From: Olleya sediminilitoris
GTDB lineage: Bacteria; Bacteroidota; Bacteroidia; Flavobacteriales; Flavobacteriaceae
DNA: 64,000 nucleotides
Assembly (NCBI RefSeq): GCF_016785945.1
Contig: NZ_JAEMEF010000011.1
Span: 60,858 to 124,857 of the forward strand
Direction: 5' to 3'
Position numbers and translations under genes: made by a program. Numbering within the stretch: the stretch's first letter is position 1; each line of letters opens with the position of its first letter. Below, piece by piece: positions 1 through 64,000 of the stretch. Below the pieces are notes generated by a model that worked only from the letters and a program-made list of their open reading frames with translations, was not told where the DNA came from and made no database searches.

Positions 1-365
1 ATTTGCGTCGAAATATTATATGGAAAATTACCAATTATTGCAAAAGGCTCTTGGTTAAAAGTTTGACTTAAATCATACTTTAAAAAGTCTTTTTCTATGA
101 TTCTTGATGCTAAATTTAAATAGTTGTTTTGTAGGTATTCTACACTTTCTGTATCAATCTCAATCACATAAGTTGTGATCGGTTTTTTTAGTAAGTACTT
201 TGTTAAAACACCCATTCCTGGACCAATTTCTAGGACGTTTTTATAACCGTTTAAAGTTAAGGCATCAGCAATGTCTTGAGCAATGCTTTCATCTTCAAGA
301 AAATGTTGTCCTAAAAACTTTTTTGCTTTGACTTGATGGTCATTATTTTGTTTATGTTTTGCCAT
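1..365 (-). CDS. rsmA: 16S rRNA dimethyladenosine transferase RsmA/KsgA (5' part only)
   Basis: Only the N-terminal 121 codons lie in the window; the gene runs off the left edge. The translation from the ATG at 365 begins [20 protein letters not shown], with the family's KxxLGQHF entry. An S-adenosylmethionine-binding stretch [12 protein letters not shown] follows at about residues 44-55, then the catalytic-site motif NFPYNIST near residue 113. The family dimethylates two adjacent adenosines in the 3' end of 16S rRNA late in small-subunit assembly. It is the last visible gene of a minus-strand run, 31 bp downstream of the DUF4286 gene. Identification is firm; the C-terminal half cannot be judged. 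Confidence 0.95.
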
Positions 366-396
366 GATACTGAGGTTTTTTCGGCTTAAGCCGAAA

Positions 397-720
397 TTAT
401 TTAAAGGTTACAGAATACTCATCTACAATTTGAAGCTCTGTCCTGAAGGCTAACATTTTGTCAGCGAATTTTTTTAATCCTTCTGATCTTAATTTTTCTG
501 CATCTTCTCTGTAATATGCATCTAGTGCTTCTCTTGAATATGATTTGTATTGTATAGAGTAGGTTTGTCCACCCATTTCCTCTTCCACTAACACTTTTGT
601 TAGTGTTGCTTTTTCAAACTTACCAGTTGCTAAAACTGTTGGAATGTGCTGCTTTATCCAAATTAACCACTCGTCATGAGCACTATCATCTATATTTACT
701 GTGACGTTATATATGTACAT
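397..720 (-). CDS. DUF4286 family protein
   Basis: A 107-residue soluble protein with no signal peptide or membrane segment. It starts [19 protein letters not shown], which together with its length and the QTYSIQY stretch near residue 53 fits the DUF4286 family, a group of small Bacteroidota proteins with a ferredoxin-like fold and no assigned function. It sits between a GNAT acetyltransferase (3 bp upstream) and rsmA (31 bp downstream) on the same strand, so the three are probably cotranscribed. No catalytic residues stand out. The family assignment is from memory of the motif; the function is unknown. Confidence 0.8.
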
Positions 721-723
721 TGT

Positions 724-1236
724 CTATAAGTTTTTTGCAAATAACATAAGTTCTGAGTCGTCCTCAAAGGGTTTTACCTTTTTTGTGAAGCTAAAACCTA
801 ATTTTTCTATTAATTTTATTGATGCTTTGTTGTTAGGTTTTGTTATAGCTCCAACTTTTTTGAGATTAAACGTGTTTTTGGCTAAATCTAATATTGCTAA
901 TGACGATTCTAATCCGTAGCCTTTACCTTCATATTCTGGTAACATTGCAAATCCAATATCAGGTAACTCTAAGGTAGCCCTTTTTGTTAGTCCATTTGTA
1001 CCTATAAGCTTATTGTTTTCTGCTTTTAAATGCAGTTTATAAAAACCATAACCTAATTGTGCGTAATTTTTAAGGTGTCCATTTTTTATACGCTCTTGCG
1101 CTTGCTCAATAGTCTGGACTTTACGATCACCAATAAATTTTTTGAATTTTGGAGTGTTAACTAACTCTATAAAAAACTGAGCATCGTCCAATGTAAATTT
1201 AGAAATTAAAAGACGTTGGGTTTCTGCTACTATCAT
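724..1236 (-). CDS. GNAT family N-acetyltransferase (RimJ/RimL type)
   Basis: A 170-residue protein of the size and layout of RimJ/RimL-like acetyltransferases. The N-terminal TQRLLISKFTLDDAQFF is the usual beta1-alpha1 entry of this branch. The acetyl-CoA pyrophosphate-binding segment appears as EYEGKGYGLESS at about residues 123-134 (Q/RxxGxG/A form). The C-terminal NNKASIKLIEKLGF near residue 145 is the conserved helix after the cofactor site. These enzymes transfer acetyl groups to amines on proteins, antibiotics or metabolites; the substrate cannot be read here. The start lies 5 bp after the stop of the TPR gene and the stop 3 bp before the DUF4286 gene, so it is in the same transcription unit. 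Confidence 0.85.
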   Translation of the reverse strand: MIVAETQRLLISKFTLDDAQFFIELVNTPKFKKFIGDRKVQTIEQAQERIKNGHLKNYAQLGYGFYKLHLKAENNKLIGTNGLTKRATLELPDIGFAMLPEYEGKGYGLESSLAILDLAKNTFNLKKVGAITKPNNKASIKLIEKLGFSFTKKVKPFEDDSELMLFAKNL

Positions 1237-1241
1237 AATTT

Positions 1242-3026
1242 TTAATTTATTGCATCACCACGAAGTGCTCTAAACTTTTTTCTTGCGTCAACAGCATAAA
1301 TACTATCAGAATAATTGAATAACAAATTTTCATACAGTGCTTTTGCTTCTTCTGGGAGTGCTAATTTATTTGCAAATATTTCGGCTAAATAATATAATGC
1401 ATTATCTATAAGGATACTGTCTTTATAGTCTGAAATTATACGTTGATAATTAGCTTTGGCTTTTTGGTAATTATGTTGTTTTTCAAATAATAAGGCTTGT
1501 TTAAGTAAGGCCTGAGGTATAATAACTTCGGTTTTATGGTCGTCTAAAATCTGATTTAAAAGTTGTATAGCTTCAACATTTTTGTTTTGAAATGCTAATA
1601 GGTCTGCTTTTGCATATTTTGCTAAAGCTATTTGTAATGAGTCTTCAGCTTTGTTATCGCTAATTAATAGTTTTAAATCTAAGGCATCATTAGCTGTAAG
1701 TTGTGATGTAGATGATTTAAGGATTTTTAACTGAGATTCTGCCCATTTAAAATCACCTTTATAATAACTTGTTTTAGCTACTCTAAACCTTGCTTCTTGA
1801 GCAAGTGTACTGTTTTTTAAATTACGTTCTATTTGTGTGTAGTAAATCAAGGCTTCGTTAAATTTTTCTTGAAGCACTAAAATGTCTCCTAATTCTAGTT
1901 TTACGTTAGCTAGTTGTAATCTTGATGCATTATATTTTAAAGTGTCCTTAAGTAGTTTAATAGCTTCTGTTTCTTGATTTAAATAAAAAGCTAAAAAATG
2001 AGCGTAATTAATCTGTAAATCTAATGTTTGGGGTGTTTTACCAAAAGTGTCAAGTACTTCAATATATTTATTATTAATAGATTGATAGTCTTTAGCTGTA
2101 GCAATTTCAGTTTTAATTTCTAATACTTTTTTTAATGCAGATAACTGCATAGACATATCTTGTGTGGTTTCTGTTATGTAGTCAAATACTGTTAGTGCGT
2201 CTTGATATTGTTTTTGGTCTTGAGCAATCAACCCTAATTCAACTAATCTTGAGAGGCTTTTTTGTTCACGTTTATAAATAGCCTTTTCTTGTACAAAAGC
2301 CTTATAGTAGTCTTTTTGCTGTATAAATAGCCAACTTAACATTTCATTCCAAATGACATCTTGTGTAGTTTGGATTTTTTTTAAGAGAATTTTCCTTAAT
2401 AATATGTTGTATTCATTATTACTATCTTCAGTAATAAATTCGCTTACGTTTCTTTTAATAGTATTGAGGTAGGCATAACTGTCTTCTACTAGACTGATGT
2501 AACTATTAAACATTTTTTCTACATCACCTTGTGCACCATAAATTTTTGCTAATTGAAAATTAAAATTTAGTGATGGTTTTAGTTCCATTGCTTTAGTATA
2601 AGTCGTAATGGCTTGATTTAACAAGGAATGTTTTTCAAAAGCCTGACCAACACGAAAAGCATAGATAGGTTTTGTATCTAGGCTAGTGATTGCTTTATTA
2701 TAATATAAATTAGCATTTATAGTGTCTTTTTTTAATTGATAATTAAATCCTAATTCGACTAAAAAATCTGGCTTATTGTTGTTTTCAAGATATTTTAATA
2801 TGCGGTTTTCTGCACTATTGTATAACTCTAATTGCTGTTCGATTGCAATAATTTTTAATAAGTAGCTTTCGGAATTTTGATTTTTTATGTATAATTTTTT
2901 GTAACTAGATAAAGCTTTTTCAAACTGGCCTTCTTTGAAATATTGTTTAGCAAGAAATTCTTCTTGAGCTTGTGTGGACCAAGCTAAAAAAAAGAGAAAT
3001 AATATAATTAGGCGTTTAAGCATCAT
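1242..3026 (-). CDS. Secreted tetratricopeptide-repeat protein
   Basis: I place the start at 3026 (MMLKRLIILFLFFLAWSTQA, a clear Sec signal peptide with a cleavage site after AQA), giving 594 residues. An in-frame ATG 22 codons upstream would add a hydrophobic, Phe- and Cys-rich stretch and is unlikely. 3023 is an equally possible start. The mature protein is helical throughout with many degenerate TPR units, for example FKEGQFEKALSSYKKLY near the N terminus, and clearer repeats in the last 150 residues (YYLAEIFANKLALPEEAKALYENLL). Such periplasmic TPR proteins act as scaffolds for envelope complexes; no partner is identifiable. It heads the run TPR-GNAT-DUF4286-rsmA, and an unexplained terminator-like hairpin lies just upstream. 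Confidence 0.8.
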   Translation of the reverse strand: MMLKRLIILFLFFLAWSTQAQEEFLAKQYFKEGQFEKALSSYKKLYIKNQNSESYLLKIIAIEQQLELYNSAENRILKYLENNNKPDFLVELGFNYQLKKDTINANLYYNKAITSLDTKPIYAFRVGQAFEKHSLLNQAITTYTKAMELKPSLNFNFQLAKIYGAQGDVEKMFNSYISLVEDSYAYLNTIKRNVSEFITEDSNNEYNILLRKILLKKIQTTQDVIWNEMLSWLFIQQKDYYKAFVQEKAIYKREQKSLSRLVELGLIAQDQKQYQDALTVFDYITETTQDMSMQLSALKKVLEIKTEIATAKDYQSINNKYIEVLDTFGKTPQTLDLQINYAHFLAFYLNQETEAIKLLKDTLKYNASRLQLANVKLELGDILVLQEKFNEALIYYTQIERNLKNSTLAQEARFRVAKTSYYKGDFKWAESQLKILKSSTSQLTANDALDLKLLISDNKAEDSLQIALAKYAKADLLAFQNKNVEAIQLLNQILDDHKTEVIIPQALLKQALLFEKQHNYQKAKANYQRIISDYKDSILIDNALYYLAEIFANKLALPEEAKALYENLLFNYSDSIYAVDARKKFRALRGDAIN

Positions 3027-3070
3027 AACTGTAAATATAAAAATACAAAATCTACTATTTGTAAATATTA

Positions 3071-3102
3071 TGCAAAAAAAATGCCTAAACAAAGTTTAGG
3101 CA
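3071..3102 (-). terminator. Terminator-like hairpin upstream of the TPR gene
   Basis: The 10-bp arms ATGCCTAAAC and GTTTAGGCAT (3081-3102) enclose a 3-nt loop. An A run at 3074-3080 gives a T run on the minus strand, the layout of an intrinsic terminator for minus-strand transcription. It ends about 45 bp before the TPR start codon and lies 150 bp beyond the terminator that already serves serS, so it would end either a short RNA starting near 3200 or act as a leader attenuator of the TPR gene. Confidence 0.6.
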
Positions 3103-3253
3103 TTGAGCCAATCTAATAAATGTGCTATTAATCATATATATTCAATATAAGATTCAATTACTTGATTGGAGTTTATCTACAATAATTTATTTATTGTAAA
3201 CAAATTATATCTAAAATAAAGGTTGTTTTAAAATGGAAACAAAATTACAATGC

Positions 3254-3281
3254 AAAAAAGACGTTAAACAACGTCTTTTTT
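3254..3281 (-). terminator. Intrinsic terminator after serS
   Basis: The arms GACGTT and AACGTC are flanked by AAAAAA and TTTTTT runs, so the hairpin can work on both strands. It lies 52 bp past the serS stop codon and is the natural end of the serS transcript. Confidence 0.8.
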
Positions 3282-3332
3282 AAATTTTTGTCGGTAAACT
3301 AGCGTTTTTAGTAAGTGATAATTTAATTAAGT

Positions 3333-4604
3333 TTAGTTAATGTAATCAAAACCAGTGTATGGCACTAAAACTTCTGGTATTTTAATTCCGTCTTCAGTTT
3401 GATAATTTTCTAATATTCCAGCTAGTACTCTAGGTAACGCTAAAGAGCTTCCGTTTAAGGTATGAGCTAATTCATTTTTACCATCACTATTTTTAAAACG
3501 TAGTTTTAAGCGATTGGCCTGAAAAGTTTCAAAGTTAGAGACACTAGAAATTTCTAACCATCTATCTTGAGCAGTTGAAAACACTTCAAAGTCATAGGTT
3601 AAAGCGGAAGTAAATCCAGTATCACCACCACATAAACGTAAGATTCTGAAAGGTAATTTAAGTTCGTTTAAAATCTCTTTGACATGATCGACCATAGTAT
3701 CTAATGCTTGGTACGATTTGGTTGGGTGTTCTACACGAAGGATTTCCACCTTGTCAAATTGATGTAAACGGTTTAAACCACGTACGTGTGCACCATAGCT
3801 ACCAGCTTCACGTCTAAAACAAGGAGTATAACCAGTTATACCAATTGGCAAATCTGCTTCGTTTAGTAAAACATCTCTAAAAATATTTGTTCCTGGTACT
3901 TCTGCAGTTGGTATTAAATAAAGGTTGTCTTCTGTAACATGGTACATTTGACCTTCTTTATCTGGTAATTGTCCTGTTCCAAAACCTGATGCTTCATTTA
4001 CTAAATGTGGTAATTGGTACTCAGTATAACCTGCAGCTGTATTTTTATCTAAAAAATAGGCGATTAAAGCACGTTGTAATCTGGCACCTTTTCCTTTATA
4101 AACAGGAAATCCAGCTCCTGCAATCTTATTTCCTAATTCAAAATCTATAATGTCGTACTTTTTAGCTAATTCCCAGTGTGGCAATGCGCCATCGTGTAAT
4201 TTTGGAATATCACCTTCTGTATATACTTCTTCGTTGTCTTCTTCACTGTTACCTTTTGGTACAGATTCATGTGGTACGTTAGGGATTTTGTAAAGTAATT
4301 GGTTTAAAGCTTCGGTCTTGGTATTTAAAGCTTCGTTTAAAACTTTAGACTCTTCTTTAAGCTCTGATGTTTTAGTTTTTAAAGCATTTGCTTTTTCGGC
4401 TTGACCGGATTTATATAAAATACCAATTTCTTTAGAGATTGAGTTGGATTCTGCCAATACAGCATCTAATTTAGTTTGTAAAGCACGACGCTCTTCATCT
4501 AAATTAATTACATCTTCAATCATTGCTGTTGCATCCAGATTTCTAACCGATAATCTGTTAATAACTAGCTGTTTGTTTTCTCTGATAAATGGTACTTGTA
4601 ACAT
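3333..4604 (-). CDS. serS: Seryl-tRNA synthetase
   Basis: A 423-residue cytoplasmic class II aminoacyl-tRNA synthetase that charges tRNA-Ser (and tRNA-Sec where present) with serine. Residues 1 to about 105 form the long antiparallel coiled-coil arm that contacts the tRNA variable loop (rich in E, K and A, with KTKTEALNQLL at its end). The catalytic core follows, with motif 2 as PCFRREAGSYGAHVRGL at about residues 262-278 and motif 3 near the C terminus (NGSSLALPRVLAGILENYQ). Length matches the bacterial family. The start MLQVPFIREN is the usual one. It is preceded by a leader of about 150 nt with a promoter match and a hairpin, and followed by a strong terminator, so it is probably transcribed alone. 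Confidence 0.97.
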   Translation of the reverse strand: MLQVPFIRENKQLVINRLSVRNLDATAMIEDVINLDEERRALQTKLDAVLAESNSISKEIGILYKSGQAEKANALKTKTSELKEESKVLNEALNTKTEALNQLLYKIPNVPHESVPKGNSEEDNEEVYTEGDIPKLHDGALPHWELAKKYDIIDFELGNKIAGAGFPVYKGKGARLQRALIAYFLDKNTAAGYTEYQLPHLVNEASGFGTGQLPDKEGQMYHVTEDNLYLIPTAEVPGTNIFRDVLLNEADLPIGITGYTPCFRREAGSYGAHVRGLNRLHQFDKVEILRVEHPTKSYQALDTMVDHVKEILNELKLPFRILRLCGGDTGFTSALTYDFEVFSTAQDRWLEISSVSNFETFQANRLKLRFKNSDGKNELAHTLNGSSLALPRVLAGILENYQTEDGIKIPEVLVPYTGFDYIN

Positions 4605-4763
4605 GTGTTTTTGTTTTTTGGCGTTACCTAAAGGTCAGGCTTTTTGTTATATTTTTTTACTGATTATTTCAGTAAAAAACGATGCCACTTCAAAAACAAG
4701 TATTTGTTTGTAAAATGGAATTTAACGAGTAATGCTTGACGCAATAGTATGACTACAAATTTA
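4605..4763 (-). promoter_or_regulatory. serS promoter and leader
   Basis: TAAATTTG on the minus strand at 4763-4756 fits the -7 element TAnnTTTG, predicting a start near 4752 and a leader of about 148 nt. The leader carries an AT-rich hairpin at about 4653-4679 (arms TTTTTTACTGA and TCAGTAAAAAA) and a small ACC-TTTA-GGT stem nearer the gene. The -33 box is poor. A regulatory role is inference only; no T-box features were recognised. Confidence 0.45.
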
Positions 4764-4803
4764 TGATGTAAAAGTAGTAAGATTTTGCGTAGCTAAAAAT
4801 ATT

Positions 4804-6123
4804 TTATTTATCTAATTGAGATGGTAATATCCAGTCATTATGTTTAAAGACGTTCCATTTGGCATTAGCCAGATCAACTTTAGGATCTATAAGTGTTTTG
4901 TAGGGTCTGCCATTAACGCTTGCTTTGGCATTAACGTACACAGCAATGTCTTGACCTTTAGTTTTGTAATCGCGCTTTAAATGTTGTGCAAACTGCCAAA
5001 TAACATCGGGTTTTGTGGCAATCATCCGTTTTTGTTTTCTTGACAAATAATGGTCTAAATTGACGATAGTTGTTTTGTTAGTTTTTTTATTAACGACTTT
5101 ATATGTTGCGTAACCAGATTTAGAGCGCAGCATCATGCGCCAAGATAGTCTGTGACCTTCTTCTGTCCACAGTACATTGTCGGTTATAAAATGATGTCTT
5201 ATTGGTAAAATAATTTGAACGATAAAGTAAATACCAGCTATTGTAAGTAAGTAGGGTTTATAGTTAAGTGGTTTGATTTGGTTTATAGAATAAAATTCTT
5301 TTTTCTTTAAAAAGAGATTTTTAATAATTTTAGCATCAAAAAAGAATAACGAAAATGCTAATGCTAGATATGGGAATATTCCAACTCCAAAGACAATAGA
5401 GTTAAATAAATGAAAAAAGATTGAACCAAAGAAGGCTAATCGTCTTGTTGGTTTAAACAATAATAGAGGTATAATTAAACCATCATATAAAATACCACCA
5501 TAACCAACTAAATATGGTACAAAAGGATGTTGTAACCCACTTCCAATAATAGGGTAGTTAGCTTTACCTTGCATGAGTTGTGTTGGGACTGTTAGGTCTA
5601 ACCAATCTGGATATATTTTTGCGACAGCTGCATAAGTATACATTATAAATAACTGAAGTACAAATACCCATTTACACCAACTAGGCATGCTTATAGTTTT
5701 AATTTTAGGATTTAATTTTACATCAATTGATGCATAGGTGTTGGCTGGTAAAAATACCATAATCCCGCTTAATAAGCACAATAAGTAATAATGATTGTTA
5801 TAAGAGGCTTTTTGTGTTAGATATATACTTGTCCATAATACGGTAAATGCAATTATACTAAACCTGTATTTGTAACCTAGCATAATTCCTAAACCAAATA
5901 TTCCCATAACGATATAATACACATATATCCATGGAGTAGGTAAGGGTTGTAAAAAGTCTAAGCCTATAAAATTAAAAGTAAATTTTGAGTCTATTAAAGT
6001 ATATTTTACCCAACCTGTAAAAATTGCGCCAACGGATTCTAAAAAACAAAGTAGTCCAAAAATAATCCTGAATACTATTAATGCACTATTGTCTATTTGT
6101 TTAAATAAAATTTTATTTAGCAT
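4804..6123 (-). CDS. HTTM-domain membrane protein, vitamin K-dependent gamma-carboxylase homologue
   Basis: A 439-residue polytopic membrane protein with several hydrophobic segments in residues 10-310, then a soluble tail. It aligns by eye with the membrane domain of human gamma-glutamyl carboxylase. NNHYYL with His111 corresponds to WNNHSYL (His160). AVAKIYPDW with Lys169 corresponds to VKKLDADW (catalytic base Lys218). The spacing of 58 residues is the same in both. FHLFNSIVFGVGIF near residue 236 also matches the human FHxxNSxLFSIGMF. The family uses reduced quinone, oxygen and CO2 to carboxylate glutamate side chains. Bacterial HTTM homologues are of uncertain function, and the large lumenal domain of the human enzyme is mostly absent. 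Its start overlaps the end of ribF by 11 bp, so it is translationally linked to a flavin-synthesis gene. Confidence 0.85.
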   Translation of the reverse strand: MLNKILFKQIDNSALIVFRIIFGLLCFLESVGAIFTGWVKYTLIDSKFTFNFIGLDFLQPLPTPWIYVYYIVMGIFGLGIMLGYKYRFSIIAFTVLWTSIYLTQKASYNNHYYLLCLLSGIMVFLPANTYASIDVKLNPKIKTISMPSWCKWVFVLQLFIMYTYAAVAKIYPDWLDLTVPTQLMQGKANYPIIGSGLQHPFVPYLVGYGGILYDGLIIPLLLFKPTRRLAFFGSIFFHLFNSIVFGVGIFPYLALAFSLFFFDAKIIKNLFLKKKEFYSINQIKPLNYKPYLLTIAGIYFIVQIILPIRHHFITDNVLWTEEGHRLSWRMMLRSKSGYATYKVVNKKTNKTTIVNLDHYLSRKQKRMIATKPDVIWQFAQHLKRDYKTKGQDIAVYVNAKASVNGRPYKTLIDPKVDLANAKWNVFKHNDWILPSQLDK

Positions 6124-7027
6124 AGTCTTGTATATACTGTAAAGCTTGGGTTTTATCTTGGTCTAATTGTGTTGTTAATTGTTTTAATCCATCAAATTTT
6201 TGTTCATCTCTTAAACGTTCTAGTAATTGAATACTAATGTTTTTATCATACAAAGAGTTGTTGAAATTAAAAAAATGAGTTTCTATGGTTTGTGATTGTC
6301 CATTGACGGTTGGGTTGTTTCCAATATTCATCATGCCATATTGGATAGTATCATCAATTAATGCTTTGACAACATAAACCCCTTGTTTTGGTATTAGTTT
6401 ATAGGTTTCTTCAATATGTAGATTAGCTGTTGGGTATTGTATGGTTTTGCCTAAACCTTTACCTTTAACTATCGTACCAGTAAGCATAAAATTATAACCT
6501 AAATAAGTATTAGCTGTTTTAATATCTCCTTCATTTAAAGCGGTTCTTATTTTGGTTGAAGATATGGCAACGTCGTTAATATCTTGCATAGATATTTCTT
6601 CAACTTCAAAATTAAAATCTTCTCCAAATTGTTTTAAATTATTGATGTTAGCATTTCTGTTTCGGCCAAAATGATGATCATAACCAATGATGATATATTT
6701 AGATTTTAACTGATTAACTAGTAGGTTTTCAACATAATCTAGAGCAGTCAATCTTGAAAATTCTTTTGTAAATTTTTTAACAACCAAATTAGTAATGCCA
6801 AAGTGTTTTAAAAGTTGTTCTTTCTCGCTTATGGTATTTATTAATTTAATATTAGCATCTTTTTGCAAAACCATCCTAGGATGAGGAAAAAAAGTTAATA
6901 ATGACGGTTGTAAACCTTTTATATTAGCCACTTCAACTAATCTTTTGATAATTTTTTGATGACCAATATGTACACCATCAAAAGTTCCGATGGTTAATAC
7001 AGTATGTTGTTTAGGATTTGTTTTCAA
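6113..7027 (-). CDS. ribF: Bifunctional riboflavin kinase / FAD synthetase, TTG start
   Basis: A 304-residue cytoplasmic enzyme that phosphorylates riboflavin to FMN and adenylylates FMN to FAD. The N-terminal FAD synthetase half shows TIGTFDGVHIGHQ at residues 13-25 (nucleotidyltransferase HxGH) and the later SSTKIR near residue 156. The riboflavin kinase half begins near 180 with KGLGKTIQYPTANL (the PTAN motif). The start codon is TTG: there is no in-frame ATG between the in-frame TAA five codons upstream and the conserved region, and a promoter match sits only 18-26 bp before it. The N-terminal lead is shorter than in relatives I remember. The 3' end overlaps the carboxylase-like gene. Confidence 0.93.
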   Translation of the reverse strand: MKTNPKQHTVLTIGTFDGVHIGHQKIIKRLVEVANIKGLQPSLLTFFPHPRMVLQKDANIKLINTISEKEQLLKHFGITNLVVKKFTKEFSRLTALDYVENLLVNQLKSKYIIIGYDHHFGRNRNANINNLKQFGEDFNFEVEEISMQDINDVAISSTKIRTALNEGDIKTANTYLGYNFMLTGTIVKGKGLGKTIQYPTANLHIEETYKLIPKQGVYVVKALIDDTIQYGMMNIGNNPTVNGQSQTIETHFFNFNNSLYDKNISIQLLERLRDEQKFDGLKQLTTQLDQDKTQALQYIQDYAK

Positions 7028-7045
7028 TGCCTTGTAGTTATTTTA

Positions 7046-7053
7046 CAAAAGTA
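7046..7053 (-). promoter_or_regulatory. ribF promoter -7 element
   Basis: TACTTTTG on the minus strand matches TAnnTTTG exactly. Transcription would start near 7042, leaving a leader of about 15 nt before the TTG at 7027. It abuts the terminator of the upstream metalloprotease, so ribF needs its own promoter. The -33 box is weak. Confidence 0.55.
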
Positions 7054-7055
7054 AA

Positions 7056-7087
7056 AAAAGCCAATTGAATTAATTCAATTGGCTTTT
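7056..7087 (-). terminator. Intrinsic terminator after the M43 protease
   Basis: A near-perfect palindrome with arms AAGCCAATTGAAT and ATTCAATTGGCTT and T runs on both sides. It lies 24 bp past the stop at 7111 and insulates ribF from the protease transcript. Confidence 0.85.
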
Positions 7088-7110
7088 AAGTTATTTAAAA
7101 AATTACCGTC

Positions 7111-9915
7111 TTATTTTTTTATAAAAGGAAATGTTGCTGCATTACCATCTTTAGATATTTTAATAAAATACATACCATTGCTAAATGGAGTAGTGTCTAT
7201 TGTTAAATCTTGAGTAGAATTTATAGCTTTTTCTAAAACTAATTGACCTAGCATGTTATAAACTTTATAAGTATTTGGTAAATCGTTACTATTACTTGTT
7301 TTAATATTTAATGAACTAACCGTTGGGTTAGGGTAGATGCTGATTGAGTTTTCTAGTTCAAAATTATTAACTGATAAAAAGGCTAATTGAGAGCCAAAGT
7401 AATATGTGCCTGTTAATCCATTTGTGAAAGTGGCAGATAGTTTAGAGTCTGATCCAAAAGCAGATATTGTTACAGGTAACAACTCATTTGTTGTATTATT
7501 TTTAACAAATAATGATGATCTGTTTTGACCAGTCATATTTTCCCAAGCAGCAAGTTCAGCTTCTGTAAAATAGAAGTTTACTGTTGCAGTACCAGTTGCT
7601 GTATTAGTGGTTGTGATATCGTATGTTTTTGCAGTTACAAAACCAGAAGTATCAGTTCCTCCATTATAAGCTACAGCTGCAGCTCCAGCAGTTGTAATGT
7701 CTCTAGATACCGATACGGTTGTACAACCGTAATCATCACCACCAATGTTGTCTATATCAGTCATAATATTTCCAGAAGTTGCATCTGTACAAAATGATTG
7801 GCCTTGACCTAATATATTAATTTGATTTACAGTACCTGAATTTTCAGTTGTTTGAACATTAGTTGTAACATCAGCAGTTACTGATATATCGTCAAGAAGG
7901 AAAACAAACTCGTCTGCAGACACAACGTGTATTGCAATGTATATGTCTTGACCATCATAGGCTGATAAATCATAGATATACTCTGTCCAATTTAAAGGAG
8001 GTATAGTATATGGTGCTGGACTTATAGTTGTAAAACTTGTTGCATTAGTGTTCGTAGTAGACACCTCTACTTTAAAACGTTCACCTCCATTGTAATTATT
8101 AGTAAGAGATTTTGCCCAAAGCGATAATTGACTATTAGTGCCGTTTAATGATATTTGTGGAGTAATAGCGTAGTCATCATTTAATGGTGTACCACTTACA
8201 GACCCTGTTGAATTAAAGCAATAGTATCCCTTGTTTCCTGTATGTGGTTCCCAACCAGTCCCTGAAGCAGGTGTTGTTTGTGATGGATTAAATACGATAA
8301 AAGAACCTGTGTAAGATTCATTTAAAAAATCACTACTATCGGATGAATATGTAGAATCTCCATCATTATCTATCAAAGTCCATCCTCCAACTGGTGTTAT
8401 TGCAAAATCTGTATATGTTTCAAAACCATCATTAAAAATTTCGGTATTACCTTGTGCCATAAGAGATATATCATCATTCTCAATTGTAATTTGATACAAA
8501 CCATTTCCAGCTATTGCATCACCAGTAGTATTTACGCCAATTGATAGCTCTATTGTTTCATCCAATTCTACAGCATTGTCATTATATAATCTTAAAGTTA
8601 TAGTGTTACTTGGTGTTGTAGATCCTGCAGTAAATGTTACGGAGTTATTAATTAAAACAAAGTCTTCATTTTCTATTCCAGTACCATTGTTTATTAGCTG
8701 TGCAGTAGCGTTTGCATTAGCAGGAATATTCATGTTTAAATCAATAGTGTAATCAGTAAAATCACAATTGTTTCCTTCTGCTACCTGTCCTGGAGATATG
8801 GATCCAGATGAGAAGTTGATGTAAGGAGTTGTTGGTGAGTTGCAAACGTTTGATGACGTTAAAGACGCTCGATTAGTAAAAGTAGCTAATACGGCTTGTA
8901 CTCTAGATTTTTGATCTTGAGTGAATGTATCCATACAAGAATCGATACTATAATCCATGTAATTTTCTACCATATCTAAACCAGGATCTGCTGGACAAGA
9001 ATCATTCCCAGTATTACAGGTGCTTCCGTTTGATGATGAATTTGCTACAGCAGGAGTGTCAGCACAAAAATCACCAGCATTTGCTCCTGTTCCAGCACAA
9101 CCACCCTGAAAGGTATGGAACAAACCTAGAAAGTGTCCTACTTCATGTGTCATAGTTCTTCCTAAGTTAAATGAGCCTGGAATATTAACTCCATCTGCAT
9201 CATTAGAGCCAAATGATGAGTGTCTTGATACTACTCCATCTGTACTAGCATCACCTCCGGGGAACTGAGCATAACCAAGTAAGCCACCGTTATTAAATTT
9301 TACCGACCACATATTCATGTATAATGATGGATCCCATATGTTATTAGGTTTTAACGCTTCTACTTGAGCTATAAGGTCGTTTGAAATCGCATCTGCATTT
9401 GCTCCTGTTCCTGTTAGTCCATTTTGTCCAATGTTAACACGATTAATACCATTTGTTGGACTACCGTCTGGGGCAGTTTGTGCCATACAAAATTGAACTT
9501 CTACATCAGCTCCAACCGGATTTGTATTATATCCCCTAGTTCCAAACATTCTTCTAAAGTCTTCGTTTAAAACTTCTATTTGTGATAAAATTTGTTCTTC
9601 AGAGATATTAGCATTTGAGCCTATTTGTTCTCCATTATTAAATACATGTACTACTACAGGTATATTTAAAACAACCATTTGGTTAGAATTTCTTTGCTGG
9701 CTCAATTCATTTATTTTGGCAGCAATTTTTTTCTCAAAATTAACACTTCCCATCATTTCTGGATTGTGTTTTAATAATTCTTTGTTATGTTCATCAGCAT
9801 GGCATCTGATGACTTCTTCTATGTTTGATATTTGTTTTTGTTTTGGAATTTGTGATATTGCTGTCAAACTTGATATAAAGAAAGCAATAAAAAGGTATAA
9901 AGTAATTTTTTTCAT
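7111..9915 (-). CDS. Secreted pappalysin-like (M43) zinc metalloprotease with T9SS sorting domain
   Basis: 934 residues with signal peptide MKKITLYLFIAFFISSLTAI. The catalytic domain covers about residues 80-350, with the metzincin zinc site HEVGHFLGLFH at 257-267 and the Met-turn NYMDYS around 318-323, typical of peptidase family M43. A Calx-beta-like region (about 375-485) and a jelly-roll/MAM-like domain (about 490-690, ending FLLDDISVTADV) follow. A short repeat-poor region leads to the C-terminal T9SS type A domain (about 855-934, with SIYPNPTVSSLNI and GMYFIKI). The protein should be exported by Sec, moved across the outer membrane by T9SS and act outside the cell on proteins or peptides. 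It is divergent from another secreted metalloprotease at 10053 with 137 bp between the starts. Substrate unknown. Confidence 0.92.
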   Translation of the reverse strand: MKKITLYLFIAFFISSLTAISQIPKQKQISNIEEVIRCHADEHNKELLKHNPEMMGSVNFEKKIAAKINELSQQRNSNQMVVLNIPVVVHVFNNGEQIGSNANISEEQILSQIEVLNEDFRRMFGTRGYNTNPVGADVEVQFCMAQTAPDGSPTNGINRVNIGQNGLTGTGANADAISNDLIAQVEALKPNNIWDPSLYMNMWSVKFNNGGLLGYAQFPGGDASTDGVVSRHSSFGSNDADGVNIPGSFNLGRTMTHEVGHFLGLFHTFQGGCAGTGANAGDFCADTPAVANSSSNGSTCNTGNDSCPADPGLDMVENYMDYSIDSCMDTFTQDQKSRVQAVLATFTNRASLTSSNVCNSPTTPYINFSSGSISPGQVAEGNNCDFTDYTIDLNMNIPANANATAQLINNGTGIENEDFVLINNSVTFTAGSTTPSNTITLRLYNDNAVELDETIELSIGVNTTGDAIAGNGLYQITIENDDISLMAQGNTEIFNDGFETYTDFAITPVGGWTLIDNDGDSTYSSDSSDFLNESYTGSFIVFNPSQTTPASGTGWEPHTGNKGYYCFNSTGSVSGTPLNDDYAITPQISLNGTNSQLSLWAKSLTNNYNGGERFKVEVSTTNTNATSFTTISPAPYTIPPLNWTEYIYDLSAYDGQDIYIAIHVVSADEFVFLLDDISVTADVTTNVQTTENSGTVNQINILGQGQSFCTDATSGNIMTDIDNIGGDDYGCTTVSVSRDITTAGAAAVAYNGGTDTSGFVTAKTYDITTTNTATGTATVNFYFTEAELAAWENMTGQNRSSLFVKNNTTNELLPVTISAFGSDSKLSATFTNGLTGTYYFGSQLAFLSVNNFELENSISIYPNPTVSSLNIKTSNSNDLPNTYKVYNMLGQLVLEKAINSTQDLTIDTTPFSNGMYFIKISKDGNAATFPFIKK

Positions 9916-10052
9916 TAATTAGGAAGGATTTATATTATTCGGTAAAATTATGTTTTTTTTCATAATTAATCTGTTAATTTTTTAAGTTATATGTTGTTTT
10001 GTTGAGAATTCTTATTAAATTAGATATAATTAACCCTTAACTATTTATTAGT

Positions 10053-13000
10053 ATGAAAAAACTATTACTTAATTTAACTAAAATTATCACAATGATGCTT
10101 TGCGTTGTTGCTTTTGGTCAACAAGATTATTGGACATTAAGTTCTGAAGACAAAGTTGCAAATTTGGATAAAGTCAGACGTGCATCTTTTCCTTCTGATT
10201 ATCAGATTTTTTCTTTAGATATCGAGAAGTTTAAAACTCAAATAATTAATGCTCCTGTAAGAGGGGAGAATATCGGTAAATCAAATATTATTGTCTATTT
10301 TCCAAATGCTAAAGGCGAGTTAGAGCGTTTTAGTGTAACTGAAGCTCCGATTATGCAGTCTGAATTAGCAGCAAGATACCCGATGATTAAAACATACAAG
10401 GCTGCTGGATTGGATGACCAAACTGCCACTATGAGTTTTAGTGTTACGCAATTTGGATTACACACTATGTCTTTGTCAGGTAAACGAAGCTCGTTGTTTA
10501 TTGATCCCTATACAACCACTAACGACTTTTATATTGTATATGAAAGAAATGCCTTAGGTCAAGATTTACAGGGTTTTGAATGTTTAACTGATAAAGATGT
10601 AGAATTATCTTCATTAACTAACGAAAGAGCAAGTCAATTAGCTGATACAGGTGATATGCAATTAAGAACCTATAGGTTAGCCCAAACTTGTAATAGTAGT
10701 TATGGAGCTCTTTTTGCAGGAACTGGTACTGACGCTCAAAAGAAACAAAATATTCAAGCTCAAATGGCTATAACTATTAATAGAGTTAATGAAGTTTATG
10801 AAAGGGATTTAGCAGTAACGTTAGTTTTTATTAATCAAAATGATCAATTAATTTATTATGATCCAGCTTCAGATCCTTGGACTAATGAATTTAATACCAA
10901 AACTCAAGAAGTTATATCAACAACTTTAAATGATGAAAGTTTATATGATATTGGTCACAATTTCAATACTTCAGGAGGTGGTAGTGCAGGTTGTTTAGGC
11001 TGTGTTTGTTTGGATGGAGCACCTCCATATACTGGAAATCAAAAAGGAAGAGGATATACAGGAAGAGCAAATCCAACAGGTGACGCATTTGATATTGATT
11101 ATGTGGCTCATGAAATGGGTCACCAATTTGATGGCTGGCATAGTATGAATACATGTAGTCGTTCAGGAAATGGAATGACAGAAGTTGAGCCTGCTTCAGG
11201 AAGTTCAATAATGGGTTATGCAGGTATTTGTGCTACCAATGTACAATCTAATAGTGATGCACATTTCAATTATGTCAATATAAGAGATATTTCGGCAAAT
11301 ATTCAACCAGGTGGAACAAGTGATTGTGGAGCTACTATGGCATTAACAAATCAGCCTCCAGTTGCTAACGCTGGTTTAGATTATTCAATTCCGCCAAGTA
11401 CAGCTTATGTATTAAGAGGTACCGCTACTGATCCAGATGGATTAGCAAGTTTAACTTATAATTGGAGTCCTAATGACCCATCTCAAGCCCCTTCAAATGG
11501 TGCACCTCAGCCTACTTGGACGACAGGTCCAATGTATAGATCTATATTGCCTTCAGATTCGCCTGATAGATACATGCCTAGCTATAGTGATGTAGTTGCA
11601 GGTAATTTAACACCAACTTGGGAAGTGACACCATCAGTAGCTCGTACTATGAATTTTTCTTTTATAGTTAGAGATAATGCTAGTGGTTTTGCTAATGGAA
11701 TAGGTCAAACAGATGCTGATTTAATGACTGTTGATGTAGTAGGTGATCAGCCTTTTACTGTTGTTACTCCTCCAGCTTGGGCTTCAGGAAGTAATCAAAC
11801 GTTAGTTTGGAATGTTGGTGATACTAATGGTGCTATAATTAATTGTCAATCTGTTAATATCTTATTTTCAACAGATGGAGGATTAACTTTTCCAACAACT
11901 CTTGCTTCTGGAGTTTCAAATGATGGCTCAGAAACGGTTACAATTCCTAGTATAGCAGATACCAATAATGCTAGAGTAATGGTAGAAGCTGCAGATAATA
12001 TATTTTATGCTTTATCAGAGGTCTTTCCAATAAATAGTACACCTTCATTTGTTTTAAGCAATTCATCAGGAGATCGAACAGCTTGTGCTATTGATGAGGT
12101 TGAATATACTGTTGATATGATAACTGCTAATGGTTTTTCAGAAACAACAAATTTTACATCTTCAATTAGTCCAGCGTTAGCTGCTACTGTAACATTTACA
12201 CCTTCAAGTTTAAATTCTGACGGTTCAACTTTGGTTAATGTGTCTGGTTTAACAGGAGCTTCAGCTGGTGATTATACTATCACAGTAACTGGTACTTCTA
12301 CTTCGCAAACTAAAGCAGTAGATTTAGAATTAACAGTTGTAGATGGTTTATGCACTTCAGTTGCAAATACTACTTATGATACAAGTACAACTTTAGTGCA
12401 GTTTGGAGATATTGATAATTCATCTGGGAAACCATCTGGTTATAGTGATTATCGTATTGCACCAACAGCTACTCAAACTACAGATGTAAATAGAGATGCA
12501 TCTTATACTTTAACGGTTAATCAAAATACAGATGGTAATTACCTTTGTACTTCTAGTGTTTGGATTGATTGGAATCAGAATTGTATTTTTGATTCTAATG
12601 AGTTTTACGACTTAGGTACTGCGACAAACGTAGTAAATGGACCTACTAGTAATTCAGGTTTAAATGTAGTTGTTCCTTCTGATGCAGTTATAGGAGCTAC
12701 AACAATGCGTATAACCACTAAATATTCATCAGCTGCTGGGTCTTGTGATAACAATCATGATGCAGAAGTTGAAGACTATACAGTTAATGTGCAAACCTCT
12801 CTATCTATATCTGAATTTGATTTTGCGAGTAGTTTTAACGTATATCCAAACCCTAATAATGGGGAATTTACTATTGAATTAAAAAATAATAATTTAAATA
12901 ATAAATTGAATGTAGTTGTTTATGATGTTAGAGGAAGAAAAGTTTACAATACTTCGTTTGTGAATTCAAATGATTTTAAACAAAGAATTAAATTGAATAA

Positions 13001-13076
13001 CGTTGAATCAGGTTTATATTTATTAAATGTTTCTGACGGAAATTCAGCAATGACCAAAAAGCTTGTAATCAAGTAA
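10053..13076 (+). CDS. Secreted reprolysin-like zinc metalloprotease with GEVED and T9SS domains
   Basis: 1007 residues with signal peptide MKKLLLNLTKIITMMLCVVA ending at FGQ. A propeptide-like N-terminal region (about 25-200) precedes a metzincin domain of the reprolysin-like type found in Bacteroidota. The zinc site is HEMGHQFDGWH at 353-363 with Met-turn SIMGYAG near 390. The residue usually Gly at +7 of HExxHxxGxxH is Asp here, with Gly one place later. An Ig/PKD-like stretch (about 430-760) is followed by a GEVED domain (about 765-910, VWIDWNQNCIFDSNEF and DAEVEDYTV) and a T9SS type A sorting domain (about 925-1007, NVYPNPNNGEF). It is likely released or anchored at the cell surface and degrades protein. 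A bidirectional terminator follows. Confidence 0.9.
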   Translation: MKKLLLNLTKIITMMLCVVAFGQQDYWTLSSEDKVANLDKVRRASFPSDYQIFSLDIEKFKTQIINAPVRGENIGKSNIIVYFPNAKGELERFSVTEAPIMQSELAARYPMIKTYKAAGLDDQTATMSFSVTQFGLHTMSLSGKRSSLFIDPYTTTNDFYIVYERNALGQDLQGFECLTDKDVELSSLTNERASQLADTGDMQLRTYRLAQTCNSSYGALFAGTGTDAQKKQNIQAQMAITINRVNEVYERDLAVTLVFINQNDQLIYYDPASDPWTNEFNTKTQEVISTTLNDESLYDIGHNFNTSGGGSAGCLGCVCLDGAPPYTGNQKGRGYTGRANPTGDAFDIDYVAHEMGHQFDGWHSMNTCSRSGNGMTEVEPASGSSIMGYAGICATNVQSNSDAHFNYVNIRDISANIQPGGTSDCGATMALTNQPPVANAGLDYSIPPSTAYVLRGTATDPDGLASLTYNWSPNDPSQAPSNGAPQPTWTTGPMYRSILPSDSPDRYMPSYSDVVAGNLTPTWEVTPSVARTMNFSFIVRDNASGFANGIGQTDADLMTVDVVGDQPFTVVTPPAWASGSNQTLVWNVGDTNGAIINCQSVNILFSTDGGLTFPTTLASGVSNDGSETVTIPSIADTNNARVMVEAADNIFYALSEVFPINSTPSFVLSNSSGDRTACAIDEVEYTVDMITANGFSETTNFTSSISPALAATVTFTPSSLNSDGSTLVNVSGLTGASAGDYTITVTGTSTSQTKAVDLELTVVDGLCTSVANTTYDTSTTLVQFGDIDNSSGKPSGYSDYRIAPTATQTTDVNRDASYTLTVNQNTDGNYLCTSSVWIDWNQNCIFDSNEFYDLGTATNVVNGPTSNSGLNVVVPSDAVIGATTMRITTKYSSAAGSCDNNHDAEVEDYTVNVQTSLSISEFDFASSFNVYPNPNNGEFTIELKNNNLNNKLNVVVYDVRGRKVYNTSFVNSNDFKQRIKLNNVESGLYLLNVSDGNSAMTKKLVIK

Positions 13077-13099
13077 ATTTAGTAAAGTGTTTATTAATG

Positions 13100-13130
13100 A
13101 AAAAAGGAAGCTATTAAGCTTCCTTTTTTT
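13100..13130. terminator. Bidirectional terminator between the protease and pth
   Basis: Arms GGAAGCT and AGCTTCC are flanked by AAAAAA and TTTTTTT. It serves the plus-strand protease and the minus-strand pth, whose stop codon overlaps its edge. Confidence 0.85.
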
Positions 13131-13764
13131 ATTTACCGTTAAATGAATTCATGGTATTGTTAATACCTGCTGTACCAAATGATTTGACTATTTCAGCAGA
13201 TTTTTCTAATCGTTCAGGAAGTTTTTTGTTCTCTTCTTCTTCCCATTCACCTAAAACATAATCAACTTGTCTTCCTTTTGAAAAAGCATCACTTATTCCA
13301 AATCTAAACCTATTGTATTTTGAGGTGTTTAATTTGTCTTGTGTGTCTTTTAAACCATTATGACCTCCATCACTTCCTTTGGTTTTTATTCTTAGACTAC
13401 CAAATGGCAAATTTAAATCATCAGTAATTACTAGTAGGTTTTCTAAAGGAACCTTTTCTTTAGTTAACCAATATAATGTAGCTTTTCCGCTAAGGTTCAT
13501 ATATGTACTTGGTTTAAGTAATATAAAGGTTCGACCTTTAAATCTAAAGGTTGCTACGTCTCCTAGTTTTTGTGTTTCAAAGGTGATGTCTTCCTTTTTA
13601 GCTAAAAAATCTAAAATTTTAAAGCCTATGTTGTGACGTGTGTTCTCATATTTTTCGCCAATATTACCTAAGCCAACAATTAAAAATTTTTTCATGGGAT
13701 CTTGTGTTTCAGTAGTATTTGATGAGTTATTGTTTTTTAAGAATTTAATAAGCCATTCAAACAT
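13129..13764 (-). CDS. pth: Peptidyl-tRNA hydrolase
   Basis: The enzyme releases peptides from peptidyl-tRNA that drops off the ribosome. The core starts MKKFLIVGLGNIGEKYENTR, with the catalytic Asn and His of GNIGxxYxxTRHNIGF, and continues with KPSTYMNLSGK and the DDLNLPFGSLRIK and GGHNGLKD motifs, all typical of Pth. The frame is open from 13764 (211 residues), giving a 23-residue polar, Asn/Thr-rich extension before the core. I recall similar extensions in other flavobacteria, so I keep the long form, but 13695 (MKKFL) is a fair alternative. It sits 3' of rplY, separated by a terminator. Confidence 0.93.
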   Translation of the reverse strand: MFEWLIKFLKNNNSSNTTETQDPMKKFLIVGLGNIGEKYENTRHNIGFKILDFLAKKEDITFETQKLGDVATFRFKGRTFILLKPSTYMNLSGKATLYWLTKEKVPLENLLVITDDLNLPFGSLRIKTKGSDGGHNGLKDTQDKLNTSKYNRFRFGISDAFSKGRQVDYVLGEWEEEENKKLPERLEKSAEIVKSFGTAGINNTMNSFNGK

Positions 13765-13788
13765 AATAAGTGTTTTTTGTAAAAATAA

Positions 13789-13818
13789 AAAAGCATCCTG
13801 AATTAACAGGACGCTTTT
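13789..13818 (-). terminator. Intrinsic terminator after rplY
   Basis: On the minus strand the arms AAGCGTCCTG and CAGGATGCTT pair with one G-T wobble, followed by a T-rich run. It closes the prs-rplY unit 24 bp past the rplY stop. Confidence 0.8.
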
Positions 13819-13841
13819 ATAAAATTATGGTAATATGATTA

Positions 13842-14465
13842 TTACTTAACAGCAGCTACATCATCTGTTTCTGTTGCTGGTACATCTTCATCTTCATCAT
13901 CTTCGTCAACTGTAATAGCAGCTCTAGAACGTCTTACTAAACATACTACAGTGTTATCAGGATGCATGAATTTGTATCCTTCAGTTTCTAAAGCTGTAAT
14001 GTAAAGCTTGTTTCCAATTTTAAGATCTGTAATGTCAGCATCGATAAAATCTGGTAAGTTTCCTGGAATAGCTTTAACTCTTAAGCTACGTCTGTTTTTA
14101 CGTAAAACACCACCACTTTTAACACCACGAGAATTTCCTGTAAAATTAAGAGGAATATCCATTGTGATTTCTTTATCTGGGAATGTTTGGTAAAAATCTA
14201 CGTGTAAGATTTTGTCTGTAACTGGGTGAAATTGGATGTCTTGTAAGATAGCATCAAATTTTTCTCCACTTTCTAACTCAATAACAACTGTATGCGCATT
14301 TGGAGTGTATACAAGTTTAGAGAAAGCTAATTCTGGTGCAGAGAAATGCACTTGGTTGTCTCCTCCGTATAATACGCAAGGAACCTGACCAGCATTACGT
14401 AAGGCTTTAGTTACCTTTTTACCCACGCTTTCTCTTTTAGATCCGTTGATTGTAATTGATTTCAT
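13842..14465 (-). CDS. rplY: 50S ribosomal protein L25 / general stress protein Ctc
   Basis: 207 residues of the long (CTC/TL5) form of L25, which binds 5S rRNA. The N-terminal L25 domain (about 1-95) begins with [14 protein letters not shown] and includes the [12 protein letters not shown] loop. The C-terminal beta domain (about 100-185) carries [20 protein letters not shown]. The last 20 or so residues are an acidic tail ([10 protein letters not shown]), common in flavobacterial L25. It follows prs by 46 bp on the same strand, a pairing seen in many Bacteroidota and other bacteria, and ends at a strong terminator. Confidence 0.95.
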
Positions 14466-14511
14466 TTTTATTTATATTTATTTATTAATATACTTGATTG
14501 TAAGCTTTAAG

Positions 14512-15453
14512 TTACATTAAAAATTTAGAGCTTATTGATTTATTAAAGTGTACATTTTGCATAACTTCAGCAAATAAATCGGCACAACTTAATACTTTTA
14601 TTTTTTTACTTTCTTGTTTTAAAGGAATTGAATCTGTAACAATTAATTCTTCTAGTTTAGAATTTTCTAGACGCTCATAAGCATTACCTGATAAAATTGG
14701 GTGTGTACATATTGCTCTTACGCTTAAAGCACCACGTTCCATCATTAAATCTGCTGCTTTTGTTAAAGTTCCTGCAGTATCGACCATGTCATCTACTAGC
14801 ACAACATTTTTGCCTGTAACGTCTCCAATTAATTCCATATGCGAAATGACATTGGCTTTAGCACGTTGCTTATAACATATAACAACATCACTTTGTAATG
14901 CTTTAGAGTAAGCATATGCACGTTTCGATCCTCCCATATCTGGAGAAGCAATGGTTAAATTATCAAGGTTTAACTCTTTTAAGTATGGTAAAAATATAGT
15001 TGAAGCAAATAAGTGATCAACAGGTTTTTCAAAAAACCCTTGAATTTGATCAGCGTGTAAGTCCATTGTTATAATTCTAGTGGCTCCTGCTGTTTCTAAC
15101 ATTTTAGCAACTAATTTAGCAGCAATTGGTACTCTAGGCTTGTCTTTTCTGTCTTGTCTAGCCCAACCAAAATAAGGTAATACAGCTGTTATGTGTCTTG
15201 CAGACGCACGTTTTGCTGCATCAATCATTAATAACATTTCCATTAAATTTTCAGAACTTGGATTTGTAGATCCAATAATAAAAATTCTAGAACCTCTTAT
15301 AGATTCTTCATAAGAAGGTTGGAACTCTCCATCACTATAAGTTGAGGTAATAACTTTACCTAATTCAGATCCATAAGCAGCAGCAATTTTCTCTGCTAAA
15401 GCTTTACTTTGCGTAATCGAAAATATTTTAGCTTCAGGCTTTGTGTTGGGCAT
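14512..15453 (-). CDS. prs: Ribose-phosphate pyrophosphokinase (PRPP synthetase)
   Basis: 313 residues, full family length. It makes PRPP from ribose 5-phosphate and ATP for purine, pyrimidine, His, Trp and NAD synthesis. Visible motifs are the N-terminal TYSDGEFQPSYEESIRG, the ATP flexible-loop YFGWARQDRKDKPR near residue 95, the metal-binding MDLHADQIQGFF near 130-141, and the PRPP-binding loop VVLVDDMVDTAGTL near residues 218-231. It begins MPNTKPEAKIFS, directly behind a leader of about 49 nt with a small GTAGC/GCTAC hairpin, and is followed by rplY. Confidence 0.97.
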   Translation of the reverse strand: MPNTKPEAKIFSITQSKALAEKIAAAYGSELGKVITSTYSDGEFQPSYEESIRGSRIFIIGSTNPSSENLMEMLLMIDAAKRASARHITAVLPYFGWARQDRKDKPRVPIAAKLVAKMLETAGATRIITMDLHADQIQGFFEKPVDHLFASTIFLPYLKELNLDNLTIASPDMGGSKRAYAYSKALQSDVVICYKQRAKANVISHMELIGDVTGKNVVLVDDMVDTAGTLTKAADLMMERGALSVRAICTHPILSGNAYERLENSKLEELIVTDSIPLKQESKKIKVLSCADLFAEVMQNVHFNKSISSKFLM

Positions 15454-15505
15454 TGTTAAAATGTTGTTATGTAGCTTTTTAGGCTACGTGATTTTTTATG
15501 AGGTG

Positions 15506-15513
15506 CAAATTTA
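15506..15513 (-). promoter_or_regulatory. prs promoter -7 element
   Basis: TAAATTTG on the minus strand matches TAnnTTTG, predicting a start near 15502 and a leader of about 49 nt holding the hairpin at about 15470-15487. The -33 region is only a partial match. Confidence 0.5.
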
Positions 15514-15577
15514 CTATAATTTTTGAGCTTTAAAAGATATTAGATGTTATTTTTAGATGATTTATCCAAAATATATT

Positions 15578-15585
15578 TACTTTTG
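15578..15585 (+). promoter_or_regulatory. tRNA-Leu promoter -7 element
   Basis: TACTTTTG matches TAnnTTTG and predicts a start near 15589, 8 nt before the mature tRNA end. A T-rich TTTT at 15551-15554 is near the expected -33 position. Confidence 0.6.
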
Positions 15586-15596
15586 CAAGCGTAATT

Positions 15597-15678
15597 GCTC
15601 AAATGGCGGAATTGGTAGACGCGCTGGATTCAAAATCCAGTTCTTTCGGGAGTGTGGGTTCGATTCCCACTTTGAGTA
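15597..15678 (+). tRNA. tRNA-Leu (anticodon CAA)
   Basis: A class II tRNA of 82 nt, reading UUG codons. The 5' acceptor GCTCAAA pairs with TTTGAGT before discriminator A at 15678. The D arm holds TGGTAGACGCG. The anticodon stem CTGGA/TCCAG encloses TTCAAAA with CAA at 15631-15633. A long variable arm lies at about 15641-15653, and the T arm is GTGGG-TTCGATT-CCCAC. The 3' CCA is not encoded. The leucine identity features (long variable arm, discriminator A) agree with the anticodon. A terminator follows at once, so it is a single-tRNA unit. Confidence 0.95.
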
Positions 15679-15680
15679 CT

Positions 15681-15715
15681 AAGCTTTAAAATAGTAATGT
15701 TTTAGAGCTTTTTTT
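15681..15715 (+). terminator. Intrinsic terminator after tRNA-Leu
   Basis: An 11-bp stem (AAGCTTTAAAA with TTTTAGAGCTT, one wobble), an 8-nt loop and a T7 tail on the plus strand. Its tail overlaps the stop codon of the convergent lacI-type gene. Confidence 0.8.
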
Positions 15716-16724
15716 ATTTTGAAGAATCTCTGATTACAATATCAGTTTCTACAGTTTCTGAAGTTGTTGTTTTAATTTTGTTTTCTAACTTGTTAATTAA
15801 TAGTGTGACAGATTTTTCACCTATAATCTCTCCGTGTTGACTAACTGTACTTAATCTTGGGTTAGAATGTCTTGCTAAAATTCCGTTAGAAAAAGCAATT
15901 ACAGATAGGTCTTCAGGTATTTTGATACCTTTGTCTTTGGCTACTCTTAAAGCTGCAATTGCTACGGACTCGTTTGAGGCTATAATTGCATCAAAAGATT
16001 GATCAAATAATGGCTTTACGATGGCTTCATGTTTTTTATAATACATTTCATGAGTAGTAATTATAATGCTATCGTCTTTATCTAGATTATTGTTTTTTAG
16101 ACCAGCTAAATAACCATCACACCTAAGTTTACCAACACTTAAATCCATATTGGCTGCTGCAAAAGCGATTTTTTTGCAACCTTTATTTTTTAAATAATTT
16201 ACAGCATTTACTGAAGCCATAAAATCATTGGTGATGACCTTATCGCAATCAATATCTTCAACAACACGATCAAACATTACTAAAGGAATCTCTTTAGCAA
16301 TACTTGATTTAAAGTGGTTGTATTCTTTTTTTGCTTCTGTTTCTTCTGCTACAGATAAAATAAACCCATCAACAACTCCAGAGGATAACATTTCAATAGT
16401 TTCAATTTCTTTTTGAAGAGAATCGTTTGAAATACAAGTAATAATTTTATACCCTTTTTTTGTAGCTGTCTTTTCAATACCTTTTAAAACTTGCGCAAAA
16501 TAATAGTTAAGCATGTTTGGTATTATTACACCAATGGTTTTTGTGCGTTGGTTTTTTAAACTTAAGGCATTAAAGTTTGGTGTGTAGTTTATTTGTTTAG
16601 CATATGCTTTTATTTCTTCAGAAGTAGTTTTACTAATTTCGGGACTGTCGTTTAAAGCTTTTGATACAGTTGATATTGAAACGTCAAAATGATTAGCTAT
16701 ATCTTTTAATGTGGTTTTTTTCAT
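15714..16724 (-). CDS. LacI-family transcriptional regulator
   Basis: 336 residues, full length for the family. The N-terminal helix-turn-helix is TLKDIANHFDVSISTVSKAL (residues 4-23) with hinge sequence KQINYTPNFNALSLK, followed by the periplasmic-binding-like effector domain (about 62-330, with TIGVIIPNMLNYYFAQVLKG and VMFDRV). It should repress sugar-catabolism genes and respond to a sugar or sugar phosphate, but no sugar operon adjoins it, so its targets are elsewhere or it is an orphan. A TAAATTTG -7 match at 16789-16782 on the minus strand gives a leader of about 54 nt; an imperfect palindrome overlaps it (see rejected items). Confidence 0.93.
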   Translation of the reverse strand: MKKTTLKDIANHFDVSISTVSKALNDSPEISKTTSEEIKAYAKQINYTPNFNALSLKNQRTKTIGVIIPNMLNYYFAQVLKGIEKTATKKGYKIITCISNDSLQKEIETIEMLSSGVVDGFILSVAEETEAKKEYNHFKSSIAKEIPLVMFDRVVEDIDCDKVITNDFMASVNAVNYLKNKGCKKIAFAAANMDLSVGKLRCDGYLAGLKNNNLDKDDSIIITTHEMYYKKHEAIVKPLFDQSFDAIIASNESVAIAALRVAKDKGIKIPEDLSVIAFSNGILARHSNPRLSTVSQHGEIIGEKSVTLLINKLENKIKTTTSETVETDIVIRDSSK

Positions 16725-16914
16725 AACAATACTTGTAATTTAGCATCAAACAACTTTCGTTTTTTGAAATAATATTTGTGGCAAATTTACCAAACTATCA
16801 TTATATATAATAGTTTTTTGAGTATTCCTTTTTTTTGTAATGTATTTCGTTTACAATTTTGGTTAGCATTTTTGTTTTTATGTATATTTACAACAACCCT
16901 AAAACTGATTTTTT

Positions 16915-17505
16915 ATGTTCCAAGAATTTTGGATAAACGTACAATATGGTATGAACCATGTACTAGATATTAACGCTTATGACCATGTTTTATTTTTAAT
17001 AGTATTAGCTGTTCCGTATTTGTTTAATGACTGGCAGCGTGTGCTTTGGTTAGTAACAATGTTTACGGTTGGACACTCTATATCATTAGTGTTGGCTAGT
17101 TACGGAAAAGTAAAAGTTGATGCTAATTTAATCGAGTTTTTGATTCCTGTGACTATTATGATTGTTGCAATTTATAACGTGTTTACAGCAGGTAAAACTG
17201 CAAAAAGTCAGAAAATTGGTCTTTTATTTGTTTCTACTTTGTTTTTTGGACTTGTTCATGGTTTTGGATTTGCTAGAGAATTTAGAATGAGCTTAGATAA
17301 AGGAGATAGTAAGTTTTTAAGATTAATTGAATTTGCTTTAGGTATTGAGATTGCCCAAGTTATTATTGTTTTTATTATCTTATTTTTAGGTTATATTTTT
17401 CAAACTGTATTTAGGTTTTCTAAACGTGATTGGATTATGGTGATTTCTGCAATTGTTATTGGTTTAGTTATACCAATGTTGTTAAATAGTCCATTTTTAG
17501 GCTAG
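16915..17505 (+). CDS. HupE/UreJ-family membrane protein
   Basis: 196 residues with six or so hydrophobic segments. GMNHVLDINAYDHVLFLIVL at the N terminus, TVGHSISLVLA near residue 57 and FGLVHGFGFA near residue 108 are the His-containing motifs of the HupE/UreJ_2 family. Relatives are linked to nickel or cobalt supply for hydrogenase or urease, or have no known role; no such enzyme lies nearby. It starts at ATG 16915 behind a TATATTTA promoter-like element at 16883-16890 and is divergent from the LacI-type gene. Confidence 0.85.
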   Translation: MFQEFWINVQYGMNHVLDINAYDHVLFLIVLAVPYLFNDWQRVLWLVTMFTVGHSISLVLASYGKVKVDANLIEFLIPVTIMIVAIYNVFTAGKTAKSQKIGLLFVSTLFFGLVHGFGFAREFRMSLDKGDSKFLRLIEFALGIEIAQVIIVFIILFLGYIFQTVFRFSKRDWIMVISAIVIGLVIPMLLNSPFLG

Positions 17506-17623
17506 TTTTCATTAAAGTTTTCATAAATCTTAAGATTAAGAATTGTAATTAAAATATGAAGCGAGTATCTTCGTTAGTATTGTTAAGTATCTATTGATGC
17601 TTATTATTTCTATTTAATTAATT

Positions 17624-18055
17624 ATGCCACAAGACAAACAACTTAAATACGATAAAGCTTACTTAAGGATTGCTACAGAATGGGGAAAACTATCGTATTG
17701 TAAACGAAAACAAGTAGGTGCATTAATTGTTAAAGACAGAATGATAATTTCTGATGGTTATAATGGTACACCTAGTGGATTTGAAAATTTTTGCGAAGAT
17801 GATGAAGGTTACACTAAATGGTATGTTTTACATGCTGAGGCTAATGCCATTTTAAAAGTAGCTTCATCCACTCAATCTTGTAAAGGAGCCACATTATATA
17901 TTACCATGTCGCCTTGTAAAGAATGTAGTAAGTTAATACATCAAGCAGGAATAATACGTGTGGTGTATAATCAAGGTTACAAAGATGATTCTGGCTTAAA
18001 GTTTTTAGAAAAAGCAGGAATCGATATTCAATTAATTGAAGAATTAGAAGATTAA
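17624..18055 (+). CDS. Deoxycytidylate deaminase-family protein (ComEB-like)
   Basis: 143 residues of the zinc-dependent cytidine/dCMP deaminase fold. The zinc and proton-shuttle motif HAEANAIL lies near residues 71-78 and the second zinc motif PCKECSKLI near 103-111. The N-terminal RCS-like segment WGKLSYCKRKQVGALIVKD and the insert GFENFCEDDEGY are typical of dCMP deaminases, which convert dCMP to dUMP for dTTP synthesis. Its TAA overlaps the ATG of the following protease by one base, so the two are translationally coupled. Confidence 0.9.
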   Translation: MPQDKQLKYDKAYLRIATEWGKLSYCKRKQVGALIVKDRMIISDGYNGTPSGFENFCEDDEGYTKWYVLHAEANAILKVASSTQSCKGATLYITMSPCKECSKLIHQAGIIRVVYNQGYKDDSGLKFLEKAGIDIQLIEELED

Positions 18056-19650
18056 TGTCAAAAAGCAAAATTTTATTTCCGTTTATACTTGGTGCAGCAA
18101 TTGCAGCTGGCATTTTTATTGGTGGAAAATTAGATTTTGCTGATACGTCTGACAGGTTGTTTTCTTCTAACAGTAAAAAGGATAAGCTTAATAGACTTAT
18201 TGATTATATTGATTATGAATATGTGGAAGACGTTAATACAGACAGTATTGTTGATGTTACGGTTAATGGTATTTTAAATAATCTAGATCCACATTCGGTT
18301 TACATTCCTAAAGAAAACATGCAAGAAGTTGCCGACAACATGAAAGGAAACTTTGTTGGTATAGGTATTAATTTTTACACTTTTAAAGATACTATAACAG
18401 TTATAAAAACTGTAGAAAATGGTCCAAGTGCTAAAGTAGGAATCAAAGGAGGTGACAGGATTGTATCTGCAAACGGAGAGTCACTTTTAGGTGGAGGTTA
18501 CAATAATGATACTTTAGTTGATAAATTAAGAGGCGAACGTTATTCTAAATTAAAGCTTAAAGTATTTAGAAAAGGAAGTCCTGAATTATTGACTTTTAAT
18601 GTTACCAGAGACGTTGTGCCAATCAAAAGTATTGATGCTTCTTATATGTTAACCAATAATTTAGGATATATTAAAGTTAACCGTTTTGCCGAAAGTACTT
18701 ACCAAGAGTTTAAAACAGCTTTAGATAAATTAAAACGACTAGGAGCAACCAGTTTAGCTCTAGATTTAAGGGGTAATCCTGGAGGTTTTTTAGAAATAGC
18801 AGTAGCAATTGTAGACGAGTTTTTAGAGGATGATAAACTTATTGTTTATACAAGAAATAAAAAAGGAAAAGAAGACCGCAGTTATGCAACTACAAAAGGT
18901 GATTTTGAAAAAGGTCACGTTTATGTCATGATTGATGAAAACTCGGCTTCTGCTTCCGAGATTATTGCAGGTGCATTACAAGACAATGATAAAGGTACCA
19001 TAGTAGGAAGACGATCTTACGGAAAAGGTTTAGTCCAAAGAGAAATGAATTTGGGTGATGGTAGTGCTGTAAGATTAACGGTTTCTAAATATTATACACC
19101 AACAGGTCGATCTATTCAACGCTCTTATGAAAACGGAAACCGAGATTATTATGATGATTATGCTGATAGATTAAATAGAGGTGAATTGTTAGATGAAAAT
19201 AAAATTGAAGTAGCAGACTCATTAAAGTTCACAACACCTAAAGGTAAAGTTGTGTATGGTGGAGGAGGAATTATTCCTGATGTTTTTGTGCCTTATGATA
19301 CGCAAATGCAAAACGAAACCTTAACATTTCTAGAAAGAAGAGGCTTTTTAGATAATTTTGTTTTTGAAGAATTAGAAAAAGATAGAAATAAGTTTAATGA
19401 TATTTCTAGACAAGAGTTTTTTGAAAACTTTACAGTAACAGATAGTGTTATAAAGTCTTTAGAAGATTTTTTAAAGCTAAAAACACGATCTAATATTGTA
19501 TTTGTAGCTTATAAAAACGAAGTTAAACATTATTTAAAAGCAACACTTGCTGAGCAATTATATGGATATGGAGCTTATTATAAGATACTAAATAAGCATG
19601 ATATTATGATTGATAAAGTAATATCGTTAAGCCAAGTTCAGAGCAATTAA
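18055..19650 (+). CDS. Carboxy-terminal processing protease (S41 family, CtpA-like)
   Basis: 531 residues. An N-terminal membrane anchor (LFPFILGAAIAAGIFIGG) places it in the periplasm. A helical segment is followed by a PDZ domain (about 90-175, with GIGINFYTFKDTITV and GLKxGDRI-like KGGDRIVSANG). The S41 catalytic core then carries the nucleophile in NSASASE (Ser299) and the general base Lys324 in RRSYGKG; the 25-residue spacing is the family norm. The C-terminal 150 residues are a helical extension common in Bacteroidota. These enzymes cut tail peptides of periplasmic proteins. It follows the deaminase with one-base overlap. Confidence 0.93.
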   Translation: MSKSKILFPFILGAAIAAGIFIGGKLDFADTSDRLFSSNSKKDKLNRLIDYIDYEYVEDVNTDSIVDVTVNGILNNLDPHSVYIPKENMQEVADNMKGNFVGIGINFYTFKDTITVIKTVENGPSAKVGIKGGDRIVSANGESLLGGGYNNDTLVDKLRGERYSKLKLKVFRKGSPELLTFNVTRDVVPIKSIDASYMLTNNLGYIKVNRFAESTYQEFKTALDKLKRLGATSLALDLRGNPGGFLEIAVAIVDEFLEDDKLIVYTRNKKGKEDRSYATTKGDFEKGHVYVMIDENSASASEIIAGALQDNDKGTIVGRRSYGKGLVQREMNLGDGSAVRLTVSKYYTPTGRSIQRSYENGNRDYYDDYADRLNRGELLDENKIEVADSLKFTTPKGKVVYGGGGIIPDVFVPYDTQMQNETLTFLERRGFLDNFVFEELEKDRNKFNDISRQEFFENFTVTDSVIKSLEDFLKLKTRSNIVFVAYKNEVKHYLKATLAEQLYGYGAYYKILNKHDIMIDKVISLSQVQSN

Positions 19651-19651
19651 T

Positions 19652-20263
19652 TTAGCTATGTGTCTTATCGTGTACTTTGGTATGCTTACCGTTATTCCAT
19701 AGTGTTAAAATATCTGTTGCGACATGTGCACCACTTCCTGACGCAATAGCAAACTGACTTCTCCAACCGGCTAACGTACCAGCTACATATAAGTTATCCT
19801 TAATTAAATGATCTGTGTTTTTTAACCAGATGCGGTCTTTTTCAATAGCAGATTTTGGATGCGGTTTAATATAGTTTTCCAAACCTGTAATGTTTAATAA
19901 GTTTGTATAGCCAACAGCTATAACTACACGTTGTGCAGTATATGCTTTTTTGTTTGTTGTAACTTGATAATGTTGCTCAACTTCAGCTATAGCTTCAACT
20001 TTTTCTTTATCAATTTGTACAACTTCAGGATATAAATGGGTTAATTGTTGTTTGCCATCTTCTAAAATATCTTTACCTAAAGTCCCTGGAGTTAATCCTA
20101 AAACATTATTAAATAAAGCATTTTGTAGGTGAGAAGTCTTTTGGTGTGTAATAATACCAACGGTTTTGTTTTTAGCAAAAGGTTTGCTTAATCCAGAGCC
20201 CAAAACTAAAGCGCAAGACAATCCTGCAGCTCCACCACCAATAATTAAAGTGTCAAAATCCAT
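19652..20263 (-). CDS. Short FAD-dependent pyridine nucleotide-disulfide oxidoreductase-like protein
   Basis: 203 residues with the N-terminal FAD-binding Rossmann motif LIIGGGAAGLSCALVL (residues 6-21) and a C-terminal flavin-contact region NLYVAGTLAGWRSQFAIASG (about 158-177). It resembles thioredoxin reductase with the NADPH domain deleted and without a CxxC redox pair, as in other short flavobacterial homologues. The electron donor and acceptor are unknown. The stop is 2 bp from the convergent S41 protease stop. The start overlaps by one base the stop of the small membrane protein upstream. Confidence 0.8.
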   Translation of the reverse strand: MDFDTLIIGGGAAGLSCALVLGSGLSKPFAKNKTVGIITHQKTSHLQNALFNNVLGLTPGTLGKDILEDGKQQLTHLYPEVVQIDKEKVEAIAEVEQHYQVTTNKKAYTAQRVVIAVGYTNLLNITGLENYIKPHPKSAIEKDRIWLKNTDHLIKDNLYVAGTLAGWRSQFAIASGSGAHVATDILTLWNNGKHTKVHDKTHS

Positions 20264-20460
20264 TACAACCTTGATTTAGCTTCAATTTTTTTAGAAATTC
20301 GTAAAATCTGTAATAATGCTATTGCGCATAATGATGCTAAGATCGTGATTAAAGCTACAATACTTTCGTTTGAAAATAAAGCAGAAAAGTCAATCTTAGT
20401 AGAGTTATAAACAATTAAAGCTATTGCTAAAACAGTAACGATATAGGTAAAGATTTTCAT
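20263..20460 (-). CDS. Small two-helix membrane protein
   Basis: 65 residues with two predicted transmembrane helices (about 4-22 and 33-53) and a basic C-terminal tail RISKKIEAKSR. I do not recognise a family. The one-base overlap with the FAD-binding protein downstream suggests translational coupling, so it may anchor or partner that protein. It lies 30 bp after the marC-like stop. Confidence 0.65.
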   Translation of the reverse strand: MKIFTYIVTVLAIALIVYNSTKIDFSALFSNESIVALITILASLCAIALLQILRISKKIEAKSRL

Positions 20461-20490
20461 TGTAATAAATGTTTGTGCAAAAATACAAAA

Positions 20491-21072
20491 TTAGGCTAAC
20501 AGTATCTTGATATTATCAGTAAACAACTTAACTGCTATTGCTAATAATATTACCCCAAATACTTTTCTAATAATACTAATTCCGTTTTGTCCGATAAAGC
20601 GCTCAATACGTCTTGATGTTTTTAGTACAATATATATGACAATAACATTTAATATAACAGCAATTATAATGTTTTTAATATCATATTCAGCTCTTAAAGC
20701 TAATAAGGTTGTTAAACTACCTGGACCAGCAATTAAAGGGAATGCTAACGGAAAAACAGACGCTGTAATTGGGTTGGTGTCCTCTTCTTTATATAAGGTG
20801 ATCCCTAAAATCATTTCTAAAGCAATAAAAAATAGTATAAAAGAACCTGCTACTGCAAAAGAGCTAACATTAATACCTATAAGGTTTAAGATGCTTTTTC
20901 CTAAAAATAAAAAAGCAATTAATATCACTCCAGCAATTATTGCTGCTTTCTCACTTTGTATATGACCTACTTTTTTACGTAAATCAATAATAATCGGGAT
21001 GTTTCCAACAATATCTATTACAGCAAAAAGCACCATAAAAACAGTAAATATTTCTTTAAAATTGATAGCCAT
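20491..21072 (-). CDS. MarC-family integral membrane protein
   Basis: 193 residues with six hydrophobic segments, matching the MarC/UPF0056 family in length and in DIVGNIPIIIDL, PLAFPLIAGPGSLTTLLAL and SRRIERFIGQNGISIIRKVFGVILLAIAVK. The last is the usual MarC C-terminal signature. Its function is not established: the old link to multiple antibiotic resistance was not upheld for E. coli MarC. It heads a minus-strand run with the small membrane protein and the FAD-dependent protein. Confidence 0.9.
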   Translation of the reverse strand: MAINFKEIFTVFMVLFAVIDIVGNIPIIIDLRKKVGHIQSEKAAIIAGVILIAFLFLGKSILNLIGINVSSFAVAGSFILFFIALEMILGITLYKEEDTNPITASVFPLAFPLIAGPGSLTTLLALRAEYDIKNIIIAVILNVIVIYIVLKTSRRIERFIGQNGISIIRKVFGVILLAIAVKLFTDNIKILLA

Positions 21073-21196
21073 AGTTAGTATAAATTAAAGGTTCTTAATT
21101 TTTGGTAAAAGTAGTTTTATTCATCTAAAAAATAATAATATATAAAATTACTTTTTGGTTTTAATCGAAACAACTTTTTACTTTAGTAAGATAATT

Positions 21197-21204
21197 TATA
21201 TTTG
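21197..21204 (+). promoter_or_regulatory. Promoter -7 element of the DUF3109 gene
   Basis: TATATTTG matches TAnnTTTG; the start would be near 21208 with a leader of about 14 nt. CTTTT near 21174-21178 is a partial -33 match. Confidence 0.55.
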
Positions 21205-21221
21205 CTAAAAAATAAAACTTT

Positions 21222-21791
21222 ATGTTTCAATTAGGTAAAACCATTGTTTCAGAGGAGATAATAGAAAAAGATTTTGTGTGTAATCTGTCTGCCTGTAAAG
21301 GGGCTTGTTGTATTGATGGTGATGCAGGTGCACCAATTAGTAAAGAAGAAGCGCAAATTATGAAGGAGATTTATCCTAAAGTAAAACCTTATTTGCGTAA
21401 AGAAGGTATAGAGGCAATTGAAGCTCAAGGCACCACTATTGTGACTCCTTTTGGAGATATTGAAACGCCTTTAATAAATGGTGCAGATTGTGCCTATGTG
21501 ATTTTTGATAAGAAAAAAACAGCGCTTTGTGGTATTGAGGAAGCGTATAATCAAGGTGATGTAGATTGGAAAAAGCCAATTTCCTGTCATTTATATCCAA
21601 TTAGAACAAAAGATTACTCTGAATTTTCTGCAGTAAATTATGATAAATGGGATATTTGTGATGATGCTTGTTCTTTAGGAAAAGAATTACAAGTACCAGT
21701 TTATAAATTTGTAAAAGAAGCTTTAATTAGAAAATTTGGTGAAGATTGGTACTCTGAATTAGAAAAAGTAGCAGATAAAATGACAAAATAA
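21222..21791 (+). CDS. DUF3109 family cysteine-rich protein
   Basis: 189 residues, cytoplasmic. The cysteines are arranged CNLSACKGACC (about 21-31), CAY, LCG, SCHLYPIR (about 125-132) and CDDAC (about 147-151), the pattern of DUF3109, a relative of the YkgJ CxxCxxCC-type zinc or iron-sulfur proteins. The motif GACCxDGDAGAP near the N terminus is the family hallmark. No biochemical role is established. It is a monocistronic unit ended by a strong terminator, with nrdBA following on the same strand after a long leader. Confidence 0.85.
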   Translation: MFQLGKTIVSEEIIEKDFVCNLSACKGACCIDGDAGAPISKEEAQIMKEIYPKVKPYLRKEGIEAIEAQGTTIVTPFGDIETPLINGADCAYVIFDKKKTALCGIEEAYNQGDVDWKKPISCHLYPIRTKDYSEFSAVNYDKWDICDDACSLGKELQVPVYKFVKEALIRKFGEDWYSELEKVADKMTK

Positions 21792-21854
21792 TCGATGAAA
21801 TAACGCTTAGAAATTTTAGGTAGAATTTTTTAACTAAATAGATAAAATTAAAAC

Positions 21855-21885
21855 GCTTTTTTTTAACAGAAAAAGCTTTTTTTTT
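21855..21885 (+). terminator. Intrinsic terminator after the DUF3109 gene
   Basis: Arms GCTTTTT and AAAAAGC with an 8-nt loop and a T9 tail. It separates the DUF3109 gene from the nrd promoter region. Confidence 0.75.
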
Positions 21886-22474
21886 GACGTTAAAATTTAA
21901 AGTTTTTTAAACTTTTATCATTTTTTTTGCTTAAAAAAAATAAGAATGAAATTTCTTGTTAAAATTTATCTTTAAGGCTCTTGTTTATTAAAAAAATGAG
22001 TATTATTTATAGTAAATTGTAAGCTTAAATACTATCATTTTTTTTCTTTTTTTCTAAATAAAAAAATGCTTAAAAAAGACTTTAAAATAAAGCGCTGACG
22101 CTTAATTTAGTAGCTTGTTTTTAGCTTTTTTTAAGTTAAAAAATCGCTGCAAATCAATTAGTTGTGCGGTTTTTTGTCAGAGTCCCCTAAAACAAAGGGA
22201 TTACAAGCTTTGTTAAAAACTTGTTGACAACGTTTACAGAATCCCCTTTCATTTTAGAGGCTAAATGTCAATCTTTGCTCAAGGCAAAAACAAAATAGAT
22301 TTTCAATATTTTTTTGAAAATAAAAAGTAAGGATAAATCCATTTTTTTTTAATAATACGCCCTTTTTTTATTCCCTCAAAAGGAAAATATAACACGTTTT
22401 TACAGATTTATTATTGTCGTTTTTAGAATGAGTTTTCATTCCGGAAAAATGACCAGCTATTTAACTAAAAGATT
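21886..22474 (+). promoter_or_regulatory. Non-coding nrdBA upstream region with inverted repeats and long leader
   Basis: About 590 bp without a credible ORF and very AT-rich. An imperfect inverted repeat (22182-22202 with 22240-22261; arms of the form CCCCTAAAACAAAGGG and CCCCTTTCATTTTAGAGG) encloses smaller repeats ACAAG/CTTGT and GTTGACAAC. A promoter candidate TTTC-N19-AATCTTTG spans 22247-22277, overlapping the right arm, with a start near 22281 and a leader of about 190 nt. The leader contains ATTTTCAA/TTGAAAAT, several T8-T9 runs, and the hairpin GAATGA-GTTT-TCATTC at 22427-22441 just before nrdB. The layout suggests regulated reductase expression; no NrdR box or cobalamin riboswitch was recognised. 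Confidence 0.5.
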
Positions 22475-23749
22475 ATGGAGATTACTCAGATTATTAAACG
22501 AGATTATGAAACAAGTCCCTTTGTTTTAAATAAAATTTCTAACGCTATTGAAAAAGCAATGCTTTCTGTTGGAAATGGATCAAAAGCAGATGCAAATACT
22601 ATTTCTGGAAATGTATTACAAGCTTTATTAGACAGAAAAGAAAAAGATTATAGATACGTACCTACCGTTGAGCAAGTACAAGATCTTGTGGAAGAAAAAT
22701 TAATGGGAAGCCAATTTCATGATGTAGCAAAAGCATACATATTATACAGAGATGAGCAAACCAGAAATAGAAAAACAAACATCTTTGAAAAGCGTATTAA
22801 CTTAAAACCTTATGAGTATCCAGCACTTAATGACTATGTAGATGCTATTAGACACTCTTATTGGATTCATTCTGAATTTAACTTTACTAGTGATATTCAG
22901 GATTTTAAAACCAGGTTAACAGTTGTAGAGCAAAATGCGATAAAAAACACAATGTTAGCTATATCGCAAATTGAAGTTGCAGTAAAGAATTTTTGGGGAG
23001 AAATTTATAACAAAATGCCAAAACCAGAAATTGGATCTGTAGGAGCAACCTTTGCAGAGAGTGAAGTGCGTCACCAAGATGCTTACTCTCATTTATTAGA
23101 AATTTTAGGACTTAATAATGAGTTTAAAAACATTAAGAAAAAACCAGTAATAATGCGTCGTGTGCATTATTTGGAAACAGCATTAAAAAATTCTAAAAGC
23201 GAAGACAATAAAGAGTATGCAGAATCTGTTTTATTATTCTCATTGTTTATTGAGCATGTGTCTTTATTTTCTCAGTTTTTAATAATTATGGCTTTTAATA
23301 AGCATAAAAATATGCTTAAAGGAGTATCTAATGTAGTTGAGGCGACTTCTAAAGAAGAACAAATACACGGAGATTTTGGTATTGATATTATCAAAATTAT
23401 TAAAGAAGAAAACCCTACATGGTTTGATGATGCGCATGCAAAACAAGTACAAGATCTATGTAAAGAAGCTTTTGCTTCTGAAAGCGATATTATTGACTGG
23501 ATTTTTGAAGCAGGAGAATTAGATTTCTTACCAAAAGATGTGATTAACGAGTTTATTAAAAACCGTTTCAATAATTCTTTAGAAAGTATTGGTATTGGAA
23601 AAGTATTTGAAGTTAATGAAGCATTAATTGCACAAACCGAATGGTTTGATGACGAAATAATTGGAACAAAACACGGAGATTTCTTTGTTAAGCGTTCAAT
23701 AAACTACAGTAAAAGAACAAAAAGTATAACTAGCGACGATTTATTTTAA
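22475..23749 (+). CDS. nrdB: Ribonucleotide reductase small subunit with N-terminal ATP-cone (class Id type)
   Basis: 424 residues, about 90-100 longer than a plain NrdB because residues 1 to about 95 form an ATP-cone (VLNKISNAIEKAM, then VQDLVEEKLM and AKAYILYRDEQTR). The ferritin-like radical domain follows with metal ligands Glu167, Glu197-x-x-His200, Glu260 and Glu295-x-x-His298. Tyr204 sits at the position of the E. coli radical tyrosine. The tail ITSDDLF docks to the large subunit. In Leeuwenhoekiella blandensis the same arrangement gives allosteric on/off control through NrdB, and Flavobacterium johnsoniae has a superoxide-activated dimanganese class Id enzyme. Membership here is inferred from architecture. 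nrdA follows after one base. Confidence 0.95.
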   Translation: MEITQIIKRDYETSPFVLNKISNAIEKAMLSVGNGSKADANTISGNVLQALLDRKEKDYRYVPTVEQVQDLVEEKLMGSQFHDVAKAYILYRDEQTRNRKTNIFEKRINLKPYEYPALNDYVDAIRHSYWIHSEFNFTSDIQDFKTRLTVVEQNAIKNTMLAISQIEVAVKNFWGEIYNKMPKPEIGSVGATFAESEVRHQDAYSHLLEILGLNNEFKNIKKKPVIMRRVHYLETALKNSKSEDNKEYAESVLLFSLFIEHVSLFSQFLIIMAFNKHKNMLKGVSNVVEATSKEEQIHGDFGIDIIKIIKEENPTWFDDAHAKQVQDLCKEAFASESDIIDWIFEAGELDFLPKDVINEFIKNRFNNSLESIGIGKVFEVNEALIAQTEWFDDEIIGTKHGDFFVKRSINYSKRTKSITSDDLF

Positions 23750-23750
23750 T

Positions 23751-25547
23751 ATGAGTAATCAAACAAAACAAAACACTGAGGCTAATGTAAGCCAAGAAGC
23801 TACAGCTTCAAATTATGATCAATTAATTAACGCTAGAAAAGAAGCCAGAAAAGAAGCTCATAAAGATGAACCAGAAATAAAATGGTTAACAGAAAATAGT
23901 CGCAAATTTTTAGCGTCAGGTTACTTAACAGAAGGAACGTCTCCAGAACAAAGAATTAGAGAAATTGCTGAAAGAGCAGAATCTATCTTAAAAATTGATG
24001 GATTTGCAGATAAGTTTTACGGTTATATGGCAGAAGGGTACTACTCTTTAGCCTCTCCAGTGTGGTCAAACTTTGGTAAGAGAAGAGGACTGCCAATTAG
24101 TTGCTTTGGTTCTCATATTGATGATGATATGGGAGACATCCTATATACACAATCTGAAGTGGGAATGATGTCAAAATTAGGAGGTGGTACTTCTGGTTAC
24201 TTTGGTAAGTTACGTCATCGTGGTGCTCCTGTTAAAAATAACGGAGAGTCTTCTGGTGCTGTACACATCATGCAATTATTTGAAAAAATGGTTGATGTTG
24301 TAAGTCAAGGATCGGTTAGAAGAGGACGTTTTTCGCCTTATTTACCAATAGAGCATGAAGATATACATGAGTTTTTAGAAATAGGAACTGAAGGTAATCC
24401 AATACAAGAATTAACGCATGGTGTTACTGTTGGTAACCAATGGATGCAAGAAATGATTGATGGAGATACAGATAAAAGAGCCATTTGGGCAAAAGTATTA
24501 CAGCGTAGAGGAGAGATAGGATATCCTTATATTTTCTTTAAAGATAATGCTAATAACACTTCACCAGATGTGTATCAAGATAAAAATCATGAAATCTATG
24601 CCAGTAACTTGTGTTCAGAAATCATGTTGCCAACAAACGACAGATGGTCTTTTGTATGTGTATTATCATCAATAAACTTATTGCATTATGATAAGTGGAA
24701 AGATACTGATGCAGTAGAGACAATGGTATACTTTTTAGACGCTGTTTTAGAAGAGTTTATTACTAAGTTAGAAGATTATAGAGATTCGCCTAGTAGAGAC
24801 GATAGACAGACGTTTATGTTTATGGAAAAAGCATACAACTTTGCTAAAGAAAACAGAGCTTTAGGTCTAGGTGCTTTAGGATGGCATAGTTTATTACAAT
24901 CAAAAATGATGTCTTTTGATAGTCAAGAAGCTTTCAATTTAAATAGTGAGATTTTTAAAACCATTGGTGAAAAGTCTAAAAAAGCATCAGAAGAATTAGC
25001 TAAGTTATTTGGTGAGCCAGAAGTGTTAAAAGGATACGGTAGACGTAATACTACACTAAATGCTGTAGCACCAACAACATCATCTGCGTTTATTTTAGGG
25101 CAAGTGTCACAAGGTATTGAGCCAATTTGGTCTAATAGTTATGTAAAAGACATTGCTAAAATAAAGACAACTATTAAAAACCCGTTTTTAGTAGAATTGT
25201 TAGAAGAAAAAGGCATGAATAACGTAGAGACTTGGAAAAGCATACGTGATTTTGATGGATCTGTACAGCATTTAGATGGTTTGACAGAGCACGAAAAAGA
25301 AGTGTTTAAAACTTATTCTGAAATTGATCAAATGACAATCATTTATCAAGCAGCAAATAGACAAAATCATATAGACCAAGGTCAGTCTTTAAATATTATG
25401 GTGCATCCAGATATGCCTGTAAAAGAGATTAATAATATATATGTTACAGCATGGAAATTAGGAGTTAAGTCATTGTACTACCAACACAGTATGAATGCAG
25501 CTCAAAAATTTAAACAGAAAAAGGAATGCGCAAGTTGTGAAGGTTAG
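23751..25547 (+). CDS. nrdA: Ribonucleotide reductase large subunit without ATP-cone
   Basis: 598 residues, shorter than E. coli NrdA because there is no N-terminal ATP-cone: residues 1-45 are polar and probably disordered, and the ten-stranded catalytic barrel begins near 50. Active-site residues are visible: Cys118 in ISCFGSH and Cys303 in FVCVLSS (the reducing pair), plus Asn286, Cys288 and Glu290 in SNLCSEI (thiyl radical site). The C-terminal ECASCEG carries the CxxC that relays electrons from thioredoxin or glutaredoxin. It reduces ribonucleoside diphosphates with NrdB as radical source. It is coupled to nrdB with one base between, and a terminator follows at 25628. No nrdI or nrdH adjoins, which fits class Id. 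Confidence 0.97.
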   Translation: MSNQTKQNTEANVSQEATASNYDQLINARKEARKEAHKDEPEIKWLTENSRKFLASGYLTEGTSPEQRIREIAERAESILKIDGFADKFYGYMAEGYYSLASPVWSNFGKRRGLPISCFGSHIDDDMGDILYTQSEVGMMSKLGGGTSGYFGKLRHRGAPVKNNGESSGAVHIMQLFEKMVDVVSQGSVRRGRFSPYLPIEHEDIHEFLEIGTEGNPIQELTHGVTVGNQWMQEMIDGDTDKRAIWAKVLQRRGEIGYPYIFFKDNANNTSPDVYQDKNHEIYASNLCSEIMLPTNDRWSFVCVLSSINLLHYDKWKDTDAVETMVYFLDAVLEEFITKLEDYRDSPSRDDRQTFMFMEKAYNFAKENRALGLGALGWHSLLQSKMMSFDSQEAFNLNSEIFKTIGEKSKKASEELAKLFGEPEVLKGYGRRNTTLNAVAPTTSSAFILGQVSQGIEPIWSNSYVKDIAKIKTTIKNPFLVELLEEKGMNNVETWKSIRDFDGSVQHLDGLTEHEKEVFKTYSEIDQMTIIYQAANRQNHIDQGQSLNIMVHPDMPVKEINNIYVTAWKLGVKSLYYQHSMNAAQKFKQKKECASCEG

Positions 25548-25627
25548 TATATAATTAGTTAACTTTCACCAGAAATAATGACAAGGTTGCTAGGGCTTGT
25601 CAAATTATAGTGTTATAATCTTAAAAG

Positions 25628-25652
25628 GCATCCAGAAATGGATGCTTTTTTT
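25628..25652 (+). terminator. Intrinsic terminator after nrdA
   Basis: GCATCC-AGAAAT-GGATGC followed by T7. The same 18-nt hairpin recurs inverted at 26971-26988, behind the OmpA-family gene. Confidence 0.85.
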
Positions 25653-25703
25653 ATTTAAAAACTATAATATTATAGTATATTACTACTCCTTAACTAATCA
25701 ATA

Positions 25704-26213
25704 ATGGAAGAAGCACCAAAAATTATAACCAATGCATTAGAGTGTAAACATTGCGACACACCTCATGATGAAGCCTCCCTTTTTTGTCATGAATGTGGTT
25801 ACCCTTTAAAAGGAACAGAAGAAGATGTTGCTAAATTTTATGCAAAGCGTGTCATGGATAAAAGAAAATCTAAGGACGCCGAAAAAAAGATTAAGTCTGC
25901 TAGAACAACACTTTATGTGATAGCCGGAATTATAATGGTTTTTGGTTTCTTTATATTTTTAAGTAGTAAAGATGTTACCGCTTTAATTATTAATATTATT
26001 GTAGGTGTTATTTATATTGTTTTAGGGACTTGGTCTAAGCAAAAGCCTTTAATAGCATTACTTTTAGGTCTATTATTGTATCTTACCATTATTGTAATTA
26101 CAGCTATTGCAGAGCCAAAGACTTTAGTGTCTGGTATTATTTGGAAAATTGTAATAATAGCTTATTTAGGTAAAGGAATTCACTCGGCATCTTCTGTTAA
26201 TAAATTAGCCTAA
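25704..26213 (+). CDS. Zinc-ribbon membrane protein
   Basis: 169 residues. A cytoplasmic zinc ribbon at the N terminus uses Cys14, Cys17, Cys28 and Cys31 (CKHC and CHEC). A basic helical linker (KRVMDKRKSKDAEKKIK) leads to three or four hydrophobic segments between about 70 and 160. I know no function for this type. The stop codon overlaps by one base the start of a CPBP protease with its own zinc ribbon, so the two are likely made together and may interact. Confidence 0.75.
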   Translation: MEEAPKIITNALECKHCDTPHDEASLFCHECGYPLKGTEEDVAKFYAKRVMDKRKSKDAEKKIKSARTTLYVIAGIIMVFGFFIFLSSKDVTALIINIIVGVIYIVLGTWSKQKPLIALLLGLLLYLTIIVITAIAEPKTLVSGIIWKIVIIAYLGKGIHSASSVNKLA

Positions 26214-26959
26214 TGGATATAAACTGTAAGCACTGTAATAATTTATTAGAGCAAAAAGTCAAGTTTTGCTCGCAATGTGGGCAGTCTGTTGTAAAAACAG
26301 TAACCAATACTAAAATAAAAAATGTAAATATTATTATTAGTTTTTACATTGCTATGCTAGTGTTTATGGTAATAGTATATTTTATCGATCTTAATTTTCC
26401 TTTTAATTTAGAAGCCGATTTAATAGTAGAAACCGGTTTTGCTTGTATCGTGTTAGGTTTTGCTTCATTAAATTTTAAACCAGTACTACGTCTCTATAAT
26501 ATTAAACAATTAAACCTTAAGCTTATTGGCTTTGCTGTGCTTACGCCAATAATTACTAGCTTTTTTGTTTATTTTTTTATAGAATATGCTAATTATTTGT
26601 TTTCAGATGTTGAAGCAGCAAATTATTACGAATCTTACCAATACCTTGATTATCCATTATTTTGGTCCATATTGTTTATTGCTATTTTACCGCCAATTAT
26701 AGAGGAGTTAGCTTTTAGAGGTGTTTTGTTTAATCAGTTGTTAAAAGTTACCAATCAAAAACTGACAATAATAGCAACAGCTTTTCTGTTTGCATTGATT
26801 CATTTTTCAATATTTTCTTTTTTGTGGATTTTTCCTTTTGGTTTACTGTTGGGTTATTTAAGATATAAATACAATACGCTTTGGTTAGGTATTATAATTC
26901 ATTTTCTACATAATTTTATAATTCTTATGTTGGATTATTATAGTTTTTATTCGTTTTAA
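26213..26959 (+). CDS. CPBP-family intramembrane metalloprotease with N-terminal zinc ribbon
   Basis: 248 residues. The N terminus has a zinc ribbon (Cys5, Cys8, Cys19, Cys22), then about seven hydrophobic segments. The CPBP (CAAX protease and bacteriocin-processing, Abi) motifs are present: EELAFRG with Glu164, Glu165 and Arg169; His197 in FALIHFS; and HFLHN with His230 and Asn234. This is the family pattern EExxxR, FxxxH, HxxxN/B. The family includes Rce1-type proteases and bacteriocin self-immunity proteins; the substrate here is unknown. It overlaps the preceding zinc-ribbon protein by one base. Confidence 0.88.
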   Translation: MDINCKHCNNLLEQKVKFCSQCGQSVVKTVTNTKIKNVNIIISFYIAMLVFMVIVYFIDLNFPFNLEADLIVETGFACIVLGFASLNFKPVLRLYNIKQLNLKLIGFAVLTPIITSFFVYFFIEYANYLFSDVEAANYYESYQYLDYPLFWSILFIAILPPIIEELAFRGVLFNQLLKVTNQKLTIIATAFLFALIHFSIFSFLWIFPFGLLLGYLRYKYNTLWLGIIIHFLHNFIILMLDYYSFYSF

Positions 26960-26962
26960 GAC

Positions 26963-26988
26963 AAAAAAAAGCATCCATTTCTGGATGC
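26963..26988 (-). terminator. Intrinsic terminator after the OmpA-family gene
   Basis: On the minus strand GCATCC-AGAAAT-GGATGC followed by T8, identical in the hairpin to the nrdA terminator at 25628-25645. It starts 25 bp past the OmpA-family stop and also closes the convergent CPBP gene. Confidence 0.85.
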
Positions 26989-27012
26989 TCTTAATAGTGT
27001 TATAAATGGGTT

Positions 27013-27864
27013 TTATTTAGATGCCATTAAAGCAAAAAACTTATCGATGTTAGGTAAGATAACAATACGTGTACGTCTATTTCTAGAGCGTCCATCTTTA
27101 GAATCATTTTCTGTTAATGGTTGATAGCTACTTCTACCAGATGCAATTAATTTTTCTGGAGCTACGCCAAAGTCTTTTTGAAGCTTTCTAACCACAGATG
27201 TTGCACGAAGTACACTCAGGTCCCAATTATCTGCAATCTTGTCTGTACTGATTGTTCTTGAGTCTGTGTGACCTTCAATCATTACATCAATACTTGGTTC
27301 AGAATTAATAACGTCCGCTAATTTTTTTAAAATCTTATCTGCTTTATTACTTATTCTGTAGCTTCCGCTGTTAAATAACATTTTATCAGAGATAGAAATC
27401 ATAACAACCGTTTGGTCAATATTAATTGCGATATCATCACTTTCATCTAAATCTGTAGTGTCTACAAATTGCTTTAAGTTAAGTGATAAGGCCAAGTTCA
27501 TAGAATCTTCCAAAGTAGTGTAATATTTCATTACTTCAGGATTAACGTCACTTAACGTTTTACGCATTTCTATTTTTGCTTTTTCAGAAACTACAGCTTT
27601 ATTACCAACTGCATCAAATTTTGTTTGATTTTCTTCTGTAAGTACACCAACTTCTTCAGTTAGATTATTTATTTTAGAATTATACTCGGTAACTCTGGCT
27701 TCAATTTTAGCGAATTTAGCTTCCAAATCTTCTTTCTCAACTTGAGTTTTTTGTAGTTGACTAGCAATTTCTCCGTTTTTTTCTTCTAATGCAACGTATT
27801 TCTTTTTAGAAACACATGAGCTTAATAATACTAAAGCGATTAGTGCTATGGATGTTTTTTTCAT
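27013..27864 (-). CDS. OmpA-family peptidoglycan-binding lipoprotein
   Basis: 283 residues. A lipoprotein signal ends in LSSC (Cys17) and is followed by basic residues (VSKKKY) with no acidic export signal, so it probably faces the periplasm. Residues 22-90 are a coiled coil rich in E and K. The OmpA-C domain covers about 145-270, with FNSGSYRISNKADKILKKLA, IEGHTDSRT and the terminal NRRTRIVI. It should tether the outer membrane to peptidoglycan. It is convergent with the CPBP gene and separated from the upstream secreted-protein gene by 65 bp. Confidence 0.9.
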   Translation of the reverse strand: MKKTSIALIALVLLSSCVSKKKYVALEEKNGEIASQLQKTQVEKEDLEAKFAKIEARVTEYNSKINNLTEEVGVLTEENQTKFDAVGNKAVVSEKAKIEMRKTLSDVNPEVMKYYTTLEDSMNLALSLNLKQFVDTTDLDESDDIAINIDQTVVMISISDKMLFNSGSYRISNKADKILKKLADVINSEPSIDVMIEGHTDSRTISTDKIADNWDLSVLRATSVVRKLQKDFGVAPEKLIASGRSSYQPLTENDSKDGRSRNRRTRIVILPNIDKFFALMASK

Positions 27865-27929
27865 AAATACTTAAAATTTTTAGTTATAGTATCTACGCAG
27901 AAAAAGTACTTTTAGATGTTTTATGTTAA

Positions 27930-28649
27930 TTAATTTAGATTATCTGTTGCTAAATACTTGTCATCCTTATTGTAATACCATGTTCTGATTTTAGGAATTT
28001 TTATTCCGTTTACGGTTTTAATATCATTAAGTATAATGTATTCTCCTGTATTTGTATCCACTTGGCCTATATTATCTGTTTTATAAAACTGATACATTTC
28101 TATAGCATATGTTTTAGGATTAAAATAAAAATACCATACATCTTTACCGACTTCAGCATTATAATTTACCTGTAGTTGCAAATAGGTTTTACTTTTAAAG
28201 TTTACAGTTTTTGCTTCAGGACTTATTATTGTGCCTTTGTCTTTTAGCTTCATCGGTAAACCATATAAATACGTATAGTAGTTTTTATACAGCGTCGCAC
28301 GATCACAACTTAGATTATTACTTTTTATTTGTTTGTTTGTTAATTTTTTATTTCCGTTTAGACTTATAGTACAGGAGTCTTTTATGATGGTATATTGCGT
28401 TGTAACTGTATCTTTTTTTGCTGTAACAGAAAAATATTCTTTAGGAATATTTATTACAATTTGGCTAGTTCTAGCGTTGCTTTCTGGCATAGTCATAGTA
28501 ATATTTAAGGTGTCATTAAATGTAGACCAATGACCTTGTGGATCATGATATTGTATTGCTTTATCAAGCAATTGAGGACCTGATATTTGTTGTGCAATTG
28601 TAATTGATGTTGATGTTAAAATGAATGCTAGTATGTAAAATGATTTCAT
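27930..28649 (-). CDS. Secreted protein, probably DUF6503 family
   Basis: 239 residues with signal peptide MKSFYILAFILTSTSITIAQ. The N-terminal motif LLDKAIQYHDPQGHW near residue 28 and the remaining all-beta look, with repeated Tyr- and Lys-rich strands such as VWYFYFNPKTYAIEMYQFY, fit a Bacteroidota family I know as DUF6503; that name is from memory. It resembles LolA/LolB-like or outer-membrane lipoprotein-sorting folds only loosely. No catalytic residues are apparent. It lies between the OmpA-family and PiT genes on the same strand, with a terminator separating it from the PiT gene. Confidence 0.65.
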   Translation of the reverse strand: MKSFYILAFILTSTSITIAQQISGPQLLDKAIQYHDPQGHWSTFNDTLNITMTMPESNARTSQIVINIPKEYFSVTAKKDTVTTQYTIIKDSCTISLNGNKKLTNKQIKSNNLSCDRATLYKNYYTYLYGLPMKLKDKGTIISPEAKTVNFKSKTYLQLQVNYNAEVGKDVWYFYFNPKTYAIEMYQFYKTDNIGQVDTNTGEYIILNDIKTVNGIKIPKIRTWYYNKDDKYLATDNLN

Positions 28650-28680
28650 GATAATGCTTGTGTTTGATACTAATGTATAA

Positions 28681-28708
28681 AAAAACCATCAGTTAAACTG
28701 ATGGTTTT
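28681..28708 (-). terminator. Intrinsic terminator after the PiT transporter gene
   Basis: Arms ACCATCAGTT and AACTGATGGT with A/T runs on both flanks, 27 bp past the stop at 28733. Confidence 0.8.
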
Positions 28709-28732
28709 AGTGTTTTGTAATCTATATATGAT

Positions 28733-31030
28733 TTATTCTGACTCGTCAATTATTGATGCTGGCGGAACGGAACTATCATGTGCGTTATGATATTCTTCTA
28801 ATAAATTCATTGTAGCACTAAGTAAGTCTTTAGTTTCGGATAATAGACTAAAGTAAAGTGTTGTGTTTTTTGGACTAGATTCTTCAGTTCTAGTTCGTTC
28901 CACTTGCTTTTGTATTTTAGACGTTACAAGTCCTATAATCTCATTCTTTTTAGTTAGTAGTCTGCCAATATCTTCAAAAGATCTTGTGTCAAAAATGACA
29001 TGAGTATTTTCAAACAGACGCTCAAAACGCTCGTCAATTTCTTTTAATTCTTTAATTTGACTAAACTTTAGCTTTTTGTGGTTGTTATGTACATGTTTAT
29101 GACTGACTTTAGAAATGTATTCTAAAGATTGTGTCATGTCTTGTAAATAGCTTAAAATATTTATATAAAAATTACTAGCACTTAAACTAGACTCGTCTAA
29201 ATTTTTAATAAAGTAGAAAATGTTATCACGTAAATCATCAACTTCACTTGATAATTTGGTGATTTGTTTTTTGTTTTTCTTTAATAAATCTAAATCTTGT
29301 TTTGCTAATCCATTAATTGCATTTGTATAGACTTTATTACCACGTCTTATTACATTAGCAATATTTTGAGCGCTTTCTTGAATTACACCTTGTACAGAAC
29401 TGCTTTCTGCCTTTATTAAACTATCTTCTTCTTTATTTTTTTTGTTTTTCTTGTTGTGTGATACGTAATTTCTAATTAACAAACCAAAGGCAACAAGTAG
29501 TAATATTGGTGTCATTAACCTAACGTTTAGACTTAATAAGTAAGCAATAAGTCCAGCAGCAACAAAAGCTATTAAAGCAGTAAAAAACCATCCTCCTATA
29601 ACATTTATAACTCCAGCAACACGATACACTGCGCTTTCTGCTCCCCAAGCTCTATCGGCTAAAGAAGTACCCATTGCAACCATAAAAGTTACATATGTGG
29701 TAGATAATGGTAGTCCCATTGATGTTGCTATTGATATTAATACAGCAGCAACCATTAGGTTAACAGCAGCTCTGACTAAATCAAAAGCAGGTTTTTCATC
29801 TTCTTTATATACTATGGTTTCAGCTGGTTGTTCAAACTGTTTGTCAATTTTTTTCTGCCATTTTTCAGGTATAATGTAGCTACTCATTTCTGATGCTGCT
29901 ACAGCTAGACGTACAAATCCACGAGATAAAAAGTTAGGTTCAAAACGTTCTTTGGTGTCACTTTGACTAGATAAATCTAATGAGGTCTTTACAACGTCCT
30001 TTGCTTTACTAGAAAACCATAAAGTAACAACCATAATCATACCTGCTATAAATAATAGTAAGGTAGGTGTCTCTACTGCTTTTGATAAAAATGCCATAGA
30101 TAATTGGTTGGCAGGAATACCTTGCGCAGCGTATTCTTGAAATGCTTGCCAAGCAGCAATTGGTACTCCAACAAAATTAACCAGGTCATTACCAGCAAAA
30201 GCTAATGCTAATGCAAACGTACCTACTAAAATGATTATTTTGTAAATATTAGTTTTTAAAGCAGTCATAATTAAAAATGAAACAGCTGTCCAGAGTATTA
30301 AACTAATGCTAACAATTTTAAAAACATGAGCTTCTAGATAGTCTTTAATCTTTAAACCGTCAGTAAAATCAAATTGTTGATTTGCATATGGTGTTCCTTT
30401 TATTCCTTTTATAAAAATGAAATATGTTATAGATGTCAATGCAATACCACCAAAAAGAGCACCAACCCAATTAGCTTTATCTTGAAAGTCGTAAGACATT
30501 AATACTCTTGTAAACCATTGTACTATTGCTCCAATTGAAAAGGCTATAGCGACCGAGAGTAGGATACCAACAACAATATCTGTTGCTGTAGACGTATTTA
30601 TGTATTGGATAACTTCTGAAGAAGAACCGCCTTCGCTCCATATTTTTAATAACGAAACAGCTACCGCAGCACCAAGTAATTCAAAAACTATTGAAACAGT
30701 AGTTGATGTTGGCATTCCAACCGTATTAAAAAAGTCTAATAATAATATGTCAGTTATCATAACTGCCATAAAAATTATCATAATCTCACTGAACATAAAT
30801 TGTTCAGGATTAAAAATCCCTTTTCTAGCAACTTCCATTAATCCGCTAGAAAATATTGCTCCAAGCGCCACACCAATACTAGCAACTAACATTATGGTTT
30901 TAAACGAAATAGCTTTGGATCCAATAGCGGAGTTTAAAAAGTTTACCGCATCATTGCTAACACCAACAACTAAATCTGCAATAGCTAAAATAGCTAACGC
31001 AATAATCATAAATAGATAAATGTTTTCCAT
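28733..31030 (-). CDS. PiT-family inorganic phosphate transporter with C-terminal PhoU-like helical domain
   Basis: I start at 31030 (MENIYLFMIIALAILAIADL), giving 765 residues; the frame is open nine codons further but that part is polar and sits on the predicted promoter. PiT signatures are present twice: GVSNDAVNFLNSAIGS near residue 25 and FAGNDLVNFVGVPIA near 280 (GxNDxxN). About twelve membrane segments span 1-540. After a basic linker, about 200 residues of soluble helices (SSVQGVIQESAQNIANVIRR onward) resemble a fused PhoU-like domain. It takes up phosphate with a cation. A Pho-box-like repeat replaces the -33 box of its promoter, suggesting induction on phosphate limitation. Confidence 0.9.
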   Translation of the reverse strand: MENIYLFMIIALAILAIADLVVGVSNDAVNFLNSAIGSKAISFKTIMLVASIGVALGAIFSSGLMEVARKGIFNPEQFMFSEIMIIFMAVMITDILLLDFFNTVGMPTSTTVSIVFELLGAAVAVSLLKIWSEGGSSSEVIQYINTSTATDIVVGILLSVAIAFSIGAIVQWFTRVLMSYDFQDKANWVGALFGGIALTSITYFIFIKGIKGTPYANQQFDFTDGLKIKDYLEAHVFKIVSISLILWTAVSFLIMTALKTNIYKIIILVGTFALALAFAGNDLVNFVGVPIAAWQAFQEYAAQGIPANQLSMAFLSKAVETPTLLLFIAGMIMVVTLWFSSKAKDVVKTSLDLSSQSDTKERFEPNFLSRGFVRLAVAASEMSSYIIPEKWQKKIDKQFEQPAETIVYKEDEKPAFDLVRAAVNLMVAAVLISIATSMGLPLSTTYVTFMVAMGTSLADRAWGAESAVYRVAGVINVIGGWFFTALIAFVAAGLIAYLLSLNVRLMTPILLLVAFGLLIRNYVSHNKKNKKNKEEDSLIKAESSSVQGVIQESAQNIANVIRRGNKVYTNAINGLAKQDLDLLKKNKKQITKLSSEVDDLRDNIFYFIKNLDESSLSASNFYINILSYLQDMTQSLEYISKVSHKHVHNNHKKLKFSQIKELKEIDERFERLFENTHVIFDTRSFEDIGRLLTKKNEIIGLVTSKIQKQVERTRTEESSPKNTTLYFSLLSETKDLLSATMNLLEEYHNAHDSSVPPASIIDESE

Positions 31031-31054
31031 TGAAAAAAATGTAATATTCGAGCA

Positions 31055-31102
31055 CAAATTTCTTGTTTTAAATCGAACGCAATGTTAATTTAATGTTATG
31101 TT
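31055..31102 (-). promoter_or_regulatory. PiT gene promoter with Pho-box-like direct repeat
   Basis: On the minus strand TAACATTAAATTAACATT (31098-31081) is an 11-bp direct repeat (TAACAT-N5-TAACAT), and GAAATTTG at 31062-31055 is a seven-of-eight -7 match. The repeat lies where the -33 box should be, as PhoB boxes replace -35 boxes in E. coli. The 18-nt core is identical to that at 31230-31247. Confidence 0.55.
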
Positions 31103-31229
31103 CTAATCATAAAAAATCCTAATATTTCTTATTAAATTCCTATTTATATACTTAATAGCATTATAATGTTACTATAAATGGTTTGAAGGTTTTAAATTAA
31201 ACATCTAAAAACCAGATACTTGTATTTCT

Positions 31230-31286
31230 AATGTTAATTTAATGTTACGTAATTGTTTGTATATTGTAAAATAAATGTTATCTTTG
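31230..31286 (+). promoter_or_regulatory. Promoter with Pho-box-like repeat upstream of the 31315 gene
   Basis: AATGTTAATTTAATGTTA at 31230-31247 (11-bp periodic) is followed by TTTG at 31256-31259, a 19-bp spacer and TATCTTTG at 31279-31286, a perfect Bacteroidota promoter. The start would be near 31290. The repeat sits immediately upstream of the -33 box. It has the same plus-strand orientation as the copy at 31081, so it is inverted relative to its own gene compared with the PiT gene. Confidence 0.6.
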
Positions 31287-31314
31287 TTATGTAATCATTA
31301 ATACCCAAACGAAT

Positions 31315-31671
31315 ATGAAAAAGATATTTTTAGCATTAGCTTTATTATTTACAGCTTTTGTATCAGCACAGGACACTAACAATCCAATTATAGAGAAAAA
31401 AGGAAATTTACTTGAAGCTACTTTTTTTCATGACAATGGTCAAGTTGCACAGACAGGATTTTTTACTAAAAACAACAAATTACAAGGTGTTTGGACTAAG
31501 TATGATATTGTAGGAAAGAAATTAGCTGTTGGTAAGTACAACAAAGGCGTAAAGGTTGGAAAGTGGTTTTTCTGGTCAGACAATAACTTAAGCGAAGTAG
31601 ATTATTCTAATAACGCTATTGTAACGGTTAATACTTGGAATAACAAGTCAACGATTGCTACAAGAGATTAA
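31315..31671 (+). CDS. Small secreted YwqK/MORN-like protein
   Basis: 118 residues with signal peptide MKKIFLALALLFTAFVSAQ. The mature part has three or four short repeats of the MORN-variant type (HDNGQVAQTGFF, KLQGVWTKYD, GKWFFWSDNNLSEVDY) found in the YwqK antitoxin-like family and in many Bacteroidota secreted proteins. It is predicted to be periplasmic or surface-located. No toxin partner is present, so an antitoxin function is not supported. Its promoter carries a Pho-box-like repeat shared with the divergent PiT gene. Confidence 0.75.
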   Translation: MKKIFLALALLFTAFVSAQDTNNPIIEKKGNLLEATFFHDNGQVAQTGFFTKNNKLQGVWTKYDIVGKKLAVGKYNKGVKVGKWFFWSDNNLSEVDYSNNAIVTVNTWNNKSTIATRD

Positions 31672-31692
31672 ATTATACAAAAGTATAAAACA

Positions 31693-31735
31693 CAAAAAAA
31701 GAGCTTTTATATTTAATGTAAAAGCTCTTTTTTAT
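31693..31735. terminator. Bidirectional terminator between the 31315 gene and the TonB-dependent receptor
   Basis: Arms AGAGCTTTTA and TAAAAGCTCT with an A7 run before and a T6 run after. It serves both convergent genes. Confidence 0.85.
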
Positions 31736-31756
31736 TAATGATAATTAAATCTATAT

Positions 31757-34609
31757 CTAGAATTTGTAGCTGTAACCTAAAGAGATTTCAGTTCCTGGAT
31801 TTCTAGAAGAAAATAATTGATCTTCAGTTCCAAAAGATTGGTAAACACTTTCTCTTTTATCACCTAAGATGTTTTTAACCTTAAAGTCAATTGCAGAGTT
31901 TTTGTTTTCGCCAAAAGTTTTGTTTAAAGTAAAATTGAAACTGTTAAAAGGTGATGTGTAAACATCTGGTACATCTCCTGTTCCAACTACTTCTAAAGTT
32001 TCTCCTTGTACATTAAAGAATAAACCAGCTCTAAAACCTATTTCAGAATTATTATAATCTAATCCAGCGTTAATTAAATATGGAGACTGACCTTGTAAAT
32101 CACGAGTGTCCTCAATAGTTTCTCCATCTCTAGCATTAGTGACTCTTCTGTTGTATTCTTGGTCAGTCATTTCTAATCTAGACTCTATTACAGAGGCATT
32201 AAAATTAAAGTTGAAGTTACTAAAGTCTTCAGATATAAATCCTAAATTTTGTCTAAACTCTACCTCAGCACCAAGTACTTGTGCATCACCAAAGTTAGCA
32301 GCAGTCATTTGTCTTGGAGCAGAAGGGAAAAATGTTAACTCGATTGGATCCGTAAAAGTTTTGTAAAATCCACTAAAAGCAATCATTTGACCTTTTTCTC
32401 TAAACAACTCATAACGTACATCAAAGTTATTTACATATGTAGGTCTGATTGGGTCAAAAGTTTTGTTGTCTAAACCTCCAATAAAGAATCTGTTTGTAAT
32501 TGGATCAAAAATTTGTGCAGTCGAAGCTTCCTTAAATGAAGGTCTTGCAGTTGTTCTAGAATAAGAGGCTCTTAAGTTAGAGTCATCATTTAAAGCAAAT
32601 ATTAAGTTTGCCGAAGGAAATAAATCAAACTCATCTATAGTTTTTTCTCCGGTAACAGACTCGCCATCAATTTCACCTGTGTAAAATAAATAGTATTGTT
32701 CTGTTCTAAGACCTAAGATAGCTTTTAATTTTTCACTTACATTAAACTCGTTAGAGATGTACATTGCAGCAACGTTAGATTCTCCTTCATATGAGTTAGC
32801 AGGTTGAAAAATGTTATTTGAATCTAAATATGTCCCTTCACCAGTGGTTGGTGTCCAGATATTTTCATCAGCTAAAATGGTATTAACGTCTCCGTTTTCT
32901 ACAACAGAAGATGTTGTTTCAAAAATATATTGATCAGAATTAAAATCACGATATTTATAAGTGTATGCAGCTCCAAATTTTAATTTAGCAGCTCTGTCAA
33001 ATAGCTTATAATTTTTAGTGATGTTTCCTTTTAACACCCAACTTTCTTCAGATAAATTTCTCCAGATACGCGTTGGGTTACCAACAGAACTTGGGTCAAT
33101 TTGATACTGAATATCATTTCCTATGTCAACAATTCTTAAAGTGGTTGTTCTGTGGTCTTTGTCTTGTACAGTTGAAAAAGATGGAGATAAAACCCAGTCA
33201 AACTTTAAATCAGAATCACCATTTAACGAGTGATCTCCTTCTAGAGCAAAATTTGTAATAGATCTTTGTGTATATAAAATCTCGTCTCCTGTAGCATCTA
33301 GTAAAGCACCTCCAGCATTATCTTCACTTATAACTAAGTTATAACGTCCACCTGTAGATTCTCCATTTTGAATATGTAAACCGGTTAATTTATATTTAGA
33401 ACGATTTGTTTTATAAGTTAAACCTAATAGTCCATTTACAAGTACCTCTTCATGACCAGATGTACCAGTTACAACTCTGTTAATACCTAAGTCTGTTACT
33501 GAAGAGTCAAAACGGTTTTTTATATAAGTTCCATCTACTCTGTCTTCATAAAGAGTAGTGTTACTTTTATAAGAGAAAGAAGCTTGATAACCTAATCTGT
33601 TATCGTTACCAACATCATATTGATTACCTAGAGTAAATCCAAAGTTATAATTTGGATTGCTAGTTGTAACGTCTGCACCAAGTTGTGAATCAAATCTTTT
33701 AGTTAAAGATGTAAGTAGTATTTTGTTTTCAAAAGTTCCAGGTATGTTTTGGTACCTGTTAATTTTTCTGTTGCGTTTACCATTGTCATATCCTAAAAAG
33801 TCTGTATTACTTCCGCTATAAGATAGGAAGTTGTCTTTAAAGTGCATGTCAGGATTGTATGCTGTACCAACAGATAATGAATATTCTGCTTTAGTAGGAA
33901 AATCTTTAGTTACAATATTTACAATACCTCCTGTGAAATCTGCAGGATATTCTGCAGAAGCAGATTTTAATACAATTACATTATCAATGATGTTTGTAGG
34001 AAATATATCCATTGGTATTGTGTTACGATCTGGATCTAAACCAGGAATATCAACACCATTTAAAATAGATTTTGTGTAACGGTCTCCAAGACCTCTAACA
34101 TAAACGTATTTACCACCTTGAACAGAAACTCCTGGAACACTTTTAACTGCAGCTGCAATATCACCAGCACCTGTTTTTTTAATAGATTGTGCAGATAGTC
34201 CATCTAGCATTACAACAGATTTTTTCTGTATGCTTAATAACGCACTTTCTGTATTTCTTTTAGTTGAAGTTGTTATAACTACTTCATCAAGGCTGTTAGC
34301 AGGATTTATTGTTACGTCAACAATTACTTCTTTATTGGCAGAAATAACAACATCAGTGATTTCTTTAGTTTCATAACCTAAAAAAGAATACTCAATGGTA
34401 TAAGTACCTTCTTCTAGTTCTAAACTATATCTACCATCAAAGTCTGTAGTTGTCCCTTTTGTTGTGTTTTTAACGACAACATTAGCAAAGGCTAATACGT
34501 CGTTTATGTCACCATCTATTACTTTACCTGTAACATATCCTGATTGTGAAAAAACAGAAAAGGTTACAAGAAAAAGAATAAAAGGTAATATGTGTTTAAG
34601 TTTTTTCAT
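31757..34609 (-). CDS. TonB-dependent outer-membrane receptor with carboxypeptidase-D regulatory-like domain
   Basis: 950 residues with signal peptide MKKLKHILPFILFLVTFSVF. The mature protein starts with a CarboxypepD-reg-like domain (about 25-110: GKVIDGDINDVLAFANVVV and TDFDGRYSLELEEGTY). The plug domain follows (about 120-235: GAGDIAAAVKSVPGVSVQGG and YVRGLGDRY), then the 22-strand barrel ending in aromatic LGYSYKF. It imports an unknown substrate with energy from TonB. It lies 85 bp downstream of a surface beta-helix lipoprotein on the same strand. The gene upstream of the pair has Pho-box-like repeats, so phosphate or phosphate-ester uptake is a reasonable but unproven guess. Confidence 0.92.
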   Translation of the reverse strand: MKKLKHILPFILFLVTFSVFSQSGYVTGKVIDGDINDVLAFANVVVKNTTKGTTTDFDGRYSLELEEGTYTIEYSFLGYETKEITDVVISANKEVIVDVTINPANSLDEVVITTSTKRNTESALLSIQKKSVVMLDGLSAQSIKKTGAGDIAAAVKSVPGVSVQGGKYVYVRGLGDRYTKSILNGVDIPGLDPDRNTIPMDIFPTNIIDNVIVLKSASAEYPADFTGGIVNIVTKDFPTKAEYSLSVGTAYNPDMHFKDNFLSYSGSNTDFLGYDNGKRNRKINRYQNIPGTFENKILLTSLTKRFDSQLGADVTTSNPNYNFGFTLGNQYDVGNDNRLGYQASFSYKSNTTLYEDRVDGTYIKNRFDSSVTDLGINRVVTGTSGHEEVLVNGLLGLTYKTNRSKYKLTGLHIQNGESTGGRYNLVISEDNAGGALLDATGDEILYTQRSITNFALEGDHSLNGDSDLKFDWVLSPSFSTVQDKDHRTTTLRIVDIGNDIQYQIDPSSVGNPTRIWRNLSEESWVLKGNITKNYKLFDRAAKLKFGAAYTYKYRDFNSDQYIFETTSSVVENGDVNTILADENIWTPTTGEGTYLDSNNIFQPANSYEGESNVAAMYISNEFNVSEKLKAILGLRTEQYYLFYTGEIDGESVTGEKTIDEFDLFPSANLIFALNDDSNLRASYSRTTARPSFKEASTAQIFDPITNRFFIGGLDNKTFDPIRPTYVNNFDVRYELFREKGQMIAFSGFYKTFTDPIELTFFPSAPRQMTAANFGDAQVLGAEVEFRQNLGFISEDFSNFNFNFNASVIESRLEMTDQEYNRRVTNARDGETIEDTRDLQGQSPYLINAGLDYNNSEIGFRAGLFFNVQGETLEVVGTGDVPDVYTSPFNSFNFTLNKTFGENKNSAIDFKVKNILGDKRESVYQSFGTEDQLFSSRNPGTEISLGYSYKF

Positions 34610-34640
34610 TTTAATTAAGAATGAATGAGAGATAAAAAAT

Positions 34641-34679
34641 AATGCTCACTCCAGTATATTTCAAAAGGATGTGAGCATT
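34641..34679 (-). terminator. Hairpin between the beta-helix lipoprotein and receptor genes
   Basis: Nine-base arms AATGCTCAC and GTGAGCATT with a 21-nt loop, followed on the minus strand by ATTTTTTATC. It could be a partial terminator that lowers receptor expression relative to the lipoprotein, or an mRNA-stabilising structure. Confidence 0.5.
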
Positions 34680-34694
34680 TAATATTTAATGTTT

Positions 34695-35972
34695 TTAGAA
34701 TCCTAAACCACCAGCAACATTAGAGTATGTCCAGCTTAGGTTAGCAGTGTTAGCTCCTGTAGTTTGGCTTCCTTGTGTAACAGCAGTTGCTTCAGATCCA
34801 AAACCTGTAACTGTAACAGTCGTTGCTTTGTTTACAAAGATGTCTTCAACAGCAGTGATACCAGTTGGTAAAACAACTTCCCAGTTACTAAAGCTAACTA
34901 AACCGTTGTTGTAGTTTGTTGCAACACCATCATTATCTAATTCTACATCAGAAGAAGGGTCAAATCCATAAGCGTAAACATTGTTAGTTGAAACTTGAGC
35001 ATTACTTCTGTAATCAGCATATTCTGATCCAATATCACCATTTCCAATTAAAGTTAAGTCGTTTAATATACAAGACCCGTTTATTGATCCTTCTGGTCCA
35101 TCAATTTCTAAAGCGTGATCAGAATCGTCTCCTAATACTACAACAGCGTTTGTAATTGTACCTGACCAAGCTTGGTCAACATCTAATGCATCATCACCTT
35201 GAGCCCAAACCAATAAATTAGAAGCGTTAACTGTACCTCCAAAAAATTCGATACCATCATCTTTATTAGCAACAACTTCAATGTTGTCAATAGTTGTTCC
35301 AGATCCAACACCACCAAGTGTTAATCCGTTAATTTCATTACCTTCTCCTAATAAAGCTCCACCATGACGAATAGAAACATATTTTAAAACTCCTGAATTT
35401 TCATCATCAACAGCTGGTTCATCACCAGGACCATATAATCCAAAAGTATCACTAGCAGGAATTCCTTCAATTTGAGCTTCAGTAACATCACCAGGTAAAG
35501 AAGAAGTAGCTCTTCCTAAGATAATAATTCCTCCCCAAAGACCAACGTTAGTTTCGTTTAAGTTAGTACCTGTAGTAGCTCCAATTTCGATATTGTCTGC
35601 TTCAGCAGTAAAGATAATTGGTTGGGCAGCTGTTCCTTCAGCCATGATTTTACCTCCTCTAGCAATGATTAATGCAGAAGATAAAGATTGTTGTCCAGCA
35701 CGACCTTTGATGATAGTTCCAGGCTCAATTGTTAAAGTTACACCTTCTTGTACAACTACTTTTCTGTCTATAATATAACAGTTGTCTGCGGTCCAAGTTT
35801 CGTCAATTGCTATACCACCAGATTTTACTATGCAAGAAGTGTCTTCAGTAGAAGAGTTATTGTTATTTATTATAGTTGTTTCTTCAATAACAATAGGAGT
35901 GTCATCATCCTGAATACAAGATGTAAGTGCCATAGATAATGAGACAATCGATAGTAATAATACTTTTTTCAT
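34695..35972 (-). CDS. Surface-exposed beta-helix lipoprotein
   Basis: 425 residues. The lipoprotein signal ends in LTSC (Cys19), followed by IQDDD, an acidic stretch like the Bacteroidota lipoprotein export signal, so it probably faces outward. After an Asn/Ser-rich linker the chain has the repeated Gly/Asn/Val pattern of a right-handed parallel beta helix (LTIEPGTIIKGRAGQQS, IIFTAEADNIEIG, GGVGSGTTIDNIEVVANKDDG). Related proteins sit beside TonB-dependent receptors in many flavobacteria; a role in ligand capture for the receptor at 31757 is inference. 11-bp TTAA repeats lie upstream of its start. Confidence 0.85.
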   Translation of the reverse strand: MKKVLLLSIVSLSMALTSCIQDDDTPIVIEETTIINNNNSSTEDTSCIVKSGGIAIDETWTADNCYIIDRKVVVQEGVTLTIEPGTIIKGRAGQQSLSSALIIARGGKIMAEGTAAQPIIFTAEADNIEIGATTGTNLNETNVGLWGGIIILGRATSSLPGDVTEAQIEGIPASDTFGLYGPGDEPAVDDENSGVLKYVSIRHGGALLGEGNEINGLTLGGVGSGTTIDNIEVVANKDDGIEFFGGTVNASNLLVWAQGDDALDVDQAWSGTITNAVVVLGDDSDHALEIDGPEGSINGSCILNDLTLIGNGDIGSEYADYRSNAQVSTNNVYAYGFDPSSDVELDNDGVATNYNNGLVSFSNWEVVLPTGITAVEDIFVNKATTVTVTGFGSEATAVTQGSQTTGANTANLSWTYSNVAGGLGF

Positions 35973-36110
35973 TTTATAAAATTTAGTTGTGTTTTTTTGT
36001 TTTAAATATTTTCACAAAGAAACTTCTAAACTGTAAAGTCTATGTTAACTAGAAATTAACTGTTAATCACTAAAAGGTTAGATTAATGTTATGAGGTATT
36101 TGTATTTTTT
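35973..36110 (-). promoter_or_regulatory. Upstream region of the beta-helix gene with TTAA/TAAC direct repeats
   Basis: On the minus strand TTAATTTCTAG-TTAACATAGAC is an 11-bp direct repeat whose end lies 19 bp before TTTCTTTG (a seven-of-eight -7 match). Further upstream TAACATTAATC-TAACCTTTTAG repeats with the same period. The arrangement parallels the PiT promoter. Spacing and sequence are less regular than there. Confidence 0.4.
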
Positions 36111-36193
36111 AGGTTTTGAAAACATTTAGTTAACATTAAAATATGTGCAAGAATTTATTGCATTTACTTATCTTGCCATATAAAATAAATGAT

Positions 36194-37537
36194 ATGAATT
36201 GGGAACAGCTGCTATCCTTGAAGCGTTTTGGAGATACTAATAAAAGATTAAGAAAAGAACAAGACGAAACACGTTTAGGTTTTGAGGTAGATTATGATCG
36301 TATAATCTTTTCTTCAGAGTTTAGAAGTCTTCAAGATAAAACACAGGTAATACCCTTGTCTAAGACAGACTTTGTACATACACGATTGACGCATAGTTTA
36401 GAGGTTAGTGTTGTTGGACGATCTTTAGGACGTAGTGTGGGTCAAAAAATATTAGCTAAATACCCACATTTACAAACTGTTCATGGTTATCAACCTAATG
36501 ACTTTGGTGCTATTGTAGCAGCAGCAGCTTTAGCACATGATATTGGGAATCCTCCATTTGGGCATTCTGGAGAGAAAGCTATTGGTGAGTATTTTATATC
36601 TGGAGAAGGACAAAAGTATAAAGAAGATTTATCTAAAAAAGAGTATCAAGATTTATGTGATTTTGAAGGTAACGCCAATGGTTTTAAAATTGTTACACAA
36701 AGTAGGGCTGGTCGCGAAGGTGGTTTGCGTCTAAGTTATGCAACTTTAGGTGCTTTTACAAAATATCCAAAAGAATCCTTACCTAAAAAACCAACAAAGC
36801 ATATTGCTGATAAAAAATATGGTTTTTTTCAATCTGAAAAAGAAGCATTTATTGATGTAGCAAATGAACTAGGTATGTCTAGTAGAGGTGATGGTAATTC
36901 AGTAAGCTATTCTAGACATCCATTAGCTTTTTTAGTTGAAGCTGCAGATGATATATGTTATACAATAATTGATTTTGAAGACGGAATTAATTTAGGGTTA
37001 ATAGAAGAAGAATACGCTTTAGAGTATTTGATTAATCTGGTTAGAGATACTATTAATACTAACAAATATCATCAATTAACTAATACCAAGGATAGAATTA
37101 GTTATTTAAGAGCTTTAGCTATTAATACTTTAATAAATGAAGCTGTTAGTATATTTATGGATAATGAAGAAGCTATATTAAAAGGAGAATTTAATATAGG
37201 TCTGTTAGATAAAAGTAAATACGAAGCACAAATCAACGATATAATCAAAGTTAGTGTTCAGAAAGTTTATCAATCTAAAGAAGTTGTTGATAAAGAAATT
37301 TCTGGTTATCAAGTCTTAAATACGCTTTTGCATACTTACTCTAAAGCTGTAAACAATAATTATTTAGTACTTAGTTCTAATTATGATGCTTTAATTTTAA
37401 AAGGTTTGCCAAAAGTCTTAGATTTTAATAATGATAGCCTGTATCACAGGCTATTAAATGTTTGTCATTACGTTTCTTTAATGACGGATAGTCAAGCTAT
37501 TTTAGAATACAAAAAAGTTAGAGGATTTAATTTATAG
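36194..37537 (+). CDS. dgt: Deoxyguanosinetriphosphate triphosphohydrolase-like HD hydrolase
   Basis: 447 residues from the ATG at 36194 (MNWEQLLSLKRFGD); the frame extends 17 codons upstream through a hydrophobic stretch that does not belong to the family. HD-domain metal ligands are in HTRLTHSLEVS (about 62-72) and ALAHDIGNPPFGHSGEKA (about 114-131), and the N-terminal R-x-x-YD-x-x-RI-x-F-S-x-x-FR pattern is typical. The family cuts dNTPs (dGTP in E. coli) to the nucleoside and tripolyphosphate, tuning dNTP pools. It stands apart from nrdBA. The T9SS protein follows after 90 bp with its own promoter. Confidence 0.92.
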   Translation: MNWEQLLSLKRFGDTNKRLRKEQDETRLGFEVDYDRIIFSSEFRSLQDKTQVIPLSKTDFVHTRLTHSLEVSVVGRSLGRSVGQKILAKYPHLQTVHGYQPNDFGAIVAAAALAHDIGNPPFGHSGEKAIGEYFISGEGQKYKEDLSKKEYQDLCDFEGNANGFKIVTQSRAGREGGLRLSYATLGAFTKYPKESLPKKPTKHIADKKYGFFQSEKEAFIDVANELGMSSRGDGNSVSYSRHPLAFLVEAADDICYTIIDFEDGINLGLIEEEYALEYLINLVRDTINTNKYHQLTNTKDRISYLRALAINTLINEAVSIFMDNEEAILKGEFNIGLLDKSKYEAQINDIIKVSVQKVYQSKEVVDKEISGYQVLNTLLHTYSKAVNNNYLVLSSNYDALILKGLPKVLDFNNDSLYHRLLNVCHYVSLMTDSQAILEYKKVRGFNL

Positions 37538-37601
37538 TGTTTTTTTAAGCTTTGTTTTGTTTTTTTAACAAAAAATCTCTTAAATAAATGTTAAAAATGT
37601 T

Positions 37602-37609
37602 TATTTTTG
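37602..37609 (+). promoter_or_regulatory. Promoter -7 element of the large T9SS protein gene
   Basis: TATTTTTG matches TAnnTTTG; the start would be near 37613 with a leader of about 15 nt. Confidence 0.5.
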
Positions 37610-37627
37610 ACGTCCTAAATATAACTA

Positions 37628-40600
37628 ATGAAAAAGAAAATCACTATTCTAGCAACATTTGCGATTGCATGTGTTGCGTTTTTTGGTTTGTTTAATTTTG
37701 AACAATCAGAAACTTCCAAACAACTTAGCGTAAAAGAAATTCATAAAAAACACCTTGAGGCAAGCCCTTATAAGGAAGTGTTGAAACTGTCTAAGCCAGA
37801 ACGAAAGGCAGCAGGTCTTACTCCTAATAAATACTATGAGCAAGAATGGGAACTAACAATGAATCCTGTTTTAGGTAGGCCAACATCAGAGAATTTAAAA
37901 CAAATTAGAGCTGATCAAAAATTAAAACGACAAAACTTTTTAGCTTCGGGAAGAGTACCTGGAGACGCTATAGATAATAATTGGATTGAAAGAGGTCCAA
38001 ATAATGTTGGTGGACGTACTAGAGCTATAATGTTTGATCCTAATGATACAACAAACGAAACTTTATTTGCAGGTGGTGTAAGTGGAGGTTTATGGAAAAA
38101 CACAAATATATCTAATCCTGAATCAGGTTGGCAAAGGGTTGATATTTCAGAGAATTTAGCTGTAAGTTGTATAACTTACGATCCAAATAATTTAAATACT
38201 TTTTATCTAGGTACAGGAGAGTCCTATGTAAATGGAGATGTAAATGGAGATGGAGTATGGAAATCAGAGGATGCAGGAACGACATGGACAAAAGTTTTTG
38301 GTGGTATATCAGGACCTACAACATCAGATGCTATTACAAATAGTATAACAGTTAATTCACCAAGTGTAATTGCAGGAGATTATATTTCTAATCCTACAAC
38401 CATATTTGGTGGTACAATTAATAATGTTATTACAGGAGAGTTTGTACTCGCAAATGGTGCGGTACCATTTACAGGTACTAATGGTCAAACTTCCGATATT
38501 CCTGAAGAAGGATGTGGTCCATCAGTTATAGATATGACTGGTAAAATAGCCCTAGTTAGAAGAGGGGTTTGTACATTTGTTGAAAAAGTAAAATCTGCTC
38601 AGGATGCTGGCGCTGTAGGAGTGATTGTGATGAATAATGCGGATGGTGCGTTAATCAATATGTCCGGTGATGATGACTCAATAGTTATTCCAGCTGTAAT
38701 GATATCTAAAGCTGATGGAGATCTTATTGAAGCAGCACTAAGTACAGGTGCTGTAACAGGTTCTTTAAACCCTCAGACAGGTGTGTTTAATGGTCAATTA
38801 GTTCCAGGTATACAATTTGTTAACGATATTAAAGTAAGAGATAATAATGGTGTTTCTGAGATTTATGTGGCTGCAGGAGATGGTTTCTATAGTGCAGCTA
38901 GCTCTGCAACATTTCTAACTGGTCCAGATTATGGATTATATAAATCAATTGATGAAGGCTCGTCTTGGAATGAAATCAATATGCCTTTAACATCCAACGG
39001 TAATAAATTTTGTCCTAATGATATTGAAATAGGCTCAGATAATAAACTTTGGCTGTCAACAACTAATAGTGTTATTTTTGGAGATGGAGGTGGAACTATA
39101 CTTAATTCAGTAGATGGAGTGAATTTCGTTGTAAAAAGGATTATTCCAAATGCCGATAGAACTCAAATAGCAATTTCTACATCTAACCCTGATTTAGTTT
39201 ATGTTTTAGCAGAAGGTAGCGGTTCAGCTCCTGTATTAATGGAAAAAACATCAGATGCATTTGCCTCTAATAACTCTATGACTTTGCCTAATGATGCGGA
39301 TACAGGAATTGACGCTAATGATTTTACTAGAGGACAAGCTTTTTATGATTTAATGATTGAGGTAGACCCTAATAACGATCAGATAATCTATGCAGGTGGA
39401 ATAGACTTATTTAAATCTACCACAGCTGGCGCTAATTGGACTCAATTTACTCATTGGTATGGTGGCTTTGGTTATCAAGACGTTCATGCAGATCAACATG
39501 CTATGACTTTTGCTAATGGATCATCAACAACTTTTGCTTTTGGAAATGATGGAGGAGTTTATTATTCAGCAAATGCTGGTGCAACCACTACTTCAAGAAA
39601 TAAAGATTTTAATACTTCTCAATTTTATACACTAGGTGTAGCGCCGACTACAGCCTTTGAAGGAGATTATTTTGCAGGTGGTTTACAAGATAACGGAACA
39701 CATTTGTTTCAAGATGCATCACCGAATCAAACCTCTGCTTCAGTTGAAGCTTATGGAGGAGATGGAGCTTATACCTTTTTTGATCAAGATGGAGTTGATC
39801 AATACTTCATAAGAAATTACGTATATAATTCAGGAATAGAATTGTATAATTTCGCTACTAATTCTAACATAACCATTAACGGAGAGTCAAATTCAAATGG
39901 GGCATTCATAAATCCTCAAGCACTAGATTCAAATCTAGATATTTTATATTCAAATTATTCTTCTGGTGGTGCATTTCTAATAAGAAGATACACAGGTATT
40001 AAAGCTCAAAATACATTAGACGCCTCTAATATTACAAACCCTCAATTAAATAGTGCTCCTACTGCTTTTAGTGTTTCTCCCTATACTACTTCATCTTCAA
40101 CCTTGTTAGTTGGAACTGTTTTAGGAAGTATTTTTAAAGTTGAAAATGCAGATACTTCTCCTGTGTTTATTGATTTAGATATTAATAATGTTATTGTGGG
40201 AAGCGTTTCTGATCTTGAATTTGGAATATCAGAAAATGAAATATTTTTAACAGTACATAATTATGGTGTTCAAAGTATTTGGTATACAAACGATGGAGGT
40301 ACAACTTGGTTAGAAAAAGAAGGTGATTTACCAGATATGCCTGTGAAAACAATTTTACAGAACCCTTTAAGTCCTAATGAAGTTATAATTGGTACAGAAT
40401 TAGGTGTATGGTTTACTAATAATTTTTCAGATGCAAATCCTAACTGGAATCAAGCATTTAATGGTATGTCTAATGTGAAAGTTACAGATTTAGATGTACG
40501 TGATGACAATATGGTTTTTGCAGCTACTTATGGACGTGGAATATTTTCTGGAGAATTTAAAATAGATGGAAATGGAGACGAAGATGGAGATGGTGTCATT

Positions 40601-41626
40601 AATGATTTAGATAATTGTTTGAATACATCTAATCCAGATCAAGCAGATGTCGATGGAAATGGTATTGGAGACGCTTGTCAAGATACAGATGGTGATGGAG
40701 TTTTAGATATTGATGATAATTGTCCATTAATAGCTAACCCTAATCAATTAGATTCCGATGGAAACGGAGTAGGTGATGCTTGCCAAGATGATGATGGTGA
40801 TGGAGTCTTTGATGATGTTGATAATTGTTTAGAAACAGCAAATCCAGATCAAGAAGATACTAACGGAAATGGTATTGGTGATGCTTGTGATACAAGTTAT
40901 TTAAATGCTGATAATATTTCATTAGAAGTTATTTCTGAAAGATGTGAAAATCAAAACAATGGATCTGTAGTTGTCAATGTAAACGAAACCTACGTAACGT
41001 ACACAGCAACTGTTGTAGGTAATGGGGTCAGTTTATCAGAACAAATTACAGCTGACTCATTCACTTTTGATGATTTAGCAGTTGGTGCGTATACTGTTTG
41101 TGTCTCTGTTAATGGAACATCTCACGAGCAATGTTTTGAAATTAATATTGATGAAGCTGATGTTATTGATTTACAAATAGTAAACAACAATATTGATAGT
41201 GATACCACTTACGTGGAAGTGAGTAGAGGTACAGCACCTTATACAGTACTATTTAAAGGTGAGATTGTTAAAATCACTAGTGATCAAAATTTTGAATTGG
41301 ACCTAGTAGGTTCAGGAGAACTAGAAATTAAAACAGCTGAAGCTTGTGAAGGAACATTTAAAACTTCAATAGAAAATACATTAAGTATTATCGCTAGTCC
41401 AAATCCAGTGATAAATGATTTAAAAATCACATTGCCTAATGCTGTAACTCAACCAGAAATAATTGTTCAAGTTTATGATGTTACAGGTAAAATGGTTGTC
41501 AATAAAAACTACGTAAAAGGAAATTCAAACTTTATTAAAGTTCCTTTTGCAAACTTAAATCCAGGTATTTATTTCATTAAATTAAATGTAGATTCTCCTG
41601 AGGTTATTAAAATTATAAAAAAATAA
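37628..41626 (+). CDS. Large T9SS-secreted protein: sortilin/BNR-like propeller with inserted PA domain and thrombospondin type 3 repeats
   Basis: 1332 residues. The N-terminal signal or anchor is KKKITILATFAIACVAFFGLF. Residues about 110-225 and 390-975 form a VPS10/sortilin-like beta propeller with BNR Asp-box-type repeats (GGVWKSEDAGTTWTKV-like). A protease-associated (PA) domain is inserted at about 231-381 (GKIALVRRGVCTFVEKVKSA). Residues about 978-1087 are three or four calcium-binding thrombospondin type 3 repeats (DGDGVxDxxDNC). The C-terminal T9SS type A domain is at about 1255-1332 (IASPNPVINDLKI). No protease catalytic motif is visible despite the PA domain, so a binding or adhesive surface role is most likely. 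A lipoprotein gene follows by 6 bp. Confidence 0.88.
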   Translation: MKKKITILATFAIACVAFFGLFNFEQSETSKQLSVKEIHKKHLEASPYKEVLKLSKPERKAAGLTPNKYYEQEWELTMNPVLGRPTSENLKQIRADQKLKRQNFLASGRVPGDAIDNNWIERGPNNVGGRTRAIMFDPNDTTNETLFAGGVSGGLWKNTNISNPESGWQRVDISENLAVSCITYDPNNLNTFYLGTGESYVNGDVNGDGVWKSEDAGTTWTKVFGGISGPTTSDAITNSITVNSPSVIAGDYISNPTTIFGGTINNVITGEFVLANGAVPFTGTNGQTSDIPEEGCGPSVIDMTGKIALVRRGVCTFVEKVKSAQDAGAVGVIVMNNADGALINMSGDDDSIVIPAVMISKADGDLIEAALSTGAVTGSLNPQTGVFNGQLVPGIQFVNDIKVRDNNGVSEIYVAAGDGFYSAASSATFLTGPDYGLYKSIDEGSSWNEINMPLTSNGNKFCPNDIEIGSDNKLWLSTTNSVIFGDGGGTILNSVDGVNFVVKRIIPNADRTQIAISTSNPDLVYVLAEGSGSAPVLMEKTSDAFASNNSMTLPNDADTGIDANDFTRGQAFYDLMIEVDPNNDQIIYAGGIDLFKSTTAGANWTQFTHWYGGFGYQDVHADQHAMTFANGSSTTFAFGNDGGVYYSANAGATTTSRNKDFNTSQFYTLGVAPTTAFEGDYFAGGLQDNGTHLFQDASPNQTSASVEAYGGDGAYTFFDQDGVDQYFIRNYVYNSGIELYNFATNSNITINGESNSNGAFINPQALDSNLDILYSNYSSGGAFLIRRYTGIKAQNTLDASNITNPQLNSAPTAFSVSPYTTSSSTLLVGTVLGSIFKVENADTSPVFIDLDINNVIVGSVSDLEFGISENEIFLTVHNYGVQSIWYTNDGGTTWLEKEGDLPDMPVKTILQNPLSPNEVIIGTELGVWFTNNFSDANPNWNQAFNGMSNVKVTDLDVRDDNMVFAATYGRGIFSGEFKIDGNGDEDGDGVINDLDNCLNTSNPDQADVDGNGIGDACQDTDGDGVLDIDDNCPLIANPNQLDSDGNGVGDACQDDDGDGVFDDVDNCLETANPDQEDTNGNGIGDACDTSYLNADNISLEVISERCENQNNGSVVVNVNETYVTYTATVVGNGVSLSEQITADSFTFDDLAVGAYTVCVSVNGTSHEQCFEINIDEADVIDLQIVNNNIDSDTTYVEVSRGTAPYTVLFKGEIVKITSDQNFELDLVGSGELEIKTAEACEGTFKTSIENTLSIIASPNPVINDLKITLPNAVTQPEIIVQVYDVTGKMVVNKNYVKGNSNFIKVPFANLNPGIYFIKLNVDSPEVIKIIKK

Positions 41627-41632
41627 AGACAT

Positions 41633-42334
41633 ATGAATAAGTTAATAAAAATAGTTCCTGTAATGCTAATAGCAATTACATTTATGGCTTGTGGAGGAAG
41701 TGATGATGGTGGTTCAGCTCCTCCAACTCCAAATACAGCACCAACAGCTGTATCAAATTTAATTTATCCAAGTTCTGATTTACTTTGTATTGATACTAAT
41801 ATTGAATTTGAATGGGCAGCAGCTACAGATGCAGATAATGATAATTTAGAGTACACAATAAGAGTAGCAACAGATAGAGACCAAACTAATATTGTAGCTC
41901 AACAAACAACTAGTAATACTTCTGTATTAATTACTTTAAATCCAGGAATTGCATATTATTGGAATGTTGTGGCTTCTGATGGTGAAGATGAAGCAGAAGC
42001 GTCTCCAACCTTAGCGTTTTATACAGAAGGAGAAGGTGTTTCTAACTATGTGCCCTTTGCAGCTTCTATTATTGCTCCAGAAATGGATGCATTTTTAGAT
42101 TCCGGAAGTGTATCTTTACAATGGTCAGGAAGTGACGTTGATGTAGATGATACATTAACTTACGATGTGTTTTTTGGTACAACAGATACTCCTGATTTAC
42201 TGCAATCAGATGTTACAGCAACAACTTTAGATGTAACAACAGTAGCTGGTACAACTTATTATTGGAAGATAGATACTAAGGATAATAATGGTACTAAAAG
42301 TATAGGGCAAGTTTGGACGTTTACGACAAATTAA
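41633..42334 (+). CDS. Fibronectin type III-like surface lipoprotein
   Basis: 233 residues with lipobox FMAC (Cys20), followed by GGSDDGG, an acidic tract suited to surface export, and a Pro/Thr linker. Two similar beta-sandwich domains follow (about 45-130 and 140-233). Each shows the fibronectin-III-like pattern of extracellular Bacteroidota proteins: IEFEWAAATDADNDNLEYTI and YYWNVVASDGE in the first, VSLQWSGSDVDVDDTLTYDV and YYWKIDTKDNNG in the second. It is 6 bp after the large T9SS protein, so the two are cotranscribed and could form a surface pair. Confidence 0.85.
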   Translation: MNKLIKIVPVMLIAITFMACGGSDDGGSAPPTPNTAPTAVSNLIYPSSDLLCIDTNIEFEWAAATDADNDNLEYTIRVATDRDQTNIVAQQTTSNTSVLITLNPGIAYYWNVVASDGEDEAEASPTLAFYTEGEGVSNYVPFAASIIAPEMDAFLDSGSVSLQWSGSDVDVDDTLTYDVFFGTTDTPDLLQSDVTATTLDVTTVAGTTYYWKIDTKDNNGTKSIGQVWTFTTN

Positions 42335-42360
42335 TCTACATAAATATATAACTACTTATA

Positions 42361-42390
42361 AATGACAGGCTAATTTAGTCTGTCATTTTT
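42361..42390. terminator. Terminator after the lipoprotein gene, overlapping the dxs stop
   Basis: Arms AATGACAG and CTGTCATT with an imperfect inner stem and a T8 tail on the plus strand. The dxs stop codon lies inside the loop region. Confidence 0.8.
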
Positions 42391-44147
42391 TTTAGGAACA
42401 AACTCAAATTTTTAGAATCCAAATTAATTGTTTTCTGTAATTCTAAAACCGTTCCATGTTCTATGAAGTGATCAGGAATGCCTTTTAAAATTAATTTGTT
42501 AGGGTAATTGTATTTAGTTTTAAACTCTGCAATAGCACTTCCGAAACCTCCTAATAAGGTCCCATCTTCAATTGTAACTACAGTGTCATGAGTTTTAAAT
42601 ACTTCATGTAACATAGTCTCATCTAATGGTTTTATAAAGCGAAGGTCATAATGAGAAAATGCTGAAGCCTCTTCTAAAAATTCTAAAGCTTCAACAACAT
42701 TTTTATACATATTACCTATTGATAAAATGGCTGTTTTTGTTCCTTGTTTTAAGCATTCACCTTTTCCGATTTCTAATTTACTAAATGGTTGTTGCCAGTT
42801 TAAGTTTTCACCTCGACCTCTTGGGTATCTTATAGCAATTGGATGCTTAAGTCCTAATTGAGCTGTATACATAATATTACGTAGCTCTATTTCATTACGT
42901 GGAGCTGCGATAATTAGATTTGGGATGCAGCGTAAATATGCTAAATCAAAAACACCATGATGGGTTGCGCCATCTTCACCAACTAAACCTGCACGATCCA
43001 AACAAAAAATAACAGGAAGATTTTGCAAGGCTACATCATGTATAATTTGATCATAAGCACGTTGTAAAAACGTAGAGTATATGTTACAAAACGCAATCAT
43101 ACCTTGAGTTGCTAATCCTGCTGCAAATGTCACAGCATGCTGCTCTGCTATACCAACGTCAAAAGCACGATCCGGAATTTGTTCCATCATATATTTTAAC
43201 GAGCTTCCAGTAGGCATTGCTGGTGTAATCCCAATTATTTTTTTATTTTGTTTTGCTAATTCAACAATAGTATGTCCAAAAACATCTTGATATTTTGGTG
43301 GTTGTTTAATGTTTGATTTAGGATTTAATTCGCCTGTTTCTTTATTAAATTTTCCAGGTGCATGATAAGTAACTTGGTTTTCTTCGGCTTGACGTAAACC
43401 TTTACCTTTGGTTGTAATTACATGTAAAAATTTAGGGCCTTTTGTATTTTTAAGACGCTTTAATTCTGTGATTAATAATGGTAAATCATGACCATCTATT
43501 GGTCCAGAATAGTCAAAATTAAGAGCTTCAAAAATATTGTCTTGCTTTTCTGTACCTTTTTTTACGTTTGTTAAATATTGTTTTAAAGCACCAACACTTG
43601 GGTCTATACCTATTGCGTTGTCATTTAATATTACAAGTAAGTTTGCATTTGTAACTCCTGCATGATTTAAACCTTCAAAAGCCATTCCGCTAGCTATAGA
43701 TGCATCACCAATTACAGCAATATGTTGTGTGTCAAAATCTCCTTTTAGTTTAGAAGCAATAGCCATACCTAATGCAGCAGAAATTGAAGTGGATGAATGT
43801 CCAACACCAAAGGTGTCAAAATCACTTTCTAACCTATTAGGAAAACCGCTCAATCCACCAATTTGTCTGTTAGTATCAAAGGTGTCTCGTCTTCCAGTTA
43901 AAATTTTATGTCCATAAGCTTGATGGCCAACATCCCAAACTAATAGATCTTTTGGTGTGTCAAATACATAGTGTAAAGCAATAGTAAGTTCTATTACTCC
44001 TAAACTAGCGCCTAAGTGTCCCTCTTTTGTGGCTACTATATTTATAATAAAATCGCGTAAATCTTTAGCAAGAAGCGGTAATTTTTCTTGACTTAAAAGA
44101 CGAAGTTCCTTTGGGGAATCAATGGTATTTAAAAGTTTATTTTGCAC
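42375..44147 (-). CDS. dxs: 1-deoxy-D-xylulose-5-phosphate synthase
   Basis: 590 residues. It condenses pyruvate and glyceraldehyde 3-phosphate with thiamine diphosphate, the first step of the MEP isoprenoid pathway. The thiamine-binding motif is GDASIASGMAFEGLNHAG followed by NDNAIGIDPSVGAL (about 147-185). The entry histidine lies in VWDVGHQAYGHKILTGR (about 72-88). The transketolase pyrimidine domain has IPDRAFDVGIAEQHAVTFAAG near 325 and CLDRAGLVGEDGATHHGVFD near 375. It is slightly shorter than the E. coli enzyme (620). It follows the TonB-like gene by 22 bp on the same strand and is probably cotranscribed. Confidence 0.97.
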   Translation of the reverse strand: MQNKLLNTIDSPKELRLLSQEKLPLLAKDLRDFIINIVATKEGHLGASLGVIELTIALHYVFDTPKDLLVWDVGHQAYGHKILTGRRDTFDTNRQIGGLSGFPNRLESDFDTFGVGHSSTSISAALGMAIASKLKGDFDTQHIAVIGDASIASGMAFEGLNHAGVTNANLLVILNDNAIGIDPSVGALKQYLTNVKKGTEKQDNIFEALNFDYSGPIDGHDLPLLITELKRLKNTKGPKFLHVITTKGKGLRQAEENQVTYHAPGKFNKETGELNPKSNIKQPPKYQDVFGHTIVELAKQNKKIIGITPAMPTGSSLKYMMEQIPDRAFDVGIAEQHAVTFAAGLATQGMIAFCNIYSTFLQRAYDQIIHDVALQNLPVIFCLDRAGLVGEDGATHHGVFDLAYLRCIPNLIIAAPRNEIELRNIMYTAQLGLKHPIAIRYPRGRGENLNWQQPFSKLEIGKGECLKQGTKTAILSIGNMYKNVVEALEFLEEASAFSHYDLRFIKPLDETMLHEVFKTHDTVVTIEDGTLLGGFGSAIAEFKTKYNYPNKLILKGIPDHFIEHGTVLELQKTINLDSKNLSLFLKKMTD

Positions 44148-44169
44148 TTAGCAAAAATACAAGATTTTA

Positions 44170-45150
44170 TTAGTCTTCTGTATTAAAAATTATGGGTAAA
44201 GTATATAAAACGGAAACGTTTTTACCATCCTTTTTTGCAGGAATAAATTTTGGTAATTTTTTCATTACGCGTTCTGCCTCCTTTTTAAGTGATGGATGAG
44301 GTGCTCTAATATTAAGTATTTTAATAGAACCATTATTTTCAATTTTAAAATTTATGAAAACACGTTGTTTCCCTTTTAACTCTAAATTAATAGCTGAATC
44401 TTTAGTGAAATTGGCTTTTGTAAAAGTGCTTAATTGTGATTCAAAGTAGTTTAGTTCTTCGTTTTTTGATAAATTTTGAGTCGTGTTTTGAAACTTTGGT
44501 AGTGTTTCTACATTATAAATTGAAAAAGGTTCTGTTGTAGGATATTCTATAAATTCTACATCTCCCATAATATCTATTATTGGAGGTTCTATTTTTACAG
44601 GATCGGGATCCATCATAATTTCGCCAGTAGTAACGTTTTCCACGATTAAAATACCATCAACAGGAGGGATTGGAGCTTTAATTATTTGTGGAGCTTTACA
44701 ATTTTTCTGTTTTGTAATTAAACTATCTGTCTCAATAGGCATCTTGATTAATCCTAAAACATCAATAACTTCATTTTTAGTCGAATCAATAACTTCTATA
44801 GTGTCAATTTTTTTTGGTGTTCCGTTTTTAGAAGAGCAGTTAAATAAAGTTGTTCCCATAATAATCATGGCTGCTAAAAAGAACGATTTATAAACACTAT
44901 GCTTTTGCTGTATTAAGCTTAACGGAATTGTTAAGTTTATCGAGTCTAGTTGTGTTTGCTTGATATGACCACAAATGCGTTTGTCTTTATTTTCTTGTAA
45001 AAAATCTTGAATTTGATAGGTATCCATTTTAGTAAAATCAATAACCGTTTTATTACATGATCCACAAAAGCGACCTTTATCTTGTGGTGACATTGTATCC
45101 CAATTTTCATGACATGGTTTTGGGATTTTAATAGAGTAGTAGTTGGCCAT
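44170..45150 (-). CDS. TonB-like energy transducer with N-terminal cysteine motif
   Basis: 326 residues. The cytoplasmic N terminus has the Bacteroidota motif PCHENWDTM, GRFCGSCNKTVIDFTKM and ICGHIKQTQL (Cys13, Cys29, Cys32, Cys60). One transmembrane helix lies at about 88-106. A Pro/Ile-rich periplasmic linker leads to a TonB C-terminal-like domain (about 235-326, VFINFKIENNGSIKILNIRAP and KLPKFIPAKKDGKNV). It may transmit proton-motive energy to outer-membrane receptors, though no ExbB/D genes are here. The Cys motif looks like a metal or redox knuckle; its role is not known to me. It precedes dxs by 22 bp. Confidence 0.82.
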   Translation of the reverse strand: MANYYSIKIPKPCHENWDTMSPQDKGRFCGSCNKTVIDFTKMDTYQIQDFLQENKDKRICGHIKQTQLDSINLTIPLSLIQQKHSVYKSFFLAAMIIMGTTLFNCSSKNGTPKKIDTIEVIDSTKNEVIDVLGLIKMPIETDSLITKQKNCKAPQIIKAPIPPVDGILIVENVTTGEIMMDPDPVKIEPPIIDIMGDVEFIEYPTTEPFSIYNVETLPKFQNTTQNLSKNEELNYFESQLSTFTKANFTKDSAINLELKGKQRVFINFKIENNGSIKILNIRAPHPSLKKEAERVMKKLPKFIPAKKDGKNVSVLYTLPIIFNTED

Positions 45151-45217
45151 ATTAAAATAGTTTTTTAATAGTTATCAAAAGCCTTGCCGAACCGTTTGTT
45201 ATTGAGTTTTTTATGTA

Positions 45218-45255
45218 AAAAAAATGGGAACTGTTTTTTGACAATTCCCACTTTT
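45218..45255 (-). terminator. Intrinsic terminator after the small lipoprotein gene
   Basis: On the minus strand GTGGGAATTGT and ACAGTTCCCA pair around an A-rich loop, followed by T8. Confidence 0.8.
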
Positions 45256-45278
45256 AAGTCGTTTTATGTTATTAAAAC

Positions 45279-45608
45279 TTATTCCATTCCCATTGCTTTT
45301 GCAACATCAGGACATGATTCAGCTACTAACGCTTTCATTTTTTCTCCATAAGCTTTTTTCTCTTCTTCGTTCATGGCATCTTCTTTCTTTTTCATTTCGC
45401 CATCTGGATCTACACATTTCTGAAAATCTTCCATCACTTTAGTGTATTTAGCAAAATCCATCGCTGCAGGATCTTCTTTCATTTGTTTTGTAAGTTCAGC
45501 CATATCACCTGAGCATTCACAAAAACGTTTTGCAGCTTCTTCTTCAGGAGTACCTGCGCAAGACATAAACGATAATGCTATTCCTGCTAATAATAATTTG
45601 ATTTTCAT
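45279..45608 (-). CDS. Small lipoprotein with CEC motif
   Basis: 109 residues from the ATG at 45608, chosen because MKIKLLLAGIALSFMSC is a complete lipoprotein signal; the frame is open for 29 codons upstream but that part would run into the divergent tadA gene. The mature part is helical and highly charged (KMKEDPAAMDFAKYTKVMEDFQK). It has Cys at FCECSGD near residue 31, a Cys near residue 63 in KCVDPDG, and one near the end, which could form disulfides. No family name comes to mind. Probably periplasmic. Confidence 0.75.
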   Translation of the reverse strand: MKIKLLLAGIALSFMSCAGTPEEEAAKRFCECSGDMAELTKQMKEDPAAMDFAKYTKVMEDFQKCVDPDGEMKKKEDAMNEEEKKAYGEKMKALVAESCPDVAKAMGME

Positions 45609-45672
45609 TTGTTGGTTTTTTAAAGTTGAAATCAAATATATAGTTTTATTAATAATTTGTAAGTTTGAATTT

Positions 45673-46122
45673 ATGATAAATCCATACGACGACACTTATT
45701 TTATGAAAAAAGCACTTCAGGAAGCTGAGGATGCTTTTGATAAAGGCGAAATTCCGGTTGGTGCTGTAATTGTTATAAAAGACCGCATTATTGCTAGGGC
45801 ACATAATTTAACCGAACTTTTAAATGATGTAACAGCACATGCAGAAATGCAGGCAATTACTGCTGCTGCTAATTTTTTAGGTGGAAAATATTTAAAAGAC
45901 TGTACGTTGTATGTCACTTTGGAACCTTGCCAAATGTGTGCAGGAGCATTGTATTGGAGTCAGATATCTAAAATTGTTTATGGAGCAAGAGATGAGGATC
46001 GTGGGTGTATTGCATTAAATACTAAATTACATCCTAAAACAAAAATGGTTGGTGGAGTGTTAGCTGAGGAAGCTTCGGCTTTATTAAAACGTTTTTTTAT
46101 AGAAAAACGAAACTTAAATTAA
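45673..46122 (+). CDS. tadA: tRNA-specific adenosine deaminase
   Basis: 149 residues from ATG 45673 (MINPYDDTYFMKKALQEAED). The open frame extends upstream to 45442 but that part is antisense to the small lipoprotein and not conserved in character. The zinc and catalytic motif HAEMQAI lies at about 56-62 and PCQMCAGAL at about 86-94. It deaminates A34 to inosine in the tRNA-Arg(ACG) anticodon. The start of the divergent lipoprotein is 64 bp away, so the promoters share this space. Confidence 0.93.
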   Translation: MINPYDDTYFMKKALQEAEDAFDKGEIPVGAVIVIKDRIIARAHNLTELLNDVTAHAEMQAITAAANFLGGKYLKDCTLYVTLEPCQMCAGALYWSQISKIVYGARDEDRGCIALNTKLHPKTKMVGGVLAEEASALLKRFFIEKRNLN

Positions 46123-46129
46123 AAGACCA

Positions 46130-46260
46130 GTGTTGGCGGTTTAGTGCATTAGGGATAGTAACGACATCCTTTTTGTTTTACTAAAAAAAACAAAAAGATA
46201 TAGTGGATAGCGCGACCCTTTGTAGCTTTTCAGCGGAAAAAGGGTAATGCCCAAATAAAA
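46130..46260. repeat. Structured intergenic element of flavobacterial type
   Basis: Between tadA and the small membrane protein lies a non-coding block with two stems: CTTTTTGTTTT/AAAACAAAAAG (46169-46179 with 46187-46197) and ACCCTTT/AAAGGGT (46215-46221 with 46239-46245). The second encloses a GCT-GAAA-AGC minihairpin on the minus strand. Conserved-looking single strands such as GGGATAGTAACGACATCC and AGTGGATAGCGCGACCC flank them. I recall closely similar blocks between genes in other Flavobacteriaceae, so it is probably a dispersed repeat or RNA element. Only one copy is in the window. Confidence 0.5.
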
Positions 46261-46262
46261 TA

Positions 46263-46502
46263 CTAAAAGCGTCTCTTATCGCCTTCTTTTTTACGCATGT
46301 CTTCTATTTTTTCTTTAGTTAACATGTATTCTTTGGCATCTCTGTCTTTCCATCTGTGATACGTAAATAATGGGATGACTACAAAAAACAATCCTAAAAC
46401 ACCAAAACCTATTAGTTTTTGTCCGTAATCAACTTCTAACCAATAGCCACAAATTATGCTTGCTACAGATGTGATAAAAGATAATGCGATAAGGTATTTC
46501 AT
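46263..46502 (-). CDS. Small two-helix membrane protein
   Basis: 79 residues with two transmembrane helices (about 3-20 and 28-48) and a highly charged cytoplasmic tail (KDRDAKEYMLTKEKIEDMRK, then KEGDKRRF). I recognise no named family, although small proteins of this shape recur in flavobacteria. It lies 42 bp downstream of the ClC gene on the same strand. Confidence 0.7.
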   Translation of the reverse strand: MKYLIALSFITSVASIICGYWLEVDYGQKLIGFGVLGLFFVVIPLFTYHRWKDRDAKEYMLTKEKIEDMRKKEGDKRRF

Positions 46503-46544
46503 GTTTTAAAATTAGATTTTTTTGTAAAGATATAAAATGCTTAG

Positions 46545-48326
46545 TTAAGTGGTCGTGTAGTTTATTAATTGACGTCTGTAAGCGGTTAATAATTTAGATT
46601 TTGAAACAAAACCTATGTACTTACCGTCTTTAATTACTGGTAAATTCCAGGCGTTAGAATCTTGAAATTTTGCCATTACTGTTTTCATAGAATCTGTTTT
46701 GTAATCTATAATATCTGGTGGATTGTGCATAAGGTCTTCTACCAAAGTGGTGTCGTAAAGTGCTTGGTTAAACATGATTTCGCGTACGTCATCCAAAAGT
46801 ATAATTCCAACTAGCGCTTTGTTTTTGTTGACTACAGGAAATAAATTTCGTGTAGATTTTGCTACACCTTTATGTAGCATATCACCTAAAGTTATGTTTG
46901 GGTTAAGTCTAACAAAATTGGTTTCTATCACACTATCCAAAGACATTAAAGTTAATACGCTTTGATCTTTATTGTGGGTTAATAATTCGCCTTTTAAAGC
47001 TAGCTCTTTAGTGTAAATGGTAAAATCTATTGCGTTTTTTTTGATAATGAAAGACATGCTTACTGCTATCATTAACGGAATAAACAACTCGTAACCACCA
47101 GTAATTTCAGCAATTAAGAAAATAGCTGTCAAGGGAGCATGCAATACACCTGCTATCAAACCAGCCATACCAATTAAAGTGAAATTGGTTTCTGAAACAT
47201 TAAAACCTAAACCTAAATTGTTGATTATTTTGGCAACTACATTACCTAAAGCACTACCCATTACCATAGTCGGTATAAAAATTCCTCCAGCTCCTCCAGC
47301 TGCAAATGTAGTGGTCATGGCTATGGCTTTAAAAACAGTTATGCCAATTAGTAATGCTATAACAACCCAAATATTGTCGTTAAAATGATCAAAAGGTGTC
47401 GTGCCTAAAGCAGCCAAATGGTTTCCGGCTAATAGGTTATTTATAAAACCAAAACCTTCTCCATATAATGGTGGAATAAAATATAACATTACACCAATAG
47501 CCAATCCACCAATAATTAATTTAATGAGTCTTGATCTAAACCGTTCAAAGAATTTTAAAATGAAGAAATACATTTTAGTAAAATAAATCGAAGCAAATCC
47601 AGTACCTACACCTAATACTACGTAAAATAAAGTGTCTTTAATTTGAAATTTATCTGAAAAATTAAAGTTGAATAATAAGTCGTCACCCAGAAAGAAATAA
47701 GAGGTTAACACCGAAGCAACTGAAGCTATAAGTAATGGTAGTAATGAAGCAAAGGTCAAATCCAAACTAAAGACTTCTACTGCAAAAATAATAGCTGCAA
47801 TTGGTGATTTAAATATAGACGAAATGGCTCCTGCAGCTGCGCAACCAATTAGTAAAGTACGTGTTTGCTGATTAACATGAAAAAGCTTGCCCAAGTTAGA
47901 ACTAATTGCAGATCCTGAAGCAATAGCTGGTCCTAGTAATCCAACAGATCCTCCAAACCCAACAGTTAAAGGTGCGGTTATTAATGGTATGTATATTTTG
48001 GAGCGCTCTATTAACCCACTACGTTTTGATAACTTAAACAATATGGAAGGTATGGCATGTTCTACCTTTTTTTTAGTGACGTATTTTGTAAATAAATACA
48101 CTAAAAACAATCCAAAAACAGGTAGTATAAAATAGATTTGATTTTTAGAAAACACGACTAAATTATCTAAAGCGCTTTCTATGGTAAATGTTATGTTTCT
48201 TAATGTTACTGCTGCTAATCCAGCAAATAGTCCAACCAATCCGCTTAAAATATAAGTGAAGTTTTTTTCTGAGATGTTTTTAATTCTCCAGATAAAAAAA
48301 CGTTTATGTAGTGGTTGTTTAGGCAT
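46545..48326 (-). CDS. ClC-family chloride channel/transporter with CBS domains, gating glutamate absent
   Basis: 593 residues. The ClC membrane core (about 20-430) has about ten hydrophobic helices, and two CBS domains (about 455-510 and 520-585) form the cytoplasmic tail. Expected motifs are recognisable: AIPSIL for GSGIP, FKSPIAAIIFAVEV with the internal glutamate, GAAGGIFIP-like AAGGAGGIFIPTMVMG, and APLTAIFLIAEITGGY. In the canonical GREGP motif this protein reads GSVGLLGP, so the gating glutamate position (E. coli Glu148) is Leu131; the codon is CTA. In E. coli ClC-ec1, replacing that Glu uncouples Cl- from H+ transport, so this homologue may be a passive anion pathway. Regulation through CBS ligand binding is plausible. 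Confidence 0.92.
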   Translation of the reverse strand: MPKQPLHKRFFIWRIKNISEKNFTYILSGLVGLFAGLAAVTLRNITFTIESALDNLVVFSKNQIYFILPVFGLFLVYLFTKYVTKKKVEHAIPSILFKLSKRSGLIERSKIYIPLITAPLTVGFGGSVGLLGPAIASGSAISSNLGKLFHVNQQTRTLLIGCAAAGAISSIFKSPIAAIIFAVEVFSLDLTFASLLPLLIASVASVLTSYFFLGDDLLFNFNFSDKFQIKDTLFYVVLGVGTGFASIYFTKMYFFILKFFERFRSRLIKLIIGGLAIGVMLYFIPPLYGEGFGFINNLLAGNHLAALGTTPFDHFNDNIWVVIALLIGITVFKAIAMTTTFAAGGAGGIFIPTMVMGSALGNVVAKIINNLGLGFNVSETNFTLIGMAGLIAGVLHAPLTAIFLIAEITGGYELFIPLMIAVSMSFIIKKNAIDFTIYTKELALKGELLTHNKDQSVLTLMSLDSVIETNFVRLNPNITLGDMLHKGVAKSTRNLFPVVNKNKALVGIILLDDVREIMFNQALYDTTLVEDLMHNPPDIIDYKTDSMKTVMAKFQDSNAWNLPVIKDGKYIGFVSKSKLLTAYRRQLINYTTT

Positions 48327-48340
48327 TAATTAAATGTAAT

Positions 48341-48369
48341 AAAAAATCCTGCGATTTGCAGGATTTTTT
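48341..48369 (-). terminator. Intrinsic terminator after aspS
   Basis: AAAAAATCCTGC and GCAGGATTTTTT arms around GATTT, immediately past the aspS stop at 48374. Confidence 0.85.
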
Positions 48370-48373
48370 ATTT

Positions 48374-50128
48374 TTATGATCGTAAATCTAGTTTAAGATT
48401 TAATTCTTTTAATTGTGCATCATCAATTGGAGCAGGAGCATCAATCATGACGTCTCGTCCAGAATTGTTTTTAGGGAAGGCAATAAAATCTCTAATGGTT
48501 TCTTGTCCACCTAAAATAGATACTAATCTATCTAGTCCAAAGGCTAATCCACCATGTGGAGGTGCGCCATATTCAAAAGCATCCATTAAAAAGCCAAACT
48601 GAGCTTTAGCGTCTTCTTCGCTAAATCCTAAATGTTTAAGCATGATTGCTTGTGTTGCTTTGTCGTGTATACGTATAGATCCACCACCAATTTCGTTTCC
48701 GTTAAGGACTAAATCGTATGCGTTTGCTTTTACATCTCCTGGGTTAGTGTCTAATAATTCTATTTGACCAGGTTTTGGTGAAGTAAATGGGTGGTGCATA
48801 GCATGGTAATGACCTGTTTCTTCATCAAGTTCTAATAACGGGAAATCTATAACCCATAATGGAGCAAATACTTTAGGATCTCTTAAACCTAAACGCTCTG
48901 CTAATTCCATACGTAAAGCACTTAGTTGTGCACGTACTTTATTAGTGTCTCCAGATAATATACAAACTAAATCACCAGCTTTGGCTCCAGTTACTTCTGC
49001 CCATTTTGCTAGATCGTCTTGGTCGTAAAATTTATCTACAGAAGATTTAAATGTTCCGTCGTCATTACAACGTGAGTAAACCATACCTAAAGCACCAACT
49101 TGTGGACGTTTTACCCAATCAATTAATTTATCTATTTCTTTACGTGTATAACTGTTTCCTCCAGGAACAGCAATACCAACTACTAATTCGGCATTATTAA
49201 AAACACCAAAATCTTTGTGTTGCGCTACAGCGTTAAGCTCTCCAAACTCCATTCCAAATCTAATGTCTGGTTTGTCGTTTCCGTATAAACGCATGGCATC
49301 ATCATATAACATACGTGGAAATTTGTCAACTTCTACACCATTAACTTCTTTAAGTAAGTGACGTGTTAAACCTTCAAAAATATTTAATATATCTTCTTGC
49401 TCAACAAATGCCATTTCGCAGTCAATTTGCGTAAATTCTGGTTGTCTGTCTGCACGTAAATCTTCGTCTCTAAAACATTTTACAATCTGGAAGTATTTGT
49501 CCATTCCACCAACCATAAGCAATTGCTTAAAGGTTTGAGGTGATTGTGGAAGTGCGTAAAACTCACCTTCATTCATTCTAGAAGGTACTACAAAATCTCT
49601 TGCTCCTTCTGGCGTAGATTTGATTAAGTAAGGTGTTTCAACTTCAATAAAGTCATTATTTGATAAAAAGTTTCTAACTTCCTGAGTCACTTTTGCTCTG
49701 AAAATTAAATTGTTTTTAACAGGATTTCTTCTAATATCTAGATAACGGTATTTCATTCTGATATCTTCTCCACCATCGGTCTTATCTTCGATAGTAAAAG
49801 GAGGTAAAAGCGCTTCGTTTAAAATAGTTAATTCTGATACTAAAATCTCTATATCTCCTGTTGGAATATTTGGATTTTTAGAAGCACGCTCAATAACAGT
49901 ACCTTTTACTTGTATTACAAATTCGCGACCTAATTTTTGAGCTTGTTCAAGAATGTCTTTTGAGGTACGCTCTTCATCAAAAATAAGTTGAGTAATACCA
50001 TAACGATCACGAAGATCGACCCATATCATAAATCCTTTATCTCTTGATTTTTGTACCCAACCTGAAAGGGTAACTTCTGTATTTATATGTGATGCGTTTA
50101 GCTCACCACAGTTGTGACTTCTGTACAT
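48374..50128 (-). CDS. aspS: Aspartyl-tRNA synthetase (bacterial type)
   Basis: 584 residues. The N-terminal OB-fold anticodon-binding domain (about 1-105: [20 protein letters not shown]) is followed by the class II core interrupted by the bacterial GAD insertion domain (about 290-400). Motif 2 is [20 protein letters not shown] (about 218-237) and motif 3 [16 protein letters not shown] (about 532-547). It charges tRNA-Asp; whether it also charges tRNA-Asn cannot be told from this window. It is bounded by terminators on both sides and so is a single-gene unit. Confidence 0.97.
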
Positions 50129-50153
50129 AATTATCTATTAGAAATGCAAAAGT

Positions 50154-50185
50154 AAAAAATCCGAAGTAAAGACTTCGGATTTTTT
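50154..50185 (-). terminator. Intrinsic terminator after the RND pump gene
   Basis: AAAAAATCCGAAGT and ACTTCGGATTTTTT arms around a short A loop. It closes the efflux operon and lies 26 bp before the aspS start. Confidence 0.85.
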
Positions 50186-50221
50186 GTTTAAATCATTTAA
50201 TTGTATGTTGTAAACTGAAAA

Positions 50222-53200
50222 TTATTCTTCAATTACAGTGTCTATTACAATTTCTTCTTCATTTACATTAGAAGAAAATTTATTTTTTAACCACATTTTA
50301 AATCTTATGGTTAAGAAAAATAATATTGGAACCACAATTAATGTTAAGAAAGTAGCGATAAGTAATCCGTAAATTACAGTCCAAGCTAATGGACCCCAAA
50401 ATATTACGTTATCTCCTCCCATATATATGTTGGCATTAAAATCTGCAAATAAAGTAAAGAAGTTAATATTTAGTCCAATAGCTAACGGTATTAATCCAAA
50501 AATGGTAGTAATTGCAGTTAATAATACTGGTCTTAAACGTGCTTTTCCTGCGTTTACAATACTTTCAAATAAATCTTCATTTGTAAGATAGTCGTCTTCA
50601 TCTAAATCTAATTTAGCTTTCTTTCTGTCTATAAGAAGTTGAGCATAATCTAATAATACCACACCATTATTTACAACAATTCCGGCTAGAGATATTATAC
50701 CAACCATGGTCATCATTATAACGAAAGAGCTTCCTGAAATTACAATACCACCAAATACACCAATAAAACTAAGGAAAATAGCAATCATGATTATTGTTGG
50801 TTTTGAAACCGAATTAAATTGGAATATTAAAATGAAAAAGATTAACCCAAGTCCAGTAAAAAAGGCGCCAACTAAAAATAGCATTTGTTTGTTTTGCTCT
50901 TCAATTTGACCAGTGTAATCTATTTTGATGCCTTTAGGTAAGTTTTCATAACTTTTCATTTCGTTTTGAATTTGACTTACAATAGCAGCTGCATCTGTAA
51001 AACCTGGTGATAATGCAGAATAAACAGTTACGACACGTCTAGTGTCTTTGTGTTTAATAGCACTAAAACCTGAGTTGTTCTCGTATTTAATTACAGCAGA
51101 AACTGGTACGCTTTTTATTTGGCCAGTATTGTCTCTAAACGTTATGTTTTGATTAAACAAAGCACTTTTGTTGTATCTGTTTTCTTTATTAAAACGAACA
51201 TAAATATCGTAATCGTCACCATCTTCTTTATAAACACCAGCTTTAGATCCAAATACAGAGCTACGTAATTGTTGTCCAACTTGTGCAGCACTAATACCTA
51301 ACTCACCAGCTTTTTCTCTGTCAATAGTGACACGCATGGTTGGTTTAGCTTTATTTACATCAATCTTAAGCTCGTCAATACCTTGAATACTTTTAGTGTT
51401 AATAAATTCTCGCATAGATTCTGCAGTAGCGATTAACTCGTCGTAATCTTCGCCTTCAATTTCAATATTAATAGGAGGTCCAACAGGAGGTCCATTAGCA
51501 TCTTTTTCAACCGAAATTAAAACTCCAGGATAAATACCAACTAAAGCGGTTTGTACTTTTTGTCTAAGCGCTTCACTGTCTTCGCCACGTCTAAATTTAT
51601 ACTCACGCATTGAAGCTGTAATCTTGGCCTTGTGTGGCATTTCTGCAGCAGATCCACCATCGGTTTGAGGGTTTCCTGCACCTTCACCAACTTGAGATAC
51701 TGTACTTTCTACTAAATAATTATAACCATCATCCATGTAATGGTCATCATTTAATACTGTGAATACACGTTGTTCTATCTCTTTGGTAATAGCATTTGTT
51801 TTTTCTATGGCTGTACCTTCAGGATATTCTATGTAAACAATAATCTGATTTGGTTTATTATCTGGGAAAAACTCTACTTTGGTTCGTTTTGCGCCTAATG
51901 ACATACCAAATGCTATAAACGATGCAATTAATAATAAGAAGGTCCCAACACTTAATAAATAAGGTTTTCTTCCTGAAAGAGCAGCACGAAGTTTACGTTC
52001 GTACCAGTTTTCTAATGAAACTAAAGTTTTGTTCTGGAAATAATTAGCTGCTTTTCTAATAAAGAAACGGTAAGCCCAAAGCATTACAGCAGTAAAAATC
52101 ATTACTGTACCTAAGCCTCTGTAAGCGCCTCCAAACATTAATATTAAAATACCGATAATAGCAATAATAGATGAGGTTTTAATGATTTGCTTTAAAGGCA
52201 TATCCTTGTCTTCAATAGTCATGTATCTTGATACTAAAACCGAATTGAAAAAGATAGCCACAAATAATGAAGAACCTAATACTACAGATAATGTTATAGG
52301 TAAAATTTTCATGAATTCTCCCATAATTCCTGGCCATAAACCTAACGGAATAAAGGCTGCAACTGTAGTAGCTGTAGATATAATAATAGGAAAAGCAATT
52401 TCGCCAATACCTTTTTTAGCAGCTTCAATTCTGCTCATACCTTCAGATTCCATTAAACGATACACGTTTTCAACTACAACAATACCATTATCCACAAGCA
52501 TACCAAGTCCCATAATTAGACCAAATAATACCATTGTATTCAAACTTTGCCCTAATAATTGTAATATCATTAAGGACATAAACATAGACATTGGGATTGC
52601 AAACCCGACAAATAAGGCGTTTTTAAATCCTAAAAAGAACATTAAAACGGTTACTACCAAGATAACCCCAAAGATGATATTGTTTACTAAATCATCGACT
52701 TGACCAATAGTTTTTGAAGATTGATCGTTGACAACTGTTACAGTTAAGTCTGGAGGAAATACATTGTCTATTGCATCTGCAACTATAACTTGAATTTGCT
52801 CTGCTGCAGCAACCATGTTTTTACCAGCACGTTTTTTAACATCTAGCATTACTACAGGATGTCCATACTCTCTTGCAAAAGTTGTTTTGTCTTCTTCTTT
52901 AAAAGTTACCGTTGCTAGGTCTTTAAGGTATATTGCATTTCCTTGTTCTGATTTAACAACAAAATTTTCAAGTTCTGAAGGTTTTTCAATTTCACCTAAA
53001 ACTCTTATAGTACGACGTTGTCCACTTGCTTTTAAGTTACCAGCAGACATGGTTAAGTTACCATTGTTTATTGCTGCGATAATATCGTTAAAAGTAACTT
53101 GAGCAGCCATCATTTTATAAATGTCAACTGCAACTTCAACTTCTTTTTCTTGAGCACCTCGAATATCTGCTTTCTTTATTTCTTGAAGATTTTCAATTTC

Positions 53201-53734
53201 ATCTTGAAGATATTCAGCATATTCTTTTAGTTTCTGAATAGGATAATCTCCAGAGATATTAATGTTTAAGATTGGCATTTCTTCAGATAAGCTTAACTCA
53301 AACACATCTGGTTCTACTTTTGCTCCATTAAAGGTTGGCCAATCTTCGCCAGAAGTTTCAGTGTCAATTTCATCTTTTACCTTTTGTTTGGCTTGATCAA
53401 CAGTTAAACCATCATCAAACTCAACAATTAGCATCGAGTAATCTTCTTGCGATGTTGAAGTAATTTCTACAACATTACTAACTGTTTTTAATTTATCTTC
53501 TAAAGGATCGGAAATTAGTTTTTCAATATCCTCTGCAGTGTTTCCTGGATATATTGAACTAACATATATTTTAGTTTCGTTTACTTCCGGAAAGTTTTCT
53601 CTTGGCATGTCAAAAAACGCAGAAATCCCTAAATAAAAGATTACTGCAATTAGTACATACATCGTGGTTTTATTATTAATTGCCCACGACGACAAACCAA
53701 ATTCTTTATCGACTTGTTTTTTCTTTTTAGTCAT
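50222..53734 (-). CDS. RND-family efflux pump inner-membrane subunit
   Basis: 1170 residues, longer than AcrB (1049); the extra length lies mainly in the loop around residues 550-620 and in the tail. Twelve membrane helices are arranged 1+5+1+5 with two large periplasmic domains. The N terminus FGLSSWAINNKTTMYVLIAV and the proton-relay helix GMLVDNGIVVVENVYRLMES are present, with the first Asp kept and the second replaced by Asn, as is frequent in this branch. It forms a tripartite pump with the adaptor and TolC-like subunits just upstream (12 and 22 bp gaps) under a TetR gene, a complete four-gene efflux operon. The substrate is unknown. Confidence 0.93.
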   Translation of the reverse strand: MTKKKKQVDKEFGLSSWAINNKTTMYVLIAVIFYLGISAFFDMPRENFPEVNETKIYVSSIYPGNTAEDIEKLISDPLEDKLKTVSNVVEITSTSQEDYSMLIVEFDDGLTVDQAKQKVKDEIDTETSGEDWPTFNGAKVEPDVFELSLSEEMPILNINISGDYPIQKLKEYAEYLQDEIENLQEIKKADIRGAQEKEVEVAVDIYKMMAAQVTFNDIIAAINNGNLTMSAGNLKASGQRRTIRVLGEIEKPSELENFVVKSEQGNAIYLKDLATVTFKEEDKTTFAREYGHPVVMLDVKKRAGKNMVAAAEQIQVIVADAIDNVFPPDLTVTVVNDQSSKTIGQVDDLVNNIIFGVILVVTVLMFFLGFKNALFVGFAIPMSMFMSLMILQLLGQSLNTMVLFGLIMGLGMLVDNGIVVVENVYRLMESEGMSRIEAAKKGIGEIAFPIIISTATTVAAFIPLGLWPGIMGEFMKILPITLSVVLGSSLFVAIFFNSVLVSRYMTIEDKDMPLKQIIKTSSIIAIIGILILMFGGAYRGLGTVMIFTAVMLWAYRFFIRKAANYFQNKTLVSLENWYERKLRAALSGRKPYLLSVGTFLLLIASFIAFGMSLGAKRTKVEFFPDNKPNQIIVYIEYPEGTAIEKTNAITKEIEQRVFTVLNDDHYMDDGYNYLVESTVSQVGEGAGNPQTDGGSAAEMPHKAKITASMREYKFRRGEDSEALRQKVQTALVGIYPGVLISVEKDANGPPVGPPINIEIEGEDYDELIATAESMREFINTKSIQGIDELKIDVNKAKPTMRVTIDREKAGELGISAAQVGQQLRSSVFGSKAGVYKEDGDDYDIYVRFNKENRYNKSALFNQNITFRDNTGQIKSVPVSAVIKYENNSGFSAIKHKDTRRVVTVYSALSPGFTDAAAIVSQIQNEMKSYENLPKGIKIDYTGQIEEQNKQMLFLVGAFFTGLGLIFFILIFQFNSVSKPTIIMIAIFLSFIGVFGGIVISGSSFVIMMTMVGIISLAGIVVNNGVVLLDYAQLLIDRKKAKLDLDEDDYLTNEDLFESIVNAGKARLRPVLLTAITTIFGLIPLAIGLNINFFTLFADFNANIYMGGDNVIFWGPLAWTVIYGLLIATFLTLIVVPILFFLTIRFKMWLKNKFSSNVNEEEIVIDTVIEE

Positions 53735-53746
53735 TATTTAGTTGGT

Positions 53747-54916
53747 TTAGTATTTAATTACTTTAACAGTTTGTCCGTCTTTTACACTACGTGCACCTTC
53801 TTGGATTAATTCGGCTCCACCTGCAATACCTTCTAAAACTTCAATAACATCACCTTGTGTTTTTCCTGTTTTAATAATGACTTTACTGACAGTGCCTTTA
53901 TTGTCGTCTTTTTTGTCTTTTACAACGTAAACATATTGTTCGCCTTCTGCATTTTCAGATATAATACTTTGTGGTATTAAAATCGCTTTTGGGTTGGTAT
54001 AATCGTTTATTTTAAGTTTTGCAGTTAAGTTAGGCTTAATTGTTTTGTCTTTGTTTGGTACATCAACCTCTACTTTAAAAGTACGGTTAGCAGCATTAAT
54101 TACATCTCCAGCTTGACGGATTTTAGTGTCTATTGTTGTTCCTAAAACAGGAAACTCTACAGTTACTTTTTTTCCTTTTACTACAAATGGTATGTAGCTT
54201 TCTGGCACATCAGTTTCAATGTACATGTCGTTTAAGTTTACAATACGCATTAATGGTGTTTGTCCTGCACCTACAACACTACCTTTTTCTGTAATAACAT
54301 CATCAATAGTTCCTGAAAAAGGCGCTCTAACTGAAGTTTTGTTTAGTTGCTGTTGTAATTGATTTATAGCCTCTTCTTGAGCCTCAAAAGACGATTTTGC
54401 TTGAAGATATTGTATTTCGCTACCAATTTTTTGATTCCATAATCTTTCTTGACGTTCAAATGTAGTTTTGGCTAAAGCAGACTGTATTTTAAGTTGCGCT
54501 AATTGTTGGCTTAATCCACCATCATCAATTTTGGCTAAGGTTTGTCCTTTTGATACACGTTGACCTTCTTTGACATAAACATTAGTTAAAATCCCATTAT
54601 ATTCTGGTGTAATAGTTAAAAGGTTTTTTGTCGTAACGTTACCTTGTAATTCTAATACGTGATCAAAAACTTCTTCTTTAGCTTTGATGGTTGTAATTAA
54701 AGGAATGTTTTGAGTAGTATCAAGGGTTTTAATTCTTTCGTCTAATAATTTTATTTTAGATTGAATAGCTTCTTGATCTGTAACTAATTCTGCACGTTTA
54801 GTACGAATGTCTTCAAGGTTATTTTTTTCTAATATTTTTTCGACTGAATTCTTTTTATTTCCACCACATGAAGCTAATAAAATAGCAGCAAATGAAAGTG
54901 TTATTATATGTTTCAT
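53747..54916 (-). CDS. Efflux RND periplasmic adaptor (membrane fusion lipoprotein)
   Basis: 389 residues with lipoprotein signal MKHIITLSFAAILLASC (Cys17). A coiled-coil hairpin (about 25-60 and 130-185), a lipoyl-like half-motif (NVYVKEGQRVSKGQTLAKID near 110) and beta-barrel and membrane-proximal domains (VVGAGQTPLMRIVNLNDMYI near 218; LIPQSIISENAEGEQYVYVV near 305) are typical of AcrA-like adaptors. It links the RND pump at 50222 to the TolC-like channel. It starts 22 bp after the TolC-like stop and ends 12 bp before the pump start. Confidence 0.93.
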   Translation of the reverse strand: MKHIITLSFAAILLASCGGNKKNSVEKILEKNNLEDIRTKRAELVTDQEAIQSKIKLLDERIKTLDTTQNIPLITTIKAKEEVFDHVLELQGNVTTKNLLTITPEYNGILTNVYVKEGQRVSKGQTLAKIDDGGLSQQLAQLKIQSALAKTTFERQERLWNQKIGSEIQYLQAKSSFEAQEEAINQLQQQLNKTSVRAPFSGTIDDVITEKGSVVGAGQTPLMRIVNLNDMYIETDVPESYIPFVVKGKKVTVEFPVLGTTIDTKIRQAGDVINAANRTFKVEVDVPNKDKTIKPNLTAKLKINDYTNPKAILIPQSIISENAEGEQYVYVVKDKKDDNKGTVSKVIIKTGKTQGDVIEVLEGIAGGAELIQEGARSVKDGQTVKVIKY

Positions 54917-54938
54917 AATTATTGTTTTGTAAGGTTGA

Positions 54939-56246
54939 TTAGTTTGTAGTGTTAAGTAAAGTTTCTAGTTCTGCTTTTTTTGTTATGACATCTAGCATAG
55001 TTTGAAGTAATTCTTGTTGTGCAGTATATAATTGCGTTTGCGCTTGTCTTAGTTCAAAACTAGAACCAATTCCTTCAAAAAATTTGGTTTGGTTTTTAGT
55101 TTCAATACGCTCGGCAAGTGTCAGATTTTCTTTTTTATTTTGGTAATCTTCAATAGCAAATTGGTAATCGCTTTTTGCAGATTCTATTTGCAGATTTAAC
55201 ATTTGCTCTGTTTCGGTAAGGTTAATGTCTGCTTTTTCTAAGTTTATTTTAGCACGTTGTGTTGCTGCACTACGCATACCAGAGCTAAATATTGGTACAT
55301 TTAAGCTCACACCAAATATTGATGATCCATACCATTTTTCGTTTGTATTTGTAAAATTAAAAGACTCTCTGTTTCCTGTATACCCTCCGTTTATAAAGGC
55401 GCTTAAACTAGGTAATGCTTTGCTTTTTTCTAACTTAACTAATAGCTCTTTAGACGTTTTGTCGTTTTGGGCTATTTTGTAATCTATATTATTTTCTATG
55501 CTGTTATCAGTATCTAATAATTCTAATTTAATGTTTTGAAGTGCTAAAGCATCTAGGTCTTCAGTTAATACAGTAGCGTCGTTAATAGGTTTACCAATAG
55601 TTAAGTTTAACATTTGATAAGCTAAGTCTTTTAAACGTGTTGTGTTGTTTAAATTACTTTTTACACTAGATAATGTTATTTTTAATTGCTCTACGCTTTC
55701 TTCTTCTTCTAAACCATTTTCAAAAATCTTGGTAATATCATTTAGGTTTTTTTCTAGTACACTAATGTTGCGTTCTAAAATAGCAACACTTTCTTCTGCT
55801 AAAAGCACATTTCCGTAGGCATTAATTACAGCTTTTCTAACTTCTAAATCGGTTTTTGTTTTTGCGTTTTTAGAAATCTCTAAATATACCTTTGCGGATT
55901 GTAGTCCTACTAAGTACGACCCATCAAATAATAATTGACTTAGAGTAGCAGTACCTGTTAATGTGTGCTTAGAGCCAACTTGTATTACTTGGTCTCCAAA
56001 TACAAATACATTACGTTTTAGTGCGTTTTGGTAGTCTACTGCAGCATTAAGTTGAGGTAAACCTGTAGCTGTAGTTTCCCATTTTTGTTTAATGGCAGCT
56101 TCTATATCCAACGCTGCATTTTTTGCAGTTCTGTTGTTTTCTAACGCATAGTCAATAGCTTCTTGTAATGACATATTGGTAGGTGCTTCCTGACCAACTG
56201 CTATGGACGTCAGAATTAAACTAAATACTAAGATTAAGTTTTTCAT
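54939..56246 (-). CDS. TolC-family outer-membrane channel
   Basis: 435 residues with signal peptide MKNLILVFSLILTSIAVGQE. Two internally similar halves are rich in long helices (ALENNRTAKNAALDIEAAIKQKWET in the first and RAKINLEKADINLTETEQML in the second) with short beta segments, the outer-membrane efflux protein pattern. It forms the exit duct of the pump encoded downstream. The first base of its start codon is shared with the last base of the tetR stop (56246), so regulator and channel are translationally coupled. Confidence 0.9.
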   Translation of the reverse strand: MKNLILVFSLILTSIAVGQEAPTNMSLQEAIDYALENNRTAKNAALDIEAAIKQKWETTATGLPQLNAAVDYQNALKRNVFVFGDQVIQVGSKHTLTGTATLSQLLFDGSYLVGLQSAKVYLEISKNAKTKTDLEVRKAVINAYGNVLLAEESVAILERNISVLEKNLNDITKIFENGLEEEESVEQLKITLSSVKSNLNNTTRLKDLAYQMLNLTIGKPINDATVLTEDLDALALQNIKLELLDTDNSIENNIDYKIAQNDKTSKELLVKLEKSKALPSLSAFINGGYTGNRESFNFTNTNEKWYGSSIFGVSLNVPIFSSGMRSAATQRAKINLEKADINLTETEQMLNLQIESAKSDYQFAIEDYQNKKENLTLAERIETKNQTKFFEGIGSSFELRQAQTQLYTAQQELLQTMLDVITKKAELETLLNTTN

Positions 56247-56854
56247 TAGTTAAGGGTGGTTTTGTTTATAAATTTATTTAGTGTTTGTAATCCTTTTTCA
56301 GTACAAATGGCTCTTAAATGATATTCTAAATAGCTTTCCATTAGATACTCCATTGTAAAAATACTTGTCGGAAAAATAGTTTCGTCTTTAATACCAGACA
56401 TACCATTAAAATACATTCTAGAAATAAAATCGACATTTATATTTTTTCTAAACAATCCTGTGTCTACACCTTTTTGCATGCTGTCTTTAACAGATACATA
56501 CATTTTTTCAAATTGTTTTAAATGTAAGTTATTATGTATTTGAGGGTAGTATTTTTTTAATTGATATTGTGGTGATGCTTTTTCGTTTTTTAAATACGTC
56601 ATAACAAACATTTTAATATCATATAGTTCCTCAATTGGATTATGTGATTTATCACAAATGCAATCAATTCCTCCACATATATTTTCAAAAATTTGTGTCG
56701 TAGTTGCCTCCACTAATTTAGTTTTATTATCAAAATGTTGATAGATTGTTTTTTTAGAAATACCTAAGGCATTGGCAATCTCATCCATTGTAACACTTTT
56801 AAAGCCAAGTGTTAAAAATAGTTCGGCAGATTTAAGTATAATTTTTTCTCTCAT
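56246..56854 (-). CDS. TetR/AcrR-family regulator of the efflux operon
   Basis: 202 residues from ATG 56854 (MREKIILKSAELFLTLGFKS); the frame is open 13 codons further but that would begin before the predicted transcription start. The helix-turn-helix covers about 22-45 (MDEIANALGISKKTIYQHF). The C-terminal ligand domain has an unusual Cys cluster (Cys60, Cys65, Cys67 in ICGGIDCICDKSH) next to a His, which could sense a metal or oxidant. As the first gene of the operon it probably represses its own promoter through the inverted repeat at 56877-56904. Confidence 0.92.
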   Translation of the reverse strand: MREKIILKSAELFLTLGFKSVTMDEIANALGISKKTIYQHFDNKTKLVEATTTQIFENICGGIDCICDKSHNPIEELYDIKMFVMTYLKNEKASPQYQLKKYYPQIHNNLHLKQFEKMYVSVKDSMQKGVDTGLFRKNINVDFISRMYFNGMSGIKDETIFPTSIFTMEYLMESYLEYHLRAICTEKGLQTLNKFINKTTLN

Positions 56855-56863
56855 AATTTGGCA

Positions 56864-56904
56864 CAAATGTACGACAGGAAACTTTAAAAACAATAAAAGT
56901 TTCC
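56864..56904 (-). promoter_or_regulatory. TetR operator and efflux-operon promoter
   Basis: TACATTTG on the minus strand (56871-56864) is a -7 match with a start near 56860, only 6 nt before the ATG. Directly upstream GGAAACTTT and AAAGTTTCC (56877-56885 and 56896-56904) form a perfect inverted repeat with 10-bp spacer, covering the region between the -33 and -7 boxes. This is the natural operator for the TetR protein. Confidence 0.65.
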
Positions 56905-56969
56905 AAAGTATTAATAGTTTTTTAACACAGCTCTTTACATAGACTTTAGTTTGTTAATAGGATTTGCGT

Positions 56970-56977
56970 TATTTTTG
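56970..56977 (+). promoter_or_regulatory. Promoter -7 element of the polyprenyl synthetase gene
   Basis: TATTTTTG matches TAnnTTTG. The predicted start falls at about 56981-56983, on the ATG at 56982, so the mRNA would be leaderless or nearly so. TTTG at 56950-56953 is a possible -33 box with a 16-bp spacer. Confidence 0.55.
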
Positions 56978-56981
56978 CAGA

Positions 56982-57956
56982 ATGCAAAATATTTTATCAT
57001 ATCAAACTGCTTTTACGGATTATCTTAAAGGGTATGCGTCAACAAAAGAACCAGCTAACCTTTACAACCCTATACATTATATATTACAACTAGGTGGTAA
57101 ACGTTTACGACCAGTGTTAACTTTAATGACTGCCGAGATTTTTGGGTCTAATCATACTAAGGCTTTAGATGCAGCCTTGAGTATAGAGGTGTTTCATAAT
57201 TTTTCATTGGTACATGATGACATTATGGATGATGCACCTTTAAGACGTGGTCAACAAACAGTTCATGAAAAGTGGGATATAAATACAGGTATTTTGTCTG
57301 GAGATGCTATGTTGATTATGGCATATCAGTTATTTGAAAACTATAATCCACAAGTATTTCAGTCTTTAGCAAAATTATTTAGCAAAACAGCTTTAGAGGT
57401 TTGCGAAGGTCAACAATATGATGTTGATTTTGAGACAAGAGATGATGTAACTATACCTGAGTATTTAAAAATGATTGAATACAAAACAGCAGTTTTAGTT
57501 GGAGCAGCCATGAAAATGGGAGCAATTGTTGCTGAAACTTCTGAAGATAATCAAAATAGCATTTATCAATTTGGTCGTCTTTTAGGTATAGCTTTTCAAT
57601 TACAAGATGATTATTTAGATGCATTTGGAGATCCAAAAACTTTTGGTAAACAAGTTGGAGGAGATATAATTGAAAATAAAAAAACCTACCTTTATTTAAA
57701 AGCATTACAAGCTTTAGATGATAGTGACAAACATAGATTAGAACAATTGTTTTCTGTTAATTTAGAAGATAATAGTGATAAAATCGAAACTGTAAAACAG
57801 TATTTTGTAGCCTCTGGATCTGCTGAAGCGACTAAGGAAGCTATTAAAGAATATACCAATAAAGCTTTTGAAGTGTTAGACACACTAAGTATATCTGAAG
57901 ATAAAAAACAAATGCTTAAAACTTTTGGGACTAATTTAATGACAAGAAGTGTCTAG
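56982..57956 (+). CDS. Polyprenyl synthetase family protein (trans-isoprenyl diphosphate synthase)
   Basis: 324 residues from MQNILSYQTAFTDYL; the open frame six codons earlier would begin upstream of the predicted transcription start. The two Asp-rich motifs that bind Mg2+ and diphosphate are DDIMDDAPLRRG (about 82-93) and QDDYLDAFGD (about 207-216), and GGKRLRP near 41 binds the homoallylic substrate. The chain is the size of geranylgeranyl, farnesyl or longer-chain synthases; product length cannot be fixed, but a role in menaquinone side chain or lipid synthesis is likely. A small gene of unknown function follows by 5 bp. Confidence 0.92.
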   Translation: MQNILSYQTAFTDYLKGYASTKEPANLYNPIHYILQLGGKRLRPVLTLMTAEIFGSNHTKALDAALSIEVFHNFSLVHDDIMDDAPLRRGQQTVHEKWDINTGILSGDAMLIMAYQLFENYNPQVFQSLAKLFSKTALEVCEGQQYDVDFETRDDVTIPEYLKMIEYKTAVLVGAAMKMGAIVAETSEDNQNSIYQFGRLLGIAFQLQDDYLDAFGDPKTFGKQVGGDIIENKKTYLYLKALQALDDSDKHRLEQLFSVNLEDNSDKIETVKQYFVASGSAEATKEAIKEYTNKAFEVLDTLSISEDKKQMLKTFGTNLMTRSV

Positions 57957-57961
57957 TTGTT

Positions 57962-58312
57962 ATGGATTTACCATCAGATTTTAACCAATTAATAGAGCAG
58001 GCAAGTACACAAAATTTGTATCAAAAATTAGTGCAACAATTAAATAAAGATTTTTTGTATGCTAATATAGATTTGGATTTTAGTCTTGATATTTTACCTT
58101 CAAGTTTAAAACTAATGTTGCGTGAGACAGTATATAAGCTGATTCAGGAAAAGTTTGCCGAGTATCTTAACTTGCTTTATATAATAGATGTGTCAGAAGA
58201 CGCGATTAAAAAATTAGATGGTAGTGATACATTACAATTATCTGAAGACGTTTCATTTCTAATCTTAAAAAGAGAATGGCAAAAAGTGTGGTTTAGGCAA
58301 AAATATTCTTAA
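57962..58312 (+). CDS. Conserved hypothetical protein following the polyprenyl synthetase
   Basis: 116 residues, soluble and acidic, predicted mainly helical (SSLKLMLRETVYKLIQEKFAEYLNLLYIIDV), with a C-terminal aromatic and basic tail (REWQKVWFRQKYS). No family is recognised, though the same small gene behind a polyprenyl synthetase occurs in related flavobacteria as far as I recall. It is separated from the synthetase by 5 bp and so is translated from the same message. Its stop overlaps the stop of the convergent outer-membrane protein by 4 bp. Confidence 0.7.
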   Translation: MDLPSDFNQLIEQASTQNLYQKLVQQLNKDFLYANIDLDFSLDILPSSLKLMLRETVYKLIQEKFAEYLNLLYIIDVSEDAIKKLDGSDTLQLSEDVSFLILKREWQKVWFRQKYS

Positions 58313-58854
58313 AAGAAAACTCTAACAAATGGCACAAAAGCATTAGCGTAAACACTATCAGCTTCATCATAAAGTAAATCATATCTAACACCAAACGTGA
58401 CGTTGTTAGTTCTGTAACCTGCACCAATAAATAAAGCAGGTACCCAATAGTTTCTATCTGCATTTTCAGAAAAAGCACCTTCAAATTGTTGGTTAACATT
58501 AAGCTGTTCAAACTCGGCAGAAAGCTGTATGTCTTCTATAGGATTAAACAAACCCATAACACTTCCTCCTAAAATGGTAGATTTGTAAACGTTTTTACTT
58601 TTGTTATATGTTCCGTTTAGACCAACACCCATAGCAAAAGTATTGTTAAACTGATAAATAGCACTTGGAGCTAAAGTAGCACTAAAAAAATTACTTCCAG
58701 TACTTAAACCTAATCCACCTCCAAAACGTACGTTTTTCCAAAAATCACTTTTTTGCTGAGGTAAATTGTTCTGAGAATTAGCAAAAGTTGATAAAAAACA
58801 AGCGATTACTGATAAAACAATAATTTTAGGAAGTTTAATCGATTTAATTTTCAT
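58309..58854 (-). CDS. Outer-membrane beta-barrel protein
   Basis: 181 residues with signal peptide LPKIIVLSVIACFLSTFANS. The mature part alternates hydrophobic and polar residues as eight or so strands (FGGGLGLSTGSNFFSATLAP, AMGVGLNGTYNK, TFGVRYDLLYDE) and ends in aromatic VFF, all features of a small barrel. Homologues are often labelled alpha-ketoglutarate decarboxylase, apparently because of the neighbouring sucA; nothing in this sequence supports an enzyme. Its start lies 116 bp from sucA, divergently. Confidence 0.82.
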   Translation of the reverse strand: MKIKSIKLPKIIVLSVIACFLSTFANSQNNLPQQKSDFWKNVRFGGGLGLSTGSNFFSATLAPSAIYQFNNTFAMGVGLNGTYNKSKNVYKSTILGGSVMGLFNPIEDIQLSAEFEQLNVNQQFEGAFSENADRNYWVPALFIGAGYRTNNVTFGVRYDLLYDEADSVYANAFVPFVRVFF

Positions 58855-58923
58855 AATAATTAATTTAGAAATTTTTCAATGTTATAAATATAATAAAAGC
58901 ATCTTTATTTTTGGTAAATGTTG

Positions 58924-58931
58924 TATTTTTG
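58924..58931 (+). promoter_or_regulatory. sucA promoter -7 element
   Basis: TATTTTTG matches TAnnTTTG; the start would be near 58935, giving a leader of about 36 nt. CTTT at 58903-58906 is a partial -33 box. Confidence 0.5.
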
Positions 58932-58970
58932 ATAAAATTTTGTTGAAGCGAACACGTCTTAAAGAAAATA

Positions 58971-61730
58971 ATGGATAAATACTCCTTTTTAAACGCAGCA
59001 CATACAGCATACTTTGCTGACTTATACGAACAATACTTAAAAAATCCTGACTCAGTTGAGCCTAGTTGGAGAGCCTTTTTTCAAGGTTACGACTTTGGTT
59101 CTGAAAACTATACTGAAGATGGAGTACTAACTGAAAATGTTTCTAGTCAAATACCAGAACATGTTCAGAAAGAATTTCAAGTAGTAAAATTAATAGATGG
59201 TTATCGTAACAGAGGGCATTTATTTACAAAAACCAATCCTGTTAGAGATCGTAGAAAATACGAACCAACTTTAGCATTAGAAAATTTTGGGTTATCAGAT
59301 GCAGATCTTGACACAAGCTTTAATGCTGGTGATATACTTGGTATTGGTGCACAAACTTTACGCGAAATACTAAAACATCTTAATAGCATTTATTGTGATG
59401 CTATAGGTGTGGAGTATATGTATATTAGAAAGCCTGATGAAATACAATGGATTCAGAATAAATTAAATATTAACGATAACCAACCCAATTTTTCAGGAGA
59501 GCAAAAAAAGCATATCCTTAAAAAATTAAATGAAGCAGTATCGTTTGAAAGTTTTTTACACACTAAATATGTAGGACAAAAACGTTTTTCTCTAGAAGGA
59601 GGAGAGTCTTTAATTCCTGGATTAGATGCAGTTATTGAAAAAGCTGCAGAACTTGGTGTTAAAGAGTTTGTAATGGGAATGGCTCATAGAGGTCGTTTAA
59701 GTACACTTACAAATATTTTTGGTAAATCAGCTAAAGATATTTTTAGCGAGTTTGATGGTAAAGATTACGAGCAAGAAGTTTTTGATGGAGATGTAAAATA
59801 CCATTTAGGTTGGACTAGTAACAGAGAAACCAATACAGGAAAAAAAATAAACCTAAGTATTGCACCAAATCCATCTCACTTAGAGACTGTAGGAGCAGTA
59901 GTAGAAGGTATTGTTAGAGCAAAACAAGACAATTTTTATAGCGACGACTTTAGTAAAGTATTACCAATTGTAGTGCATGGTGATGCAGCAATTGCTGGTC
60001 AAGGATTGGTGTACGAGGTTGTGCAAATGGCTCAATTAGATGGTTATAAAACAAATGGTACAATACACGTTGTAGTAAATAATCAAGTTGGATTTACAAC
60101 TAACTATTTAGATGCAAGATCAAGTACGTATTGTACAGACATAGGTAAAGTAACATTGTCTCCAGTATTACACGTCAATGCAGATGATGCAGAAGCTGTA
60201 GTACACGCTATGTTATTTGCTTTAGATTTTAGAATGAATTTTAAGCGAGACGTATTTATTGACCTATTAGGTTACAGAAAATATGGTCATAACGAAGGTG
60301 ATGAGCCTAGGTTTACGCAACCTAAATTATATAAAGTAATTGCAAAACATGCTAACCCAAGAGACATCTATGCTGAAAAATTAATGTCAGAGGGTATTAT
60401 TGATAAAGGACATGTTAAACAATTAGAAAAAGATTATAAATCTAGCTTAGAAGAAAAGCTAGAAGATTCTCGTAAAGAAGATAAAACGGTAATCACTCCG
60501 TTTATGGAAGAACAATGGAAAGCATTTACACAAGTTGATGAAACTGTTATGATGAAACCTGTTGACACAACAACTTCTACAGATAAATTAAAGGCAATTA
60601 CTAAAGTAATATCTAACTTACCAAAAGATAAAAAGTTTATCAGAAAAATAGAGCGTCTAATAAATGAGCGTCAAAAAATGTTTGACGAAAACAGATTAGA
60701 TTGGGCTATGGCAGAGCATTTAGCTTATGGTACTTTATTAGAAGAAGGTTACAATGTACGTATGTCTGGTCAAGATGTAGAGCGTGGTACTTTTTCTCAT
60801 AGACATGCAGTTGTAAAGGTAGAAGATAGCGAGGAAGAAATTTTATTATTAAACCAAATTAGTGATACTCAAGGTCAATTTCATATCTTTAATTCATTAC
60901 TTTCAGAGTATGGAGTTGTAGGTTTTGATTACGGTTATGCTATGGCAAGTCCAAATACATTAACCATTTGGGAAGCACAATTTGGAGACTTTAGTAATGG
61001 CGCGCAAATCATGTTAGACCAATACATTTCTGCAGGTGAAGATAAATGGAAAACTCAAAATGGGTTAGTCATGTTATTACCTCATGGTTATGAAGGTCAA
61101 GGAGCAGAGCACTCTTCAGCACGCATGGAACGTTACCTACAATTATGTGCTAAAGACAATATGTTTGTTGCAGATTGTACAACTCCTGCTAACATATTTC
61201 ACTTATTAAGACGTCAAGTAAAATCTAAATACCGTAAACCATTAATAGTGTTTACACCAAAAAGTTTATTGCGTCATCCTAAATGTGTAAGTACAGTAGA
61301 AGAGTTTGCTAACGGAAGCTTCCAAACTGTAATTGATGATGTAGAGGTAAAAGCAGAAAAAGTTAAAACATTAGTGTTTTTAACAGGTAAGTTTTATTAC
61401 GATTTAGACGAAGAACGTACTAAGTTAAACAGAGATGATGTTGCTATTATTAGAATAGAACAACTATTTCCATTACCAACACAGGATATTAAAAATATAT
61501 TAGACAAATACAAAGATGTTGAAGATGTAGTTTGGGCACAAGAAGAACCAAGAAACATGGGAGCGTATGCACACATGTTAATGCATTTAGACGAAGCTAA
61601 AACATTTAGATTGGCCTCTAGAAGACCTTATGGTGCACCAGCAGCTGGTAGTTCTGTAAGATCTAAAAAACGTCATAAAGAAGTTATCGATTTTGTATTT
61701 GATAAATCAAAAAATAACCAACGTAATTAA
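58971..61730 (+). CDS. sucA: 2-oxoglutarate dehydrogenase E1 component
   Basis: 919 residues, the full E1o length. It decarboxylates 2-oxoglutarate with thiamine diphosphate and passes the succinyl group to the lipoyl arm of E2. Visible landmarks are SFLNAAHTAYFADLYEQYLK (E2-binding N terminus), GMAHRGRLSTLTNIFGK (about 238-254), the thiamine motif HGDAAIAGQGLVYEVVQMA with the later NNQVGFTT (about 337-375), YRKYGHNEGDEPRFTQP (about 437-453), and EAQFGDFSNGAQIMLDQYIS (about 669-688). It is followed by a small secreted protein (11 bp) and the E2 gene. The E3 gene is not in the window. Confidence 0.97.
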   Translation: MDKYSFLNAAHTAYFADLYEQYLKNPDSVEPSWRAFFQGYDFGSENYTEDGVLTENVSSQIPEHVQKEFQVVKLIDGYRNRGHLFTKTNPVRDRRKYEPTLALENFGLSDADLDTSFNAGDILGIGAQTLREILKHLNSIYCDAIGVEYMYIRKPDEIQWIQNKLNINDNQPNFSGEQKKHILKKLNEAVSFESFLHTKYVGQKRFSLEGGESLIPGLDAVIEKAAELGVKEFVMGMAHRGRLSTLTNIFGKSAKDIFSEFDGKDYEQEVFDGDVKYHLGWTSNRETNTGKKINLSIAPNPSHLETVGAVVEGIVRAKQDNFYSDDFSKVLPIVVHGDAAIAGQGLVYEVVQMAQLDGYKTNGTIHVVVNNQVGFTTNYLDARSSTYCTDIGKVTLSPVLHVNADDAEAVVHAMLFALDFRMNFKRDVFIDLLGYRKYGHNEGDEPRFTQPKLYKVIAKHANPRDIYAEKLMSEGIIDKGHVKQLEKDYKSSLEEKLEDSRKEDKTVITPFMEEQWKAFTQVDETVMMKPVDTTTSTDKLKAITKVISNLPKDKKFIRKIERLINERQKMFDENRLDWAMAEHLAYGTLLEEGYNVRMSGQDVERGTFSHRHAVVKVEDSEEEILLLNQISDTQGQFHIFNSLLSEYGVVGFDYGYAMASPNTLTIWEAQFGDFSNGAQIMLDQYISAGEDKWKTQNGLVMLLPHGYEGQGAEHSSARMERYLQLCAKDNMFVADCTTPANIFHLLRRQVKSKYRKPLIVFTPKSLLRHPKCVSTVEEFANGSFQTVIDDVEVKAEKVKTLVFLTGKFYYDLDEERTKLNRDDVAIIRIEQLFPLPTQDIKNILDKYKDVEDVVWAQEEPRNMGAYAHMLMHLDEAKTFRLASRRPYGAPAAGSSVRSKKRHKEVIDFVFDKSKNNQRN

Positions 61731-61741
61731 ATATTTCCATT

Positions 61742-62107
61742 ATGAAAAAAATACTTTTTATACTAGCATTATTAGTTTCAACAATAGGCTTCGCTCAAGA
61801 AAGTCAAACTTCTAAAACTATAGCGTCAACTTTTCAAAAACATTATAATAATGGAGATGTAGATGGTATTTATAGTATGTTTAACAGCGATTTCAAAAAG
61901 GTTTTAACATTAGAAAAAACCAAAGCTTACTTCAAGGATCAATTAAAAATGAATGCTTTAGGTAAAATGAAATCAATAGAATATGTAGATACTGTTAGAT
62001 CTGGAAATAACTATACAATGGTTTTTGAAAACGGAGTTTATAATGCGTATTTCAAAGCAGGAACAGATAACAAACTTGAATTTTTAGAAATAAATTCAAT
62101 CAACTAA
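61742..62107 (+). CDS. Small secreted DUF3887-like protein between sucA and odhB
   Basis: 121 residues with signal peptide MKKILFILALLVSTIGFAQ. The mature part has an NTF2/DUF3887-like pattern (HYNNGDVDGIYSMFNSDFKK near 34-53, then strands ending KLEFLEINSIN). Such domains are a common ligand-binding or packing module in secreted proteins, not enzymes of central metabolism. Yet it lies 11 bp after sucA and 34 bp before odhB on the same strand, so it must be cotranscribed with a cytoplasmic dehydrogenase. Confidence 0.7.
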   Translation: MKKILFILALLVSTIGFAQESQTSKTIASTFQKHYNNGDVDGIYSMFNSDFKKVLTLEKTKAYFKDQLKMNALGKMKSIEYVDTVRSGNNYTMVFENGVYNAYFKAGTDNKLEFLEINSIN

Positions 62108-62141
62108 TAAAATTAACACAACAAAATAAAATTACATTACG

Positions 62142-63392
62142 ATGATTTTAGAAATGAAAGTGCCTTCTCCAGGCGAATCTATCACAGAAGTTGAAATAGC
62201 AGAATGGTTAGTTCAAGATGGTGATTATGTAGAAAAAGACCAAGCTATTGCTGAGGTAGATAGTGATAAAGCAACTTTAGAGCTACCTGCAGAAGCAAGC
62301 GGAATTATTACGCTTAAAGCGGAAGAAGGAGATGCTGTAGCAGTTGGCCAAGTAGTGTGTTTAATTGATACAAGTGCTGAAGCTCCAGCAAGTAGCACTT
62401 TTGAAGGTGGTGATGAAGGAGGTAACTCAAATGCTGAAAAAGATTTGGCTAAAGACCAAAAATCAACACCAAATAATGATTCAGCTAAAGCTGCTAACCC
62501 AGCAACAGAAACTTATGCCTCAGGTACTGCTAGTCCTGCAGCAAAAAAGATTTTAGCTGAAAAAAATATTCAAGCCTCAACAATTCAAGGCTCTGGTAAA
62601 GATGGACGTATTACAAAAGATGATGCAGTAAAAGCTGTACCGTCTATGGGAACTCCAACAGGAGGAAATCGTGGATCTTCAAATACTAAAATGTCAATGT
62701 TACGACGTAAAGTAGCAGAACGTTTAGTAGAAGCTAAAAATACAACAGCTATGCTAACTACTTTTAACGAAGTAGATATGGCTCCTATTTTTGAACTTAG
62801 AAAAGAATATAAAGAAACTTTCAAGGCTAAACATGGTGTAAGCTTAGGTTTTATGTCTTTCTTCTCATTGGCAGTTGTTCGTGCATTACAAATGTATCCT
62901 GCAGTAAACTCAATGATTGATGGTAAAGAAATGAAAAGCTTTGATTTTGTAGACATTAGTATTGCAGTATCTGGTCCTAAAGGATTAATGGTGCCAGTAA
63001 TAAGAAATGCAGAAAACTTAACTTTTAGAGGTGTTGAATCTGAAGTTAAACGCTTAGCACTAAGAGCTAGAGATGGACAAATTACAGTAGATGAAATGAC
63101 AGGTGGAACATTTACAATTACAAATGGAGGAGTATTTGGTAGTATGTTGTCTACACCTATTATTAATCCACCTCAAAGTGGTATTTTAGGTATGCATAAT
63201 ATTATTGAAAGACCAATAGCTGTAAATGGTAAGGTAGAAATACATCCAATGATGTATGTTGCGTTATCTTATGATCATAGAATAATTGATGGTAAAGAAA
63301 GTGTAGGCTTTTTAGTAGCTGTTAAAGAAGCTTTAGAAAACCCAACCGAGTTATTAATGAATAACGATATCAAGAAAGCATTAGAATTATAA
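62142..63392 (+). CDS. odhB: Dihydrolipoyllysine-residue succinyltransferase (E2 of 2-oxoglutarate dehydrogenase)
   Basis: 416 residues. The lipoyl domain (1-78) carries the lipoylated Lys43 in [13 protein letters not shown]. An Ala/Ser/Asn-rich linker leads to the peripheral subunit-binding domain (about 128-165: [26 protein letters not shown]). The catalytic acyltransferase domain (about 185-416) ends with the active-site motif [11 protein letters not shown], His379 and Asp383. It forms the cubic core of the complex. It is the last gene of the sucA unit, before a very strong terminator. Confidence 0.97.
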
Positions 63393-63410
63393 TAATTCTA
63401 ATTAATTAAT

Positions 63411-63446
63411 AAAAAAAGGGAGCAATTTAATTGCTCCCTTTTTTTA
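63411..63446. terminator. Strong bidirectional terminator after odhB
   Basis: A7GGGAGCAATT and AATTGCTCCCT7 arms around a 2-nt loop. Confidence 0.9.
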
Positions 63447-63554
63447 TTTAAAAAAGATAAAAATATTAAATGCAACAATAACAATAGTTAGTATTGTAAT
63501 ACATGCAATTATAATTGTATTCTGTTCTTTTGTTCTTTTTTCTAAATCTATCAT
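63444..63554 (-). CDS. Possible 36-residue membrane micropeptide
   Basis: A short frame starting MIDLEKRTKEQNTI with a strongly hydrophobic middle (IIIACITILTIVIVAFNIF) and a basic end, i.e. a single-pass membrane peptide. The charged N terminus plus one helix is more protein-like than expected by chance in this AT-rich stretch, but no start signal or homologue is known to me. The stop overlaps the odhB terminator. Confidence 0.35.
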   Translation of the reverse strand: MIDLEKRTKEQNTIIIACITILTIVIVAFNIFIFFK

Positions 63555-63573
63555 ATTTACATACTTGTTTTAG

Positions 63574-63643
63574 TTAAAAACTCTGTACCATTACAATACA
63601 GAGTTTTCTTTAAATAATTCTCCCTAAGAACTAATTAATAGCA
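63574..63643 (-). ncRNA. Candidate small RNA, copy A (outermost, diverged)
   Basis: On the minus strand TACCTTTA (63654-63647) is followed by a predicted start near 63643, a hairpin AGUUCU-UAGGG-AGAAUU (loop with GGG, around 63620-63636), and a terminator AAAACUCUGUA...UACAGAGUUUU (63577-63607) with a T run. It has the same layout and length as copies B and C, but the terminator stem has a different sequence. Confidence 0.55.
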
Positions 63644-63676
63644 TGGTAAAGGTATTGATTGTTAAGGATATATAAA

Positions 63677-63694
63677 ATACGTATAACTACGTAT
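63677..63694. promoter_or_regulatory. Palindromic site, copy A
   Basis: ATACGTATAACTACGTAT, a near palindrome immediately upstream of the TTTT -33 position of the copy A promoter. One base differs from the other copies (GA to TA), breaking one arm pair. Confidence 0.5.
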
Positions 63695-63710
63695 TTTTTC
63701 CCAATAGAAG

Positions 63711-63780
63711 CAAAAAAAAAGCTCTAAAACAGTAAATCGTTTTAAAGCTTTATCAATTCTCCCAAAATTGATTGTTAACA
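63711..63780 (-). ncRNA. Candidate small RNA, copy B
   Basis: Promoter TTTC-N19-TACCTTTA (ending 63784), predicted start near 63780. Hairpin UCAAUU-UUGGGAG-AAUUGA lies at 63753-63771. The terminator stem GCUUUAAAAC/GUUUUAGAGC (63721-63748) has one wobble pair and a T9 tail. About 69 nt in all. Confidence 0.65.
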
Positions 63781-63813
63781 TCGTAAAGGTAGAGTGAATA
63801 TTAGAGATATGAA

Positions 63814-63831
63814 ATACGTAGAACTACGTAT
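63814..63831. promoter_or_regulatory. Palindromic site, copy B
   Basis: ATACGTAGAACTACGTAT: 8-bp arms and a 2-bp spacer. It abuts the -33 box (TTTC, 63814-63811 on the minus strand) of copy B, the position expected for an activator. Confidence 0.6.
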
Positions 63832-63851
63832 TTTTTATTTGTAGTAGGTGT

Positions 63852-63920
63852 CAAAAAAAAAGCTCCAAAACAATAAACTGTTTCAGAGCTTTATCAATTC
63901 TCCCAAATTGATTAATAGCA
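63852..63920 (-). ncRNA. Candidate small RNA, copy C
   Basis: Promoter TTTC-N19-TACCTTTA (ending 63924), predicted start near 63920. Hairpin UCAAUU-UGGGAG-AAUUGA lies at 63894-63911. The terminator stem AGCUCUGAAAC/GUUUUGGAGCU (63861-63890) has two wobble pairs and a T9 tail. About 69 nt in all. Confidence 0.65.
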
Positions 63921-63953
63921 CTGTAAAGGTAGAGTGAATATTAGAGATATGAA

Positions 63954-63971
63954 ATACGTAGAACTACGTAT
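63954..63971. promoter_or_regulatory. Palindromic site, copy C
   Basis: ATACGTAGAACTACGTAT, identical to copy B, abutting the -33 box of copy C. Confidence 0.6.
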
Positions 63972-64000
63972 TTTTATTTGTAGTAGGTGTTAAAAAAAAG

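Follow-up and report, generated by a model that had tools for sequence, protein, structure and literature searches.

A tandem array of predicted small RNAs beside a response-regulator gene in Olleya and its relatives in the Flavobacteriaceae

The array at the edge of the window

The window is the 64-kb stretch of Olleya sediminilitoris DNA (64,000 nt) that was analyzed here. It ends where contig C3 of the assembly ends, and it carries there, on the minus strand, three complete tandem units spaced 137-141 nt apart. An operator palindrome, a promoter, a predicted RNA of ~70 nt, and a terminator make up each unit; the 5' core of the RNA (UGCUAUUAAU...GGGAG) is near-invariant. Of a fourth unit, cut by the window edge, the terminator end remains, with its T-run at 63992..64000 (-). 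A preliminary description of this DNA had claimed at least three tandem small-RNA-like units of ~140 bp, a fourth copy at the edge, and an intrinsic terminator in each. All of this is borne out, with a terminator stem and T-run located 3' of an upstream hairpin in every unit.

Unit A possesses the operator palindrome AATACGTAGTTCTACGTATT (63953..63972, -), located by sequence search. Its -7 box, TACCTTTA, lies at 63924..63931 (-) with TTTC 19 nt upstream. The predicted small RNA (sRNA) of ~70 nt spans 63853..63922 (-) and has a single-stranded 5' core, a GGG-loop hairpin, and the terminator, based on the fold and a match to R1, a covariance model of the family. Unit B has its palindrome at 63813..63832 (-), its -7 box TACCTTTA at 63784..63791 (-), and a predicted sRNA of ~71 nt at 63712..63782 (-), also from the fold and an R1 match (G000:C3:124565-124642). 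Unit C, the last unit, carries the palindrome TACGTAGTTATACGTA (63676..63695, -). Its predicted sRNA (63576..63645, -) contains the cross-genus consensus core GCTATTAATTAGTTCTTAGGGAGAATT and, by fold and unit comparison, a different terminator stem; this unit gives the top R1 score in the genome.

The palindrome takes the form AATACGTA-N4-TACGTATT in all three units. Allowing up to three mismatches, it is matched three times in 64 kb, always in the array. The expected number is 0.6, and three matches were reached in 4 of 100 shuffles. TTTC followed by 19 nt and the box, previously described as common to the units, holds for two of the three (TACCTTTA), while the third has TTTT instead. This layout is close to the Bacteroidetes sigma-ABfr promoter consensus, and the unit promoter thus appears Bacteroidetes-like. 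The described transcript of ~69 nt with a GGG-loop hairpin is borne out in the three window units, with a predicted length of 70-71 nt and a G-rich loop. The hairpin is missing from the consensus fold of the family. No ORF explains the conservation, as had been stated, since single-base indels occur in the core between copies of the same array. A peptide encoded by the core was considered and rejected because the indels break the frames and a start codon is not conserved.

On the 3' side of the last unit is a predicted small hydrophobic ORF of 36 aa with one predicted transmembrane segment (63444..63554, -). The convergent neighbor at 62142..63392 (+) is an ORF whose translation we take, from its likeness to known sequences, to be odhB, the E2 component of 2-oxoglutarate dehydrogenase.

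The full array and the RNA family

The array probably continues on a second contig, C22 (C22:1-1067). The start of C22 is an exact 117-nt overlap with the end of C3. Another seven complete units on C22 then lead to the gene of a NarL/FixJ-type response regulator (RR). Because of this overlap and the contiguous order of RR, array, small ORF, and odhB in relatives, C3 and C22 likely join into one array of at least ten units between odhB and the RR gene. R1 finds ten copies in this genome, all at the C3 and C22 ends. Natural copy number ranges from one to at least ten units. The RR stop codon is inside the first palindrome of the array (C22).

Conservation was measured on 76 units from 26 loci of 25 genomes. 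The palindrome and the core were required with limited mismatches, so that deviant units went uncounted; for the genome of the window this extraction missed three units (unit B among them) and counted the overlap unit twice. The distance from the palindrome to the core GCTATTAAT is 33 nt in 75 of the 76 units. In an alignment of 49 sequences, conservation lies in GCTATTAAT and the terminator. The single-stranded 5' core is better conserved than the hairpin, and the terminator stem drifts while the core stays, with double compensatory changes in 9 of 12 stem pairs. A hairpin with GG in its loop is predicted for 59 of the 76 units. Among the units of the named loci, a crude -7-box pattern is present in 48/83 and a T-run in 77/83.

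A search of other Flavobacteriaceae with R1, as the preliminary description proposed, matches 103 of 299 genomes and 86 of 236 genera. In a phylum-wide sample, matches come from 4 of 296 genomes: that of the window, two other Flavobacteriaceae, and one non-family genome with a marginal match. When named genomes were scanned for the exact core, at least 115 stretches were obtained, and 80 loci were used for unit counts. Among the exact-core matches listed are Algibacter, Hyunsoonleella, Olleya, Lacinutrix, Formosa, Tamlana, and Flavivirga, as well as metagenome-assembled genomes of Flavobacteriaceae, Flavobacteriales, and Bacteroidia; viral contigs gave no exact match.

In the proposed comparison with Rfam (release 15), the array matches no family at the gathering threshold. 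The 18 sub-threshold matches up to E = 10 reach at most 25.9 bits, under the cut-offs. The same window contains a Flavo-1 RNA (RF01705) at 46139-46221 (+) with 55.2 bits. In the open-licence PMC literature, no title or abstract start describing such an array was found.

Regulators and neighboring genes

The RR contains a receiver domain and a LuxR-type HTH (GerE). The preliminary description had placed the RNA family under one transcription factor. For the array in the window, the adjacent RR is the likely factor, because its stop codon is in the first palindrome, the gene and the units occur together across genera, and the operator type tracks the regulator type. Family-wide the claim needs amending, as at least two kinds of regulator, with different operators, accompany the core, and single loci have still others. 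The 83 core units of the 80 named loci follow the RR in 51 cases and a PAS-LuxR protein in 16, the class representative having PAS_3 and GerE domains. Another gene precedes six units, nine are at a locus edge, and one follows a third receiver-domain protein, found by motif and with a weak Pfam receiver match.

Operators differ accordingly. Those of RR units are ACGTA-type in 47/51, the other four being three with one substitution and one degenerate. PAS-LuxR units have ACTCAAnTTGAGT in 16/16. The units of L214, L224, and L249 carry ATACC-N-GGTAT, and in L214 another PAS-GerE protein adjoins. This correspondence and the position of the operator beside the -33 element lead us to infer binding of each operator by its neighboring regulator.

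Across 30 loci from the model search, the RR motif is found in the flank of 26 and the odhB motif in 25. The four loci lacking the RR motif are the cut contig of the window, G244, G049, and G201. G244 and G049 retain the sRNA, the protease gene, and odhB with the RR motif not nearby, and in G201 the unit is located elsewhere.

Genes upstream of the RR encode a retropepsin-like protein, a TPR-CHAT protein, and a PKD protein. In the genome of the window, the PKD protein, TPR-CHAT protein, retropepsin-like protease, and RR occupy L010:1059-6723 (C22), with an ECF-sigma-like gene on the opposite strand nearby, and the order is the same in related genomes G004 and G005. The run is a possible unstudied signalling system. 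At L183, L190, and L269, a TPR-kinase-like gene is accompanied by a divergent receiver protein whose C-terminus is DUF5932-like (below cut-off). In L183 and L269, from the same assembly, the sRNA core is downstream with a different upstream element.

Palindromes outside the array

Apart from the array, the genome of the window has 12 exact copies of the RR-type palindrome without the RNA. Dispersed palindrome sites are covered by L011-L019 on contigs C5, C10, C12, C15, C32, C34, and C37. Of 12 sites examined (11 exact and one with a single mismatch), ten share a dispersed promoter repeat and two are more divergent. All 12 have a co-oriented ORF (at least 60 aa, a loose criterion) that starts 126-360 nt downstream. 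Among the genes close by are AbiU/AIPR, SIR2-pAgo-like, and NucC-like nuclease genes, and an IS110-family transposase remnant is beside at least one palindrome. These sites look like gene cassettes under RR control. G004 has eight palindrome sites at C1:386-424 kb and 4251-4261 kb (L095-L097). They possess TAGGTTTG-type -7 boxes, one being TAGCTTTG. The surrounding genes are mixed in content and for the most part share one orientation, so that these stretches resemble a cassette array. A search for an integron integrase (TIGR02249) gave nothing over the cut-off, and sub-threshold matches were also found in 14/14 controls.

Complementarity to the RR leader

The leader of the RR mRNA is a likely target of the sRNAs, as suggested by its complementarity to the core. 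Leaders were defined as the 45 nt before the AUG, and 48 RR genes were compared with 438 other ORFs of the same named loci after dropping ORFs open at the locus edge or too near to it. The longest run of perfect complementarity to the core has a mean of 8.58 nt in RR leaders and 5.59 nt in controls (p = 8e-17); the species are related and not independent samples, so the leader p-values overstate independence. Two motifs that complement conserved elements of the RNA were also counted: TAATAGC is found in 23/48 RR leaders vs 4/438 controls and [AT]TCCCT or CTCCC in 21/48 vs 3/438. Unlike the longest-run measure, both motifs were picked after viewing the leaders of the first genomes, which partly overlap the named set.

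The complements are confined in position. Runs of at least 8 nt occur in 30/47 RR leaders, in 0/47 segments further upstream, and in 7/47 early coding segments. TAATAGC starts at -24 to -32 in 21 of 22 cases, and TCCCT or CTCCC starts at -11 to -19 in 18 of 21. In G006, the leader and the RNA variant of that genome match perfectly over 13 nt, and in the genome of the window CTCCCAAAA of the leader matches UUUUGGGAG of the RNA. The order of the motifs cannot be filled colinearly by one RNA molecule, and two RNAs or alternative use must therefore be assumed.

Duplex energies are less uniform. They were compared with 200 shuffles for 24 genomes with both a leader and units, leaving aside a 25th, G024. 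In 10 of the 24, no more than 20 shuffles attain the energy, and in the other 14 the number is higher. Within the genus of the window, four of ten genomes (G000, G003, G005, and G006) are at or below 13 of 200, and six are at 52-185. Own and foreign RNA variants pair equally with the leader (p = 0.24), hence leader-RNA co-variation is not supported. The 16 PAS-LuxR leaders display no overall enrichment of complements (p = 0.82), and CTCTC is present in 6/16. One of them, in L238, has a 14-nt perfect core complement (ATTCTCCCTAAGAA), the other 15 having at most 6 nt.

The favored explanation, with a probability of roughly 0.6, is that the RR switches on the sRNAs and that these pair with the leader of the RR's own mRNA and repress it. 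The active RR would bind the palindromes and turn on, rather than repress, all sRNA copies. Two RNA elements would pair: GCUAUUAA at the single-stranded 5' end, and AGGGAG or UUUUGGGAG in the G-rich loop of the hairpin. Pairing at the translation start of the RR would repress it, producing negative feedback that would grow stronger with the number of sRNA copies.

Alternative explanations

Trans-acting sRNAs induced by the regulator could instead have other mRNAs as their main targets, with pairing to the RR leader minor or absent in the genus of the window. Many copies under several regulators suit a broad target set, leader pairing is weak in 6/10 members of that genus, and FopS, as summarized in PMC11697453, combines a single-stranded 5' seed and a terminator with several mRNA targets. 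Additional targets are likely, but the searches, limited in extent, point to no enriched target class, and we regard this as a rather unlikely account of the main function. The core complement ATTAATAGCA has 82 sites in the genome of the window, some within the array, and the reversed control contains CG and is an unfair comparison. Among 30 sites inspected, two are within 60 nt of an ORF start. The single possible sRNA target seen is at C11:9604 (L144), where ATTAATAGCA is ~17 nt before the start of a gene that may encode an anti-sigma-like protein. The double motif TTAATAGC..TCCCT..ATG is found in at least 131 of 299 genomes and is not specific, as its reversed control also matches many. At 30 double-motif loci, the motif precedes an ORF that is not open far upstream in three: the RR (L325), an 84-aa protein (L335), and a 497-aa protein (L349). 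The 84-aa protein was rejected as a target, since TAATAGC is absent from all of its leaders (37 genes, 30 loci) and [AT]TCCCT is present in a single one.

The RNAs could also act as decoys, their GGGAG loop titrating an RNA-binding protein in the way that CsrB and RsmZ act on CsrA. A G-rich loop with GGA in a hairpin, the multicopy state, and the adjoining FixJ/NarL-type RR, a type to which GacA belongs, would fit this idea. CsrA (PF02599) was above the cut-off in 0/60 genomes including that of the window, while 3/14 control genomes were positive; one sub-threshold match came from a 0.3-Mb genome. Because CsrA was not found, a Csr-type decoy is very unlikely. The 5' single-stranded core is moreover more conserved than the hairpin, and a decoy has no need for complements in the RR leader.

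It is likewise quite improbable that the units are short attenuator leaders for the small membrane ORF, multiplied with no function in trans. A hydrophobic ORF of 25-58 aa does follow downstream in 40 of the 44 RR loci tested, although at least two are unlike the rest. It alternates with units in G014 and G022, and in G036 and G021 it comes straight after the RR and a variant palindrome, no sRNA having been seen there. The small ORF usually has an Asn near its C-terminus. Array-internal units, however, have their own terminator with the next palindrome directly after. The same core occurs at PAS-LuxR loci, where a convergent gene starts within 145 nt of it in 12/16, and the core is conserved while the terminator stem drifts. 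The last unit may still double as a leader of the small ORF. Least probable is a mobile or structural DNA repeat with no RNA function. The operator is also part of a dispersed repeat, partly beside IS110-family sequence. A transposon end, which the preliminary description had named as a finding that would refute it, does not account for the array: the dispersed IS110-associated repeats have the operator and promoter part in common with it, but the RNA body is confined to the array in this genome. R1 matches only the array in the genome of the window, the terminator covaries, and promoter spacing is constant across genera.

Significance and comparison with known systems

Repression of the RR by its own sRNAs may be one case of a wider arrangement, which we put forward tentatively. 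In the Flavobacteriaceae, one conserved sRNA core would be a common output, rewired to several LuxR-type sensors by an operator swap at a fixed promoter position. Each sensor would drive its own copies, and the RNA would feed back on the regulator. In the genus of the window, the RR operator would also drive the dispersed cassettes, some with anti-phage genes.

Regulation by sRNAs in Bacteroidota outside Bacteroides is little charted. The array offers a family-wide RNA with a named candidate regulator, an operator, a promoter, a candidate target, and copy-number variation, which opens both the strength of the feedback and the swapping of operators to direct tests in marine species that can be cultured. 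A further point of interest is the unstudied neighborhood of PKD protein, TPR-CHAT protein, retropepsin-like protease, and RR, whose predicted outputs are the sRNAs and perhaps a small membrane protein.

Within the Bacteroidota, FopS of Bacteroides is made up of 14 paralogous sRNAs that target PUL mRNAs together with RbpB, as outlined in PMC11697453 and PMC7366714. The array is similar to FopS/GibS in phylum, in the multicopy state, and in a conserved single-stranded 5' region followed by a terminator. It is set apart from them on the basis of their description in outline, and R1 had one marginal match outside the Flavobacteriaceae. The Rfp sRNAs are known from Flavobacterium psychrophilum and thus also belong to the Flavobacteriaceae; the description of them drawn on here (PMC9723704) mentions neither a tandem array nor a link to an RR.

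The proposed circuit would resemble those of the Vibrio Qrr and streptococcal csRNAs, with the array apparently a member of neither family. In Vibrio, the qrr genes are dispersed, are driven by sigma-54 and LuxO, depend on Hfq, and form a negative feedback loop with luxO. The units described here are in tandem, unlike the dispersed qrr genes. The array gave no match to the Qrr family of Rfam. What it has in common with Qrr1-5 (PMC2680268, in outline) is several sRNA copies driven by a regulator. Negative feedback is the other common trait, and both the drive and the feedback are predicted here.

Rfam gave no match of the array to a csRNA family, if one is included there. The streptococcal csRNAs are CiaR-dependent small RNAs, several similar ones being under a single RR (PMC3091779, in outline). 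The array shares with them several similar sRNAs and one RR, whose control is predicted here. It differs from the csRNAs, as outlined there and found in another phylum, in the tandem arrangement of units beside the regulator gene, in the attachment of one core to several LuxR-type regulators, and in the match between the RNA and the leader of the regulator.
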